Shown here: in pieces, positions 1-64,000 of the stretch
How the letters are laid out: every line of letters starts with the position of its first letter
How positions within the stretch are numbered: position 1 is the first letter of the stretch
From: Peronospora farinosa
Taxonomy: Eukaryota > Oomycota > Peronosporomycetes > Peronosporales > Peronosporaceae
Direction: 5' to 3'
Length of the DNA: 64,000 bases
Assembly: GCA_947646735.1 (NCBI GenBank)
Contig: CANTFK010000180.1
Coordinates: 124,001-188,000, forward strand
The notes under the pieces: model-generated
Databases searched by the model: none
Told to the model about the DNA's origin: nothing
Seen by the model: only the letters and a program-made list of their open reading frames with translations
Translations under genes and position numbers: made by a program

Positions 1-559
1 TTGCAATCAATCATTATTATTTGAGTTTAACTCGCAATGACCTCTTCCTTCCGCGAAAACGTTCGCTACGTACACATCAGCTTATTAAAACGTCGTTTTG
101 CTTACGTGATGCTGATGCCTTTACATTGCTTTATGTCTCCAGCCAACGACATATCCACGTTACAATTCGTGCAGAACTGGTTTTGAATCGAATGAGTCAG
201 CACGTGACAGTTTCAAGGACATCATACATCACAACTCTGACTTGCATCGATTGCAGATTTTCACTCACACCACGGCAAGCCATTGATCTAAAACTCAAAT
301 ACAACAAAGTGATCCTTGCTCTAAAAACGGTGTCTACATGCTGCACCTATCAAATTGGTAAGACTTAGACTTCCATGGTCTCAATATCTTAAGACATAGA
401 TGAAAGCAGTGGTAGCTTCATCATAGCTTGTCCTAATTGTTCTAATGTTCTAGTGTGACTGTATCAAGTAGAGTCCATTCACCTCGACTCAGAATATGCT
501 GTACGATTGTGCTGAACTTCTTTTGACGACAAGAGTCGGGCCGTGTGCGTACAAAAGGC
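1..559. other. No supported gene
   Basis: An open frame at 21-368 starts on TTG, is low in complexity and shows no recognisable domain. I see no RNA gene or repeat. The 5' part or promoter of the following bZIP gene may lie here. Confidence 0.5.
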
Positions 560-1780
560 ATGCCACCCAATGGACCAATTAGCGCTTTGGTAGGTACTGA
601 CGTCTCAGGAGATAAAATGATACAAAGGGCTACGACGACAAGATCGACTGGTGTAGATGAGGACTGTGTTACTGTAATCTTGGACAACTACGAGGACGCT
701 ACGAGGGACGAGATTTGTCAATTGCAGGATGACGGTAGCAGTGACAGTTTCATTAAGAAGAGTCCCGATATTTTGGAGCACAATGTAGACCCGAACGACG
801 GCAATAGCCTTATTCAAGGCAGAGAGCTTTCATGTTTTGGAAAAGAGATGAGGGCTTTGCAACGGGATCCCAGAGTAATGAGTAAGCCGTCAGTGCTAAA
901 AGGCTCGAAAATAACACAGACAGTTTCAACCGCAAGACCCATGACATGGGTCAGTGTAGCTACTGAAGAGATATTTGACTGTGATCAAGTACCGAGTACA
1001 AGTGCAATGCAAGTTCGACGACAGAAAAATCGCGATTGTATGCGACGAGCACGACAACGAAAACGAGGAGAAGTTGATGAAATGAAAAATACACTTGTCG
1101 AGCTGGAAAAGCAATACACAGCGTTGTGTGTTCGGGTTTCTAAAAAGAATATGACGTCGTCCGTGACGACATCGACTTACTTACCAACAAATTATTGTCA
1201 AGCTGTGACATTGATCAAAAGACTTGGAGCTGAAAATTTGTACCTAAAGGCAAAGATTCAACACCAGGCCACATGGAAGTTACATTTGTACTCAATTCTA
1301 GAGAATTGTTTCGAGACGGGCGGACCAAGATGGGCGCAACAGTTCCAACAGCCGGCGTTAGGAGGCGAAGAAGCAGATCGAATGCAACTTGAACGGCTCG
1401 ATGCATACGAGGCAGCTCAAGTCTTTGGCTTTTACAAGTTGACGGAACTGGATTTGACCCAAGTAATTCTGGACAATAACTGGACAATGGGTCGCGTGCA
1501 GAATAAGTTGCTTATTCATAATCCGGATGCGGAAGGACGGAAGACACGAAGGATGCAGACATTTGGCTGGGATATTGTGCAGCGCGTAGACGGCAGTATC
1601 ATGGAGTGCGTCTTTACCAAGATATATACGGGTCTTAATGTGATCGAGTTGATGCAAAAGACCTGGGTCAACGATATGAGACTGGATCGATTCAAAAAAG
1701 TCAAGTGTGAAACGAGTCGGCTCGAAGTACTACAACAGATCAATCCGAACGCTTACGTGCTCGGCCGTGACGTGACGTGA
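560..1780 (+). CDS. bZIP transcription factor (oomycete type), frame-truncated
   Basis: Sequence-specific DNA-binding protein expected in the nucleus. The frame is open from 545 (GTG), but the first ATG is at 560, giving about 406 residues. Residues 1-150 are acidic and Ser/Thr-rich. The basic region lies near 152-169 and contains NRDCMRRARQRKR, which keeps the Asn-x7-Arg spacing of bZIP proteins. The usual alanine contact position is Met and the position before it is Cys, in keeping with the variant basic regions known in oomycete bZIPs. A leucine-rich zipper follows (EVDEMKNTLVELEKQ and a later IKRLGAENLYLKAKI). Residues 235-400 form the conserved C-terminal globular region typical of this oomycete family. 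The stop at 1778-1780 falls inside a CGTGA triplication. The same fold seems to continue in the next frame (1777-2253), so the apparent C-terminus is probably not the ancestral one. An upstream exon is possible. Confidence 0.75.
   Translation: MPPNGPISALVGTDVSGDKMIQRATTTRSTGVDEDCVTVILDNYEDATRDEICQLQDDGSSDSFIKKSPDILEHNVDPNDGNSLIQGRELSCFGKEMRALQRDPRVMSKPSVLKGSKITQTVSTARPMTWVSVATEEIFDCDQVPSTSAMQVRRQKNRDCMRRARQRKRGEVDEMKNTLVELEKQYTALCVRVSKKNMTSSVTTSTYLPTNYCQAVTLIKRLGAENLYLKAKIQHQATWKLHLYSILENCFETGGPRWAQQFQQPALGGEEADRMQLERLDAYEAAQVFGFYKLTELDLTQVILDNNWTMGRVQNKLLIHNPDAEGRKTRRMQTFGWDIVQRVDGSIMECVFTKIYTGLNVIELMQKTWVNDMRLDRFKKVKCETSRLEVLQQINPNAYVLGRDVT
1766..1780. repeat. CGTGA x3 tandem repeat causing a frame change
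   Basis: Three exact CGTGA copies sit where the bZIP frame ends. With two copies the upstream frame would run straight into the downstream frame (…GRDVTSP…). Five is not a multiple of three, so one extra unit truncates the protein. It could be a true allele, a recent mutation or an assembly error. Confidence 0.85.
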
Positions 1781-2253
1781 CTTCTCCAACTGACGATATC
1801 TCAACATTTCGATCCGTCTTCGTGCGTTTCCTTATTGAGACTAGGAAAACGATCCCGGCGAGCGCGGATTTAATGGCCACACCCACATACATTGACGCGC
1901 CCTCGACATCACCAATGTCGTATAGTTTAGATTCGGAGGTGGACGATACGATGCTTGAAGTTACGGGATACGTTCTGGGCACACAGAGTGTGGATATCAA
2001 CGGGTCTCATTGTAGAGACGAGACTGATGAGAAGCTGGCGTGGGCACACTTGTCACTATCGATTGAGTTTCTAAACGTGGTAAACCCCGTTACAGGTGAA
2101 GAGTATCAGCAACTGCGCTGGACAGGTCGCACAAATTATTGCGGAGAGGAACACGCACACCGCAATGCTAGCGATACATTGCAAGGCATGTTACGTTGGG
2201 AGTTGCTAACGATCGCACCAGCGCTAAACTTAGTTTCTCTTTCGCAGGACTAA
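1777..2253 (+). CDS. C-terminal continuation of the bZIP protein in shifted frame
   Basis: This open frame has no ATG at its beginning (GTG at 1777) and begins exactly at the CGTGA repeat that ends the bZIP frame. It encodes about 158 residues with a run of alternating hydrophobic and polar residues (ISTFRSVFVRFLIETRK). That looks like the beta-strand-rich C-terminal domain that follows the zipper in many oomycete bZIP-like proteins. It ends with LLTIAPALNLVSLSQD at a TAA. I read it as the missing C-terminal part of the 560-1780 gene, not as an independent gene. If it were independent, an internal ATG (for example at 1873) would have to be used. Confidence 0.55.
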   Translation: MTSPTDDISTFRSVFVRFLIETRKTIPASADLMATPTYIDAPSTSPMSYSLDSEVDDTMLEVTGYVLGTQSVDINGSHCRDETDEKLAWAHLSLSIEFLNVVNPVTGEEYQQLRWTGRTNYCGEEHAHRNASDTLQGMLRWELLTIAPALNLVSLSQD

Positions 2254-2439
2254 GTTGTTGTGTGTTGACTCTATTTGTCTCTAGCATGTACATGCAATGG
2301 TGTTGTATTGGCTTAACTTACGAGAAATGTGTCATGTCATGAATGAGTGTTCAGATTTATGCGAAGAGTTCATAAATTGCTCCAGCGTTGAAACGATCCG
2401 GTAGAGCTTTTATCGCGGCGTGTTTGCAGGCGTGTGACA

Positions 2440-3403
2440 CCAAGTATTCTCCAAGATCAAAGTTTATTTTCAAGCTAATTTCTGGCTCATTGGTATTCAT
2501 TGGGCTTGGGCTAACGTCAGCTCTGAATTCGCTGGGTTCACAAGGGTACGATGCGAAAAGGATTGCCAAAAGTGATAGATAATTAGCACTATTTTCTTAC
2601 GCTGGTCTTTGCCTGGTGTACCATTTGTCTTTTTGTACGAACTGATGCGTAAAGTTTTGCAAGCACAAAACCCTGGTGGCTATTGTAGCTATTGGTAATG
2701 CGTGAATATTGTATCAGGATACTTGCTGACTTACCATTCTTCCATGGCGTTCGAACGTGTTGCTCTCTATCAAGGTCTTTAGGCAACATGGTGTTGCCAT
2801 TGTTGCTGATCCCTTACTTCTACTACTACCCACACCACTTGAGTCAGTGGTGGTGTGGCTGGAATATGAGGGAAGCTCTCGCACATGTGGGGCTTTTTTT
2901 ACAACTAGGAATTCCTGAATTTTGATGATGGCGATGGAGTAGTGGGCGTTTGAGCTTCTGACATTGATGCAGGGGTGTCCACAGTATTCTTGCTACTGAC
3001 GTTGGCCATATCATCGATGATCTCAGTCACACTATACCTGTTACGCGGCGAAATTCCAAAACTGTTTCTAGATGACGCTGAAGGTATCTCGCGAGCAGCT
3101 GGTATGTTGGCGGTTTGGGCGCCACTAGAAGTGCTGGATGGCCTCAATGCGGTAACGCAGGGCATTTTTCGAGGAGCGGGCAAGCAAAAAGTGGCAGCAA
3201 CTGTAAATGCGGTAGCCTACTACGTGTATGCCATTCCTACCGCTGGACTGCTGGGTTTCCACTTCTTTCTGGGCGTTGAGTGGCTCTGGATAGGCTTTGG
3301 TTTCGGCATGTTTGTGAATGCCTCGTTGCAGTTGTATATGCCATTAGAACGCTGGACGTGGGTGAAGCCCGCCAGAGAAGCACAGAAGCGGACAGCAGAG
3401 TGA
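2440..3403 (+). pseudogene. Decayed MATE-family transporter
   Basis: MATE proteins are 12-helix Na+/H+-coupled drug and metabolite exporters of the plasma or vacuolar membrane. Pieces in correct order are visible. At 2490-2565 an N-terminal helix reads FIGLGLTSALNSLGSQGYDAK, where the family has the Leu-x-x-Leu-x-SQA(F/Y)GAK motif. At 2850-2920 there is REALAHVGLFLQLGIP. A frameshift then leads into MAMEW, where a TAG at 2940-2942 replaces the second Trp of the conserved EWW. After a deletion of several helices the C-terminal half is open from 2975 to 3403 (about 142 residues), with the family signature around GLNAVTQGIFRGAGKQK and three hydrophobic segments. At least one frameshift, one nonsense codon and one large deletion make it non-functional as a full transporter. 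Confidence 0.8.
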
Positions 3404-3604
3404 TCATGCTCAGTGAAGTGACCGTGCTCGAGTTAAAAACGCGATGGTCGTACGAATACAGTACGAATTGAACTAATGTAGAGATGCTTGAGACAACTGA
3501 GCTGCAACTTGCAACTGCTTGAATTGTACATGTAATAAGCTTTCACTTTCTACAAACTTCTAAACTTGGTTTTGTCTTTCGTATTGAACGGATAGTACAT
3601 CTAG

Positions 3605-4206
3605 TGTAGACGGGCACTTCTACGAAGTTGCCTCGTACTACGAGCACACACCTTATGCACAAGCGAGGAAGCGGCTATACCGTCTTACCTTCGCGTGCAA
3701 GGGTGGTTGGGAGGTTGGTCGACTGCTTAAGCAGTCGTACCACCAGTTGCCTCTTGCTTAAGCGAGAGTGCAACGAACTTCTTAACAAGAAGGCACCGAC
3801 GTCACGCAGAAGTCTTTCAACTTCTCGTGCGTGGTGCTTCGGTTTTTAAGCCAATTCAAGACTGAGCTATATTTAATTAATTATAACTAATTATATATTT
3901 TTAACTACTGATTGGCTAAATATATATATAGATCGGATACGCGACTCTTTAAAAGCGTATCCTGTTGCATGATCTTAAATCTAGATTTAAGATCGCAACT
4001 GACGTTCTTCTGAGACGTCGCGATGCCTAGCTTCAACTAGCGTCATCCCTTCTCATGTGAATCCATAAATGGATATCACATTCACGAGGGCGGATCACAT
4101 TTGTGTATCGCACCCAAGTGACAGGTCAAAAGTAATCATGGATACTTTTAGACCAAACATTAAGTATATTACTTAATGTTTACGTGTAACTAGATGCCCT
4201 GTTACA
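3605..4206 (-). repeat. 3' LTR of the Ty3/gypsy element (subfamily A)
   Basis: 602 bp, TGTAGACGGG...GTTACA as written on the plus strand (TGTAAC...TCTACA in element orientation). It aligns closely, by eye above 90%, with the LTR at 55247-55832. It is a chain of short inverted repeats: 3616-3628, 3632-3644, a perfect 16-bp palindrome at 3721-3736, 3751-3768, 3778-3792, 3808-3825, 3935-3962, a perfect 24-bp palindrome at 3971-3994, 4001-4019, 4027-4040, 4057-4085, 4128-4149, and an 11-bp-stem hairpin at 4155-4181. Confidence 0.9.
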
Positions 4207-4220
4207 CCATCCCCCGTTTT
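4207..4220 (-). other. Polypurine tract next to the 3' LTR
   Basis: On the minus strand AAAACGGGGGATGG directly abuts the 3' LTR. This is where plus-strand cDNA priming takes place in LTR elements. Confidence 0.6.
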
Positions 4221-4311
4221 AGAACGATGTTACATTTTGTAAAACATCGCCTAAGAGACAGAGAGACTTGCGAGCCGTTATACACGCGCCGCTTTTTTCT
4301 GCTCAGTACTC

Positions 4312-4944
4312 ATGCCACCGAAACGTGGTAAGGCTGATGGGTTGCCTGCAAAGGCACCCATGCAGTCCAGCACTAAGCGCACGCGCCGCGACTTATCGCA
4401 GCCGTCGCAAAGTGCGTCAGACACTGGGGTGAATCTTCCATCTCACGATAATGTGGATGAAGATCCATCTCTCATTGTAGATTACAATGAGACTACACCA
4501 CTGCCATCTCCCCAAAGTGGCGATGAGCATAGTGCATTGATGGGACATATGTCCCCATCATTTGAGGCACCCGTCCTTGAGGAAGCATCCATGCTTCCTG
4601 CAAGCGAAGGTAAAACCTCGTCGTCTGCGCCTACGAGCGCAGCGACTAAGACTGAGCACGCTACTTCGAAAGGAGTAGTCGCGACTCAGTCAGATGTAAC
4701 TTCTCAAGCTGATGTCTTGACAATCCATAATGGAGAGTCAGACTTAGGTGAGTGTGAGCTTAAAGCTCCACCAAGTACACCGTCGGCCTCACTAGCCCGC
4801 CATAGCGAGGGCGGCTACGTGAGTGGTGGCTTGCCACCAATGCCACCTCCATCTGAGTGGATGAACTCGGATGGGTCTAGCGCAGCGCTTTTGCAGCGTG
4901 CCACTATAGACGCTCATAAATTGTATATCGTCTTTCCTTTGTGA
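4312..4944 (+). pseudogene. Antisense ORF of the Ty3 element, N-terminal part
   Basis: ATG at 4312 lies 106 bp inside the 3' LTR and reads opposite to pol. The first 210 codons encode a Ser/Pro/Thr-rich disordered protein starting MPPKRGKADG with a basic patch (KRTRRDL). The TGA at 4942 interrupts it, but the same frame stays open for about 55 more codons with plausible composition (FPIPFLLRLNETADEYEAEL). It then shifts frame near 5105 into the 5099-5758 segment. I therefore read 4312-5758 as one broken gene. I do not recognise a known family. Its function is unknown; the layout resembles the antisense ORFs reported between pol and the 3' LTR of some plant Ty3/gypsy (Tat-lineage) elements. 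Confidence 0.55.
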
Positions 4945-5098
4945 AAAAAGCAGGGCAAAGCACTTGGTCGTGCTTTCCCAATTCCATTCTTGCTGCGTCT
5001 AAACGAAACAGCCGACGAATATGAAGCTGAACTTCGGCGCCGTGTTACCTTGCATGTAGATGCAACGAAAATAACGGTCGCAGCGAATCAGCTTCACC

Positions 5099-5758
5099 AT
5101 GAAGCGTGCGCATGAAATTATGGGCGGTAAGCGACCCCCAATTGCTTCTCGCCAAGCTTCTTCTGCTAGTTCATCCGGACCTAGCAGAAAGACGCCAGCT
5201 GGTGCTGCTTCACATAAGCAGCCACCAGCCCAGGCACGTCAACGCGCAAAGCGTCCACAGGCTCCCACGAGTCAAAGCTCGTTGGGTAACCCTTCCACTG
5301 GACAAGGATTTGGAGCTTTCGCTTCACAAACCGGTGGGCAAACAGCCTTCCAACAAGGAAGCGCGTATTCCCATCCGTGTCCACCAACACAGGTGGCGCC
5401 TGATAGGAGTGGCGATTACGCCCACCTACTCGCGGCTGCCTACCCTGCTGCTGATCTGTCGCAGGCTGAGTCCGCTGCGCTGAAGAGACAGGTGACAGAT
5501 CTCGAGAGTCAAGTCTCGCGACTGACCTCGGATCTGCGCGATGTGAGGGCGAGGGACCGTCAGGGGTATGACCGCCTGAAGACCCGTTTGGACATCTTAG
5601 AGCGACTGGTGATGAGAGACCCGCGTCAAGCGCGGAGTCCTCCTCGATCGCCGAGTCCTCTATCTCCTCGTTCGTATACGGAGAGCCTATCGGCTTCCTC
5701 GTCGCCTGATCGGTCGCGACGCTCGACTCACAGTCGACGTCACCATCGGTCTCTTTAG
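5099..5758 (+). pseudogene. Antisense ORF of the Ty3 element, coiled-coil and Ser/Arg tail
   Basis: 219 codons, most likely the second half of the frame starting at 4312. The order is a basic Ser/Ala/Gln-rich stretch, then a heptad-patterned coiled coil at residues about 120-175 (LKRQVTDLESQVSRLTSDLR), then an Arg/Ser-rich tail (RSPPRSPSPLSPR ... STHSRRHHRSL). The heptads make a chance origin unlikely. The frame overlaps, on the opposite strand, the chromodomain (5181-5390) and the integrase tail (5687-5914), so part of this DNA appears to code on both strands. The alternative is that it is only the complement of a biased pol sequence. The clean coiled coil, which lies mainly between the two pol domains, argues against that. 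Confidence 0.5.
5181..5390 (-). pseudogene. Chromodomain at the end of pol
   Basis: The minus strand encodes about 69 residues starting from LVDTDGNTRFLVGRL, with the chromodomain core ILVQWKGYPTSFDSWEP: aromatic W, then GY, then the SWEP motif. In chromoviruses this domain sits after integrase and directs insertion to modified chromatin. It is separated by stops from the integrase tail upstream, so it is a remnant. Confidence 0.85.
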
Positions 5759-7113
5759 ACCGATGCGGATATGTGATTTCTCTGGATCAACATACCGTTT
5801 CAAACGACCCACGTAAAATAAGGGGTGCGTCTTCATATACGGTGGGAGAGTGAGCCTATAATTTAGGTCTCCAACTTCTTCAACCACTGTAAAGGTCCAA
5901 ATTAATCGGGGCAATAGATTAGTAGTACCACCAGGTAGTACAGAAATTGCATGTTTAGGTAGGGTAGCAGTACTTTGTCCCCCACACTAAAGTGTTCATT
6001 GTTTTTTGCGACCATGCTGGTCTTCATATTGTTTTTGCTTGTCCTGTGCGCTTGCCATCGCGTCACGGACTTTACGTGTGATGGCTAATCGCTCATCCAC
6101 AAAGCGCTGAGCTTCGCTCACGCTTTTAGCATCCAGCTCGCCGATGACGCCTCCAAGAGGTCGTTCATGGGTCGACGCTGTTGACAACACTATAGTGTCA
6201 TCATCAACGAGCACTGGCATTTCTTGCCGTGCCTCCTTTGTGACACCTATAGGTGTCGTGACCACTGCTAAATTAGCAGTGTCACTAGGGCAACCTTGGA
6301 CCTTTTTGGCATGTGCACCGAGCGAAGTGAGGGGCCCTCCCCCACTAAGACTCGGGCTGCGTACAAACGAGACTGGCGTTCAAGGATGACGCAGTCCGTT
6401 AATGTAAAACGGTGTTTTACCCGTACTGGCGTGAACACTGTTATTTATAGCGAGCTCCACGAATGGCAATTGCTTGCTCCATTCTTTGGGAGTCGCTATT
6501 GTAAGCAACACATCCGCCACGACTCGATTGGCCCGTTCTGTTTATCCATCGGTCTAAAGGATGATCAGCGGTTGACATGTGGAGCTTGCTTCCCAGCAGC
6601 TCAAACATATGTCGCCAAACAACCCGACGTAAAACGCGGATCCCGGTCAGATACGGTGGACTCGGACATCCCGTGTAGTCGATACACGTGATCCAGAAAC
6701 AAGAGGGCAGCCTCTTTTCCTGAGATCTTGGTGCTACATGGTGCCAAATGCACCATCTTGCTCAGTCTGTCTACAAAGACGACGAGCCCCGTCCTGCCTT
6801 TATGGTCAGGCGGTAAGCCAAACATGAAATCCAAACTGACCGACTTTCAATATTCAGTTGGAATCGGCAGTGGCTTCAGTGGCGCAATGCTCGAAGCTGC
6901 AGGCTTAATGTGCTCACTCTCTTCGCAAGAGTGAATATAGTTGGCCACCCACCGGTATAGGTGGGGCCACCAAAATTCCTCTGACACTCGTAAGAATGTC
7001 TTTTCACGGCCCATATGCCCACTAGATGGCGCATCATGGTACTCGTGAAGTATCATCAGCTTGAGATCTGTGTCATGAGGGACATAGATTCTCAAGGGAT
7101 CACAGGGTGACAA
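5687..7113 (-). pseudogene. Integrase (zinc-binding, catalytic core and C-terminal domains), broken
   Basis: DDE integrase joins cDNA ends to host DNA. Minus-strand pieces in order: 7113-6847, zinc-binding domain with LMILHEYHDAPSSGHMGREKT (His pair) and later HSCEESEH; 6834-6601, core with MDFMFGLP and FVDRLSKMVHLAPC (catalytic Asp region) and the second Asp in SDRDPRFTS; 6265-5996, helix-rich linker; 5914-5687, C-terminal barrel with DLNYRLTLPPYMKTHPLFYV. The C-x2-C pair of the zinc domain is damaged (SCEESEH), and several stops and frame changes separate the parts. Confidence 0.85.
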
Positions 7114-7151
7114 TTGATGCCATAACAGGACATCACTGTAACTAAAGCGAT

Positions 7152-8928
7152 TTAACTTCGCTTAGAGGTGCGACGGAAGGGTAACCTTTCGTCCACCAAA
7201 ATGATCCAACAGCTGGCGACAATGATCGTCCTGACTGTACACTCCTTTATATCGGAGGCCATTGAGCTCGTCACATGGTAGGCCTTCATGGCTGCCAATG
7301 TTGACGACTGAAGTTGTGCCTTCGCACGAGACACACTATCCTGGTGTCTTGCCTCGAAGTCTGGTCTGCGCGATAAAGCGTCAGCCAAGACATTCGACTT
7401 ACCTGGCGTATATTTAACATTGAAATTGAATTCAGAGAAGAATGTTAGCCGTCTCGCCATTCTCGGCGAGAGGTGCGGTGAATTTATAGCGGTCCGCAGT
7501 GATGCGTGATCCGTACATACCACAAAAGGTTCGGTGCCCAAGAGATTCACCCGAAACTTTACAAGAGCATACTTTATTGAAAGTAGCTCCTTGTCATGCA
7601 CAGGGTAATTCAGCTCTGCGGCTGTCAAAAGCCGAGACTGATACGATATGACACGGTCAACGTCGCTGTCATCCTTTTGCATGAGCGCGCTGCCGATTGC
7701 AAAATTGCTTGCATCGCAGACGACGCTAAAGGGCTTATCCGCGTCTGGCAATGCCAAGACCGGTGCCTCTACAAGAGATTGCTTCACTGATGTGAACGTA
7801 TCTTCTTGCTCCTTTGACCATGTCCATTCTGTATCCTTTCTCAAAAGGTCATACAATGGCTTAATCTGCTTCGCATAATTCTTGCTGTACTTATGCAAGT
7901 AATTAGCGAGCCCAAGGAATTGGCGCAGATCCTTCACATTACGTGGGACTGGCCATTCCTTTACAGCCCTTACCTTTTATGGGTCTGCTCGTACACCATG
8001 TGTACCTACGATGCAGCCCAGCACAGGTATCTCGGATACCCTTATGACGCACTTTTGCAAGTTAAAGTATAACTGGGCGTCACCCAGAGTCTGCAACACA
8101 GCGTCTAAATGACGCTTGTGCGACTCTATTGCGCTCAGACCGTCCTCCGCCCAACTATGCACGAACACGTCGTCAAAGTAATGGGACGCGTAGGCACAAT
8201 GCTGACGCATCACGTGAGCCACCACTCGGTTGAATGTTGCCGGAGCATTTTTCAACCCTTGTGGCATCACAAGCCACTCCCACAGCATACCACTTGGGGT
8301 TCTTACTGACGTTTTGGCTACATCAGTATCTCTCATAAGAACTTAATAGTAGCCATCCTTCAGATCCAACGCGTAAAAGATAGGTGACTTCCCCATGGAG
8401 TTCAACAAGACATCTTCCGCGGGATCGGCATTTGAGCCGAAATGGTGGCCGTGTTCAGATTATTATAAGCATGAACCATGCTCCATCCACCTATTGCTTT
8501 ACGCACACAGAAGGTCGGGCTGCAGCGAGTCGACTTGCTCTCACCTACACGTTCCGCCTTAGTTAGCTAGTCGAAGAACTCATCGATGTATCGACTTTTA
8601 CCCTCGACAACGGCCCCTGCCTGGTCACACAATACTTGGTGCCAGGGTCCAGGTCAATCTCGTGCCTAATTCCCCTATCGGCAGGTAGGCGGCTCGGCAT
8701 TTCTGCTGGAAACACATCACGGTGTTTCCACAGAACATCATAGAACGGGCTGTCCTTCAAGGCTTCCCAGCCTTGAGCAGCAAACCGTTTCTTTTTGTCG
8801 GTCTTCAAGACGTTCTCGTCCATTGTGGATGACGAGCAACATTCCACCACATTCTCTTCTGGATCTGGTGCGACTATCTCGTGGATCTTTCCTTCCTTTA
8901 TTTCGGACAGATAAAGATCACACGTCAT
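7152..8928 (-). pseudogene. Reverse transcriptase and RNase H, broken
   Basis: Minus-strand pieces: 8928-8563 (RT start, DVLWKHRDVFPAEMPSRLP, the usual linker from protease to RT); 8336-7977 (palm, with MPQGLKNAPATFNRV and the YxDD motif as SHYFDDVFVHS); 7937-7152 (thumb with LRQFLGLANYLHKY, then RNase H with the catalytic Asp in VVCDASNFAIGSAL and PVHDKELLSIKYAL, ending near LADALSRRPD). Between 8337 and 8562 the RT finger region is frame-broken. The domain set is ordinary for Ty3/gypsy, and this copy cannot make an active enzyme. Confidence 0.9.
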
Positions 8929-9379
8929 CTTCTAGAGATTTACTATCTCCTCGACAGATGCCAAGACAAGTTGGAGCACCTCAACTGAGGATGCCTCCGG
9001 CATTTTGTCTTCGACGAACTCGAACAACTCGTTCGGAGGTCCGTCCTCTTAAACTTAGACTGATCCAAGGGTCACTCGTTTTGACGTGCCCTTGATCGTC
9101 TGAATACGTGTGGTGCTCGTTCTAGTCACCACGACCTTTGACCCGTAAGAAGGCGTCGTTGCTGTATTAGCCAACGCACTCCTTCCAACCGCACCAGGCT
9201 CATGGCTCTGTGCCGGTTCTTGTGGCGCTTAAATTACTGTCAGCCCACCATCAATTGCCACTGGCTCTCGGCTCTGTGCAGGACCATTGGACGCATGGCT
9301 ACCTGTCATCGTCCTATTCACTTCACCAGTCTCCTCGAGCTGAATGGTAACTGGTGCCGATTGGCATACCGTCATCGAA

Positions 9380-9757
9380 CCCTCGACTGTGTTGGACACA
9401 GTATCAGTCTCGCAAGAGCACATCCTTTCCGATGTTTTGCGTAGAGCTAGCGACTGTGCGTGTACGCCAGTCTATCCATGGTTGGTGTTTAGCCAACAAA
9501 GGCATGCCTAGGATGAGGTCATACGGACTCTCCATACCTAGAACTGTAAACTTCTCTTAGCAAGAGAAGTCACTGAAACTGAAGGCGAGTTCAAATTGAA
9601 CTCCCTCCAATTTAACGAGCGCGCCATTTGCTAAACGAACGATCGCCTCTTCTCGCTTGCCATCCTGGCAAAGCGACTTATAACTCGCTGGACTCTTTTT
9701 CAGAGCCGCGAGTTTCATAATGTTTTGTGATGCACCCGAATCAACGGGAAGGGTCAT
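9380..9757 (-). pseudogene. Aspartic protease domain, broken
   Basis: The minus strand starts with LPVDSGASQNIMKLAALKK: the DSG(A/S) catalytic motif of retropepsin, which cuts the Gag-Pol polyprotein. A stop at 9557 ends this piece; shifted sequence downstream corresponds to the region that is better kept in the plus-strand relative at 58659. Confidence 0.8.
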
Positions 9758-9883
9758 AGCCTTGTACTCGAGAGCTATAGACCAAAAGGGTTGAGGTACG
9801 ACCTTTCGGTACCTCAGAGACTATGCTACTCATTTGTTCGATAACTCTGAACATGAAGATAGCTTCAGAGTCCGCGACAGTAG

Positions 9884-10100
9884 GGCATCCCGCCCTTACT
9901 ACGCTTCCACATTTCCCGCCACATCTTGGGCAGGTGCTGAACCCTTGCGTCGTGTACGCTGGTTTTCACACCTCCCTTTGGGTAGAAAGCTTTTTTCTGA
10001 GCACCAACAGCAAGTCTGGAATATCAGCGAGCCATCATATCGCTGCTTACCGTACTTGCAGCAGAAAACGTGTGCATTGCCCAACTATATCGGAGTGGAA
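9884..10100 (-). pseudogene. Zinc-knuckle end of gag, degenerate
   Basis: The minus strand aligns with the CCHC knuckle of the related element at 58104-58170, but here the His and the last Cys are lost (CCKYGKQRYDGSL). A basic tail of lysines and arginines follows. Nucleic-acid binding would be impaired. Confidence 0.65.
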
Positions 10101-10789
10101 TCTGACTTCCGGCCGACGGCTTATAAGAAGATGTCGACGAGGCACAATTGTAGGATTATTCCTCAACCATGGCAATGTCAATTACCTCTTCCATCGTCGC
10201 TGGCACCTTTCTAAAAAAAGTCATGACGTGATGGAACGTTCCGTAGTCCATTCATGAGCGTTGTGTTAGTAACGTAAGAGTAAAGTCAACGTGAGTGTAT
10301 ATTAACGCGTGCCATACGCGTTTCCGCCCCCTCCGGGGCCTCGTCAGTAGATTTGTCAATTTACAAGTGAAAACCATTTTTAATCAAGACCTATCACATC
10401 CATAGAAGCATTTAAAAGCAGCTACAGTATCTTTATGTATCCTAACGTAGGTTAATTCTATGGAGTCGATAAAACGTACAACTTGCTCTTTCCAACACTC
10501 CCCCTCGACGACATACAAAGAAGTTCGTTTGAGCATGCATCTATCCGTAATGCATTGCTTGTAGGTCTCTTAAAAAATTTGTTACCTGTATCTACGATCA
10601 GCATCTGTGCTTCCTCGCTTGTCAGGTATCCCGGCTACCCCTCTTTTGTGGCTGCTATCCATAGCAATACCAAGGTTCCTCTAGGGGCTTGCCACCTGCG
10701 CAGGTATCCCACCTTCCCCATTGTCCAGCACCATGTCACGTCTTGACATCTTGCAGCCGTCGTTGAGCTTGTCCGTAGTTCGCCCTTTC

Positions 10790-11740
10790 TATTGACCAGT
10801 CATCGCTTTACTTGACCTCCTTTCTGTTGCATAGCTTGGTCTTCTCTTTCAAGATCGTAGATAGCAGCTTCGTGTCGCTTTGCACTTATGCTGTTCGATT
10901 TACCATCTTCGAAAGATACCTTTCGCGACGTCATGTGCGATCAGCCCTGGCGCACATCCCAGCGTACAGCGCAGTTACCAAATCAATCATACCTTGTTGT
11001 TAGCCCGCTTCGCCAAGATGGTCAAGACCAATTTATTGGACCAAATTAAGATTCAACACGTAGGCATCTTAATTTGGTCCAATATCCGACCCACAGTAAT
11101 GGATGCTGACAGCGAAACGCATCTCCTGCATATACTCTATCAGAAATCGTTTCGCCTGTCATGCTCCAAAAAAGCGCGGCTGAAGCAATACTTCATTGTT
11201 GAGCGGCTGATACATGTTGCGGATCTTTGTTTTGAAAATAGCCATGTGAAAACGCTTTTGCGTTTGCCATAATCGCAGAGCCACTCAGACACTTTACTAC
11301 GCAAGTTGACATGGTATACAACACTATCCTGGTGACATCTTCGATGAGCTGCGCCACACTACATTGCTCCATTGCTAACAGCCCGTGGAGGACAATTGTG
11401 TTAGGGGCAGTCTAGAGGGTCCATCCAAATAGGTCTCGGCTTTTTAACCCGGTCAAAAAGTGTCATAACAGTCCTGTTAAGCGCCTCATTCCGAGCCTGC
11501 TCACGCAGAAGCTCGTCTTGAGTCTTACTGATGGACTCAGCCGCAGCATGATTATTAGCTTTGGACGCCTCTACGCTAATCGAGCACGAACGCCTCAAAT
11601 TGCTCCAACTGAGCAACATATTGCTCAGGATGACAACCCAAGAGACTAGCCAGGGCTTGTTAACCAAGTCCCTGCGTTAAATGCTCTGCCAACTCCCTAT
11701 GATGTTGGAAGAGATAAGGAAAAAAAATAATCCGTACTGA
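10790..11740 (-). pseudogene. gag capsid region, frame-broken
   Basis: The minus strand aligns at the nucleotide level with gag at 55890-56697. The best frame is 11667-11401 (ESISKTQDELLREQARNEALNR, a helical stretch). Other parts (about 11250-11100) match the MYQP(P/L)NNEVLL region of the relative. It is interrupted by frameshifts and by an inverted duplication at 11034-11084. Sequence from 10100 to 10790 is more diverged, with no frame I can follow. Confidence 0.7.
11034..11084. repeat. Perfect 19-bp inverted repeat inside the gag relic
   Basis: Arms at 11034-11052 and 11066-11084 are exact reverse complements (TATTGGACCAAATTAAGAT and its complement) with a 13-nt loop. The related gag at 56590 lacks the second arm, so the arm was made locally, for example by template switching. 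Confidence 0.9.
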
Positions 11741-11789
11741 GGACCATCTGCACTCACACGCACGCCCAGATAGACGGGTCGTGGGAAGG

Positions 11790-11807
11790 ACGATTAGTGC
11801 TACCAAG
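11790..11807 (-). other. Primer-binding site
   Basis: Just inside the 5' LTR the minus strand reads CTTGGTAGCACTA. The TGGTAGC start fits priming by an initiator-Met-like tRNA 3' end (TGGTA...). The same sequence follows the LTR at 55833. Confidence 0.5.
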
Positions 11808-12415
11808 TGTAGACGGGCGCTTCGTAAAGAAGCTGCCACGTACTACTCTGACACACACCTCTACGCACGCGAGGAAGCAGTTACACTATCTGACCTCCGT
11901 GCGCATATTGGGGTGTTTGGTCGACCGCTTAAGTGATCGCACCAACAGTTGCCGGTCGCCGAAGCGAACCACGCAACGAACTTCTAATCAAGATCTTCAC
12001 TTGCGTCACGCAAAGGCTTATTCAGCTTTTCGTAAGCAGTGAGTGATTATATGCAAATTCAAGACTGACTTATGTTTTATAGAATATTATTAGTAATAAC
12101 TCTTACTACTGATTGGTTAAATGCAAAGGTCGGATGGATACGCGTCTCTTTAGAAGTGTATCCCTACGTGCGAGCTTAAATCTAGATTTGAGCTTGCTTA
12201 TGACGTCTGTCTGAAGTGTCACCATGACGCCTAGTCCCAACTGGGCGTCATTCCCGTCAAATGTGAATCCATCCATGGATATCACATTCACGAGGGTGGG
12301 TCACATTGATGTGCCTCACCCAAGTGGCAGGGTCTAAAATTACCATGTACTCTTCTAGACCTCTTTGTTAAGTATCATATACTTAACGAACTCGTGTAAC
12401 TATTGGCCCGTTACA
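11808..12415 (-). repeat. 5' LTR of the Ty3/gypsy element (subfamily B)
   Basis: 608 bp with the same termini as the 3' LTR, but strongly diverged from it (by eye roughly a quarter of positions differ). The hairpin chain is kept: 12136-12163, 12173-12194, 12226-12249 (10-bp stem), 12263-12290 with inner 12267-12280, and 12367-12387 (9-bp stem). Several differences from the other LTR are pairing-neutral. Confidence 0.9.
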
Positions 12416-12984
12416 GAATGTGAATGTCATAAGTCGTTAAGTCCCTCGAGTATCGATTTTAATTTATTTTTCACTTGGTTGACCGAATGTAGCAATAGCA
12501 TTAGAGCGGCCTGAAATGCCCTGAAATTACATGCTTTCTCTATTTTTTCTGCACGTCAGCTCTTCTTGCTCAATAGATAATAGAAAACATCTCTCGCTGT
12601 GATTGCGTGGCTCTTTTCACGGCTGGAACCACTTGTCTTAAATGAATAGAAAAAGCACATTATTGATATAATACTGGGCTCAATGGTGACAGCATTTCAA
12701 GTTGACGATAGATTCACTTTCTTAAATAGTCGACAACATCTACTTAGAAACGTGAACGGAACAACAAATGTGACGACATTGTAGGTACTAAAAATGCCAC
12801 AGCTACATATAATTCGTAATGCAACACATTGACTAGATCCATCTCAACGAGGAGTCTACCGGAGAGCCGTATAGATACTTTTACGATGGCATATCGCCTC
12901 TCTCATTCCACCCTGCTCGAATTTGAGTCACTACTAATCAAGCAGTCTCCTAAACGCCTCTTGACCACGAAAAAGCGCACGCAT
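12416..12984. other. Intergenic, nothing recognised
   Basis: AT-rich spacer between the retroelement and the 3' end of the GAF gene. No ORF, RNA gene or repeat that I can support. Confidence 0.5.
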
Positions 12985-14100
12985 TTACACGTGTTTCGGT
13001 CGACGGCTTCCCGTAGTCGCATTCCGCTGCTGCTGCTCTTTCATAATTCGCACCTGCTCAAAGCGCTTTTCCAATTTACTCATGGATTGGCCCAGTGAAT
13101 CCAATTGGTTTGAGTGTTCTCCCAATGTCTCGAACATCACTCCCTGTTGTGCTGCAAGTTGCTGCTGTGTCTCCGTCGTGCGTGCCAGCAAGTTCATAAG
13201 CATCGAGCCCATGTTGCCAAGTCCTCCCTGCCCCTGTCCTTGTGCCTCAATGGCCGTACTAGTCACTGCTGCTGATTGTACAATTACGCCGCTCTCAGCG
13301 CTCGTAGTCTCCGAGTCGGGTACAGGCTCAGCAGCAGGCTCGGGCTTGACCGGTGTATAAGAAGTTGGCTGCTGCTCCCGCAACGCCGTCTCACCCGCCG
13401 GTTGCTCCGTGCTTCCCTGTGACGTTGGCGGAGACAATGTCTTCCGCTTAGGAGGGGTCGTATTTGACCGTGACGTAGGTGTGGGTGTAGATATAGACGC
13501 GGGCAAGTCAAAGTCCTTGGTCGCCGCCATGTTCTTGAGTCGCTCGTCCATGTATTTCAATACTTTAGCCGCAATCTTGTGCAAAATCTTGGCGTCGACA
13601 TTGTGGTGGCCCTTGACATCAAAGACAAAGACAGAGCCAATGCAAAAGCCATTGGGTGTGGTAATAGGCACACCCGCATAAAAACGCACGGCCGAAGCGC
13701 GCGTAACCAGCGGATTGTGCTGGAAACGCTCGTCCAGCGATGTGTCCTCGACCACGAGCGCACGTTTAGCGTGCATGATGGTGTGTGCACAGAGCGCCAC
13801 GTCACGTGGAATCTGACGCTGTGTGAGGCCACTGTTGGCCTTGAACCACTGTTTCTGTTTGTCAATAAAGCTCACAGCTGCAATGGGGCATTTCATCTCC
13901 TTGCACGCAATACGACAAAGTTTATCAAACTTCTCATCGGGTTCTGTCTCGAGAATGCGGTAGCGGGCGAGCTCAGCCAGACGATCCTCTTCATTGTTCG
14001 GCATTGGTGCACGAGGCCACGGGTGCTTCCAGTCAAAGTTTAACGGATAGCCATACTTGCCATCACTGGTATTGCTGTTATTGTTGTTGTGTGATGCCAT
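12985..14100 (-). CDS. GAF-domain protein with Pro/Gln-rich C-terminus
   Basis: 371 residues, ATG at 14100-14098, single exon. Residues 1-40 are Asn-rich and disordered. Residues about 41-190 form a GAF domain: the lead-in helix LAELARYRILETEPDEKFDKL, then CPIAAVSFIDKQKQWFKA, then RDVALCAHTI and PLVTRASAVRFYAGVPI, the typical order in GAF sensor modules related to histidine kinase and cyclase regulators. No kinase, cyclase or other output domain follows. Residues 195-290 are Pro/Thr/Ser-rich with a small basic patch (PPKRKT). Residues about 310-355 are Gln-rich with coiled-coil potential (SLGQSMSKLEKRFEQVR). It is probably a cytosolic or nuclear ligand- or redox-responsive adaptor; the ligand is unknown. 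The family is widespread in oomycetes. Confidence 0.85.
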   Translation of the reverse strand: MASHNNNNSNTSDGKYGYPLNFDWKHPWPRAPMPNNEEDRLAELARYRILETEPDEKFDKLCRIACKEMKCPIAAVSFIDKQKQWFKANSGLTQRQIPRDVALCAHTIMHAKRALVVEDTSLDERFQHNPLVTRASAVRFYAGVPITTPNGFCIGSVFVFDVKGHHNVDAKILHKIAAKVLKYMDERLKNMAATKDFDLPASISTPTPTSRSNTTPPKRKTLSPPTSQGSTEQPAGETALREQQPTSYTPVKPEPAAEPVPDSETTSAESGVIVQSAAVTSTAIEAQGQGQGGLGNMGSMLMNLLARTTETQQQLAAQQGVMFETLGEHSNQLDSLGQSMSKLEKRFEQVRIMKEQQQRNATTGSRRPKHV

Positions 14101-16149
14101 TGTTTATAGATTACGTAAGAAGCCACACGAATGCACCTGACGATTTTGTACACTTGCAACTATGGAATGTAGACGGTAGTGAGGACTTTGAAATATGAAG
14201 CACAGTGCAAGTCAGCATCCAAAACTAATGACCACGACGTCTGCTGTGACCCACGATTACGAGACGACGACAGGGCGACTGGTCTGGACTTCGCCAGGTG
14301 GCGATGAAAAGGGGAAGACGGGACGCGAGGTCTGACCAATGGCCGAGTTTCGTGCACGTTATTGTCCAATCAGAGTGCGAACATAAGGCATTCAGTTCGG
14401 ACAGAGTACTTGAGTACGAGTCTTTTTGCAAACCCTTCTGCCTTTTCGTCTTGGGACAACGATTGTTGAATTGATGATACTAAAGAGAGAAGCAAGTGTA
14501 CTCGAAAAAAAGAAGAAGAAAGAAATTTACCTTGTTGTAACTTGAAACTGGAACGGTAGCGGTATATTCATCCACTCGTCGTAAAAGTAGAAGACAAATT
14601 GCTACGTTCTACTTAATAGAGCATGTTACTGCCCGCTTCGATTCCAGCTGCTAATGTGGTAAAAAGTGTAGCCTGTCGCAAAGGCGCCGTGAGTAACGTA
14701 GACCATCGCCATAGCTGCGGGCTTTATCCCTCCAACGACCTTGATATTTGGTGTACTGATCACGGTGGAGTGGAGGTTTTTGACGTCGTGACCATTCAGC
14801 TCCTTCATTGTGTCGCAAAAAAATCCTGACTATTTGGCCTGGCTCTCTTTGTCAAAAGTAGCATTGCTTGCTATGGTCGACAATGCCACCCCGGACGATG
14901 CTAAGCAAGTGAACGTAACACGCACCTAGTGGGAAACAAACATGTGGGCGGTAGTCGGACCGTCGCTGCTGCTCGTGCTAAAAGTCTATTGTCTTTTGCT
15001 GGTTTCAGCTTTACGTCGCTACGAAGTAATCAAACCTCAACAAACCCTGCCTAATTGGACTGCTTAATACATTTACATGATCATGTACTACCATGTGTGC
15101 ATGGCAATGCAAGGCTAGCAGCTTTAAGTTGTGTCTATTCTGCCTTTTCAATACAATTCATTCGTCGTCCGAAAAAAGTATCGTCATGCTCTTCATATAG
15201 CTGCAGCAAGATTCCTTTTCTATGGTTTGTCGAGTTCCCCACAAATGACGAGCTTGGAATGAAGACACACACCTCTACCCCATGAAAAGTATAAAATGAC
15301 CGAAATTACGACCCAAGCGCATTAGAGCCCCACAATTGGCGATCAAAGTGGCACAATGACAGGATCACCTGTATTAACTTTGTATGTTGATGTAGTATCT
15401 TGTCAGATTACTTTCAGTCGCCCTACTCTCTTGATGCTCATGTTTGGGTTTTGTTGAGATACTAATAAACCTCGTGTACTAAAGCTACAGAACCCTATAA
15501 AAAGCTGTTTGTCGCTCTGTTCCTCCATCAGGGCGTGACTGGCTTCCGTGACTCACTGCATTGATTAAAATGCACGTCCTATCTACTGTTGCATCTTTTG
15601 AAAAGACACCTTCAGGTCTTATCACTTCACGTACAACGAGATAGGCACAAAGATTAATTTATAGGCGTCACTTTCTTCGTATAATGATTCTATTGCGTGG
15701 TTCACTAGGTGACACTTCGGGTACCTCCTCGGACCTGACATAGACCTACACATGGATTACACCACGATGGGCTTCGTCAGTGGCATCATGGTAGACTCAG
15801 CCCCAAGTCATCGGTGCGTTATCGCCCTAGAGCAAGACAGCGATAGAAAAAATCATTTGGAAATTGCCGTGAACAACATTGAGGATCAGCGAACGGTTGC
15901 CGACTGCCAGAGGCCCCGAAAGGGTCAGCATGCAGGGAGCATCATGGCTTTGATGGAGCGTGCCCAACACTATCGCATACTAACACGTACTATTAGTCCT
16001 GCAAAAACAATCGTTTTCGTCGGTACAAAGGTTTGGAAAGGACGCTGACAAGAACTCTGGAGACGCTCCAGGACTCTGTGCGTAGACGCCAACTAATTTT
16101 TTAGCTTATAGGAACGAGCTCACTGCGTACAAGTTTGGGTTGTTGATGG
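14101..16149. other. Intergenic, no supported gene
   Basis: About 2 kb. Short frames on both strands (for example 14623-14829 and 15752-16048) show no domain and no codon pattern I trust. The 5' end is the likely promoter of the GAF gene. The 15750-16050 stretch may be further remnant of the adjacent retroelement relic. Confidence 0.45.
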
Positions 16150-16600
16150 AGTGGCAGTAAGGCAACAGAGTCTCGTTCATTTAGACCAGGGCAAGATAAC
16201 AGGTGACGGAAGAACTAATGCTGTTAAGGAGTGGAAAAACACTGGAACACATATGCTGGACATGCCCATGTGTGCAAGCCTGCTGGCAGAAGCTTATCTG
16301 CCACAGGACAGAAGAACGATGGGAGATTGGACGGCTACAGTGCTTCCTTGCAAACAATACAAGCAGTCGCGCGCCAAGGACTATCCAAGGTGGTCCAGGA
16401 ACAGCTCATTAGACACCACCCAGGCGAGGTGGCCGCATACGTCGCCGTGTGGAAACGCATATGGCACATACTGAGCAGTGTTTGCATCATTAGTATGTTG
16501 ATACAACGCAACTTAGTGACGTTCCAGCAAGCGGACGTGACCATGACCGGCAGCGTTCATGAATTTTGGGAAACCAGTATGAGGCAACTTTGAGCCGTAG
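16150..16600 (+). pseudogene. Relic of a non-LTR retrotransposon ORF2 C-terminus
   Basis: Two overlapping frames together show the end of a non-LTR polyprotein. 16203-16412 contains TLEHICWTCPCVQACW, the His-x3-Cys part of the C-terminal zinc finger that follows RT in these elements. 16231-16593 contains VAAYVAVWKRIWHILSSVCI and a GSVHEFW ending. A frame change joins them. No RT domain remains upstream. It differs from the complete non-LTR element at 40.7 kb, so it is from another family. Confidence 0.55.
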
Positions 16601-17020
16601 CAAATCGAGAGTGCCGGCGAACCGACACAAAATACAAGGAACCCGTCTGATGCTATGTCATCGTGCCATGACCAGACAACCCTGAGAGTCGTCATTGCAG
16701 GTGACTCGCCCCGTACAACCATCGGACTCGAACGAGGAACTGGCGTTGCTAATCGAATCTTAGGAACTACCAGACATTCTGCAATCCCTAAACGGTTCAC
16801 ATAGACTCGTCTGCCCTCCTCTCTCTCTCTCAGATCGGACGTTCCATTGCGTCGCGGTCTGCTGCTTTTACGTTAGTTGTTGCTAATCGCGATGATAAAA
16901 GAGTCGCGTGCTTGCCTGCTGTGTAAGGGAGAAATGTTCCGTCACGTATTTCTTGGTGCTTCCCTTGCAGTCATTCCAAATTTTAAAACTTGTCCAGATT
17001 GAGTTTGCTTCGTTAGTGCA
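16601..17020. other. Intergenic, likely promoter of the START/FYVE-like gene
   Basis: No gene seen. It holds a short CT-rich run near 16820 (CTCTCTCTCT). Confidence 0.4.
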
Positions 17021-18193
17021 ATGGCAAAGGTTGCAAGTCCATTCATCCCACTTAATCTGTCGCATCATGAGGCTCATTACTTAAGAGAACTCGTTCATGT
17101 CTTTGTTCAGCATCATGTCGAGACTTACGAGCGGTACGTGCATGATGACCAAAGATGTCTGGATAATAAATATTGGAAACAAATTCTACACCGTGATGAT
17201 ATGCGGGTCTTTTCAGGACGGCAGTGCGACAAAAATGAAGAATCTTGTGAATGTTCAGACTGCATCAACCAGCAAAAATCTTCAGAGCTGACAAGTTTGC
17301 CCACACTATTAACAGTGGGTCACATGGAGGGCTCTTTGGACGATGCAATGTATGGCATGATGACCCCTACTGTTGCTGCAATGCGACTCAAAAACTTCTA
17401 CGCAGAGGATCACATGGCTAAAGGTGCTGTGTTGGTAACGATTGATAAGCCATCAGCTACGGACCCCTTTCGATCGCTCGATGTCAAGTGGGTCGAGAGT
17501 TACCAGCCACCGATGCTCCGCTCCATCATTAGCAACCGTGACTTTGTATATATGGAAGCGACGGGCTTTACCGAGCTTCGTGACGGCGAAATGGTTGGTT
17601 ACCGTATTGTTCACTCGGTGCACTTCCCTCAGACGCCTAAGGTTGGCAACAACATTCGAGGAAATATGTCCACCTGCGGACTGTATAGACAGCGCTACCA
17701 CAATACGGTGGAGGTTTATATTCGAGCGTCGTCGAATTCCGGAGGATATGCCCCTCGATCTTATGGAGTCAAGTATGAGTCGATCGCATTGATCTCAGCT
17801 AGAAAAATGATCCGCTGCGCTCATCGGAAGAAGCTCTCGTGGCTATTAGGACAATGTGATGCAACAGTGATTCTAGGAGAGGCCAAGTGCATTGGCTGTG
17901 GTCAGAAACCTGGCATTTTTGCAACATACATTGGCTCGTGCGCTCTTTGCAAACGCGCCTTGTGTTCGCCATGTAGAATAAAGATCGAGGTGGGATACGT
18001 GACACTGAGAGGAAGCCTGGTCAAGAAAAAAATGTGGTTCTGCACCTACTGTCTAGACGAAGCAAGACAAACAAGCTCACGTGTTGTCGCGCTTGAAGAA
18101 TATGTAGGCACGAGGCTTGTGGCCTCGATTCCATGGAGCTGTAGCCCAACCCAGTCAAATACAGCATCCGTTTTGGACCGTAGTGATGATTAA
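17021..18193 (+). CDS. START-like domain protein with FYVE-related zinc finger
   Basis: 390 residues, one exon, ATG at 17021. Residues 10-270 match the lipid-binding START-like fold seen in large oomycete families; anchors are LKNFYAEDHMAKGAVLVTI, the DVKWVESYQP strand and RDFVYMEATGF. Residues 290-344 carry four Cys-x2-Cys pairs (C290/C293, C307/C310, C315/C318, C341/C344), the eight-ligand spacing of a FYVE finger. The basic R(R/K)HHCR phosphoinositide-binding patch is missing (CKRALCSPC), so PI3P binding is doubtful. It is probably a cytosolic or endomembrane protein; the lipid ligand is unknown. A paralog is on the other strand at 22752-23981 and a decayed one at 19430-19960. A Cys-rich insert (CDKNEESCECSDC) at 69-81 is absent from the paralog. 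Confidence 0.85.
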   Translation: MAKVASPFIPLNLSHHEAHYLRELVHVFVQHHVETYERYVHDDQRCLDNKYWKQILHRDDMRVFSGRQCDKNEESCECSDCINQQKSSELTSLPTLLTVGHMEGSLDDAMYGMMTPTVAAMRLKNFYAEDHMAKGAVLVTIDKPSATDPFRSLDVKWVESYQPPMLRSIISNRDFVYMEATGFTELRDGEMVGYRIVHSVHFPQTPKVGNNIRGNMSTCGLYRQRYHNTVEVYIRASSNSGGYAPRSYGVKYESIALISARKMIRCAHRKKLSWLLGQCDATVILGEAKCIGCGQKPGIFATYIGSCALCKRALCSPCRIKIEVGYVTLRGSLVKKKMWFCTYCLDEARQTSSRVVALEEYVGTRLVASIPWSCSPTQSNTASVLDRSDD

Positions 18194-19429
18194 GAATAGC
18201 AAGACGCAAAGCGTGACCTCAAACTTATGTCCAGATAGTCTAGCTTGCTAGCCAAAGCAGCAAGTATCTATCAATGTGAAATGGATCGTACTAGAATTGT
18301 GCTCCTAGGGCGTAGAGTTCTTATCAGGAGATAGTTTCTTCTTAAAGTGGCAACTCTAGTAGAGTTCTTAACAAACACTAACATCTACGAAAAATATGAT
18401 CTAGAAGAGCCGATCGATCGTATCAAGCTCAAATCGATGATATGGATAATACGTTTTTGTTGTCTATCTCATACCGACCTTGACGAAGCGAAAGCTGTGC
18501 CAGTTTGCAATTGTTATTTCGCCTGTATGATTTCAATGTGATGTCATTCATTTGCGTTCGCCTAAGTTGTTTCGTAACGTACTACATTCGAATTGTTACG
18601 TGCATTTCTGATCAGCTTCCACAAGTTTTCAGCCTTAGGTCAGCACCGATTCGTTTAAGGTTTACTAAGTCCGTACGACGTTAATCTGTCGGTCAACACT
18701 CGTAAAAACCTGCATACAACATTCTGTGGGGACGTCTGAACCAGTTGATTTATGACAACTTGTCCTTCTTCACCGGATTGCTAGCGGAAGAAGAGATCGG
18801 TAGAGTACGCGGTGTTACTACAGGAGATTGCTGCCAGCGCACAATGTTCCGAGTAATCAGCCATAATTACAACAGCATCAAAGCGATGATCCCGTCGCGA
18901 AAGTTGAGATTCTTTAGCATCTACCTTATCCCTCCTCCGACAAAGCACCCCGCTACCAACATAATAGTTCCAGGCTTTACCACATTTGTGATAGCCGCAC
19001 ACTAAGATAGGCATCACTTTGTCGTGACGATCGACTGATCCGGGATAAGATGTAAGTAGACCCAGCACTAGGTCGCTTAAAAGCATGAATTGGTATGTAG
19101 GATCAATGTCCGATAGACAGCTACCGAGTTTTGATCATGTGTTGTATTGAAACAGTCCCACAGACAACAACGAGTTCAAGAAATAAGGCTACAAGTCGTA
19201 AGACAGTCATGCGGTTGAACTTCTTTAGATGGTAATGGTCTATATGTCTACAGTAAGCTCTGTACAGACACATTGGTAATCGGGTGTCTGGATAAGATTG
19301 GCTGAATGTGTCATGTGAAGCCGCTTGGCCAACCCGTGCGACGATATGACAAATTCATTTTCTCTTGTGTGGTCCTAGAGCCCATGACAATGATGAACTG
19401 TTCAGAGCCTTGTTTTGAATTTATAGACT
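18194..19429. other. Intergenic, no supported gene
   Basis: Frames at 18745-19005 (+) and 18781-19086 (-) overlap and show no known domain. They may be decayed gene sequence. Confidence 0.4.
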
Positions 19430-19960
19430 GGTTGCTGACAAAGCCGAACTCTCAGGTCTTGTACGAACTTTTATAGATGAACACCTTCCACACTTTGAAG
19501 AGTATGCTGTCAACACCAAACCCGTCAAGTTGATATAAACCGCTGGAAGCTCATCAAGACAGACGACGATGTCCGGTTGTATTCCGAGCGAATTTCCAAG
19601 AATGAAAAAGAAACGTCGAATACACCGGTGATTCGATGCGACGGCTGCATCTCTGGCAAACTGGACGATATAGTGTCGGAGTGATAAGTCCGGCGCCTGA
19701 GCTTATGCGTCTAAAAGCGTCATACGTTGATGATATCAGCAGTGCTTTGGTTCTATCTGCGATTGTATAGCCGACACCTGAAGATCCGCTACAGTCCTTG
19801 GTACTCATGTAGATGCTGCCGCTACGATCGACAAGTTGAGTAAAAAATCTCGATTTCGTCTACATCGAGGCCGTTAAAGAAAAAGCTTCGTGTTTATCCT
19901 TCTGGTAAGGGTTCCTTCACCACGTTTTCATCCGAGGACTGAAGTACAAAAGTGTAAGTT
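19430..19960 (+). pseudogene. Decayed START/FYVE-like paralog
   Basis: Segments in family order can be read across stops and frame changes: LVRTFIDEHLPHFEEY (N-terminal helix), INRWKLIKTDDDVRLYSERI, RCDGCISGKLDDIV, ELMRLKASYVDDISSALVLSAI followed by TPEDPLQSLVL, then LDFVYIEAV. They correspond position by position to the genes at 17021 and 22752. Stops interrupt several segments (for example the tandem TGA/TAA around 19682) and the zinc finger is missing. Hence three copies of this family once stood here. Confidence 0.75.
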
Positions 19961-20375
19961 TATAGGCAGAACTCGGTCAAGTCTCAGCAAGAATTTTCGT
20001 CCTAAGGTGAAGGATTGGAAACTTTATAGGCGGCAAGTCAATTTGCATTGACAAGTGTTCTAAAGTGTACACGAGTCCTAGGTAATGAGTGACTAATGCC
20101 CTAAGAAGAGTGAAAATACAGCATCTGTACTGACAGTTCACCTCGTTTTTATTGCTCAAAAAGTATTGTAAAGCTCACAATAATTGGGCTTGTCGGATTG
20201 TATGTACAGTAAGTACTCTATTATTTCTTACTCCACGATATTACTACGAACTTGATTCGAAAAATCTAGGAATCAAGGCGAAATGTTCTTTCATTTACGT
20301 ATCCCCACATAATAGCCTTGAAGATACAAAATTATCTCTTGGATTATCCCTTCCTCGATTGACTTGCATATTCTC
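19961..20375. other. Intergenic, likely promoter of the dehydrogenase gene
   Basis: AT-rich, no gene or repeat that I can support. Confidence 0.4.
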
Positions 20376-22216
20376 ATGTCTACATCTCGTATTAAGAAGC
20401 AAAAACTCTCGAGTTTCTTCATGGCACAGAATCTCATTGATGGTGTATTTGTACCACCAAAAGAGAACAAGTACATTGATGTGATTTGTCCATCAACTGG
20501 TCAAGTCATTGGTCAATGTGGATTATCCAATGACGACGACGTGAAACTGGCAGTAGCGAAAGGTCAAGAAGCTTTTCTTCCATGGCGACAGACAACTGTC
20601 AAGACTCGTGCAGCTATTATGCTCAAATTCCATGCACTTATGATACAACACCAAGGTGACACTTATGTAGATTATATCTTGCATGTTGGATAATATCTTG
20701 CATGTTGGATAATATCCTGTTTGCTGGATATTATCTGTTTTCTAACGGATTTTTTATTTTCGGATCTTATTGGATATTCCAGATGAGCTGGCGGATCTTG
20801 TTGTCCAGGAGAATGGGAAAAACCGGACCGAGGCCCTTGCGAGTGTTTTAAAAGGCACTGAGACAGTGGAATACGCATGCAGTCTGCCTCAATTAATACA
20901 GGGACGAATTTTACAAGTTTCACGTGGAATTACATGCCAAGAAGTTCGTGATCCACTAGGAGTTGTGGCCTGTATTGTACCGTTTAATTTTCCTATTATG
21001 GTGCCCATGTGGACAATTCCTATTGCTTTAACAATGGGAAATTGTGTCATTTTAAAACCATCCGAGAAGGTTCGAGGAAAGCAGATGGGGGGTAGAAAAG
21101 GTGAGACGCTTTTCTAGGTGTACTGACACTATGATTGTCATGTACTATTGCAGGTACCATTGACTATGGCACGTGTAGCAGAGCTTTTGGTGGAAGCAGG
21201 AGTTCCAAAGGGAGTTTTTCAGGTGAATCGTTTGCTGGAAACCTATTTCATGCTTGATTTTTTGATATAGGTGTAAAAGTTTTTTTGTGACTAAATTGGA
21301 GATGGATTTATTGTTTTGGTGTTTTGATGAGTAGGTTGTCAATGGCACGAAGGATCCAGTGACTAGTTTGTGTGATCATCCTGGTGTTGCTGCTGTTACA
21401 TTTGTTGGCTCAAGTCATGTGGCACAACTCGTTGCTCGTCGTTGCCGGGCGCTTGATAAGCGTGTGCTTGCACTTGGGGGAGCCAAAAACCATCTCGTCG
21501 CTCTTCCAGATGCGGACATTGACGTCGCTTCCAAGGACATTGTTGCATCGTATGCAGGCTGCACTGGGCAGCGATGCATGGCAGCATCAGTTTTGTTGCT
21601 CGTGGGAGATTGCTCGGCACTACTTGACAAAATCGTCGAAAAGTCGAAGGAGTTAACTCGCGGGACTGAAGCTGGTCAGATTGGCGCTCTCATTGATGAG
21701 ACGTCGAAGACACGTGTGCTGAAGTACATTAACGAAGCAGAGGCTGCTGGTACAAAAATACTGGTGGATGGTCGACCGTGGTCGAGAGAGTCCAAGGGAT
21801 TTTGGGTGGGACCTACCGTGCTGCTTCATACGAACCCGAAGGACGCCGCAATGACAGACGAGATCTTTGGTCCAGTACTTTCGGTATATCATGTGAACTC
21901 GTTTGACGACGCGCTTCAGATCGAGAACAGCAATGCTTATGGGAATGCAGCAGCTATCTACACGTCAAATGGAGCTTACGCTGAGTATTTCCAGTCGCGT
22001 TTCCGTGCTGGTATGATTGGAGTCAACATCGGGATTCCCGTGCCGCGCGAGCCCTTCAGTTTTGGTGGCATGTACGGCACGAAGAGCAAGTACGGTGACA
22101 TGGACATTACGGGTGACGGGTGCATAGAGTTTTTCTCTACGCGACGTAAGATCACTTTCAAGTGGAGCACGGTCATTAACCCAGGTGATGTGGCTAACTT
22201 TAGCGGTCAGCTATAG
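20376..22216 (+). CDS. MMSDH: Methylmalonate-semialdehyde dehydrogenase (ALDH6 type), 4 exons
   Basis: CoA-acylating aldehyde dehydrogenase of valine and thymine breakdown, making propionyl- or acetyl-CoA in mitochondria. Exons: 20376-20655, 20783-21069, 21154-21222 and 21335-22216. Introns of 127, 84 and 112 bp all have GT-AG ends and keep the frame, giving 505 residues. ALDH motifs: CIVPFNFPIMVPMW, NCVILKPSEK, AAVTFVGSS, LALGGAKNH, and the catalytic Cys (about residue 293) in AGCTGQRCMAASV; near the end EIFGPVLSVY and PREPFSFGGM. The GQRCMA context is the ALDH6 signature that separates it from other aldehyde dehydrogenases. The N-terminus MSTSRIKKQKLSSFF is basic and could be a short mitochondrial presequence; an alternative start is the Met at 20421. 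Intron 1 contains a short tandem repeat (ATCTTGCATGTTGGATAAT, about two copies). Confidence 0.93.
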
Positions 22217-22751
22217 CTGTTACGAGCACATGCTACTACCGACTAATGACGGGTAACTTACTTTGTCACCGCTGAAGCATGTTAAATTGCTTTTCTCGCG
22301 TCAACTAATGCCAAAGGAACGGGGTTTTCATGAAAACGCGTCTACTCGCTTTCGATATCCGTTCTAAGCTAACACTGTCAAATTTGCTGCAAGACTAACA
22401 TGATGCCCACAATCTCGTTGACCATTAGTCGAACGATGCCTAGAAGCTCCCGAACTCTGTGATTAAGATGCCGTTGTTGCATTCCTTACCGAGTATTATT
22501 TTGACGATCAAGTTTGCCTTCACAAGTATGGACTAGTTGAATCCCAATACACGCGTTTTCAACATTCAGAGTCTTCGTATTCCTGGTGGTAATGGTGTCG
22601 AGCATTTTTTGAATTTGAAGTCAAGCCATGGATGTGAACAAGATCCCGAGTGAGACCTTGCCAATATCAGTTCAAAGTTTGTTCGATTCAGATTTACTCG
22701 AGTGTTCCTGTACTTCGCATTGTATTTGTTACTATACGTACCACGACGACA
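22217..22751. other. Intergenic between convergent genes
   Basis: 3' flanks of the dehydrogenase gene (+) and the START/FYVE-like gene (-). No gene seen. Confidence 0.45.
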
Positions 22752-23981
22752 CTACTCGAGGTCTTTTGCAGACAAATTTAATAGGGAGAGACTTGTCTTG
22801 TTATCAGTGTGGGTGCGCTCCAAGTCGGAAGAGCTGGCAAACGAATAGTCTGTGCCTGAGTAGACGCACTGGTATTTGTTGCTTGCAATCTGAGCGCGAG
22901 CGGCCTCTTCCGTGTTGAGGTCGAAACCCTCCTTGATGCAGGAGGGACAGAAGGACGTTGAACGCTCCTCGAATGTCAATTCCAATGTCACGAAATGCAG
23001 CCGCTTTTTGACGCGACAAGTCCCACACACGAGTCGATGGCAGAGTTTGCAGGAATCACGAGACCGACCAAACTTGCCAAAGATTTTGGAACTGATGGGA
23101 ATGCCACAGTTTGTGCACTCGCCTTCTCCAGCGGGGGCACCATGCTGCTTATCCAAAGCGTAACGTCGTTGCATGAGCCATGCAAGCTTCTTCATCTCAC
23201 CACAGTGAGCGAATTTAAGCGACGTGAACAACTTCATGGCCCACGCCGAGACAAGGAACGATTCGACGTTTGACCCGTTAGCCACGACACCGGATGCAAA
23301 CATATCAACGCACTGGTCGTGGTCCTGTCGATAGAGGAAAAAGACATTGACGGTAGCACGAACGCGGTTCGGAAGCTCTGCCGTTTGCGGAAAGCCAATC
23401 GAATACATCAACCGATATCCCACGCGCTCTCCGTTACCAAGTTGCGTGAACCCCGTGGCTTCAATGAACACAAAGTCGCGCTTGTTCGAATGCAGGGGTA
23501 GATTTACCTCCATCCACTTGAGTGCAAGTGTCTGCAACGGTTCTTCGACGGTGGGCTCGACAACAGTGGCCAGAACTGCTGCTCCCGTAAGGTCATCGAC
23601 GTAGGTGGCATTGAAGCACATATCCTCTGAAGTCGAGCTCACTGTACCAAATACAACGTCCTCGAGGTTGCCCTGCATTGTGCCGACGCACATTGTTACC
23701 GATGTACCAGCCTGCTCTGACGCTTCGTTCATCATGGAGAAATTACCGTCCGTCGTTGTACGTACCTCCCTCTCGAGATATAACCGCAGGTTTTCTTTCA
23801 TCTTGATGGGTTTCCAACGGCGCTCGTCTACTTTACGATCATCGTCTTTGAGATATGTCTCGTACAATTGCATGGATTCGGCAAGGAAGTTGGCCGCAGT
23901 CTTTTGTAATTGCTCCTTATCACCCGACGATAGTTCCATTGACGGGAACGGATTCATCACGAAACTCTTGGTACCGCCCAT
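22752..23981 (-). CDS. START-like domain protein with FYVE-related zinc finger (paralog)
   Basis: 409 residues. The frame is open up to 24410, but I place the start at the ATG at 23981 (MGGTKSFVMNPFPSM). That aligns with the start of the paralog at 17021, and the upstream part encodes only simple Pro-Cys repeats from a hexanucleotide tract. Domain order as in the paralog: N-terminal helices, START-like domain (MCFNATYVDDLTGAAVLATV, RDFVFIEATGF, LYRQDHDQ), then four Cys pairs (CTNCGIPI, CKLCHRLVCGTC, CPSC). It too lacks the basic R(R/K)HHCR patch. It ends in a Ser/Thr-rich tail. Probably a lipid-transfer or membrane-associated protein; the ligand is unknown. It converges on the dehydrogenase gene. 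Confidence 0.85.
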   Translation of the reverse strand: MGGTKSFVMNPFPSMELSSGDKEQLQKTAANFLAESMQLYETYLKDDDRKVDERRWKPIKMKENLRLYLEREVRTTTDGNFSMMNEASEQAGTSVTMCVGTMQGNLEDVVFGTVSSTSEDMCFNATYVDDLTGAAVLATVVEPTVEEPLQTLALKWMEVNLPLHSNKRDFVFIEATGFTQLGNGERVGYRLMYSIGFPQTAELPNRVRATVNVFFLYRQDHDQCVDMFASGVVANGSNVESFLVSAWAMKLFTSLKFAHCGEMKKLAWLMQRRYALDKQHGAPAGEGECTNCGIPISSKIFGKFGRSRDSCKLCHRLVCGTCRVKKRLHFVTLELTFEERSTSFCPSCIKEGFDLNTEEAARAQIASNKYQCVYSGTDYSFASSSDLERTHTDNKTSLSLLNLSAKDLE

Positions 23982-25063
23982 GGTTTGGTCAATTTGAAAG
24001 CTCTGAATGAACGAGAAGCACTCTGACGTTCGTCTCTTGTTGCGGTGAGTGCAGAATGTTATATGGTTAGCGTTCCTGTCTCTTCTTCGAGGGATTTCTT
24101 GTCCGGATTGACGACCGGGGCAGACGACCGCGATTCCATTACATGCGCAGCCAATGTGCATAACACGCTCGACTCGAGGCTCGAGTCTCCGGGAGGAAGA
24201 CATGAAAGACTGGAAAGGACAGACGCTCAGCGGAACGTACGGCGTTGTTGCATCGGACACTCGAAGGTCGTGCCTTATTAGCAAAAGACGACTCACCTCG
24301 TTTCGAGGCAGAAGCAGCAATAGCAGCACGCTACTCGCTCGGTTGCAATGACAGTAAAGACAAGGACAAGGACAAGGACAAGGACGAGGTAGAGGTACAT
24401 GCACTTTCACGTCGTGATAACAAGGGCAGTGTACAAAAGGACTGACAATTCAAAAGAGTGAGTGAGTGATTGGAAACAGGAAGAGTTTGACAACCTCCAA
24501 AGATGATGGAGTCGAGCATTGCACCCTTTCAAGGTATGGACTACTGTATATGATCTCCAGTTGTGGTGATATGTATTTGGTAGAACATGAGCTTAAGCTT
24601 GAGCTTGAGTCAAAGGAGGATCTCAAAGGATCACATGAAGCAAGTCGTATTGACTGACGTATACGACAAGAGACCTTACATGCTTTGCCGGAATGATTGG
24701 CATCGGTCGATCGATCACACTGGCTATTACTGTAGACTGCTATGCTATACGGACACATTTTTTGTTCTTTCTTCTGCGTTCAATTTTGCTATCATTGTAC
24801 TATTGTATGAAGCTTAAGCTTGTGCTTTTCTATCATGACAGAATCTTGGACTCACAGGGTGTACTTGTGTACGCACGAGGACAAAAGAGCGCGTTTTTTT
24901 TTGACGATCATGGTCAGGAATTTAATTGTACGACAGGAACGGGTACTGTACAGTACAGTAGTGCAGACGGTGCAACAAGAAGCTGTATACAATGTAAAAA
25001 AACGTTTTTTTAGAACTCTGTAGGATTTGACAATTTGAAGTGGTCCACTGCAACCCCTACCAC
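23982..25063. other. Divergent intergenic region
   Basis: Upstream of both the START/FYVE-like gene (-) and MCM6 (+). It holds a GACAAG hexanucleotide repeat and a palindrome-like TACTGTACAGTACAGTA near 24945. Open frames here are low-complexity and rejected. Confidence 0.5.
24359..24388. repeat. GACAAG hexanucleotide microsatellite
   Basis: Four exact GACAAG units plus one GACGAG. It keeps all frames open and explains the spurious Pro-Cys-rich N-terminal extension of the gene on the minus strand. Confidence 0.9.
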
Positions 25064-25074
25064 TTCCCGCCAAA
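25064..25074 (-). promoter_or_regulatory. E2F-type site upstream of MCM6
   Basis: TTCCCGCCAAA, complement TTTGGCGGGAA, matches the E2F/DP consensus exactly and lies 34 bp before the MCM6 start codon. E2F control of MCM genes is well established in animals and plants. Its use here is inferred. Confidence 0.6.
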
Positions 25075-25107
25075 AAAACGACTGGATGGTAGAAATCTGC
25101 AACAATA

Positions 25108-28100
25108 ATGCAGGACGGAGACAGGTCCAAGAATGGAGGGGGTGTAGGCGGCAAGCGTGGCCGCAATGGTGGACCAATGCTGAATCCAAGCTCTGCGCCA
25201 GTAGAATTACTCGTCGATAGTACTGCAGAGGCTGTAAAATTGCGTTTTCTGCAGTTTTTGTGTGGCTACGGGCAGCAGGACGAGACTGGAGGAGCCAAGA
25301 TCAACTACAGTCAACAGGCTGAAGTGATGCGTAATACAGAGACTTCATCACTGTTTGTAGACTTTTCACACGTCCTGGAGTTTGATCCGGACTTGGCACA
25401 GGCTCTACAGGCTCAATACTACCGATGGGAACCGTACTTACGACGCAGTGTCTTTGAGTTTATTAGGCTCGAAGATGCTGCATATACAGTCAATGAGGAC
25501 GCCAACAAGACACAGAGAGAATTCTTTGTCAATTTTTATAACTTCCAACATGTCTCACAGTACGTAGTCGTAATTGTCATTTTCTTAGGATCATTTCAGA
25601 TTGTTTTTCTAGGACATGTTTGTTTCTTTTGTTAGGATACTGTAGGATCGAAACAATTGAGTCCTTCTGTTCTAATGTATTGTTTCTTTCTTTCTTGTTG
25701 TTGTTGTTGTGGTACATGAGAAAATAGTATTCGGGATCTACGGACAAGAAGTATTGGAGAACTCTTGTCTTTTTCAGGAACAGTCACACGAACGTCAGAA
25801 GTGCGGCCGGAATTGTTGTTTGGAGCTTTTACATGCATTGATTGTGGTGGCGATACAACTGGAGTGGAACAACAATTTCGATACAGTGAACCTGTAAAGT
25901 GTCAGAACCCGTACTGTGTCAACACCTTTTCGTGGGAACTCAATACGGAAAAGTCCGTCTTTGTGGACTGGCAACGGGTCAAAGTACAGGAAAATAGTGA
26001 TGAAATTCCAGCTGGTAGTATGCCAAGATCCATTGATGTTATTTTGAGGCATGAAAATGTAGAGCAAGCTAAGGCTGGAGACCGTGTTGTATTTACGGGT
26101 ACACTGATTGTAGTACCAGATGTGTCCAAGTTTGCCAAAGCGGGTGGAGAGACTGCAGTTGCTACTCGCAACAATACGCAACGGCCGCGACGTGGTGGCG
26201 AGAATAGTGCACAGGGAATGGAGGGTGAAGGTGTTCGAGGTCTCAAGGCTCTTGGTGTGAGAGAACTTACTTACAAGACGTGTTTTCTCGCATGTAGTGT
26301 TCAGACAATGGAGCAACGTTTCAATAGTATTTCTATCCGTAGCGAGTTTAACGAAGATGGCGCAGAAGGAGAAACTAGTAACGAGGCGGCACTGCAGGAA
26401 TTCAGTGACGAAGAATTGGCTGCGATCCGAGCTATGCAGCAAGACCCGGATCGGTATTTGAAGATGGCAAAGTCAATCTGTCCGTCGGTATACGGGCACG
26501 ATGAAATTCGCAAAGGTATCTTGCTTATGCTTTTCGGTGGCGTACACAAGAAGACGATGGAGGGGATCAAGTTGCGTGGTGATACTAACGTTTGTATTGT
26601 TGGCGATCCGTCCACGGCAAAGTCGCAATTTCTAAAGTATATCGTTGGCTTCTTACCTCGTGCAATTTACGCATCAGGAAAAGTAAGTTCGGCTGCAGGT
26701 CTGACGGCGTCGGTGACACGAGACGCCGACAGTGGAGACTATTGCGTAGAAGCTGGTGCTCTCATGCTGGCGGATAATGGTATTTGCTGTATTGACGAGT
26801 TCGATAAGATGGATCCAATGGACCAAGTCGCTATTCACGAAGCTATGGAACAGCAGACAATCACAATCACAAAGGCTGGTATTCAGGCCACGTTGAATGC
26901 GCGGACAAGTATTTTGGCAGCTGCAAACCCGTACAACGGTCGATACGACAAGTCAAAGACACTCAAGTACAACGTGAACATCTCGGCACCCATTATGTCC
27001 CGTTTCGACCTGTTCTTTGTCATTTTGGACGACGGCGACGAAGTCACGGACCTGAAAATTGCCGAACATATCGTGAACATCCACATGCCGAGTGATTTGC
27101 AGGTAGAGGCAAGCGAGAATGGTGCCTACACGGAAGAAGACCTCAAGCGCTACATTAAATTTGCACGTACGCTTGATCCAGTAATCACGCCGGAGGCCAA
27201 AAGGATGATGGTTGCTTGTTATCGGAGTTTGCGCGAGAACGACGTCGTAAGCAATGGCCAGACCAATATTGCTTACCGTATAACCGTGCGTCAGCTAGAG
27301 TCCATGATTCGCTTGTCGGAGGGTTTGGCAAGACTTGACCTTAGCGAAACCGTGCTGGTTTCACATGTGCAAGAGGCATATCGGCTCCTGAGCAAGTCAA
27401 TCATTCATGTTGATACACAGAATGTCGAGCTAGAGATGCCTATTCCAATGCCATTTGAAGGTGAAGAAGATTCCGATCAAGATAGTGGCAATGATGGAGG
27501 TCATGACAATGAGAATGGGAACGATGACAGCAGGAAAGGACGTGACACTGGTCGAAATGGTATTGCCCATGACACTGCAAAGGAGGAGTCTTTTCATGCC
27601 GGAACTTCATCAACAAGTACGAATGACACGCCGTCATACAAGTCAAAACAAGCCTCGCTTGCATCGTCTTCTCTCTCTTTTGAGCGGTTTGCACGAATTC
27701 AAAAGGCTATTGGAAGATTCATTCGTGAGGTCGAAGAGGAGGCAAGGAGTGCTAAGCTTGTTCGTGATGCAAAAGCAGACGAGGAGGACGATTATGACGA
27801 AGAGGCGATTGGGGTATTGCAAGGTGAACTTGTTACGTGGTACTTGTCGTCTCAGGACATTACGTCAGAGACGCAGCTATCGCGTGAGAAGCAAATGATT
27901 TGCTCGGTCATTGACAAGTTACTACAGGACAAGATTTTATCTATTGTCGATATGGAGGAAGAGAAAGAGGAGGAGAAGGAGGAGGAAAATATGCAAGTGA
28001 GTCAAGAAGAAGAAGATGAGAAAGATCAGGAGCAGCACGTGAAGAAACGTAAGGGGAAAAAATTGTCATTGGAACAAGAAGATGCCAAGAAACAACAGCG

Positions 28101-28137
28101 ATATTTAACCGTGCACCCCAACTATGCTTTCGAGTAG
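25108..28137 (+). CDS. MCM6: DNA replication licensing helicase subunit MCM6, 2 exons
   Basis: One subunit of the MCM2-7 replicative helicase, loaded at origins in the nucleus. Exon 1 25108-25559, GT-AG intron 25560-25727 (168 bp, GTACGT donor, pyrimidine-rich 3' end), exon 2 25728-28137; 953 residues. The join gives HVSHIRDLRTRSIGELLSFSG, which matches the MCM N-terminal pattern. Zinc-binding cysteines: CIDCGG then CQNPYC. The segment GSMPRSIDVILRHE with GDRVVFTGTLIVVPDVSK is the MCM6-specific signature. AAA+ core: Walker A GDPSTAKSQF, Walker B CCIDEFDKM, arginine finger MSRFDLFF. The C-terminus is longer than in animals (about 820 residues), with an acidic Glu/Lys-rich stretch (about residues 880-935) before a short conserved end. 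A winged-helix region is expected at the C-terminus. An E2F-type site stands just upstream. Confidence 0.95.
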
Positions 28138-28598
28138 AGGGCCCGTAGATATTATACTATTTCGTGAATTCATATTTTTACTACTAGTTACTATTGTGTA
28201 ACCATCGAAGCGTTAGAAAGTAGTAATGAGAGTACTATATATTATGTATAATAGAAAGCAAAGAAAAAAAAGTTGCTTATTTTACAATTGACACACTACA
28301 TTTTAATAAACTGACTTTTTGGTAGAATGAGGTAGAATGAGGTAGAATGGGGGGGTAAATTATTTAGAAGCTTTTACCTACGTACAACCTTTTCTTCTTC
28401 TTCATCATCTCTTGTACAATTTGACGATAAAAACGCTTTCAATAAACCTTAATAATGGTACATTTTACTAGCTATTGAAAGTTTCGTCTTCTAGAACGAC
28501 GGGGGAAAAAGATAATCAACACATTCTCTTGAGAAACACCCCGTCGAGAAGACGATACACACACTTGAGCTAGCCAGTGACACTGCATGATGTTCATT
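28138..28598. other. 3' intergenic region between convergent genes
   Basis: AT-rich, with three tandem GGTAGAATGA units near 28321 and a long hairpin at 28484-28555. No gene. Confidence 0.55.
28484..28555. repeat. 17-bp inverted repeat with 4-nt bulge
   Basis: TCGTCTTCT(AGAA)CGACGGGG at 28484-28504 pairs with CCCCGTCGAGAAGACGA at 28539-28555. The loop of about 34 nt contains a smaller hairpin (TTCTCTTGAGAA). It sits between the 3' ends of MCM6 and the next gene and could act in 3'-end formation or be a trace of a small element. Confidence 0.8.
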
Positions 28599-29114
28599 TT
28601 ACTCGTGCACAATCATACACCGTGAAAGTGGTGCATTCACTGCACAAGAAAAAAACTCAATAGTCTGGTTTCCAGCTGTGATCATGACTCTACCAGTTGG
28701 AGTCTTGCCTTGTTCATATAAACTCAGCTTAATTGGTGTTACGACCGTAGGAATCGTCGTCATTTCAGCACTAGCCATGCCCATATTGTAGTCATCCAAT
28801 TCATCCAATTCATCGGCGTAAAAAGGACCTTCTTGAGAAGAAGAGGAAGCCGTTGAAGCTCCAGAATGGTAAAAGTCTTGTTGTTGTTGTTGTTGATTGT
28901 AGTAGGTTGGACTACTGGGGGATGAATAGTATTCAGCATAACTTCGTTGATGGTATGAAGTCGACTTGACAGGTGACGAATAAGTTTCATAACCACTATT
29001 GTACTTAGTAGGTGATGAATAATTGTACTTGGTTGACGGTGATGTGTACGGCTGCGTCTGATGGTAACTGTTATTATTGTGGTGTCGAGAATATCGTGTG
29101 TTGGTGGTGTACAT
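28599..29114 (-). CDS. Tyr/Ser/Gln-rich low-complexity protein
   Basis: 171 residues from the ATG at 29114 (MYTTNTRYSRHHN); the frame extends to 29174 but without an ATG. The first 100 residues are dominated by Tyr, Ser, Asn, Gln and Thr with repeated SPTKYN/SPVKST-like units and a poly-Gln run. A short acidic stretch follows (ADELDELDDYN). The last 60 residues look folded (TTIPTVVTPIKLSLYEQG, then TGRVMITAGNQTIEFFS) and have an even hydrophobic pattern. I do not recognise the family. There is no signal peptide or membrane segment. The Tyr/Gln-rich half could mediate condensate-type association; this is inference. The SP(T/V)K motifs are possible proline-directed kinase sites. Confidence 0.65.
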   Translation of the reverse strand: MYTTNTRYSRHHNNNSYHQTQPYTSPSTKYNYSSPTKYNSGYETYSSPVKSTSYHQRSYAEYYSSPSSPTYYNQQQQQQDFYHSGASTASSSSQEGPFYADELDELDDYNMGMASAEMTTIPTVVTPIKLSLYEQGKTPTGRVMITAGNQTIEFFSCAVNAPLSRCMIVHE

Positions 29115-31186
29115 GGTCACGGAAGAATGTCGCTTGAGCTGGAAGAAGGGTTTTGAAGAATGGCAGACATGCACTGAAATGGCCGATAGTTTACCGTCTT
29201 TTATCGGTTAATTTTACAAAGGGGATGGGGTGGCTAATCCGTCCTGGTTTTGTCACCTCGAAATCATGGCACTTTAGAATTGTAAGAGAAAAAGGACGAC
29301 AGCGAGAGAAAGCCAGTGGATCGGTAAATTTATTGTGTACCCTAGAATAGATTACCAGTTGCTAGTATACTTGGGTTTTGTATAATTGTACAAAAAGCTG
29401 CGAAAGGGGGAGCCCACGTGTAACCGCCAATCTCATACTGAAAAGAAGTCATGCGACGCATCTGCTTGTCGTCCGATTGTAACAGGACGTCGGAAGACGT
29501 CCAATAGTCTCTTATTCGATACAAAAAAATAATGTTCATGGAAGCTGCTGGAAATTAACGAGTGCTCCTAAAATATCCTTTCCACTCCAGGTTGTCATCA
29601 GCAATTGTGCCGTCCGCTTGTCTCCGGTTTTACGTAGATGACGTTGCTCAGAAATTTAGCCGCAGCGTACAGTTCAGCTCATACTGCAATACAAAAAAAT
29701 AAGAACATTAGGCTTCTCCAATGAAGAGCGACGTCGTTTCGCAAAAACACGTAGGCAAGTGCCCTCGTGTTTCCTCAACTGTACCGAATTCGACACCACG
29801 AGTGAAAAAATGTGATAATTAATGCAGAGATAGCAAGAGCACAGCGGCCGTTTATAGATTGCGAGACAGCAGTCGTTAGTTATGGACATGAAGCAGTCGA
29901 TTCAGCTCAAACGGACATCAACACTTAGAGATTTGCTAATCGATCTTGTACAATTTACACCGTGCTACAATGCCGTCTATTGTATCGGCCTAAAAAGTGC
30001 TGTCTGGTAAATTGTCCAGAGCAGATTGGTATATACTTACTTCCTGTCATAAGAACACCATTTTGATGCGTTTCACTCGCAATCGACTTCACTGGCTAAC
30101 ATTAATGGGTGACTGCATGGCATATGCGCTACATGTGCCATTTTTAACAGCTGCAAAAGCGTTCTTGACCTTCAGGAAAGTTATTCTATCATTCTGTATG
30201 ACTTCTTTTTCTCTTGCTAAGCTGATGGTCCTATTACATATAGTATCCAACGATCATAAATCGATTAAATTGATGATTCATATCGTTTTTACAACAAGAA
30301 GTATAAAAAATAGTCTTGATGCTCACTTACTTTTGTGATCGATCGATGTTGAAGCTTATACAAACCCAACCGCAGGTAACGAATTTGCGCCGAATTGGAA
30401 AAGCAAAGCATTTTGTCCAATTAAATAATCGGCTGCAAATCGTGCTTACCTGATAAATTTCCCAGGGGAAACTTATGCGCGTGCCTTAGGGACAGTCGAA
30501 CCAGTACGTACCCAATTAACGTCGCGCGACACCCCACCGTCTGTCTCCGAAGGGATGGGGAGAGCATACGAACGCCAAGTTATTTGTGCGTGTCACGCCA
30601 TCCCCACAATTCTGACTTCAATTTCGTAGGACGATATCCTGACCATCGCTCCAGCAAGTTGCACATTCCGTGGGAGGGACGCAACCCATATATAGGTGAG
30701 CTGATGGTCATAAGCACAAAGGCAGCAAAGAGCCAGAACGCTTACTATTGTAAAAACAGCACAAGCTCGATGACGTTTTTTTTTATTATTTGTCTCAGTG
30801 CGTTGACAGGCAACTTCAATGTGCTGTCGTCGTCCGTTCGTGCGAGCAAATGTGTGCTATACACATAAAGTTTTGCAGACGATTGGCCAGTTTTATTGTC
30901 AAGGGCAATAATAGGGGATGATAAAGGTAGGGTACGTACTGTATATGTTTAGTAATATTAACGGCTGAGCCTTTACGGTGCGAATTATTGTGTCCCGTTG
31001 ACCAGCGTTTCATACAGTGAACTTTAAGATAATTTTGGCGAGTGAAGCGTTGTATTATTCATGGGAGACAAAAGTTAAACAGTGGTACAAAAAAGTAGTA
31101 AAAATGATAGGTATTTGAGTGTACTTTTTGGGTCCTTTTGCTTTGCTTAAATGGCCTTCACCTTTCTCACCTATAGTCTTGATTGC
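29115..31186. other. Intergenic, no supported gene
   Basis: Two kilobases. On the minus strand 29540-29340 a frame reads RDYWTSSDVLLQSDDKQMRRM, and further upstream ELYAAAKFLSNVIYV appears in another frame; this may be a decayed gene that I cannot name. The rest shows nothing. Confidence 0.4.
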
Positions 31187-32620
31187 TTAATGGGCGTCCT
31201 GGCTCCACTGAATCGTGTTAGGATCAATGCCATCCTGCACCATTTCCCACAAAGGACTCATCTCACGTAGACGCGTTACGTGCTTAATGCATAGATCAAT
31301 AGCATAGTCGATCTCTGCCTCCGTCGTGAAGCGGCCAATGCCGAAACGAATGGACGTGTGTGCTAGATCTTCACCCACACCAATGGCACGAAGCACATAT
31401 GACGGTTCCAGTGATGCACTCGTGCATGCACTGCCCGAAGACACGGCAATGTTCTTGAGTGCCATAAGCAGACTCTCGCCTTCCACGTAGGCAAATGACA
31501 AATTGAGATTGCCAGGGTAACGCTTTTCCAGGTCACCGTTGAGCACCACATGCTCGATACGGTCTGTGATACCACGGTAGAGCTTGTCCGACAAGTGAGT
31601 GACCCATCGGTGGTCGTTCTCCATTTCCTGCACAGCCACCTCGCACGCCTTGCCGAAACCAACACATAGCGGCGCTGCAAGCGTGCCACTCCGCAGACCA
31701 CGCTCTTGGCCACCACCTGAAATGATCGGTTCGAGACGAACTCGCGGACGACGACGCACATACATAGCACCAACACCCTTGGGGCCATAAATCTTGTGGC
31801 CCGACAGGGACATGGCATCAATTTTCATCTCATCCACATCAATTGGCAACTTCCCCAGCATCTGCGCTGCATCAGTGTGGAAAAAGACCTTCCGTTCACG
31901 ACAAATTTGGCCAATTTCTTTCAATGGTTGCAATACTCCAATCTCATTGTGCACTGCAATGACCGACACTAGTGCTGTATCAGGTCGAATTGCAGCTTTC
32001 AGTTTCTCTAGATCCACAAGTCCATTTGTATCCACAGGCAGATATGTCACATCAAAGCCTTCCGTCTCCAATACACGGCATGAGTCAAGTACACACTTGT
32101 GCTCGATCTGTGTCGTGATAATATGCTTCTTTTTAGCCTTGGTAAAGTGGGCAATGCCTTTCAAAATGGCATTATTACTCTCCGTAGCACCCGATGTAAA
32201 GATGATCTCCTTTGAATTTGCACCAATTAAGGCAGCAACGCTTCCACGAGCATTCTCTACAGCCTTGTCGGCGTCCCAGCCAAACTCATGCGTTGTCGAG
32301 TGTGGATTACCATAAGCGTACGTCATATACGGCATCATGGCGTCCAATACACGCGGATCCATAGGAGACGTGGCTTGTACATCCAAGTATGCGGGTTTTG
32401 TGCCCTTAACAGGCGCAAGGTCGCCGCGTACAGCGAAACCCGGTGAAAAGATCTTGGCTGACCCGATATTCTCCAAGACACTGGCGGGCACCTCGTTCAC
32501 GGGTGTATAACGTTTGTCTGTGGCAAAAGTGCGAGCTGTGGTGGTAATTAACTGTGCATAACGTATATGAAGGCCAGCAGCTGTACGTGCAGAGCTCGAT
32601 AGAGATCGTAAAGCCTGCAT
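31187..32620 (-). CDS. NFS1: Mitochondrial cysteine desulfurase NFS1
   Basis: PLP enzyme that takes sulfur from cysteine for Fe-S cluster assembly on the scaffold ISCU, with ISD11 and frataxin, in the mitochondrial matrix. 477 residues, single exon, ATG at 32620. Residues 1-35 are basic, Ser/Ala/Thr-rich and lack acids: a mitochondrial presequence. Then [50 protein letters not shown], the PLP lysine (K276) in [12 protein letters not shown], and the mobile-loop cysteine (C399) in [10 protein letters not shown]. The C-terminal tail [18 protein letters not shown] is the conserved scaffold-binding tail of eukaryotic NFS1 and IscS. All catalytic residues are present, so the gene looks functional. 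Confidence 0.97.
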
Positions 32621-35192
32621 CTTCTATTGGTTATTGACGTTATGAACGACTTGTTCTGTGGGCCACTCACTATATGCGATGATGTTTAGAAATTCTCTTT
32701 GGGAGGTAAACAAAAAAACGCATATCTGATTGGGCAATTGAGACGGGAGGGGGGAAGTTGTAGGAATGATTGTATGTAGTGACGTAATGAGTGTTCGTAA
32801 AACGTGCACTTCAACGTCAATAACCTACTTACCGTTGTCTTCTGCACAAATTTCTTTTATTTATCGCTATCTAGGACATTCTTTAGAAGCTGTTGGGAAG
32901 AGAAAGATTTATAAAGAAAGAGACGACTTTGACGAGAATCGTGCACTCAGATGTTGTAGTCTTCAGAGCTTGGCTCTCCTCTTTGTAGCGTATTAGACGC
33001 TGCACTGTGGGGTTACCATTACTACTGCTAGACTCGTTGTTGTTTTGACGCGTTGTAAGGATGGTTCCTGATCCATGATTCTCTTTGTCATCTCCATGCT
33101 CGTGTTTCGAGTTTTTACGCTTTTTTGTGATAACTACGCTTCGTGACAGAGCGCGTTAATGCATGGAGGACATGAATGCGTTGTAACCAGTCTAAGGCGA
33201 AGTGTTACTTTTGCTCGGTATCTGAGCTCAACAGCACTTCTCTTCTTGTGGTAGAGTTTTGGATTTGGCTTCGTCGAAAGTCTTGCCACAGGCACAATCC
33301 GTCGATTGAAGCACTTGCGAAGGATATGAATGAAATTATATTAAGGATCCCATCACCAATGATAGACGGTGAGGCTTCTTCCACGGACCAAATTTTCGAG
33401 GATCTACTGATTGAATGAAACTTATCGAGAATTTCTTTGCTAAGCAAGTAAATCATCCGTGACGGGATGACGGGATTTCTATCGAAATGAACATGGAGGA
33501 AGAAGATCTCAAGCATCATCGTTTTAGTTACGCGAACATTCGAGCGAAGCTGGCGAAAGAAGCAAAAAAAGAAATGCATGCTTGCTCAGTGGTTGCAATT
33601 ACCTTTCGGATCGCATGACTCATTCAGCGATAAAGTTGCTATCGTTTGCTTTTATTCATGGGTGACACGCATGTACTAACGATACAACTGCATGTTCACG
33701 ATACCTCATAAACGCTGACTTTTTCGAATTGTATCTATCGACGACCACAACACAATACTTCATGTGATGTTGGGTCGCCGACATTTTCGACGTGGAGCCG
33801 GAGTAGTACCTTACAGCAATTGGTGTCAATTTAAGCACAGGACGCGTACTCTTTTCCATAACACTCATTTTCGATAGCAACGTCGTTTCAATATTGTAAG
33901 CAAGCTGATATGCGCAGTTAGAAGACTCGAAGAAATCACAGATATTTTCGATAGCGCTGTTCTCGCGGGCCATTTAAAGAAGGTTTACAACATGTAATGG
34001 GACCCACAAAGAGAACAGTTATCTTGACTACCATAAATGGGCTAGTAATTGAATTCACCCAAAGCCGGATATGATGGAAATGCAGTGAAGCCGTTCATTA
34101 TAGTGACCCATCATCTTCCTCCTTTAAGATAAGCTACTAGATGAACTACGACACCACTGAACTCCTTCCACAGCGTTATGTCGAGTCTCGCATGGTCCAC
34201 AGCTATGCATGTAGCAGTGCTAAACGCCCACGTGACTTTTATCTCGGTCTATAAACTGACAGTAACATTGAAAAAGTGAGGGCACTAGTATCGAGCAACA
34301 ATTTTAAACAAAAGCCATAATTACTCGAATATGTTTCGCATCGTCGATCTCAATGTCCTCTGGCCGAGCTCTCAAATTGATCCAGATCATTTCACTGATC
34401 TAATGGACAACTTATCTAACCACAGTGTTGCATCATCTCCACCTTGGACGCATTGGACACCAAAAACATCCGTTACGGCTCGTTAACTCAGCTAAGTCAC
34501 TGTTACCACGGCACGAAATCATTGCGTACGATTGTAACGGTCGTATGCGAGATACACTGTCGGATGCAGTACAACATGCTGCAGATGTGAGGTGATAGAT
34601 TGAAAATAGGACATGTCGTTCTAAACTATACTATAGACTCTGTTTTACAGACGAGATAAATATTCTGCGCTCGTTGCAAGTCTTCCCGATACACTACTTG
34701 TCAATCATGACAAAGTGATGTCGGCTCTATCACGTAAGATCAGGTGGGGTGACGGTGCGCTTACGTCTCCACTAAAAAGTTTTTACACTGCCTCTTATTA
34801 AAGTGGTAGTTACATAAAGTAGTGAGCAACGATCTACTCACTGACGTAGTGGTCTTGACGAAAGGATTGTATAACTTCAACTTGCTCTTTTATGGTCAAT
34901 GCACCTGCGTGTCAAGCAAGTTGAAGTTGATCGCTTTAAAGAGGGAAGATCCACTGTTCGAATGGACTACACCAATATGTGTTATTTACACGAACTACGA
35001 TGAGTGGCCGGTAGTCGTTGTCGCTGTCCAGCCAATCACAGCATTTGTATATGTCAGCCACACGATTCTTTTGTGACAAAAATACAACATGCGAGATTTG
35101 TAACATACTAATACTGTGTATAGCGTTGCTGATAAGCTCGTGACCATCTATTTATAAATGGCTTCTAACCGTTCCCGCCCACAACACGCACG
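32621..35192. other. Intergenic, no supported gene
   Basis: About 2.6 kb. Frames at 33176-33418 (+) and 33656-33973 (-) have no domain I recognise. The left end is the NFS1 promoter. A 14-bp inverted repeat lies at 34873-34928. Confidence 0.4.
34873..34928. repeat. 14-bp perfect inverted repeat
   Basis: AACTTCAACTTGCT at 34873-34886 and AGCAAGTTGAAGTT at 34915-34928, separated by 28 nt. There is no coding context; it is a possible trace of a small transposon or a hairpin. Confidence 0.8.
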
Positions 35193-35202
35193 GCTCACTT
35201 TC
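35193..35202 (+). promoter_or_regulatory. Initiator-like element of the ubiquitin-like/eL41 gene
   Basis: GCTCACTTTC followed by a pyrimidine-rich stretch resembles the oomycete initiator (GCTCATT-pyrimidine core). It lies about 165 bp before the start codon. A 5'UTR intron from GTGCGT (near 35234) to a TAG acceptor near 35340 is possible, as in many ribosomal protein genes; this is inferred. Confidence 0.35.
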
Positions 35203-35364
35203 TGCTGACTGCTCTGCTTGGAACATCGTTTCGGGTGCGTCACTTAACTAAGACTTCATAGTACTACATCATCATTTTTAGCTCAAAGAATGCCGTACTT
35301 ATAATTTGTATGGCGTTCTATTTTTGTTCGGTGACTCTAGCATCTGAGCATCCAGGAGGGAAGA

Positions 35365-35661
35365 ATGCAGCTTTTCGTAGAGACCCTTTCGGGCGCCCCG
35401 CTCACACTCAGCGTCGCGGCGGATGCCTCGGTAGCTTCGGTTAAACAGGCCGTGGAAGATGTCGAGTACATCCAAAACTTCCGTCTGGTCTGTGCCGGCA
35501 AACAGCTTTCGAGCGGTTCACTCGCTGATTACGCTATTGGCGAGTGTGACACGCTGAAAATGTTGCTGTCTGTGAACGGTGGTATGCGTGCCAAGTGGCG
35601 CAAGAAACGTATGCGTCGTCTTCGTCGCAAGCGCCGAAAAATGCGTCAACGTGCCAGATAA
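35365..35661 (+). CDS. Ubiquitin-like domain fused to ribosomal protein eL41
   Basis: 98 residues, single exon, ATG at 35365. Residues 1-73 are a ubiquitin-like domain that aligns end to end with ubiquitin (76 residues): it starts MQLFVETLSG, keeps AGKQL around Lys48, has LADYAIGECDTLKMLL, and ends in VNGG. Lys6, 11, 29 and 63 are replaced, Ile44 is Val and the tail is LSVNGG instead of LRLRGG, so it is not true ubiquitin and is unlikely to be a normal conjugation tag. Residues 74-98 start MRAKWRKKRMRRLRR and differ from the 25-residue eL41 I know from animals and yeast only near the C-terminus. The GG-Met junction is a classic deubiquitinase cleavage point, as in the ubiquitin-eS31, ubiquitin-eL40 and FUBI-eS30 fusions. 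The likely role is to make and chaperone free eL41 for the 60S subunit or intersubunit bridge. I know of no described ubiquitin-like/eL41 fusion. Confidence 0.93.
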   Translation: MQLFVETLSGAPLTLSVAADASVASVKQAVEDVEYIQNFRLVCAGKQLSSGSLADYAIGECDTLKMLLSVNGGMRAKWRKKRMRRLRRKRRKMRQRAR

Positions 35662-36087
35662 GCGTTGTGTCACAGACTGTCGGTGACGTGAAAGTGACGA
35701 TTATGTCAAGAGAGAGTGTTGATTTAGTCCTAATCACGTGTCGCCAGGAATGATGGTCTAATGGAAGCAACGTGCAGCAGCAACAGCTGTTTTCTTCGAT
35801 CTTTCTCGCACAAGCGCAGGACATATGGATTATTGAACATAGTTTTTGTAACTGGGTTATAACTGAAATACCGAAATGCGAATTTGTGTGGGACTAAAAA
35901 TTGTACTGGACGTGTCATGCATTGCATCTTTTTGTGGTAATGTTGCAGATCATGGAACCATGACTACAGTGATGCAACTCACTAGAATACCCAGCGCAAC
36001 AATGCTGCTTATTGTTACATAAATGCTGTCGGATGATTGGATCTTCACCATTTCTGTATCAACCAGCTTTGCCACTTACTTGTCACC
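35662..36087. other. 3' intergenic region
   Basis: Between the convergent eL41 fusion gene and the membrane-protein gene. No gene seen. Confidence 0.5.
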
Positions 36088-39000
36088 TTAATACTTCACA
36101 TTAGGATCGTAGTTGAGTATCCAAGCGGCAAATGCAGAGGCTGAAACGGACACCCGTCGGAATAGAGTCTGTGGTCGCTCAGTGACAGAATATATACGAT
36201 TTATGCTTTGAGGTGGTTGATCTGGAGCTCTGGAAAGTGACTGCTGGGTGCCACGTTCCAAGTCACTCGAGAACTCGTCATCGTCATTGTAGTCGTCTTC
36301 CACACATCCAGTGGCTATTTCGTCAAGATTGTCCTTCTTCTTCTTGTTTTTATCGTCCCTGTGCTTGTCTAACATCAAAACAACCAGGTCCTCACTTCGT
36401 GATGTGGTCGGTCTGTTACGTGTTGACAGCAACGGTCTCATCTTCGTGTCTTGCTCGTATGTCTGGCTAGTCGATAATGGAGCTGCTCCGGACATGGAGC
36501 CCGGACGCGATAGAATAGGAGACAGTATCGGACTTGCGGGTGTACTTGACTCTAAATTTGAAGTCACACCTTCGATCTTGTAATTGTTCAAGACCCGGAA
36601 CGCTCGCTTTCGTTGCAGCTTTTCTTCTTCACGTCGCTCGAGACGCTGCGTGGGCGTGTCAAACACCCACATTGTCTTACCGTCGCTACTACGAAAATCG
36701 CTACTACCTCGCTCAGTCTCGGATGTGAATCCTTCATGATCACTGTCACTATGTGCATCACCCTCAGGAATTTGATCAAGACCAGAACCTTTTGACGCGA
36801 GTTTCGTCTTATGCTTCTGCTTGCCGTGTCGACGCAGCTTCTGGACAGAACGAGTGAGCAAATGAAAGACTTCGGAGATGTTCGAGTCATAGTGCTTCTC
36901 AAACTTGTCCAGCTTAATTTTGTGGTTCAGCTCCAGAATTTTCTTCTCACGAAGGCTGCACACATGGAGGTTCACATCCGAGTCTTGAGTACGTGTCGCC
37001 TCCGTATTGCTACTATTGCTGCCCACACCTGATGATCTAAGCTGCGTTAAATCGTCATCGCCACTATCACTCTGTCTTCTAGATCGAGGTTGGTCCGATT
37101 GCGTCGTGCCATGGAACGATAGAAAACTCGTCAAACTGCGACGAATGCGATCGTGGCGCAAAGCGTCAAGGCGTTTTTTCTCCTGGTACGCACAGAGTTT
37201 CTCCATTTTCTCCATGTGGCTCTCAGCTCGCTCGACAAGTACCTCCCAGCGTTCACGAAGTTGCTCAGATGTGTACAACTCAAATTGAGAATCGTAATGG
37301 TGTCGCTTTGCCATTAGATCATCAAGAACTCGAATCAGCTCCCACTTGGCACCCACACGTTCAACGACAAGTACTAGGAGCTCATCGTTAAAGCAGTCAC
37401 AATGTTTAATCCGCTCTGTACAATATGGGCACAAGTCCTTCCAACCCCATGTCTTGATGATCAGATACCATGCCAAGTCTAGAGCAAGTCCCAGGAGGGA
37501 CATCCGCATGATTGCCGCGAGTACTCCAAACCACATGAACTTCTTCAGGAACAAACAACTACGAAAAGCCCAAATGTAAAAGATCGGAACCTGCGCCAGT
37601 GTAAGCAGTAGGACCACTAAAAACTGCAACAAGAACGCCAACCGGAATGAAAAGCCTTTCAGGTCATCGCCAGCTGCCTTTGCCCGAAAGTACTTGCGTC
37701 GTTGACGAAAGATCAACTTAAACAGCTCCTTGAAGACAGCTTTACCCGCAGACGGTAGAATCGAGATCAGAATTGCATATAGCACCACTGAAGTAAAGAT
37801 CGTGATGTCCGTACCCCAAGAATCTCGCAGCATCACAATAATGAACAGCACGTAGAAAGTGATGTAGAGTGAGCACACGATGATCAGTGTTCGCTCGCCA
37901 CGCGAAAGTTGTTCATTGCGATAGGGGCAAAAGATCCACGTAAAGTAGTTTTCATGACGCCACCACGTGTAGAACGGCTCAAATGGCCGTCGAAACTTTT
38001 TCCAACAGCATGGTCCACAGAGCCTAGTTTTCGGCACCTTTCGGTCCCATGGCATCCGTTGCCAATAGTCAACTTCATTCTCTGGCACATCTAGTTCACG
38101 CGAATAAATGCGTTCGAGGTTCTTCTGCCAGCTCTCACAATGGAGAATCATTTGGAAAATACGCAGTCCGAAGAGCGTAATGATCAAATACGGTAAGAAC
38201 AGTAGCAAGTAACTGCCTCCTAGCCAACCGGAAGACCTACAGGCAACTGGCATCGGGTTCACTGACAGGTACGTGACGTTAAAGTGATCCGAAGTGACCT
38301 GGTTCTTTACTTTTTCTTTTTCAAGGCTGTAGATCTTTTTATCCGAGTACACGCTCGTTGGAAGTTGCCCGGGTTGACAATAGTCTGCTGTAGGATTGCG
38401 CTCAAGGTAACACGGTTGCAAAACAAAGTACATTGTCTCCTTGATTGGGTTGTCAATGTACGTGTGCGGTAAGTACGCGTATGTCGTGCGTAGTGTGGTG
38501 CCGGCCTCAATGTACTCAAATGGTTCACCTTCGATGTAGTGCTCGTACTCGTCTTCGTTCAGCAGCAGCGTATTGAAATATGACGAGTTCGGGTTCGCAC
38601 TAGCATTCAAAGTATCAGGATGTGGCGTCTCAATGGTGTACGTGAGACGGAGATCAACCTCTTCTAGGAAATGGAGGAACGCATAATCCTCTGTGACCTG
38701 AACGTCTTGAACCGTGAACGCATCCAGATGCAGTACTTCATTCAGCTGCAGTGAAGACAGAGAGATACCTAGCCATAGAAGGACACCTACACCAATAAGC
38801 AGCCACATCCAAAACTGCACACAGCCTCGACGCTTGCTGAATCTCGTTCCCATTATGCCAGTCCATAATTTCTCGTGTTCTTTGAGCACTGGTCGGTCAT
38901 GAATGTACGACAACCTAATGGTATGGTGCTGTTCTTGTTCAAAGTCTTCAACGTCATCATCGTTATCGACGCGACTATCTCGAGGCTGAAGTGGAATCAT

Positions 39001-39918
39001 CACAGGGTTAAGCTGAATATTCGGTTCGTGCCCTATCGACTTGGAGTAGGCGATATAGGCCTCCAGCAGTTCGGTGTTGATTGTCTCGTCATTAAATGCG
39101 GCTTCGACCTCCTCCTCTTCTTCTTCTTCTTCTTCGTCACCTGACGGACTAAAGACATCCACATCATACGCATTTGCTGACCCAGATTGCCGCAATTGAG
39201 CGCGTAGTGAATTGCCGTGACTTCTCGTCCTGCTTTTTCTTGCAGATGATCTCCTCTGCTTAAATCTGTCGAACTGTACTGGTTGGTGCGTGTTGGCCAA
39301 ATGCACCAAATCCTCAAACAAAGATCGGTTTTCTCTCCGTCGATCCCGTTGCTCTAGCGTCTCATTTTCTCGATCAGGTGGGTCAAGAGGCACCGCCACC
39401 TGCGTCCTCACTCTCCTCTTTTGATTCTGTCTCTGCTCCCATCCACCCTCCACTTCATCTGTAGTCAACGCTGAGTCAGACGCTGTTCTCCGTCTAAACA
39501 CCCATCGTAATAGTTCAATTCCTTCTCCACTTGTGTCACTGAATCTTTGTCTCCTTCGTTCATTACCTCTGTCACTGCTCATGGTGTTACCAGTGCTCCA
39601 CTGACTCTCTGGTTCTTCGTCGGTCTCCTCAACCGCCTCTGTAGCAGTCGAAATGGGTCCGAAGAAGGCACTAGCAATCGAGCGATGGTGCATCTCACGC
39701 GTGCTGCTATTGTAGCTGCTCACGCTCGGATTGCTGCGTTCACTCCACGTTTCTTCAAGCTCGGAGTTTTCCTGAACTTCCAAAAAACACCTGGTCGCGT
39801 TCAGCGGCGCGTTCGATTCAAAACTCGCTGACGCAGGTCGTGCTAAAGTTGCCGCCGCCGCCGCATTTGCCTCGGCAATCACGTCCGGGGACAAAGGAGA
39901 ACGAGCATGCGATGTCAT
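36088..39918 (-). CDS. Large six-pass membrane protein
   Basis: 1276 residues from the ATG at 39918; the frame reaches GTG at 39951. Single exon. Residues 1-375 are charged and disordered, with acidic runs. Membrane segments near 375-398 (WMWLLIGVGVLLWLGISL), 575-600 (SYLLLFLPYLIITLFGL), 690-712 (TLIIVCSLYITFYVLFIIV), 720-740, 775-802 and 810-838. A loop of about 180 residues between the first two helices carries NAS/NSS/NVT sequons and several Cys, so it is probably extracytosolic. One long first loop followed by five clustered helices resembles polycystin/TRP-type architecture, and ERTLIIVCSLYITFYVLF recalls PKD1-like helices, but I see no clear pore motif. A coiled coil (residues about 895-960) and a long Ser/Arg-rich tail follow. 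It is uncharacterised; channel or signalling at a membrane is only a guess. Confidence 0.8.
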   Translation of the reverse strand: MTSHARSPLSPDVIAEANAAAAATLARPASASFESNAPLNATRCFLEVQENSELEETWSERSNPSVSSYNSSTREMHHRSIASAFFGPISTATEAVEETDEEPESQWSTGNTMSSDRGNERRRQRFSDTSGEGIELLRWVFRRRTASDSALTTDEVEGGWEQRQNQKRRVRTQVAVPLDPPDRENETLEQRDRRRENRSLFEDLVHLANTHQPVQFDRFKQRRSSARKSRTRSHGNSLRAQLRQSGSANAYDVDVFSPSGDEEEEEEEEEVEAAFNDETINTELLEAYIAYSKSIGHEPNIQLNPVMIPLQPRDSRVDNDDDVEDFEQEQHHTIRLSYIHDRPVLKEHEKLWTGIMGTRFSKRRGCVQFWMWLLIGVGVLLWLGISLSSLQLNEVLHLDAFTVQDVQVTEDYAFLHFLEEVDLRLTYTIETPHPDTLNASANPNSSYFNTLLLNEDEYEHYIEGEPFEYIEAGTTLRTTYAYLPHTYIDNPIKETMYFVLQPCYLERNPTADYCQPGQLPTSVYSDKKIYSLEKEKVKNQVTSDHFNVTYLSVNPMPVACRSSGWLGGSYLLLFLPYLIITLFGLRIFQMILHCESWQKNLERIYSRELDVPENEVDYWQRMPWDRKVPKTRLCGPCCWKKFRRPFEPFYTWWRHENYFTWIFCPYRNEQLSRGERTLIIVCSLYITFYVLFIIVMLRDSWGTDITIFTSVVLYAILISILPSAGKAVFKELFKLIFRQRRKYFRAKAAGDDLKGFSFRLAFLLQFLVVLLLTLAQVPIFYIWAFRSCLFLKKFMWFGVLAAIMRMSLLGLALDLAWYLIIKTWGWKDLCPYCTERIKHCDCFNDELLVLVVERVGAKWELIRVLDDLMAKRHHYDSQFELYTSEQLRERWEVLVERAESHMEKMEKLCAYQEKKRLDALRHDRIRRSLTSFLSFHGTTQSDQPRSRRQSDSGDDDLTQLRSSGVGSNSSNTEATRTQDSDVNLHVCSLREKKILELNHKIKLDKFEKHYDSNISEVFHLLTRSVQKLRRHGKQKHKTKLASKGSGLDQIPEGDAHSDSDHEGFTSETERGSSDFRSSDGKTMWVFDTPTQRLERREEEKLQRKRAFRVLNNYKIEGVTSNLESSTPASPILSPILSRPGSMSGAAPLSTSQTYEQDTKMRPLLSTRNRPTTSRSEDLVVLMLDKHRDDKNKKKKDNLDEIATGCVEDDYNDDDEFSSDLERGTQQSLSRAPDQPPQSINRIYSVTERPQTLFRRVSVSASAFAAWILNYDPNVKY

Positions 39919-40698
39919 GTCGGACGAGCGGCTAATTTTGGAGTGATACACAATTAGAAAAGCGTAGGTGTAACGTCAATTCGGTGGTAAGTCGCGTACA
40001 TAGTCAGGGATGTTTATGCAGACTAGTGAAAACACAATGTACATAAATAGGAGCTAGAAAGACCTTCCCGCAGCTATACTGACCAATTAAAAAGCGTAGA
40101 TACGACCCGATAAGACGACGAGTCACTTCATGTTTACTGTAATTAAACATTAGAAAAAAAATTCCGTCTATTTCTAGATAATAAGCGAATAATTCAGTGC
40201 TGTCCAATTATTAGCTTCAGCAACACATATCCACTTGCGAGTAAAGCATGAATGAGTTATGTAACTTATCTACTATACACTTATTAAACCCGCTGTACCG
40301 GCACGCTCTTCCTCCACCATGTGAACAACACTAGTATCGTTGTTAGCAGAGACACAATAACTATGGTCATGATGTGGCCAATTATTACCAAGCAACCTGT
40401 GGTGCAAGCATTCAATTACGAGTCTCTCAGCTTTTTCAAACAGAGCCACGAGAGAGAAAGATCGATAAATGGAAAAAATACGTCCGTAAGCGTTTTATTT
40501 CTAATGCTGCACTTGATAGCAATCATCTCTTACTTTGCAGTAGCAGTCAATGCGAGTGCACAGGACTTCAAATGTCTCGATATCACTTAAACTTCTGTAG
40601 TTGTTAACCTTGTTTCAACGTGTAGAAGTGATGCTACGTATATTATTAAACGGAGCTAAGATGCTTTTTCTACGACTTCTTTAATAAAAAACTCGTGT
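39919..40698. other. Intergenic, no supported gene
   Basis: Promoter side of the membrane-protein gene and flank of the non-LTR element. Nothing else recognised. Confidence 0.45.
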
Positions 40699-40711
40699 AA
40701 GCGAGCAATTA
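40699..40711. repeat. Target-site duplication, left copy
   Basis: AAGCGAGCAATTA, identical to 49681-49693, on the two sides of the non-LTR element. Confidence 0.9.
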
Positions 40712-40800
40712 GAGAGTGAGAAGGTGAGGTATATTTAAGTACGCGTACGACCCATTATATCCTGTCGACAGGTAACAGAGTTACCGTGGCGACTTCTACT

Positions 40801-41960
40801 TTAAATACTAGGTATAACTAGTCCTCGGACAGCCGAGCGTCGTCGCGCAGAGTCTTGTCTCGAGATGATCAGGTTCCGTGGCGTCATAGCGGGTCCCTGA
40901 GGTTCGTAGTTGTCGGCTTGAGAGGCCTCCAGCCAGTGGTTGACATCATGGTCAAGGAATGCCGAAGCCTCCTTGACAACACCTTCCTCAGCGGAAGCGT
41001 GCACTTGAATTGAGGCTCCAGTGTCCATAGCGATATTCGCCAGTCGATCCGCCATTTTGTTGTATGAGCGATAGTGATGTCCCCAGCTGGAGACATCGAT
41101 ATCGTCAGCAAGTGCTCTTGCCTCTCGGAAAAGAAGGGCCAGGTGTGGCTTGCGTGGAGGATGGTGCGTCCGAAGCTGCGAAAGCACGAGCGCACTGTCC
41201 CCCACGACATGGAGAGGTGAGTAGCCGCTAACCTTCGCTTGTCGAAGCCCGTGCACGAGCCCCCAGTATTCAGCGACATTGTTCGTGGTATTTGCAGAAC
41301 CGTAAGCCATGCTCGATACCCACACGACGCATGCTGCGTGCGTCTGAATGTGAAGTTGGACAATGACGGAACCTGCTCCGCCCGGTCCAGGATTTCCTCT
41401 TGACCCCCCGTCGAAGAAGAGCAGGTAGAAAACCCCAGATAGAGTGTCAAGCGGCAGCGCTCGCAAGGGTGGAGGATTGTCAAAGCCGATGAGGATATCA
41501 GCAAGCGCCGACCGTACTCGTGCGAATAGGTATCCGTCTACCCCCATGTCCGACTGATATGTTGAACTTCGAAACCGTGTAACCGCTCGTCGAAATTGTG
41601 TCCTTGCTCTTGCGTCGTGTACTTCCTGTGGCAAAAGTGAGTCTTCCAAGCGGCGGAGACGCTCAGCCCAGATGGAATGTAGTGTCGTAGAAACGAGAAA
41701 ACGCCAGAGCTCACGCGTTGCTGGAAAAACGGCGTCCTTCGCTCGAGACAAATCTACACTGGGTTCGATAGCGTTTTTGATGGCATTCCATGCAGAACTC
41801 GGAATACTCGGAAGGTCCATGCCAAACACCCAGACGTGAAGGTCCGCCTCCTCCAAATCGCCTAGCTTTCGCCACCGTTCAAGTAGATAACCCCAATGAC
41901 GCCGAGCGCTAGGGCAATTCCAGAATACATGACTAGCCATGGCCAGTAAGGATGTCGGAC
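40801..41960 (-). pseudogene. ORF2 C-terminal part: zinc finger and archaeal-type RNase H
   Basis: About 380 codons, the continuation of ORF2 after a frame change near 42030. The first residues complete a C-x4-C ... H-x4-C finger (LSCPDPACP ... SHVFWNCPS). RNase H lies at residues about 170-315: catalytic Asp in FFDGGSRGNPGPGGAG, Glu in TNNVAEYWGLVHGL, Asp in HVVGDSALVLSQL and a last Asp in NKMADRLANIAMD. The GGSRGNPG form and the absence of the basic protrusion indicate the archaeal type. It removes RNA from the RNA-DNA hybrid during retrotransposition. Confidence 0.9.
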
Positions 41961-42016
41961 ACGCTGGGTCGGGGCAAGATAGATCTTGGTTAGCCCAATT
42001 CCATAGCGGGAAGCTG

Positions 42017-43891
42017 TTACTCTTCAGACGATAAAGCGTCTGCGCTGGTCGGGAAAGAAGCCCGTATTTTACGGATGTCTCTCCACTCGATCAGAGATGT
42101 ACCTGCTGCAATCACTTGGAAGTCCGGCTTCTTCACGCGTTCGTCGCAAATGCGTTTGCCCTCATCACTTCGCCTGCGGGAAATGATCTTTTTGAATTTT
42201 CGTCGTTGCGGCCTCCATCTTCGACGGCCAGCCCATAGGTGTACAACACGCGTAAGCGTTGGATGCGCACCAAAGTGGACAGTAATTCCACTGTCCAGAC
42301 ACGCTGCGGTATCGCAAGCAGCCATAGATGAGACTGTAGCCACCCCACCCGCTATACCCGTGTCGAAGTGCGATACCGATGTACCGTCTCGGTCGAGGAG
42401 CCAAGTATGATATTGGTGGACCTTTGTCGAGTACGCCAACAATGCCCCCGATTCAAACGACCTGTATACGAGTGCTGGAAAATTGTATAGAAGGGCAAGG
42501 CAGAAGTTCCCAAAATGCCGACGCTTCGCCATAGAGTGGGTAGCCATGTCACGCTTGGGCGAAAATCGGACGATACCACTCTGAGTCGTCTTCCAGGTGA
42601 ATATGTCGCCAAGGTACTTGTGTCCCCTCGCAAAATCCGCTCCATTCAAAGTATAAGCCTTGCCTCTGCGATCCCTCAGCCACGACATGTCCGTCAGCGT
42701 TGCGTGTACGATCCATCTGGGTTCAAAACGACCTGATGTCGCTACTTCAGCTCTCATCCCGGCCCGCAACTTGTCATCAAGTATACGGCGGACATCAATT
42801 GTGACACTACCGTCTCCATTATAGTCGATTAAGGCTCTTGATGTAAAAGAGGCGGCCCTTCGGCAGACCTCCTGGACCTCTCCTTGGCGGGCATGTCGAG
42901 CAGCTGAAAGCCCAACAATTTTAGAACCGGTTAACCATAGCGTCACTTGGAGTCGAGGCTCCTGGTCTTGGGTCCAACATGGCGTGATGTAAGCCGGACC
43001 CGAATCAGTAGAGCCCCATAGAAAGTCTCCGATCAGTAAATCTCTCGAAGAAGCTGTAGCTGCCCACTGTCCAACAGCGGTTGCCGCCATAGTCATTAAT
43101 TCCGTACGAATACACGGCACCGATAGCCCACCTTGCTGTATCGGTAGTGAAGCCATCTCTGAAGGGACCCACGGTCGGGACCTCTTGCCATCATGGACGC
43201 TCCATACAAAGTCCATAATGAAGCCCTCCAATCTATTAATCATGGCGGGAGGTGGCCAGCAGTGCCGTGCTAAGTAGGTAATTTTGGGCACCGCGATGGC
43301 GCTGGCGATGCGAGCTCGTTGTTCCACCGTATGAGTCTTCTCTCGTGCTAGTGCAAGTCGACACCATAGAGATCGTATGCATTTACACCAGTTGTCAGCT
43401 ACCGCATCCTGTTGGCCAACAAGTACACCAAGATACCTGCATGATCCGCTTGAAGACTGTACATTGAGGCCACACGCGTCCAAGGGCAAAGATGATCCGC
43501 GAGGGTCAAGCTCAATGATAATAGACTTCGCTCGATTCGTCAGCAGACCGGAAACAGCTGCAAAGTCTTCGAGTATCGTAATAACAGGCAAAACCGCAGA
43601 CCGATCGCGAAGATAAACCGCCGTGTCGTCAGCGTATCCCGAAATTTTAATGTCAGTGGTTCTCCCCCCAGAAGTAAGAGGTATCCCGCGGATTTCATCC
43701 CTCTCTTGAATCACTCGATAGACACTATCCAAGGCGAGTATAAACAGAAGAGGAGCAAGAGGGCACCCTTGCCGTATGCCGCAGTGAACGTCACGTCTGC
43801 TTGAACGGTACCCATTCACAATAATCGACATGTCGTGTTTCGGTGTAATGCCGCCACGACTGCTACGAATTTTGGCGAGAAGCCATGCCAA
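42017..43891 (-). pseudogene. ORF2 middle part: reverse transcriptase palm and thumb
   Basis: 624 codons in one frame; the first codons overlap the preceding part out of frame. RT motifs: GIRQGCPLAPLLFILALD, the catalytic SGYADDTAVYL and KSIIIELDPRG, followed by the thumb and a long connection domain that ends at a TAA (42017) just before the zinc finger in another frame. One-base shifts at about 43830 and 42030 separate it from its neighbours. Confidence 0.9.
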
Positions 43892-46137
43892 GTCAACGCC
43901 GAAAGTAGAAACGGACGTTGCAACGTGTCGTATGCCTTGGCGAAATCGAGAAGAAGAACAATGGATCCGTGTAGATCGCTGTCAGCACTCGCCGCTTTGC
44001 GAACCGCCGAAAAAATGTCAAGAGCTGTATGGATCGACCGCTTCGGGACAAAACCAACTTGAGCTGGCAGAACAATATGCGACAGCATCGGCCGAACTCG
44101 AAACGAAAGGATCTTTGTAAATAACTTGTAGTCACTGTTGAGAAGCGCGATCGGCCGATGATCAAGAGGCAAGGCGGAAGCCGCGGTTTTCTTCAGACAC
44201 TGAATGTTCGCTTCACCAAAAGACGTCGGAAACACGCTGCACTCCATCCATCTAGTGTACAGTGCTGCGAGAATTGGCACGAGCGCGTCAGCATAATCAC
44301 GGTAAAAGGTGTTGTTGATTTCATCTGGTCCTGCGGCTTTCCCACGTTGAAGTCTCTTTAAAGCCGCACACACATCTTCAGGAGATATAGCTGACGTCAC
44401 TATAGAGTCATCAACCCGGACCGGTGTGGAGGCTCGTTCCAGAAATGCAGCGGTAGCATCTGGACAATCAAAAAATTGAGTCATAAGATGCTCCCAGCCG
44501 TCTGCCATTTCATTTGCCAATTCCTGCGACCGATTCGACCCGTATGTAGCTTGTCCACCCAAAGAAACGATAGTGTTGTCCTGAAATTTTGTCGACACCC
44601 GCGCGAAGAAACGACGAGAAGTCTCGCCTGGAGAGTATGTGTGCTGGACAAGAAGTCGCTCTTTCTTGGTTCTCTGCCATAATCGTCGACACTCCGCAAC
44701 GTTTCGACGAAGTTCCGCAGGATTATCGACGGGGCTGGGTTGGTCGCATATCGTTTGAGCACACGCTATTGAGGTAGCTGACGAGCGCGCCTCCAATAGC
44801 GCCGCATCCAGACGGACATAGAGGCGCTTCAGCCGCTGTCTGTAGCTGCGCGTCAGACCTTGGCGGGCTGTCTTTGTAGTCGCCACAAGAACTTTGCGTA
44901 ACTTGATCTTCCATCCATCCCACCAGTCGGCCAATCGTCTAGCCGTTCGATAGTCCGACGTCGGAACTGAGCTGGATTCATCAACTTCAATCTGTGCCAG
45001 CTCAATGGCCGAAATAATGGCGCTGGTCGCGGCCGCTTGTGCACAGCCCGGCACTAGATATACGCTCCGTGGCTTACGTACGCGCACAACATGACTTGGT
45101 GCCCCAATCCGTATACTGATTCCATTGTGGTCAGCGGCTGGGCCAGGTACAGACAGATCGACGTCTCGAACCCAATCAGCATGAAGAGCACTCACGTACC
45201 ACCGATCAAGTCGAGAACTGGCTGATCCACCTCCAGGCAAAGTGTAGAAATAGGTGTGTGCCGCCGCATGAAAGGCTGCTACGGCCCTCTCTTCTTCCGC
45301 TCGCTCCATGTCATCTTCGAGTACATCGCAAAGTTGTGCGCGACCTAGAAGCCGTCTCAGCGCCTGCGAATCATGTCTGCCGGGCGGCGAGACAAAAGAT
45401 CGGTCAAGTCGAGGCACCAATGTGCAGTTAAAATCCCCGCCCACGAACAAGGGTCCGTCGTGATCCAGCAGGTGATGGCGAAGCATCTCGAAAAACGCCT
45501 CCCGTTCAGGCTTACCACTCGGGGCATATACGTTGACAACAAGAACGGTCTCGCTTCGAATATTAATTTGAACAGCCATCCAGTGCGGTGTCCAATGTAT
45601 CTCATGCCACGGTTCCATCTCAGTAATCGACGAGTACGGATTAAGTAAAATCGCAACCCCTCCACGCGCTGCTTCGGACTCGGTCCATCGAGTGCGTCCG
45701 GGCTTGTCCACGAAGCCCCATGTGGTGTTGTAAAACTTGTTCAGACTTGCTGCTTCACCAACAGAGACCCGCGTTTCTTGTAATAGGACCAAGTCGATAG
45801 CACCCCGTGATTCGCGCTGCCTAAAATGGCCAAACCATTCTGCACAGCGTTCCGGATGCTTGGGGAATCCCGCGACATTTTGTGAATGCAGACCGATGCT
45901 GTTTTCGCGTGGCTTTTGAGAAGTCTTCAACATGCCCCGATGACGACGTCGAAGTGTATCTGCCCTTGGAAGGTGAAAGGAAGAAGACTCAACCCTGTCT
46001 AGCGATCTAAGTCCCCCTACAGAATATGGAAAAGAGGGACTGGGATCCGCCCCCCCTACCGAATCAGCCCCTTGCGCAGCCGAGGTGCCCTCAGTACTGA
46101 AGGTCCAGCAGCCGACCATCGCGGGCAATAAGGTCAA
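43816..46137 (-). pseudogene. ORF2 N-terminal part: APE endonuclease and RT fingers
   Basis: 773 codons. The endonuclease starts near residue 80 with LHSQNVAGFPKH, then LLQETRVS (catalytic Glu), VNVYAPSGKPERE, GGDFNC, SSRLDRWYVS and the C-terminal ADHNGI His motif: all APE signatures. The RT part begins EINNTFYRDYADALVPIL and has HRPIALLNSDYKLFTKI, QVGFVPKRSIHTA and LLLDFAKAYDTL (first catalytic Asp). It nicks target DNA and starts target-primed reverse transcription. The true first Met is uncertain. Confidence 0.9.
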
Positions 46138-46306
46138 TCGCCGGCTGCCAGTTGGCAGGTTTGCATAAAATGCTGGATACAGCCGCGCGCACCTCTTTAG
46201 AGAGGTGGTATAATGCCGCTTTGGACTGTGGCATCACCACCTTTGTCTCATCCTCGACAGGTGCAAGATGAGATAGCAATACACACAGGACATTGAGGAC
46301 GCCCCA

Positions 46307-48475
46307 TTAATCCAAGTCCGGAAGCGGTTCCACGACAGTCGCGCACAGCAACTCCGGCTGTAATTTGTGGAATTTTCTCCAGCGCGTTATGTTGTCCGTC
46401 GTCTTCCATCGAATTTGCCCAGACTGACCTTCTGCCGTTGCAGCCCAACCCGTACACAGCTCTCGAAGCTTTTCATCAGCGTGTGTGGTATGTTGGCGTA
46501 TCACAGACAATTGAGACTCGCTGTTGATAGAATGTCCAAAGGTTTGGAGGGATTCCCTCGACATCGAGGCGAGGTAAGCAATTGGGTGCGGCAGGTCACT
46601 GACAAGTGCCGCCAATTCCAATGCACACGCTTTAATCCATGCGGATTGACCCTTTGGACCAACTGGCAGTGTAGTGGGTACCGCAGAAACCACTTTGCGC
46701 TGAGAAACCCATCTACGAATCGCAGCAGTGTTCGCCGAAATGTGTTTCGTGCCCTCCGGCACAGCGGCGGCCGCTACTGCAGCCGATGCAGTGTCAGGCA
46801 CCTTGCGCACTCTAGTTGCACGTAACGTCTGATCGTGAGTATCTTGAGTGCGGATGAAATCCATCGGGGATCTAAGTGCCACCTGTGTACTCGATTCCCC
46901 ATTAGAGCCAATGGGTCGTGTCAGCAGACCGTAAGTGCCCATGGCTGGGTCAGCTATATTTCCTGAGTAGGCCTTGAGCTCGTCTTCAATAGCTTTAGCT
47001 AGCTCCGCTGGTATAGGGACACTGGCGGCGCATGAGGGAGGCGTTACGGCCCCTCCATCAATATCATCCATGCGCATGGTATTTCCAAACGTAGATTTGC
47101 TTACCGCCATACTTACATCGAGATCATGGTGTTCCAAGTAGTCCGGGTCCTGGGGGCATGTCGGAGAAATTTCCAATGGAGCCGAATCAGGTGATGCAAC
47201 CCCAGGTGGGACCGCACCCGGTACTGCCTTGGTCGTCACACTTGGCATGCTCCGTTTGCGGCGAACATAAGACGACAACATTCGCTGTATCGTCGCGCGA
47301 CCTCTTTCCCTAATTTTCTCTGCCGTCGCAGCTGGCATCTCGCTCGGCGGTGGGACAACCCCCTTAACCGCATGCTCGATCTCGGGCGTCTCTTTCGGTG
47401 TAATTTTTGTCAAGCGGCGTGTCAATTTTAGTAGTTTGTTCGTGGCCGTTGCTGCTGCTGTCTCCGCTCTGTTCGCCTCTGCACCAGCGGTGCGATATTT
47501 GTACTCCAATGTAGGCAAGTCACCATTCACATCGTCGAGAGTTGTATTAAGGTCGAGACCTGTAGCTTCGCGATCAATAGCTAATTCCAACGCATGAGCG
47601 TGAGCCTCGAAGTAGCAAGCTTTCTTATTTTCGGCATTGAACTTCTTTTTTGCAGCGGTTGAAGTCAGTAGTTCGACTGTGCGTTGTGCGTCCGCAACTT
47701 GAGATTGAGCCACCGCTAAAGCCGTAACCTTGGATGACTTCTCAGACAAAGAAAGAATTGCAACAGTGTCCGTTGCCTGATTTGCCGTGGAAGCCGTACG
47801 ATCACCTCCGATCAGGTGGTCCAGTTCAGCTACCGCCTGCGCACGCTGCTTAGTAGCCTTGGTAGTGGCGGCTGATGTCACGGAATAAGTGGCCGCGGGT
47901 GCTCTTCCTTTCGTAGAAACTGCTGGCTTAGTAGGTGAGGAAGGTTTCGTAGCCACTTTAACCGAGTTCGTCGCGCTCTGCTTGGCGGAAGATGCCGACC
48001 CTTGGGTCGACGACTTGCTGGTCCCCTCAGCTGCTTTTGACCTCGGACGTCGTAGCGGTGTAGCATTAGAAGTCGCCGCTTGAGTAGTTGAAGCCGCGTT
48101 GGGACGCGAGTCCCGCTTTTTCTTGTTCGCACCTGGGTCAAACCACCCGTCAGTAGTAGGACCAGCGGCACGTGGGGCATCGCCACTCGCCGCTGGCTGT
48201 CCACGGGGAGAAGAGGGGGGTGTATCCTCCCTTGGACAGTCTCTCGAAAAATTCTGTGAGATCTTGGTTAACAGTGGTGCCTTGCAAGCTTCATCCTTCA
48301 GCTTGGCCGTAGTTGCCTGTAATGTCTCTGCCAGGCCGGCGACATGCTGCAGGCGCTCGTTCACATCGAGGTGCTGAAAAGTCAAGACGCTGACTGTTTT
48401 GGCAACATGGTGAGTACCGATGAATTCGCGGATGCTCAAATAAGAAACCGCCCCTGCTGGCGGCGCATTTTGCAC
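46307..48475 (-). pseudogene. ORF1 C-terminal part of the non-LTR element
   Basis: 722 codons, continuous with the 48291-49190 frame after a shift near 48470. It is Ala/Thr/Ser/Lys-rich with helical stretches (DAQRTVELLTSTAAKKKF, NRAETAAATATNKLLKL) suggesting coiled coils, and ends in a compact Trp-containing segment. A nucleic-acid chaperone or particle-forming role is expected for ORF1 proteins. I see no recognised fold. Confidence 0.7.
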
Positions 48476-49611
48476 TTGAATGATACGGCGAATAACAAGA
48501 AAAACAGGGGACCCGTTGGAAATGACAATGATGATGAATAAAAAGTGTCGTGTTGGGAGTCTTGATGTGTGTCACCAACTTGATCTCTTCGGGACATGAA
48601 ACGGTATTAAAGGTAGCGACAAAGAAGTTGGAATCGTACGCCTCTGTCCCATTCAGAAACCCCCGAACCACCGACGTCACCGAGCATGACACACTCGACG
48701 AGAGGATAGCTTGGACAGTGCTCGCGGCCACGCCATGAACCAAAATTCTCACTTGATACTGCAGAATGTTGCGACTTGAAGTAGTACTGGACGTCAATGA
48801 AGTAGTGATGTCATCCCTCTCCATGGTTGCTGGACACAATAGTTGAAGGCGAGTACCACGAAATGAAATGAATTTTGTATGCCACCTCGCCGCAGCCGCC
48901 TGGTCAGGCAGAATAAAGGTGAGGCGTCGAGTGTCCGAATTGTAACACGTGCGCTTTGCCCCCTTGACTAGCTCCCGACTAAGTGGATCGGAAGTCGTCT
49001 CCCCTTCGCGGCGTTCCAGCAGTTGTAGGAGCAACGTTTTCTCAGCAATATGCTGAGGCATACGGACGGAAGGAGGCACAAGCGCGATGACCTTGCCTTC
49101 AAGGTATTCCTCAAAAAAATCAAGCATCGCAACCCGCGTGGCTCTTGGGTGCGTGCATACCAAAAAAACCGGGCGGTGACGGAAGTACAATGCCTCCCAT
49201 CAACCAAGCTGCGAGCGCCTCCTCCTCAAGTGGAATCATTGGACGCAGATCATCATCCACCTTATCAATCCAAGGTCTCGAAGCTGTGCGCACCAGTAAA
49301 GCACGTTGGTCTTGCGACCCACCGACCTCCGCCGGAGTCGAGGCGCTGTGGTCGACGGGGCCTTTTCTGTTGCCAAGGCTGGTAGGTTCGCCAGGGTCGT
49401 TTTTTCCGCCGGGTCCGTTAGGTACGCCGGGGTCGATACATTCGTCGGGGTCGATGCGGTTGCCGAGGCCGTTGACCGCAGTCGCGAACGAGACCCGACC
49501 AGCCGCCGCTGGCCCAGGACCAGGCACTTGTTTCCAATGCACTTGTGCACCTTGGCTCTTAAGTGGTGAAGGAGCATCGCCCAGCGGCACATCGCCGTCG
49601 TCAGAGTTCAT
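48440..49611 (-). pseudogene. ORF1 N-terminal part of the non-LTR element, with CCHC knuckle
   Basis: ATG at 49611 (MNSDDGDVPLGD). The Pro/Gly-rich start runs to a T7 tract near 49165 where the frame slips; the next frame continues with LVCTHPRATRVAMLDFF and reaches a zinc knuckle CFSCYSPYHSSAKC (C-x2-C-x4-H-x4-C) near 48485. This order is typical of gag-like ORF1 proteins that coat element RNA. Confidence 0.75.
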
Positions 49612-49680
49612 GGTAAAAAAAGGTACCCTTCCTCGTGCCCAGTAATTCGTCTGCGTACTTAGCCGCAAATCAGGAAGTGA

Positions 49681-49693
49681 AAGCGAGCAATTA
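49681..49693. repeat. Target-site duplication, right copy
   Basis: AAGCGAGCAATTA, exact repeat of 40699-40711; it marks the 5' end of the non-LTR element. Confidence 0.9.
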
Positions 49694-50061
49694 TGGGCTT
49701 TTTTCAGTATTCTATAGACAAGAACAATCGAATCGTATTTGCAAACCAATACGCTACTAACATTGCGTTTCTCAATACGAACACCAGCACGTTCGTACAT
49801 ATGCCCAATGCACGTAATAGCCATGTTTTCGAAAATGTACTTATGCCATTAAATTACTTGCACATACCTGCAACAAGTAATTGACTGCTACAAAAGTAAC
49901 ATTCTTGGGCCTTAAAATATTAAAGTGCTACAATTGAAGCAGAGTAGTAGTAAGCTCCCTTCATTTATAATAAAATTACTAACTAGAGAGCTTATCCAAA
50001 CAGTCAAAAATAACAATTTCGACACAATTTCGCTTCTATTATTGACAAAAAATCATTGACC
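49694..50061. other. Intergenic, promoter of the next gene
   Basis: AT-rich, no gene or repeat that I can support. Confidence 0.4.
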
Positions 50062-50826
50062 ATGACGGCACTCTCACCACGTCTGTTCCTCGCGTTTGAC
50101 GACTTTTCCCGCGCAGGCAAACGTACGTTCTTCTCTTCATCCTCTCTCTATCTGTCTCTACTCAATAAACATTCTTTCTCCCCTTTTTTTGTAGATGTTC
50201 TGCGCTTCACCAAGTTCAATCACACTGAAGCTCTTCCTATGCCTCAAAATATCTTGGAAACTGTATTCCCTCTTGACCTCTGTCAATTTATACAAATTTA
50301 TCAATATCCGGATCAACAAGTTGCAATTATTACAGTTCATACAGCGGACTTAGAAGCCACAGAGCTATGGAAACTGGCTGATGCACTGGTCTCTGCTATG
50401 AGTCAAGCAAATGTCGAGACACTTACAATCTTGACGGCTTTACACTTGCCATACGTCAAAAATGACGACCTGGACGTGTTCTATAGAGGATTCAATATTA
50501 AAATGGATAAAGATGTTGATATTGCGGCTCTATCAGAAGCTGATCCAATGTGGGAGATCAAGGACCCATGGCTCATTGCATTCCTGCATTTGATCAAGAT
50601 TGAGCAATGGCCATGTACCCATTTGCTCGTTGCTAAGGGATATAAACCTGGTCGAGATTTAAGTGGGATGTACGAAGCAATGGACAAGTTGAGTCGAGCT
50701 TTGCAGCTTTTTACAAGGGAAAAGATGATGGTGGATATGCAACACATGCATCGAGAGTTACCAAAATTACTGGCAATGGAGAAAAAGATGACGACGGACG
50801 AAGGTCTGACGCTGCTGTACCATTAA
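50062..50826 (+). CDS. Conserved protein, possibly proteasome assembly chaperone 1-like, 2 exons
   Basis: Exon 1 50062-50122, intron 50123-50194 (72 bp, GTACGT donor, long T-run before TAG), exon 2 50195-50826; 230 residues. Reading through the intron also stays open but would insert an atypical Ser/Phe-rich stretch. The fold looks alpha/beta: YQYPDQQVAIITVHTADLEA, then a helix (LWKLADALVSAMSQ), the strand VETLTILTALHLPYVK, then PWLIAFLHLIKIEQWPCTHLLVAKGY and a C-terminal helix. This layout, with a strand ending in ALH(L/M)P and a late Cys-containing strand, reminds me of PSMG1/PAC1, which helps assemble 20S alpha rings, but no motif is decisive. No signal peptide; likely cytosolic. Confidence 0.6.
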   Translation: MTALSPRLFLAFDDFSRAGKRTFFSSSSLYLSLLNKHSFSPFFVDVLRFTKFNHTEALPMPQNILETVFPLDLCQFIQIYQYPDQQVAIITVHTADLEATELWKLADALVSAMSQANVETLTILTALHLPYVKNDDLDVFYRGFNIKMDKDVDIAALSEADPMWEIKDPWLIAFLHLIKIEQWPCTHLLVAKGYKPGRDLSGMYEAMDKLSRALQLFTREKMMVDMQHMHRELPKLLAMEKKMTTDEGLTLLYH

Positions 50827-51021
50827 AGCAGGATGGTCCATTCAACTCGAAGATGATGGAAACTGATACATGACGTTTGAAACGGAAGCACACTCAATCC
50901 CATTTTTGCATTGTTTGCTTTGTATCAGCCCATACAGTGCAGTTTTCATTGTGAGTTCTCCCACTTCTTCTTCATTGAATGTCTGCTGGCGATCCTGACA
51001 CGCAAACTGACAGAACTCAGC

Positions 51022-52195
51022 CTAGTCCATGAGTAGGACGACCTTGCGCTTCGTTGTGCGGTTTACAGCAGCGTGGAGAGCGTCGTCAAAGTCCGCGAAC
51101 TTATATGTCTGAATCCAAGTTCGCAGCTTACCAGCCTCCACGAGACCAGCAAGCTCCGACAACATAGCAGCACGCTCCTCGATTGTCGAGTCCTTGACCC
51201 ACTGACTGAGCCAGAAGCCCTTGAGCGTAATGTCGTGGAAGATGAGCGCGCCCGTGCCTACGGCAACAGCCTCCTTGCTCATACCGCCGTACGTGACGTG
51301 CACACCCTTCTTCGCCAGTACCTTTGCCATCTCAAGGCTGGTTTTTCCGCCCACGCAGTTCAGGGCAAGCTTTGGTGCTGACAGGTCCGAGGTCATCTCC
51401 CTGAACTTGGCCGAGCCCATGTAATCAGCAGTACACACAACGGTAGCCCCCAGACTCTTCAAATGTTGCACCGTCACGTCGTAGTCGCCGTCTTCACGAA
51501 TAATGTTGATAGTCTTGATGCCCCGCAAAGCAGCCAACTGAATCACAGCCTGGCCGACAGCACTGTTAGCACCGTTCTGAATCACCACATCACCCTTCTT
51601 GAGCGTCACAAAGTCAGCCAGCATACGGTAAGCCGTCGAAGGGTTTACAGTCAGCGTCGCTGCATCCTCAATCTTGATTTTGTCTGAAATTTTCATCACA
51701 TCGGTACTCTCCGCCACAGCTTTGCTACGCCACGTACCTGCATAAAAACAACACCTTTCAATAACCTTTGCAAAGAATAAAATAGCTACTACAACGTACC
51801 AAAGCTAGCACTCGTAGGGATCACTCGGTCGTTAATTTTGACATTCGTGACCCCAGTACCGACAGCCGTGACAATGGCTACACCTTCGTTCCCAGCCACA
51901 GCCGGGAGTTTAGGTTTAATACCATAAGCTCCCTGGATCTGCGACAAGTCGGCTACATTGATCGGTGCAGCTAAAAACTTGAGCGAAACTTGGCCTTTGG
52001 CTGGTGCGACATCCTTTTCATCTCCTTCGGTCCTAGAATGTCAAAAAAACTGAATTTTTTTTTGTGATTATTTTTTTAAGGAATTTTTTATACGTACTTG
52101 AGGACAGTAAGTGGGTGACCAAATTCAGAGTATCGGATGGTACTCATAGAGCGTCTTCCATGGGCACTGAGACCCTTGTTAATAATCGAAAGCAT
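51022..52195 (-). CDS. MECR: Mitochondrial trans-2-enoyl-CoA/ACP reductase, 3 exons
   Basis: NADPH-dependent last step of mitochondrial type II fatty acid synthesis (lipoate precursor supply). Minus-strand exons: 52195-52098, 52032-51800 and 51737-51022; introns of 65 and 62 bp with GT-AG ends that keep the frame; 348 residues. The start MLSIINKGLSAHGRRSMST is basic and hydroxylated, a mitochondrial presequence. Medium-chain dehydrogenase fold: LKFLAAPINVADLSQIQG, LPAVAGNEGVAIVTAVG, then after the second junction GTWRSKAVAE; cofactor domain with NPSTAYRMLADF, VIQNGANSAVGQAVIQLAA, LALNCVGGKTS, VTYGGMSK and LKGFWLSQWVKD, all hallmarks of MECR/ETR1 (the last is absent from ordinary quinone reductases). 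Confidence 0.95.
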
Positions 52196-53261
52196 GATAC
52201 GTGTGACTTGAGAGTGAGTAGTTTGTTGATGGCTACGGCTTCTAGGAACCGCTCGTTTTTCGATTTTTCGAAATTTAAGTTTGACTAAAAATTTGTAATA
52301 TTTCTCGATATTTCAAGAAATATCCAGACCTTCGACGAGTGATGTCATGTACATGAGATATGACGTATAACAGTATGAGGTGGTCCACTTCGATTGGTCA
52401 TTTTGTACTGGGTTTGAAATGGTTGGTGGACAATCAACACGCTGTTTTTGATGCAAGTGAGAGAGATCATTACGATTTTAATCGAGTTGGACCCACGTTT
52501 ACGATTTATATTTCCCAATGATTAATTTAAAGTTTGAGATCCGTGAATTAGGCCTGGGGGGTCATCGTATTATGCGATGCTCGGGCCGATACTGTGGACA
52601 ATTATCACTTGTTGATGGGAAGTTTTTCATTTTAATTGCAATTTTTTCTTCAAAAGAAGAAGAAAAACTTTCTCAATGATCAATTTATATTTAATCTTTG
52701 AGACCTGAATTGACTACCATGTGGACAACATGCTTTTACTGAGAGAAAGTCGTATATATATATACATTTGAACATCCCATAAGCTGTACAATCAATACAT
52801 TCGTCTATGTACTTTTGCTAAACGGAATCTAGTTCTCCTTCAGTTCATGTGTCTTCTTAATGTTGCAGTCGCTTGTCTCTTGATGTTTTCTTTAGTAAAT
52901 GTCCTTATACAACCGATCTTAGCAGAAGATTGTCATAGCTACCATCATTACTAGACTTACCACTACTTGAGCCGGACTGAAAGACGTCGACGTTTTATTT
53001 AAGGTCGTTGCCATCTATTAAGCTTTTTGCAAGTATCCGTTACCATCCACAGGGCTTTAAAGTTTCTTCGTCAACGTGGATTCATTTGGAGTATGGGCCA
53101 GTACACCAGAGGTGCAAGTTCGTCATGTGTGACGAGACGTATGGAGTTTTAGCATCATGTATGACGAGACGTATGGAGTCTCAGCATCATGTTCGCTCGT
53201 TTACATTGCTACTTTTGGACGTGAAGAATCATTGACCAAGTATTTGGTGTGAGCACAACCG
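52196..53261. other. Intergenic, no supported gene
   Basis: About 1 kb; the MECR promoter at the left. Contains a short TATATATATA tract near 52755 and a repeated ATGACGAGACGTATGGAGT unit near 53124-53180. No gene. Confidence 0.45.
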
Positions 53262-54650
53262 TTGCTGAGGTCGTTGCGGCAATTGCAATTTATTGAGTCA
53301 AGTCATCGGATTGAAACGGATGACACACAGGAAGTGAGAGGATTGTTAGAGACGAGGGCGATTAACTGGCAAAGATCGAAGGAAATTACTGGAACGCAGC
53401 TACAGGATTGCACACAACTGGGATGTTTGAGTCTGTCGGCGGGAGAACCAACGTCACTAGCTGAGCTAATGTTGTCGAACACGGTCTGGACCATTGCGGC
53501 GAGTATGGACACTGTGTTTGCGTTTTTCGACAGTGCACGAGGCTCGATGCCGAACGAATTCGCGAATAAGCATCAATTGGAGCATTTGGATGACGCAGAG
53601 TTTCATGATGAAGATGAAACCAGATCGGGGAATCATCTAGGACATCACACTTGCAGTGCGCGCAGCCCAAGATGCAGCATGGTCATCTCGACTTCTAGGA
53701 GCGTGAACGACTTCGACTTGCTGTCGGTGGTTGGAAAAGGCGCTTACGACAAAGTGTTTCTGGCAAAGAAGAAGCAAGGTAAAAATGCTGGTCGTGTGTA
53801 TGCAATGAAAATGCTGCACAAGTAAAACGTCTTTAAGAAAAAGCAGCTTGAACATACAAAGTCGGAACAGCGCATTCTTAAGCATGTGGAGCATCCGTTC
53901 GTGGTGCGGCTGCGGTATGTTATTCAGAACCACCAGAAGCTGAATCTAGTGATGGACTATTACTCTGGCGGATCGCTATTCGTGCATCTACGGATGGAAA
54001 AGCGCTTTTCAGAGCAACGGGCTTGCTTTTAAGCGGCAGAGCTGGTGCTGTCGTTGGCGCATTTTACACAGCATGCTCAGCATGTACCGTGACCTCAAAC
54101 TGGAAAATATTCTCGTGGACAGCGAAGGGCATATTGCCATCACATATTTTGGCCTGTCCAAGGAAGATGATGAAGGATCTACGTTTGTCGATACCCTTGA
54201 GTACTTAACGCCAGAGTTGCCTTGCAGCCAGCGCACATCCACATCATACGGCAATACGGTCGACTGGTAGAGCTACGGTGTGCTTGTATACGAGATGATT
54301 CTAGGACATACACCGTTCTGGGACAAAAAGCGCCGTCAAATGTTCCAGAACATCCTAAGCAAGGATCCATTGTATCCTCTTGAGCACTTCTCTCCCACGG
54401 CTATCGATTTTCTGCAGCAATGATTGATTAAGAATCCACAGCAGCGGATGGGTTGCGAAGCTGACGGCGCGATGGAGATTGTGGGGCACATATGGTTTAA
54501 GGGCGTCGATTTGGAAGCACTTCTTGAACGCCGAATATAGCCACCCTTCAAGCCGGTGTCGAAAGACTCCCAGGAAGCCGTGCACGGACTAGCAGCGCAG
54601 CGCTCATTGCTAATATGCAGTATGTACCAAATGTCTTCGAAGAGACCTCT
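53262..54650 (+). pseudogene. Decayed AGC-family protein kinase
   Basis: Reads as a Ser/Thr kinase of the AGC group (PKA/S6K/AKT-like) through several stops. The N-terminal regulatory part (residues 1-145) is uncertain. Kinase motifs in order: DFDLLSVVGKGAYDKVFLAKK (glycine loop), VYAMKML (VAIK lysine), LVMDYYSGGSLFVHL, MYRDLKLENILVD (HRD region), ITYFGLSKED where DFG has become YFG, STFVDTLEYLTPEL (activation loop and APE region), VLVYEMILGHTPFWD and the late LIKNPQQRMG. Stops at 53823 (TAA), 54030 (TAA), 54268 (TAG) and 54421 (TGA), and a frame change between 54032 and 54073, kill it. The substrate of the ancestor is unknown. Confidence 0.85.
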
Positions 54651-55246
54651 AATTGATTGCTGTCATTTAATGCATGTGGCGTTATTTTAAGACGTCAAGA
54701 AAGACTTCGGACTTTGACGACTGTTTGTACGATCCAACAAGAGTACTGACGATCTCGATGGGCCGTACATGACTCAGTTGCCAGAATGTCACGGTGTTGA
54801 AGTGCTACCTCAAGGCCATGATAGGATTAATTTGCATTTTATATAGAAGTATTGTGCAGAGCCCAGAATAGTTGGTTGATCAAGTAGCATTCCATATGAT
54901 ATTCTTGAGTAGTGGTCGTCAAGCTGTATGACGTCTCCAATCTTTAGTAGCTATTTCAACTGACTGCATCAAAGAACTCTTTTGAAGGCAATGGGCGTAA
55001 AAAACCAGTCAATTCATTCATCAAGTACAAAAGGTCGTGACGGCGGATGATTCCACCCGATGACCGTGGCCTCAATCGATCATGCAAAGTGTAAATTATC
55101 TTCGTTAGACTTTGAAGAAGCTGCCGACCAAGTTTCACGCTGGAAGGACGTTCAAAAGATAGAAAAGATGCTACCGGACGTTCAAACCGCCGGGGTGATC
55201 CAGCCACGCAAGGAAGAGCAGACGGTGTCACTAATGACAGTGGCAC
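54651..55246. other. Flank of the kinase relic, no supported gene
   Basis: Possible remnants of the kinase tail near 54690. The open frame 55384-54956 (-) runs from the LTR into unique DNA and is not a gene. Confidence 0.45.
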
Positions 55247-55832
55247 TGTAACAGGGCATCTAGTTACACGTAAACATAAAGTAATATACTTAATGTTTGG
55301 TCTAAAAGTATCCATGATTACTTTTGACCTGTCACTTGGGTGCGATACACAAATGTGATCCACCCTCGTGAATGTAATATCCATTTATGGATTCACATGA
55401 TGCTAGTTGAAACTAGGCATCGCGACGTCTCAGAAGGACGTCATTAGCAAGTTTAATCTAGATTTAAGTTCATGCGACAGGATACGCTTCTAAAGAGTCA
55501 CGTATCCGATCTTTATACATATATGCCAATCAGTAGTTAAGTTATATTTAATTATAATTCATTAAATATAGCTCAGTCTTGAATTTACTAAATCGAAAGC
55601 ACCGCGCACGAGAAGCTATAAAAGCTTCTGCGTGAGGTCGGTGACTTGTTGTTAAGAAGTTCTTTGCGCTCTCGCTTAAGCGAGAGGCAACTGGTGATAC
55701 GACTGCTTAAGCAGTCGACCAACCTCCTAACCACCCTCGCACGCGAAGGAAAGATGGTCTAACCGCTTCCTCGCTTGTGCTGAAGGTGTGTGCTAGTAGC
55801 ACGAGGCAACTTCTTAGAAGTGCCCGTCTACA
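55247..55832 (+). repeat. 5' LTR (subfamily A)
   Basis: 586 bp, TGTAACAGGG...GTCTACA. Close relative of the LTR at 3605-4206, with the same chain of inverted repeats. It lacks an about 10-bp segment near the TCTCATGTGA region. Confidence 0.9.
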
Positions 55833-55850
55833 CTTGGTAGCACTAGTAGT
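55833..55850 (+). other. Primer-binding site
   Basis: CTTGGTAGCACTAGTAG directly follows the LTR; TGGTAGC fits initiator-Met-like tRNA priming. Confidence 0.5.
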
Positions 55851-55889
55851 CCTTTCCACGACTCGTCTCTCTGAGCGTGCGTGTGATTA

Positions 55890-56783
55890 AGATGGTCCTT
55901 AACATGGACTGGAGTGACTTCCCTCACCTCTCCCAACATCATAGGGAGTTGGCAGAGCATATGGCGCAGGGATTTGGTGAACAAGCCCTGGTCAACCTCT
56001 TGCATTGTCCTCCTGAGCAACATGTTGCTCAGTTGGAGCAATTTGAGGCGTTTGTGCTCGAACAGCGTAGAAACACGTTCGAGGTAAACAGCCAAGCCAC
56101 CGCTGAGTCCATCACTAAGACTCAGGATGAGCTTAGGCTTGAGCAGGCACGTAATGAGGAGCTCAACAGAGATGTTGAGACGCTCTCTGCCCGGACTAAT
56201 CAACCGAGGCCCATTCGGATGGACCCTCCGAAGTTCGATGGACTAGCCCTCACACGATTATTCACTGGCTATTAGCAGTTGAGTAATGTGGAGTGGCGCA
56301 GCTCATCGAAGACGACACCAGAATGGTGTCGTATGCCATGTCCAACTTGCGTGGCAAAGCGTCAGAGTGGGCATACTCTGCGCTGATGGCAAATGCTGAT
56401 GCATTTCCATCATGGGCGATGTTTAAGACAAAGATTCGCGCCATGTATCAACCACCTAACAACGAAGTGTTGCTTATGGCGTGCTTCTTTGGATCACGAC
56501 AGGCGAAACGATCTCTGCAAGAGTATGTGCAGGAGATGCGTTCGCTGTCGGCGTCCATTAATGGGGAACTGATACCGGAGAGTATCAAGGTGGCCATGTT
56601 CATGAATGGACTTAGGCACGGCCCATCGCGTCAGGCCCTTTTTAAAAAGGTTCCAGCAACGATGGAAGAGGCAATTGACATTGCCTTAGTTGAGTAGCAA
56701 TCCTACAACAGCGCCTCGGCGACAGCCTATTACAGGCCGTCGTCCGAGAAGTCTGATGCCACTCCTATGGAGTTAGGCAATGC
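55890..56783 (+). pseudogene. gag capsid region
   Basis: Start around the ATG at 55890 (MVLNMDWSDFPHL). Two frames joined over a stop at 56273: the first has HRELAEHMAQGFGEQALV and ESITKTQDELRLEQARNEEL (helical), the second, 56293-56697, is the classical retrotransposon gag core with LRGKASEWAYSALM, WAMFKTKIRAMYQP, QAKRSLQEYVQEMRSLSA and IKVAMFMNGLRHG. It ends at the inserted solo LTR; the knuckle lies beyond it at 58104. Confidence 0.85.
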
Positions 56784-58103
56784 TGTGGTGGAGTGGGTTC
56801 TCAAAATTGTATGATGAGACCCCAAACCACTCACTGTGCCGGACTGCCGACTGTCGGAGGGGGTACCCCGATGCCGCGTATGAAACTTCTCTCACCTTGT
56901 GTACCCGTCGGCTGGCGGGTTGCACTCTTCGGAGGACTTGGTGACGATGTAGATGTCTGCCTTGAGGGAGGTAGACCTGGGGGCCTCGAGTGGATATGCT
57001 TCACTCGGTGGGACGGTAGGTGGCCACTCGATCGACCTGGTCGAGAGTGGGCTTAGAGCCAAATTCTTCAGGGGCGCTTGTCGTCCCTGGCCTTTTCCTT
57101 CTGTTTCAGGGGTATTAACCACCTGACCTTTACGTTGCTCCCGGACCTTGAGGTGAGGGAGACCGCTTCCGATAGCGGGTCTTGGGGGGTGTTGCTACTC
57201 GAACGAGCTCACAGGCCAAATATGTACTGGAGCTCTATTCGCCCTTGAGCTTCGCTATGCAACTGTCTTCGACGGGGGCCAAAATATATCCCTTCCCGGA
57301 ACAGTGAGTAACTTAGAACAAGTCCTTCTTGGGTGACGGAGTCGTGCCACGTAGATCGCAAATTGAGTAGTATTTAATATAGTCCTATCCTTTTAACTCC
57401 ATTACTCTATCCTTGCCTGAAGCTCTGATTCCTTGCGTCGACTAGTCTGATCCTTGTATTAACCGGTCCGGAGTGGCTGAACCCCGAGGGGCCGAGGTCG
57501 ACTGATGAGGGGACCCAGGTCTACCAATGAGGGACCGGGTCGACTGATGAGGGACCCAGGTCTACCAATGAGGGACCGGGTCGACCAACGAGGGTCCGGG
57601 TCGACCAATGAGAGACCCATGTCGACCAATGAGAGACCCAGGTCGACCAACGAGGGTCCGGGTCGACCAACGAGGGACCCAGGTCTACCAATGAGGGACC
57701 GGGTCGACCAAGAGGGACCGGGTCGACCAATGAGGGACCGGGTCGACCAACGAGGGTCCAAGTCGACCAATGAGAGACCCAGGTCGACCAACGAGGGTCC
57801 GGGTCGACCAATGAGAGACCCAGGTCGACCGATGAGGGACCGGGTCGACTGATGAGGGACCCAGGTCTACCAACGAGAGGCCAGGTCGATCAATGAGCGG
57901 CCATGATCAACTCCTTTTGGTACCGGTTAACCGGTACCCTGATACTGATTTTTCTTCGGCGGATCCTGCGGATTGTCCTCCACCAACGGTCGCTCCCCTT
58001 CGAGCCCCTGTATCTCTGGTCCCCTGTCCCTGACCCACGGCCTAAACTCCGAATCCAACTGGAGTCTGGGACCTCCACATCACAAAATTAGCACTTCACC
58101 ACA
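56784..58103. repeat. Solo LTR inserted in gag
   Basis: 1320 bp from TGTGGTG to CACCACA, i.e. 7-bp terminal inverted repeats, flanked by ATGC at 56780-56783 and 58104-58107 (AATGC if the terminal A is counted). No coding sequence. Its first 130 bp and its last bases match the LTR at 59760-61064, which is still attached to an element, so this is a solo LTR left by recombination. Its middle holds a minisatellite. Confidence 0.85.
57490..57897. repeat. About 20-bp minisatellite in the solo LTR
   Basis: About 20 units of the type GACCAATGAGGGACCGGGTC, with variants GACCAACGAGGGTCCGGGTC and GACCAATGAGAGACCCAGGTC. It keeps frames open on both strands and generates spurious ORFs (RSTNEGP-like and LVDLGPS-like repeats). 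Confidence 0.93.
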
Positions 58104-58290
58104 ATGCAGATGTGATCTGCTACAAGTGCGGCAAGCGAGGCCATATGATGGCTCGCTGCTATGACAAAGTAGCTGCTGGTGCTAAGGCAGCCAGCAAAAG
58201 GTCTCCCAACCCGAAGGGAGGCGCGAAAAACCAGCGTGCACGACGCACGGGTTCAGCACCTGCCCAAGATGAGTAGGGAAATGCGGGAGC
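58104..58290 (+). pseudogene. gag zinc knuckle
   Basis: Encodes DVICYKCGKRGHMMARCYD, an intact C-x2-C-x4-H-x4-C knuckle, then a Lys/Arg-rich tail (KRSPNPKGGAKNQRARR). It binds element RNA in packaging. It lies directly after the solo LTR. Confidence 0.85.
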
Positions 58291-58429
58291 GCAGTAGGGG
58301 CGGGATGCCCTACTGTCGCGGACTCTGAAGCTACCCCTTAGTTCAGAGTGATCTAACAAATGGGTAGCATAGTCCCTTAGGTTCCGAAAGGTCGGACCTC
58401 ATCCCTTTTGGTCTATAGCGCTCGAGTAC

Positions 58430-59384
58430 GAGGCTATGACCAAGTGATGTCCCTTCTCGTGGATTCGGGTGCATCGAAAAACTTTGTGAAACTCGCGGCT
58501 CTTAAAAAAGACCGGCGAGTTATGAGTCGCTTTGCCAGGATGGCAAGCGAGAAGAAGCGATCGTTCGTTTAGCGAACGGCGCGCACGTTGAATAGGAGGG
58601 AGTTCAAGTTGAACTCGCCTTCAGTTTCAGTGACTTCTCTTGTAAAGAGAAGTTCACAGTGCGAGGTATGGAGAGTCCGTATGACCTCATCCTAAGCATG
58701 CCTTGGTTGGCTAAACACCAACCATGGATAGACTGGCGTACACGCACAGTCGCTAGCTCTACGCAAGACACCAGAAAGGATGTGCTCTTGCGAGAGGCTT
58801 ATGTGGATGGTGCTGTGTCCAACACGGTCGAGGGTGCGATGACGGTATGTCAATCGACACCAGAAACTACCCAGCTCGAAAGGAGTGGTGTAGTTGGAAG
58901 TGCACTGGCGGAAAGCCAGGTGACACATATTCCTACCCAGGTCAAAAAGACTGGTGTAGTGAATGGGGCGATGACAAGTAGTCACGCGTCCAATAGTCCT
59001 GCACAGAGCAGAGAGCCTGTGGCAATTGATGGTGGGCTGACAGGAAGTCAAGCGCCACAAGAACCATCACAAAGCCATGAGCCTGGTGCGGTTGGAGGGA
59101 GTGCGTTGGCTAATACAGCAACGACACCTTCTTCCAGTTCAAAGGTCGTGGTGACTCGAGCAATGAGCACCAAACGTATTAAGACGACCAAGAGCACGTC
59201 GAAACGAGTGACCCTTGGATCAGTCTCGGTCCAAGAGGACGGACCTACGAACGAGTTGTTCGAGGCCGTCGAAGACAAAATGCCGGAGGCATCCTCAGTT
59301 GAGGTGCTCCAACTTGTCTTGGCATTTGCCGAGGAGATATTAACTTTCTCGGACATGACGTGGGATCTGTCCTGTCTGAACTAA
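58430..59384 (+). pseudogene. Aspartic protease and linker
   Basis: LLVDSGASKNFVKLAALKK at about 58455 holds the DSG catalytic motif; a TAG near 58570 breaks the frame. The frame 58659-59384 continues with MESPYDLILSMPWLAKHQPWIDW, the second conserved protease block, followed by a long Ser/Thr-rich linker with repeated VxGxALxxSQ-like units before RT. Confidence 0.8.
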
Positions 59385-59759
59385 AGGAAGGAAAGATCCA
59401 CGAGATAGTCGCACCAGTTCCAGAAGAGAACGTGGTGGACTGTTGCTCGTCCACTACAAAGGACGAGAGCGTCTTGGAGACCGACAAAAAGAACGGTTCG
59501 CTGCTCAAGGCTGGGATGCCTTGAAGGACAGCCCATTCTATGATGTTCTGTGGAAACACCGTGACGTGTTTCCAGCAGAAGTGCCGAGCCTCCTACCGTC
59601 CGATAGGGGAATCAGACACAAGATTGACCTGGAGCCTGGCACCAAGTATTGTGTGACCAGGCAATGGCCGTTGCCGAAGAAACAAGTCGATTACATCGAT
59701 GAGTTCTTCGACAAGCGAGCCAAGGCGGTACATGTACGTGAGAGCAAGTCGCCTCACTG
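59385..59759 (+). pseudogene. Start of reverse transcriptase, cut by insertion
   Basis: FYDVLWKHRDVFPAEVPSLL then GIRHKIDLEPGTKYCVTRQWPL, the N-terminal RT fingers, up to VRESKSPHC, where the next element's LTR begins. The YxDD palm is not reached. Confidence 0.85.
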
Positions 59760-61064
59760 TGTGGTGGAGTGGGATTCGCAAAATTGCTGATGCGATCCCA
59801 ACTCTCCACTGGCGCCCGGACGACCGACTAACGGAGGGGGTACCCCGATTCCGTGTGTATAGCCTTCCTCACCTTGTGTACCCGTCGGTAGGGCGGGTTG
59901 CTCTCTTCTCGGTAGACTTGAGTCGATGTTGAACTTGATTGTGTTAGGGATAGGTGGGGGGGCGATCGCGTGGAATTCCTCACACGATCGCAGTTGTTCT
60001 TGGGGTGCTCTATTTGAGTCGCCCTGATCTCCCTTGAGATCGCCTTGTCCAAAAATGTAGATACTTGATCCGCTTGCCTTCTGACCACTTGAGCCGTCTC
60101 GCGATCTTGTATCTGGACTTCTTAGTCCTCTGCGTCCAATCGCAGCTTGATTTGTTTTGTTGAGAATTCTTGCAATCCCTGGCCAAACAATCCAGGGATA
60201 TGACTTGCGTAGTAGGTAGACTTCCTTGAGACGTCGGGAGGCCAAAGAATCCAGCCCGGAAGAGAAGTCGACACGTGTACTTAGAAGCAAATTGAACTCT
60301 GTTAATGTTAACCAATCAAATACCAAAACCTATGATCTTGACTATCTGTAGCTCAGGATCTGTTGCCACGTATCGCCCTTTCGGAAAAAATCAGATCTCG
60401 TAATGTGGTCCACTCCAATATAGCCGCGATCTGGATCGCTACCTCACTCGGATATAATACCATTTTAGTACCAGATCGCGGTACTAAATAATTAGTACCA
60501 GATCGCGGTACTAAATAATTAGTACCAGATCGCGGTACTAAATAATTAGTACCAGATCGCGGTACTAAATAATTAGTACCAGATCGCGGTACTAAATAAT
60601 TAATACCAGATCGCGGTACTAAATAATTAATATCGGATCGCGATCCGCCGGATCACGACTTGTCTTCTTCACCGTTTCTCAGGTCATGTGAGATAGTTCA
60701 TCAATGTGACATTTCATATCCACCATTCCAGTCCTCCATAGCGACGTGATCCACACCAGACCGTCCTCCACATGCTTGGATGTACCCATCTTCCTCCTTA
60801 GCGACCGCGTTCACGCGGATCGCCATCGGAAATACTGGAGATCGCAATAGCGTAGTTTCTAGGCCATATTTGACCCCACATAGAAGTGCAAACTACTCCA
60901 TTCACTGTTTTCCATCCTATTTGACATCGTCTTGAAACCTTTCTGCGAGATCGCGACTCATCAATATTGGCCACGAGATCGCGACTCATTAATATTGGCC
61001 ATTTCGGACTTAACCGAAAATATGCGATCACACTTGGCGAAATTCACTCTTTCACTTCGCCACA
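59760..61064 (-). repeat. 3' LTR of the archaeal-RNase-H element
   Basis: 1305 bp from TGTGGTGG to CGCCACA. The first 130 bp and the last 12 bp match the solo LTR at 56784-58103; the centre differs. It contains a 27-bp tandem repeat. On the minus strand a purine-rich stretch (GCAGGGGACGAT) abuts it, as a polypurine tract should. Confidence 0.8.
60467..60655. repeat. 27-bp tandem repeat in the LTR
   Basis: Six and a half units. Each contains GTACCAGATCGCGGTAC, an inverted repeat with GATCGCG at its centre, plus TAAATAATTA. The last two units are diverged. Confidence 0.95.
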
Positions 61065-61149
61065 ATCGTCCCCTGCACCGATAGCCCACATACAGTGTTG
61101 GCCTAACTGTGCACTGTCTCGCTTCACTCTTCTCGTCACTTCGTCCCTT

Positions 61150-62244
61150 ATGGCCAGATCTACACCCGAAAACGATCGCCACCCCCAAACTGGTGTGCTC
61201 GTTACGCGCGATCCAACGATGGGTTCCTCTACCGGATCGCGTATCTTGCTCCCGTCTACCCGGATAATCCTTCCTCCCGTTGCAGATCGTCAGAACGCGA
61301 TCTCGTTGGTTTCTTCATTGTATGACCGCCTGGAAGCCCAGGATACCATCGTGGAAAGCTATCACTCCATGGAAAATGCCTTGCAGGAGCAGGAATTTCG
61401 TGGAAATCAGCTGGAGACGGAACTCAACTCGTATCACGAGTTGGTGCCTCGACTGTGCACATTCGTCTTGCGTCGAGATGAAGAGTTGCGTCAACAACTT
61501 GATGCCGCTCTCCACATGGCCGAAGGTCTCGACGAAGAACTGAACCAGCTAACGGATCAGTCTCAGGAGATCGCCGATCTGAAGAATGCCTTGTTTCGAG
61601 CCAATGCAGAGAAACATCGCCTGCAGGATAAATTCCGCCGTGAGGCGGCCAATCTTCAGCGAACTCTGGAAGGAAAATTCCGGCAGCAGATCGCGTCCCT
61701 CCAACAGCAACTGGACTCCATCCTCGCACAGCGTAATACGGCAGACAGTGCTTTGGCCGCTGACTTTCGACGCATGAAAAGCAAGGCATCCAAGTACAAG
61801 AAAGCTCGTTCTCAGGCCCAGCAAGCCGCGAAACAACTGCAAGAGACACTGAGCGCGCTCGAGCTTGATCATGATCGCCTCCTGAGTACGAGTATTCGGA
61901 ACGACGCAGCTTTGGGTCGACTTCGTACCGAAGTTGCAGATCGAGAGGCAGAGCGCGATCTGGCCATCCAGGATCGAGATTTACTTCGTTCGCATCTGGC
62001 AGAATTGGCTACGGGCTTACTTCCTTCTCCGACTAGCCTTCTCGCGCTTTCCAATCCCTCGTCACCCAATCGCAAACGTGCGTCATCTTCACCGACTCTG
62101 GACGTCCCCTGTAAACGTCCCCGCAGCGCTTCCGGTACTTCTGCTCAATCTGCGACCTCGGAGGGATCTGGCATTCCAGCGCGATCTGGTACTTCTGACG
62201 CGATCTGGAACTCCGGCGCGATCTGGTACTTCGGCACAGTCTAA
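61150..62244 (+). CDS. Antisense coiled-coil ORF of the archaeal-RNase-H Ty3 element
   Basis: The frame is open from 60967, but the ATG at 61150 (MARSTPENDRHPQ), 86 bp inside the LTR, is the likely start; about 364 residues. Residues 1-55 are Pro/Thr-rich (TGSRILLPSTRIILPPV). Residues about 60-330 form a long coiled coil with dense heptads (LRRDEELRQQLDAALHMAEG, IADLKNALFRANAEKHRLQD, QQIASLQQQLDSILAQR). The C-terminus is Ser/Pro-rich with KRPRSASG, a nuclear-signal-like patch, then runs into an 18-bp repeat coding ARSGTS-like hexapeptides until a frame change. It has no enzyme motif. It reads opposite to pol, as the 4312-5758 frame does in the other Ty3 family. A structural or regulatory role is possible; the function is unknown. 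Confidence 0.75.
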   Translation: MARSTPENDRHPQTGVLVTRDPTMGSSTGSRILLPSTRIILPPVADRQNAISLVSSLYDRLEAQDTIVESYHSMENALQEQEFRGNQLETELNSYHELVPRLCTFVLRRDEELRQQLDAALHMAEGLDEELNQLTDQSQEIADLKNALFRANAEKHRLQDKFRREAANLQRTLEGKFRQQIASLQQQLDSILAQRNTADSALAADFRRMKSKASKYKKARSQAQQAAKQLQETLSALELDHDRLLSTSIRNDAALGRLRTEVADREAERDLAIQDRDLLRSHLAELATGLLPSPTSLLALSNPSSPNRKRASSSPTLDVPCKRPRSASGTSAQSATSEGSGIPARSGTSDAIWNSGAIWYFGTV

Positions 62245-62560
62245 TACTTTGGCGCGATCTGGTACTTCGGCGCGATCTGGTACTCCACCGCGATCTGGTA
62301 CTTAACGCGATCTGGTACTTCGACGCGATCTGGTACTCCGGCGCGATCTGATACTTCAGCGCGATCTGGTACTTCAGCGCGATCTAGTTATTGGCGCGAT
62401 CTGGTACTCCGGCGCGATCTGGTACTTCAGCGCGATCTGGTACTTCAGCACGATCTGGTACTCCGGTGCGATCTGGTACTTCGGCGCTATCTGATATTCC
62501 GGCGCGATCCGGTACTTCAGCGCGATCTGTAAAGTTCTTCGGCGCGATCTAATTTCATCT
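62165..62560. repeat. 18-bp repeat array, GCGATCTGGTACTTCGGC-like
   Basis: About 20 units of 18 bp with point changes and small slips. The core GCGATCTGGTAC is the complement of GTACCAGATCGC in the 27-bp LTR repeat. The 18-bp period codes hexapeptides in every frame, which explains the end of the antisense ORF. Confidence 0.93.
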
Positions 62561-62916
62561 CCCCAGCATTCAATACAATTTCACTGTTTTCGTTAGATTC
62601 TTTTGGTCGTTCTTGCAATTGTCTTCTTGTTTTTTGGGACTTTTCAGCCGCGATCTGGTCTTTCAGACTTTCGATCGACACTCAAATTCACATATATCCT
62701 AGTTCCCCCAGCTATACAACCATTTTGTACAGCCATTTCCACTCTCCGTAAGCGAAATAACCAATTCACAAATCTTCAGCTTTTCCCTCTTTATGAGACT
62801 GCATAACTTCGAAACGATTACGGCGAACTTGTTCGCGCTCAAATTCCTGCAAAATCTCGGGTAGTTGACGTCTTCTCCGGGTTGATCTGGTAATCGCAGC
62901 AACTTTAACCACCGAT

Positions 62917-64000
62917 TCAGGTCTGCTTCGACTTCAACAACTCATCCAGTCTATTAAGAGTAATGAGATCTTGGCGATCTCCTTCCGAAGTGATGACCAC
63001 ACCTTGTTCCTTCTGTAAAGCAGTACTCGCCAGTCGATCTGCACTTTGGTTCCAGTCGCGTTTCATGTGTAAGAACTCATGGATCGGCCATGATCGAAGC
63101 TTCTCCATTGCTTTCTGTCGCAACAACTGCAGTCCAGGAGCCTTGCAATCGATTTCACCCCGCATCTGTCGAATCACTAGGTTGGAGTCGCCACAAATAA
63201 TAACGCGTCCCCTAGTTTGATTCTCCAACAGATCAAAGCCTAATAGTAAACCCCGATATTCGGCTTCGTTCACTGTTAAGTCCGTTGCATATTCCGATGC
63301 AGCAGCCACAATAGTCCACTCAGGAAGTTTCCATATTATCGCACTGTATGATCCACCCTTTCGCTTGGTTCGTGCCGATCCATCGAAACTGACGACCAAG
63401 AGACTTTCATCTTCTTCCACCGTAGGCGGTGGCATACTTAGAGTTTGCCTTGGCTGTTTCCGGGGAGCGATCGCAATCAACACTTCGTCGACTTCTTCAC
63501 GGGGAGTCACACTTGCAGCCAGGGCACCAAGCATTTCATCTTCGCCCTTTTCACATTTCTTGATCTCCAAAGTCCAAGTCGATAATAATGCGGCCCACCT
63601 ACCTAGCCTGCCATTGAGACCGAAGGATTGCACCAACCAGGCCATCGTCGAGAAACGCGTAAGAACTTTAATCTCTCGCGAGACTAGCATGCAATAACAT
63701 ATATCCAAAATCCGAAGTAATGCTAGTATCTCCTTCTCGACCATTCCGTAATTGATCTCATTAGGCTTCAGCGTTCGGCTTGTAAACGTAACTGGCCAAT
63801 ATATACCATCATACTCCTGCAATAAAGCTGCTGAAACGGCCCATTTACTCGCATATACGACAATTACCGGAGGCCGATCTGGATCGAAGTGTCTGAGGAT
63901 CGGGGTATTAGCGATCTTGGCTTTCAACATGGTAAATGCGATCATCGCTTTTTCCCATCGAGTCCGTCCTTCTGGATCTGGATCGTCCCCAATATCGAAC
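62917..64000 (-). CDS. Ty3/gypsy pol fragment: RNase H plus archaeal-type RNase H
   Basis: Open from the window edge on the minus strand down to 62917. First the RT/RNase H of gypsy type: FTMLKAKIANTPILRHFD, VVYASKWAVSAALLQEYDG (the catalytic Asp position of DAS is Tyr), TLKPNEINYGMVEKEILALL. Then a spacer, then a second RNase H: VVSFDGSARTKRKGGSYSAI (Asp), TVNEAEYRGLLLGFDLL (Glu), VIICGDSNLVIRQMRGE (Asp) and WNQSADRLASTALQ (Asp), the four catalytic positions of the archaeal type. A TGA ends the frame; about 60 more codons with LPEILQEFEREQVRRNR follow in another frame, then pol fades before integrase. The loss of Asp in the first RNase H beside an intact second one suggests replacement of function. 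Confidence 0.85.
   Translation of the reverse strand, partial: FDIGDDPDPEGRTRWEKAMIAFTMLKAKIANTPILRHFDPDRPPVIVVYASKWAVSAALLQEYDGIYWPVTFTSRTLKPNEINYGMVEKEILALLRILDICYCMLVSREIKVLTRFSTMAWLVQSFGLNGRLGRWAALLSTWTLEIKKCEKGEDEMLGALAASVTPREEVDEVLIAIAPRKQPRQTLSMPPPTVEEDESLLVVSFDGSARTKRKGGSYSAIIWKLPEWTIVAAASEYATDLTVNEAEYRGLLLGFDLLENQTRGRVIICGDSNLVIRQMRGEIDCKAPGLQLLRQKAMEKLRSWPIHEFLHMKRDWNQSADRLASTALQKEQGVVITSEGDRQDLITLNRLDELLKSKQT

Follow-up and report, generated by a model that had tools for sequence, protein, structure and literature searches.

The window analysed here is a 64,000-nucleotide stretch of Peronospora farinosa DNA, and window positions below are numbered from its first nucleotide. On its forward strand, a stop-free open reading frame (ORF) of 98 amino acids at 35365 to 35661 encodes a ubiquitin-like (UBL) domain in codons 1 to 73 and a complete eL41, the smallest ribosomal protein, in codons 74 to 98. 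An in-frame TAG stop codon lies just 5' of the ORF, at 35338 to 35340. The features of the locus are as follows.

35195..35201, + strand: initiator-like motif TCACTTT (weak evidence), fitting the oomycete initiator (INR) consensus YCAYTYY
35235..35340, + strand: predicted 5'-leader intron (GT...AG, 106 nt), from the match to Phytophthora gene models
35365..35583, + strand: UBL domain of 73 residues ending in Gly72-Gly73 (Pfam PF00240, AlphaFold2, Foldseek)
35578..35586, + strand: predicted cleavage junction Gly-Gly/Met, from junction conservation
35584..35658, + strand: complete 25-residue eL41 (alias eS32) with Met1 retained (Pfam PF05162, eL41 chains of ribosomes)
35659..35661, + strand: TAA stop codon

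The UBL begins with MQLFV and ends in LSVNGG; the eL41 part, MRAKWRKKRMRRLRRKRRKMRQRAR, follows directly, and the junction reads ...LSVNGG/MRAKWRKKR... We thus confirmed that the two parts are joined in one ORF with no linker, and both domains proposed in a preliminary description of this DNA score above their Pfam cut-offs. In the whole ORF, PF00240 (ubiquitin) covers residues 3 to 69 with 28.7 bits (cut-off, 25.4) and PF05162 (Ribosomal_L41) covers residues 74 to 96 with 33.5 bits (cut-off, 22.3). The eL41 piece alone scores 38.1 bits against PF05162 (E value of 1.5e-9), which places it in the family; it is an Arg/Lys-rich helix of 25 residues and aligns over 24 to 25 residues with eL41 of solved ribosomes. 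The eL41 chains of those ribosomes (27 distinct sequences) are only 22 to 41 residues long, leaving no room for a UBL. An AlphaFold2 model built on a 103-row alignment (mean pLDDT of 92.8) consists of a beta-grasp domain and then the single eL41 helix; the pTM of 0.66 means that it does not establish the placement of the two parts relative to each other. All 50 PDB entries listed by Foldseek for the modeled UBL are titled as ubiquitin, ubiquitin variants, or complexes (best E value of 1.9e-7; target TM score up to 0.91; rmsd of 1.1 A). Judged on this model and on the Pfam match, the UBL belongs to the ubiquitin fold family.

The nearest long frame downstream, 1,287 amino acids on the reverse strand (36088 to 39951), had no Pfam match over the cut-off and by eye resembles a multi-spanning membrane protein. 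Beyond it, also on the reverse strand, five long overlapping or adjacent frames occupy 40801 to 49190; some resemble endonuclease, reverse transcriptase, and RNase H by eye, perhaps representing a LINE-type element.

The protein is 97% identical to Phytophthora proteins, and the 5' leader can be modeled from Phytophthora genes. Splicing at 35235 to 35340 gives FLLTALLGTSFRHLSIQEGRM; two P. cactorum gene models, P0004 and P0006, have exactly this sequence, and P0005 from P. nicotianae differs from it by one residue. After this predicted splicing, no ATG precedes that of the UBL, which has an A at position -3. Such 5'-proximal introns are frequent among the ribosomal protein genes of P. infestans, at 62% (PMC4696810). 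The promoter signals are weaker: with the INR as defined in PMC3599244, two matches were present in the 465 nt searched (about 0.6 expected), no FPR partner was found, and PMC4696810 describes the INR as underrepresented in ribosomal protein promoters. CCAAT boxes, reported in 83 of 85 such promoters (PMC4696810), are present at 34972 and 35032, where about 0.8 would be expected by chance in that stretch.

A search with the full-length protein gave 654 matches at an E value of 10 or less (best, 6.3e-54), of which the best 120 were used. A second profile was built from 22 divergent members, picked in the hope of reaching relatives outside the stramenopiles; it gave 1,274 matches, and the best 120, of which 75 were new, contained no named non-stramenopile. 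Together, the best 120 of 654 and the best 120 of 1,274 matches contain 29 named organisms, all of them stramenopiles; we checked the placement of four by look-up and take the others to be stramenopiles from general knowledge. Fourteen are oomycetes: Phytophthora infestans, P. megakarya, P. cactorum, P. nicotianae, and P. ramorum; Pythium insidiosum and P. oligandrum; Lagenidium, Thraustotheca, Albugo, Saprolegnia, and three Aphanomyces. The other 15 are ochrophytes, including brown algae and diatoms: Choristocarpus, Discosporangium, Scytosiphon, Heterosigma, Chrysoparadoxa, Tribonema, Paraphysomonas, Cyclophora, Corethron, Cyclotella, Discostella, Stephanodiscus, Cyclostephanos, Mediolabrus, and Proboscia. 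Blastocystis and labyrinthulids are absent from the named rows of these two sets. The preliminary description had suggested a lineage-specific route for expressing eL41; among the 29 named organisms, the fusion is indeed lineage restricted, but the lineage is stramenopile wide and not confined to oomycetes. That description had also raised the possibility that the halves are separate transcripts. Of 195 distinct rows listed, 17 come from the source mmetsp and bear transcript-style names, indicating that a single transcript spans both halves in those stramenopiles and that one protein is derived from it.

The searches collected 266 proteins, and in 192 of these eL41 is directly preceded by 65 residues or more (the window and the first search contributed 117, and the second search 75). 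The defining arrangement of a UBL-ribosomal protein fusion, a diglycine-ended UBL directly before an intact ribosomal protein, recurs throughout this set: eL41 is 25 residues long and linker free in 192/192, and the residue before it is Gly in 192/192, as GG in 189, AG in 2, and TG in 1. The GG-preceded C-terminal eL41 that the preliminary description had proposed to look for in oomycete and stramenopile proteomes is found. P0023, the gene model from P. ramorum, is missing the UBL start, and a UBL lacking a full eL41 was seen only in P0021, which is truncated, and in P0027, which lacks the eL41 end and reads as a frame-shifted relative; the searches were not aimed at free UBLs.

A search for short proteins gave 71 matches. 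Forty-two have a stramenopile-type eL41 (RRLRR... and close forms), and in all 42, most of which resemble truncated fusions, a Gly precedes the Met (36 GG, 4 AG, 1 VG, 1 SG). The other 29 all lack a Gly at this position; those with names come from vertebrates and an insect, and the borderline P0171 (RRLRRKRRRMRKRAN), counted among these 29, has LK before the Met. The penultimate Gly is missing in 6 of the 42 short and 3 of the 192 long relatives, so a strict diglycine is not universal. In P0158, P0084, P0159, and P0161, the UBL is strongly degraded or shortened, or AG, TG, or VG replaces GG before Met1; possibly the fusion is being lost again in these cases or the protease is laxer. No clear stand-alone stramenopile-type eL41 was seen in the short-protein search. 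Few 25-residue proteins appear among the database matches, and hence stand-alone copies may exist in other stramenopiles.

In a tree of 26 named rows, 12 oomycetes fall on one side of a branch (support 93/91) and 7 diatoms on one side of another (96/93), while brown algae, Tribonema, and Chrysoparadoxa group together (93/92). The simplest reading of this tree would be vertical inheritance, probably from a single fusion event that preceded the separation of oomycetes and ochrophytes. The distribution is best read as that of a stramenopile-wide UBL-eL41 precursor.

Within the genome to which the window belongs, the fusion is the sole eL41 gene found in the assembly (46.85 Mb in 274 contigs, possibly incomplete). 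The preliminary description had asked whether a stand-alone eL41 gene coexists with the fusion, and we looked for other eL41 genes in two ways. A profile search returned one eL41 locus, that in the window; on 14 control genomes, the same profile gave one match, which was under the cut-off. A degenerate DNA pattern for AKWRKKR occurs once, at the window locus, and one for KRRKMRQ occurs there and on contig C7, where it reads KRSKMRQ and is not eL41. A separate stand-alone gene was rejected on these grounds. In P. infestans, ribosomal proteins are encoded by single genes except for L5, L6, L14, L40, LP1, and LP2 (PMC4696810); L41 is not among these six and would thus be single there, although the introduction of the same paper speaks of P. 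infestans "orthologs," in the plural, of P. sojae L41. In its main text, that paper mentions ubiquitin a single time, in connection with a conjugating enzyme. The database entry from P. infestans (P0002) is a UBL-eL41 fusion.

Four ribosomal proteins of this genome are, or look to be, encoded in UBL fusions. True ubiquitin is fused to eL40 on contig C93 (128 amino acids, one intron) and to eS31 on C204. eS30, on C49 in two copies, follows in the same frame after ...STLDLSLRLRGGG; this stretch resembles the tail of ubiquitin and can be aligned into the FUBI portion of solved FUBI-eS30 chains. The upstream exon or exons were not found within two 9.9-kb stretches around the copies (best piece, E value of 0.11). 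An inverted repeat of 1.9 kb contains the eS30 exon; its arms are 99.2% identical and about 9 kb apart (C49:53270-55169 and C49:64534-66433), and the two copies have identical 86-residue translations. A gene for a UCH-type protease is present on C205 (198 bits, a nearly full match). It adjoins, on the opposite strand, an intron-split gene that by eye is NEDD8-like and ends in LQLRGGC (C205:86800-90000).

We aligned 191 of the 192 UBLs (one, with no start Met in range, was dropped), using the ubiquitin of the same genome as the reference. Identity to ubiquitin is 22 to 49% (median, 35%) and is 45% for the window's UBL. True ubiquitin, taken as at least 80% identity and an LRLRGG tail with R72 and R74, was considered for the latter and rejected. 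The AGKQL motif is retained, LSVNGG replaces LRLRGG, and most lysines are lost, all as first described; three lysines are left. Across the family, G76 is kept in 191/191, G75 in 188/191, and E31 in 191/191; L56 (186/191), R42 (171/191), and K27 (180/191) are largely retained, and a hydrophobic residue is found at position 36 in 187, at 71 in 190, and at 73 in 190. Four other lysines fare differently (K63 and K29, 0/191; K11, 2/191; K48, 36/191). R72 and R74, which are read by the ubiquitin E1, survive in only 3/191 and 4/191, and position 72 is Asp or Glu in 127/191. USP36 also reads these two arginines (PMC10611586). Every one of the 191 UBLs has a negative net charge (mean, -7.9; range, -14 to -3; the window's, -4), compared to 0 for the genome's ubiquitin and +17 for eL41. 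Since basic residues make up 4.5% of the UBL and 14.5% of ubiquitin, with acidic residues at 15.1% and 14.5%, respectively, the acidity stems from the loss of basic residues and not from a gain of acidic ones. The UBL probably derived from ubiquitin and drifted after the fusion, and the ubiquitin E1 would no longer accept it. The family-wide losses fit the suggestion in the preliminary description that the domain serves as a carrier and not as a conjugation tag, and the window's UBL cannot plausibly supply ubiquitin.

We consider it likely, with a probability of roughly 0.8, that the product is a precursor that a deubiquitinase-type protease cuts after the linker-free Gly-Gly, releasing eL41 with its normal Met1 and leaving the UBL as a disposable carrier. 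The cut product would start with Met1-Arg2 and so would equal the normal eL41 product. The precursor would probably be translated, the UBL would fold, an enzyme of the UCH or USP type would cut after the GG, and eL41 would assemble. The ribosome exit tunnel holds about 30 to 40 residues, and the UBL may lengthen a 25-codon reading frame beyond it; the UBL might also act as a disposable chaperone in cis, its acidic fold offsetting the +17 charge of eL41 until assembly and then being removed. The known fusions offer parallels. In yeast, the ubiquitin part of the eL40 and eS31 fusions is a chaperone in cis that increases the output of its attached partner but hinders assembly when it stays on (PMC8122580). 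For FUBI-eS30, failure to cut leads to defective 40S maturation (PMC8354635), and USP36 and USP16 are the reported proteases (PMC10611586, PMC8354635). Charge compensation has been proposed for FUBI-eS30 (PMC10611586), and, by analogy, the acidity of the UBL opposite eL41 would match that idea. The arginines of ubiquitin with which USP36 makes contact (PMC10611586) are missing from LSVNGG, and a protease acting here would need to tolerate a different tail. The UCH-type gene on C205 could point to a candidate enzyme class for this step.

The fusion might instead stay uncut, so that the ribosome would carry the UBL where eL41 sits. Such a case is possible in principle, since a natural uncut ubiquitin-like-eS31 fusion has been described in Giardia (PMC8122580). 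Here, however, the Gly-Gly/Met junction is nearly invariant while other UBL residues drift, a pattern not required of a linker that stays uncut, and eL41 keeps its 25 residues from the old start in all 192 proteins. Moreover, eL41 is buried between the ribosomal subunits, where a further domain of about 8 kDa should not fit, and we regard persistence of the uncut form as decidedly unlikely. Cleavage could also liberate a UBL that goes on to work as a separate ubiquitin-like modifier or signaling protein, eL41 being a mere delivery vehicle. Retention of the fold, the diglycine end, E31, K27, and L56 over deep divergence means that the UBL is under constraint and would suit such a role. We nevertheless think it unlikely, as R72 and R74 are nearly gone with an acidic residue at 72 in two-thirds of the family, identity to ubiquitin is at most 49%, and only P0021 and P0027 carry a UBL apart from a full eL41 in searches that did not target free UBLs.

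Very little probability attaches to translation of eL41 alone from Met74, by leaky scanning or reinitiation, with the UBL as an incidental upstream frame. The start Met of eL41 is retained, and GGN-GGN before the ATG automatically puts a G at -3; yet the UBL start, with its A at -3 and first place in the predicted leader, should make leaky scanning weak, and a UBL abutting eL41 exactly and in frame in 192/192 proteins is unexpected of an incidental frame. An artefact of assembly or gene modeling, or a pseudogene coexisting with a true stand-alone eL41 gene, is close to inconceivable: we found nothing in its favor, the same architecture occurs in 29 named organisms and many further entries from several sources, and the assembly yielded no other eL41 gene. 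A chance join was likewise rejected on the best E value and on the number of proteins, 192 of 266, in which eL41 directly follows 65 or more residues.

The preferred reading, a cleaved precursor, has its closest counterpart in FUBI-eS30 (FAU) of holozoans. Both have a diverged N-terminal UBL that has lost most lysines, ends in diglycine, and is opposite in charge to its basic ribosomal partner. Cleavage by USP36 and USP16 is reported for human FUBI-eS30 (PMC8354635, PMC10611586); for UBL-eL41, cleavage is predicted. The latter differs further in its partner, in its eukaryotic clade, and in having the former start Met immediately after the GG. Membership in the FAU family was rejected, the partner being eL41 and eS30 lying elsewhere in the genome. 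Ub-eL40 and Ub-eS31 (UBI1-3, UBA52, RPS27A) are likewise joined head to tail to a ribosomal protein at a diglycine, but they carry true ubiquitin (LRLRGG) and provide much of the ubiquitin pool (PMC8122580), whereas this UBL lacks R72 and R74 and is 45% identical to ubiquitin; neither the ubiquitin part nor the partner matches, and this class was rejected as well. Fusions to ribosomal P1, actin, and other partners in algae (PMC6332867) are also lineage restricted in protists but involve other proteins, and the main text of that paper makes no mention of L41.

The preliminary description knew of no natural fusion with eL41. This does not hold in full, since a 2021 review, PMC8122580, lists eL41, with eS8, eS19, and uL1, among rare ubiquitin partners that it calls anecdotic, a statement repeated in PMC11354881; among the papers listed or read from a full-text collection of 5.39 million open papers, these two alone were seen to name eL41 as a ubiquitin partner. 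The survey in PMC8122580 set a minimum of 80% identity to yeast ubiquitin, a filter that should exclude the clade-wide stramenopile UBLs at 22 to 49% identity, and its Ub-eL41 entries should be something other than this family. No description of the family itself was found among those listed or read papers, with subscription literature mostly outside the scope. Our verdict is that UBL-eL41 is a real, deeply conserved UBL-ribosomal protein fusion, new as a form of an established kind.

We lean, somewhat beyond even odds, towards a broader proposal: that stramenopiles as a whole gave up the stand-alone eL41 gene, locking it before the oomycete/ochrophyte split into a precursor with a UBL carrier of its own that is acidic, nonconjugating, and not described elsewhere, and that ribosome assembly in this group then needs a dedicated UBL protease step. 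If so, UBL-eL41 would join Ub-eL40, Ub-eS31, and Ub-like eS30 as the fourth ribosomal fusion and would be a character common to diatoms, brown algae, and water moulds. The reason for making ubiquitin as fusions is called a mystery in PMC8122580; a carrier stripped of the conjugation features of ubiquitin is an implausible ubiquitin supplier, and UBL-eL41, whose ribosomal part is both the smallest and very basic, would be a further natural case separating the chaperone idea from the ubiquitin supply idea.

The P. sojae RPL41 promoter is a component of several oomycete transformation plasmids (PMC11386421, PMC10156060). Its native product is presumably this fusion, which would explain its natural cargo on the assumption that the promoter is that of the P. 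sojae ortholog of the window gene.

Among the eL41 chains in the PDB, 5xxu_m, 3j79_g, and 7ase_D, which we take to be apicomplexan and kinetoplastid entries, are 34 to 39 residues long, with 9 to 14 extra N-terminal residues; N-terminal additions to eL41 thus exist elsewhere in forms that do not involve a UBL.
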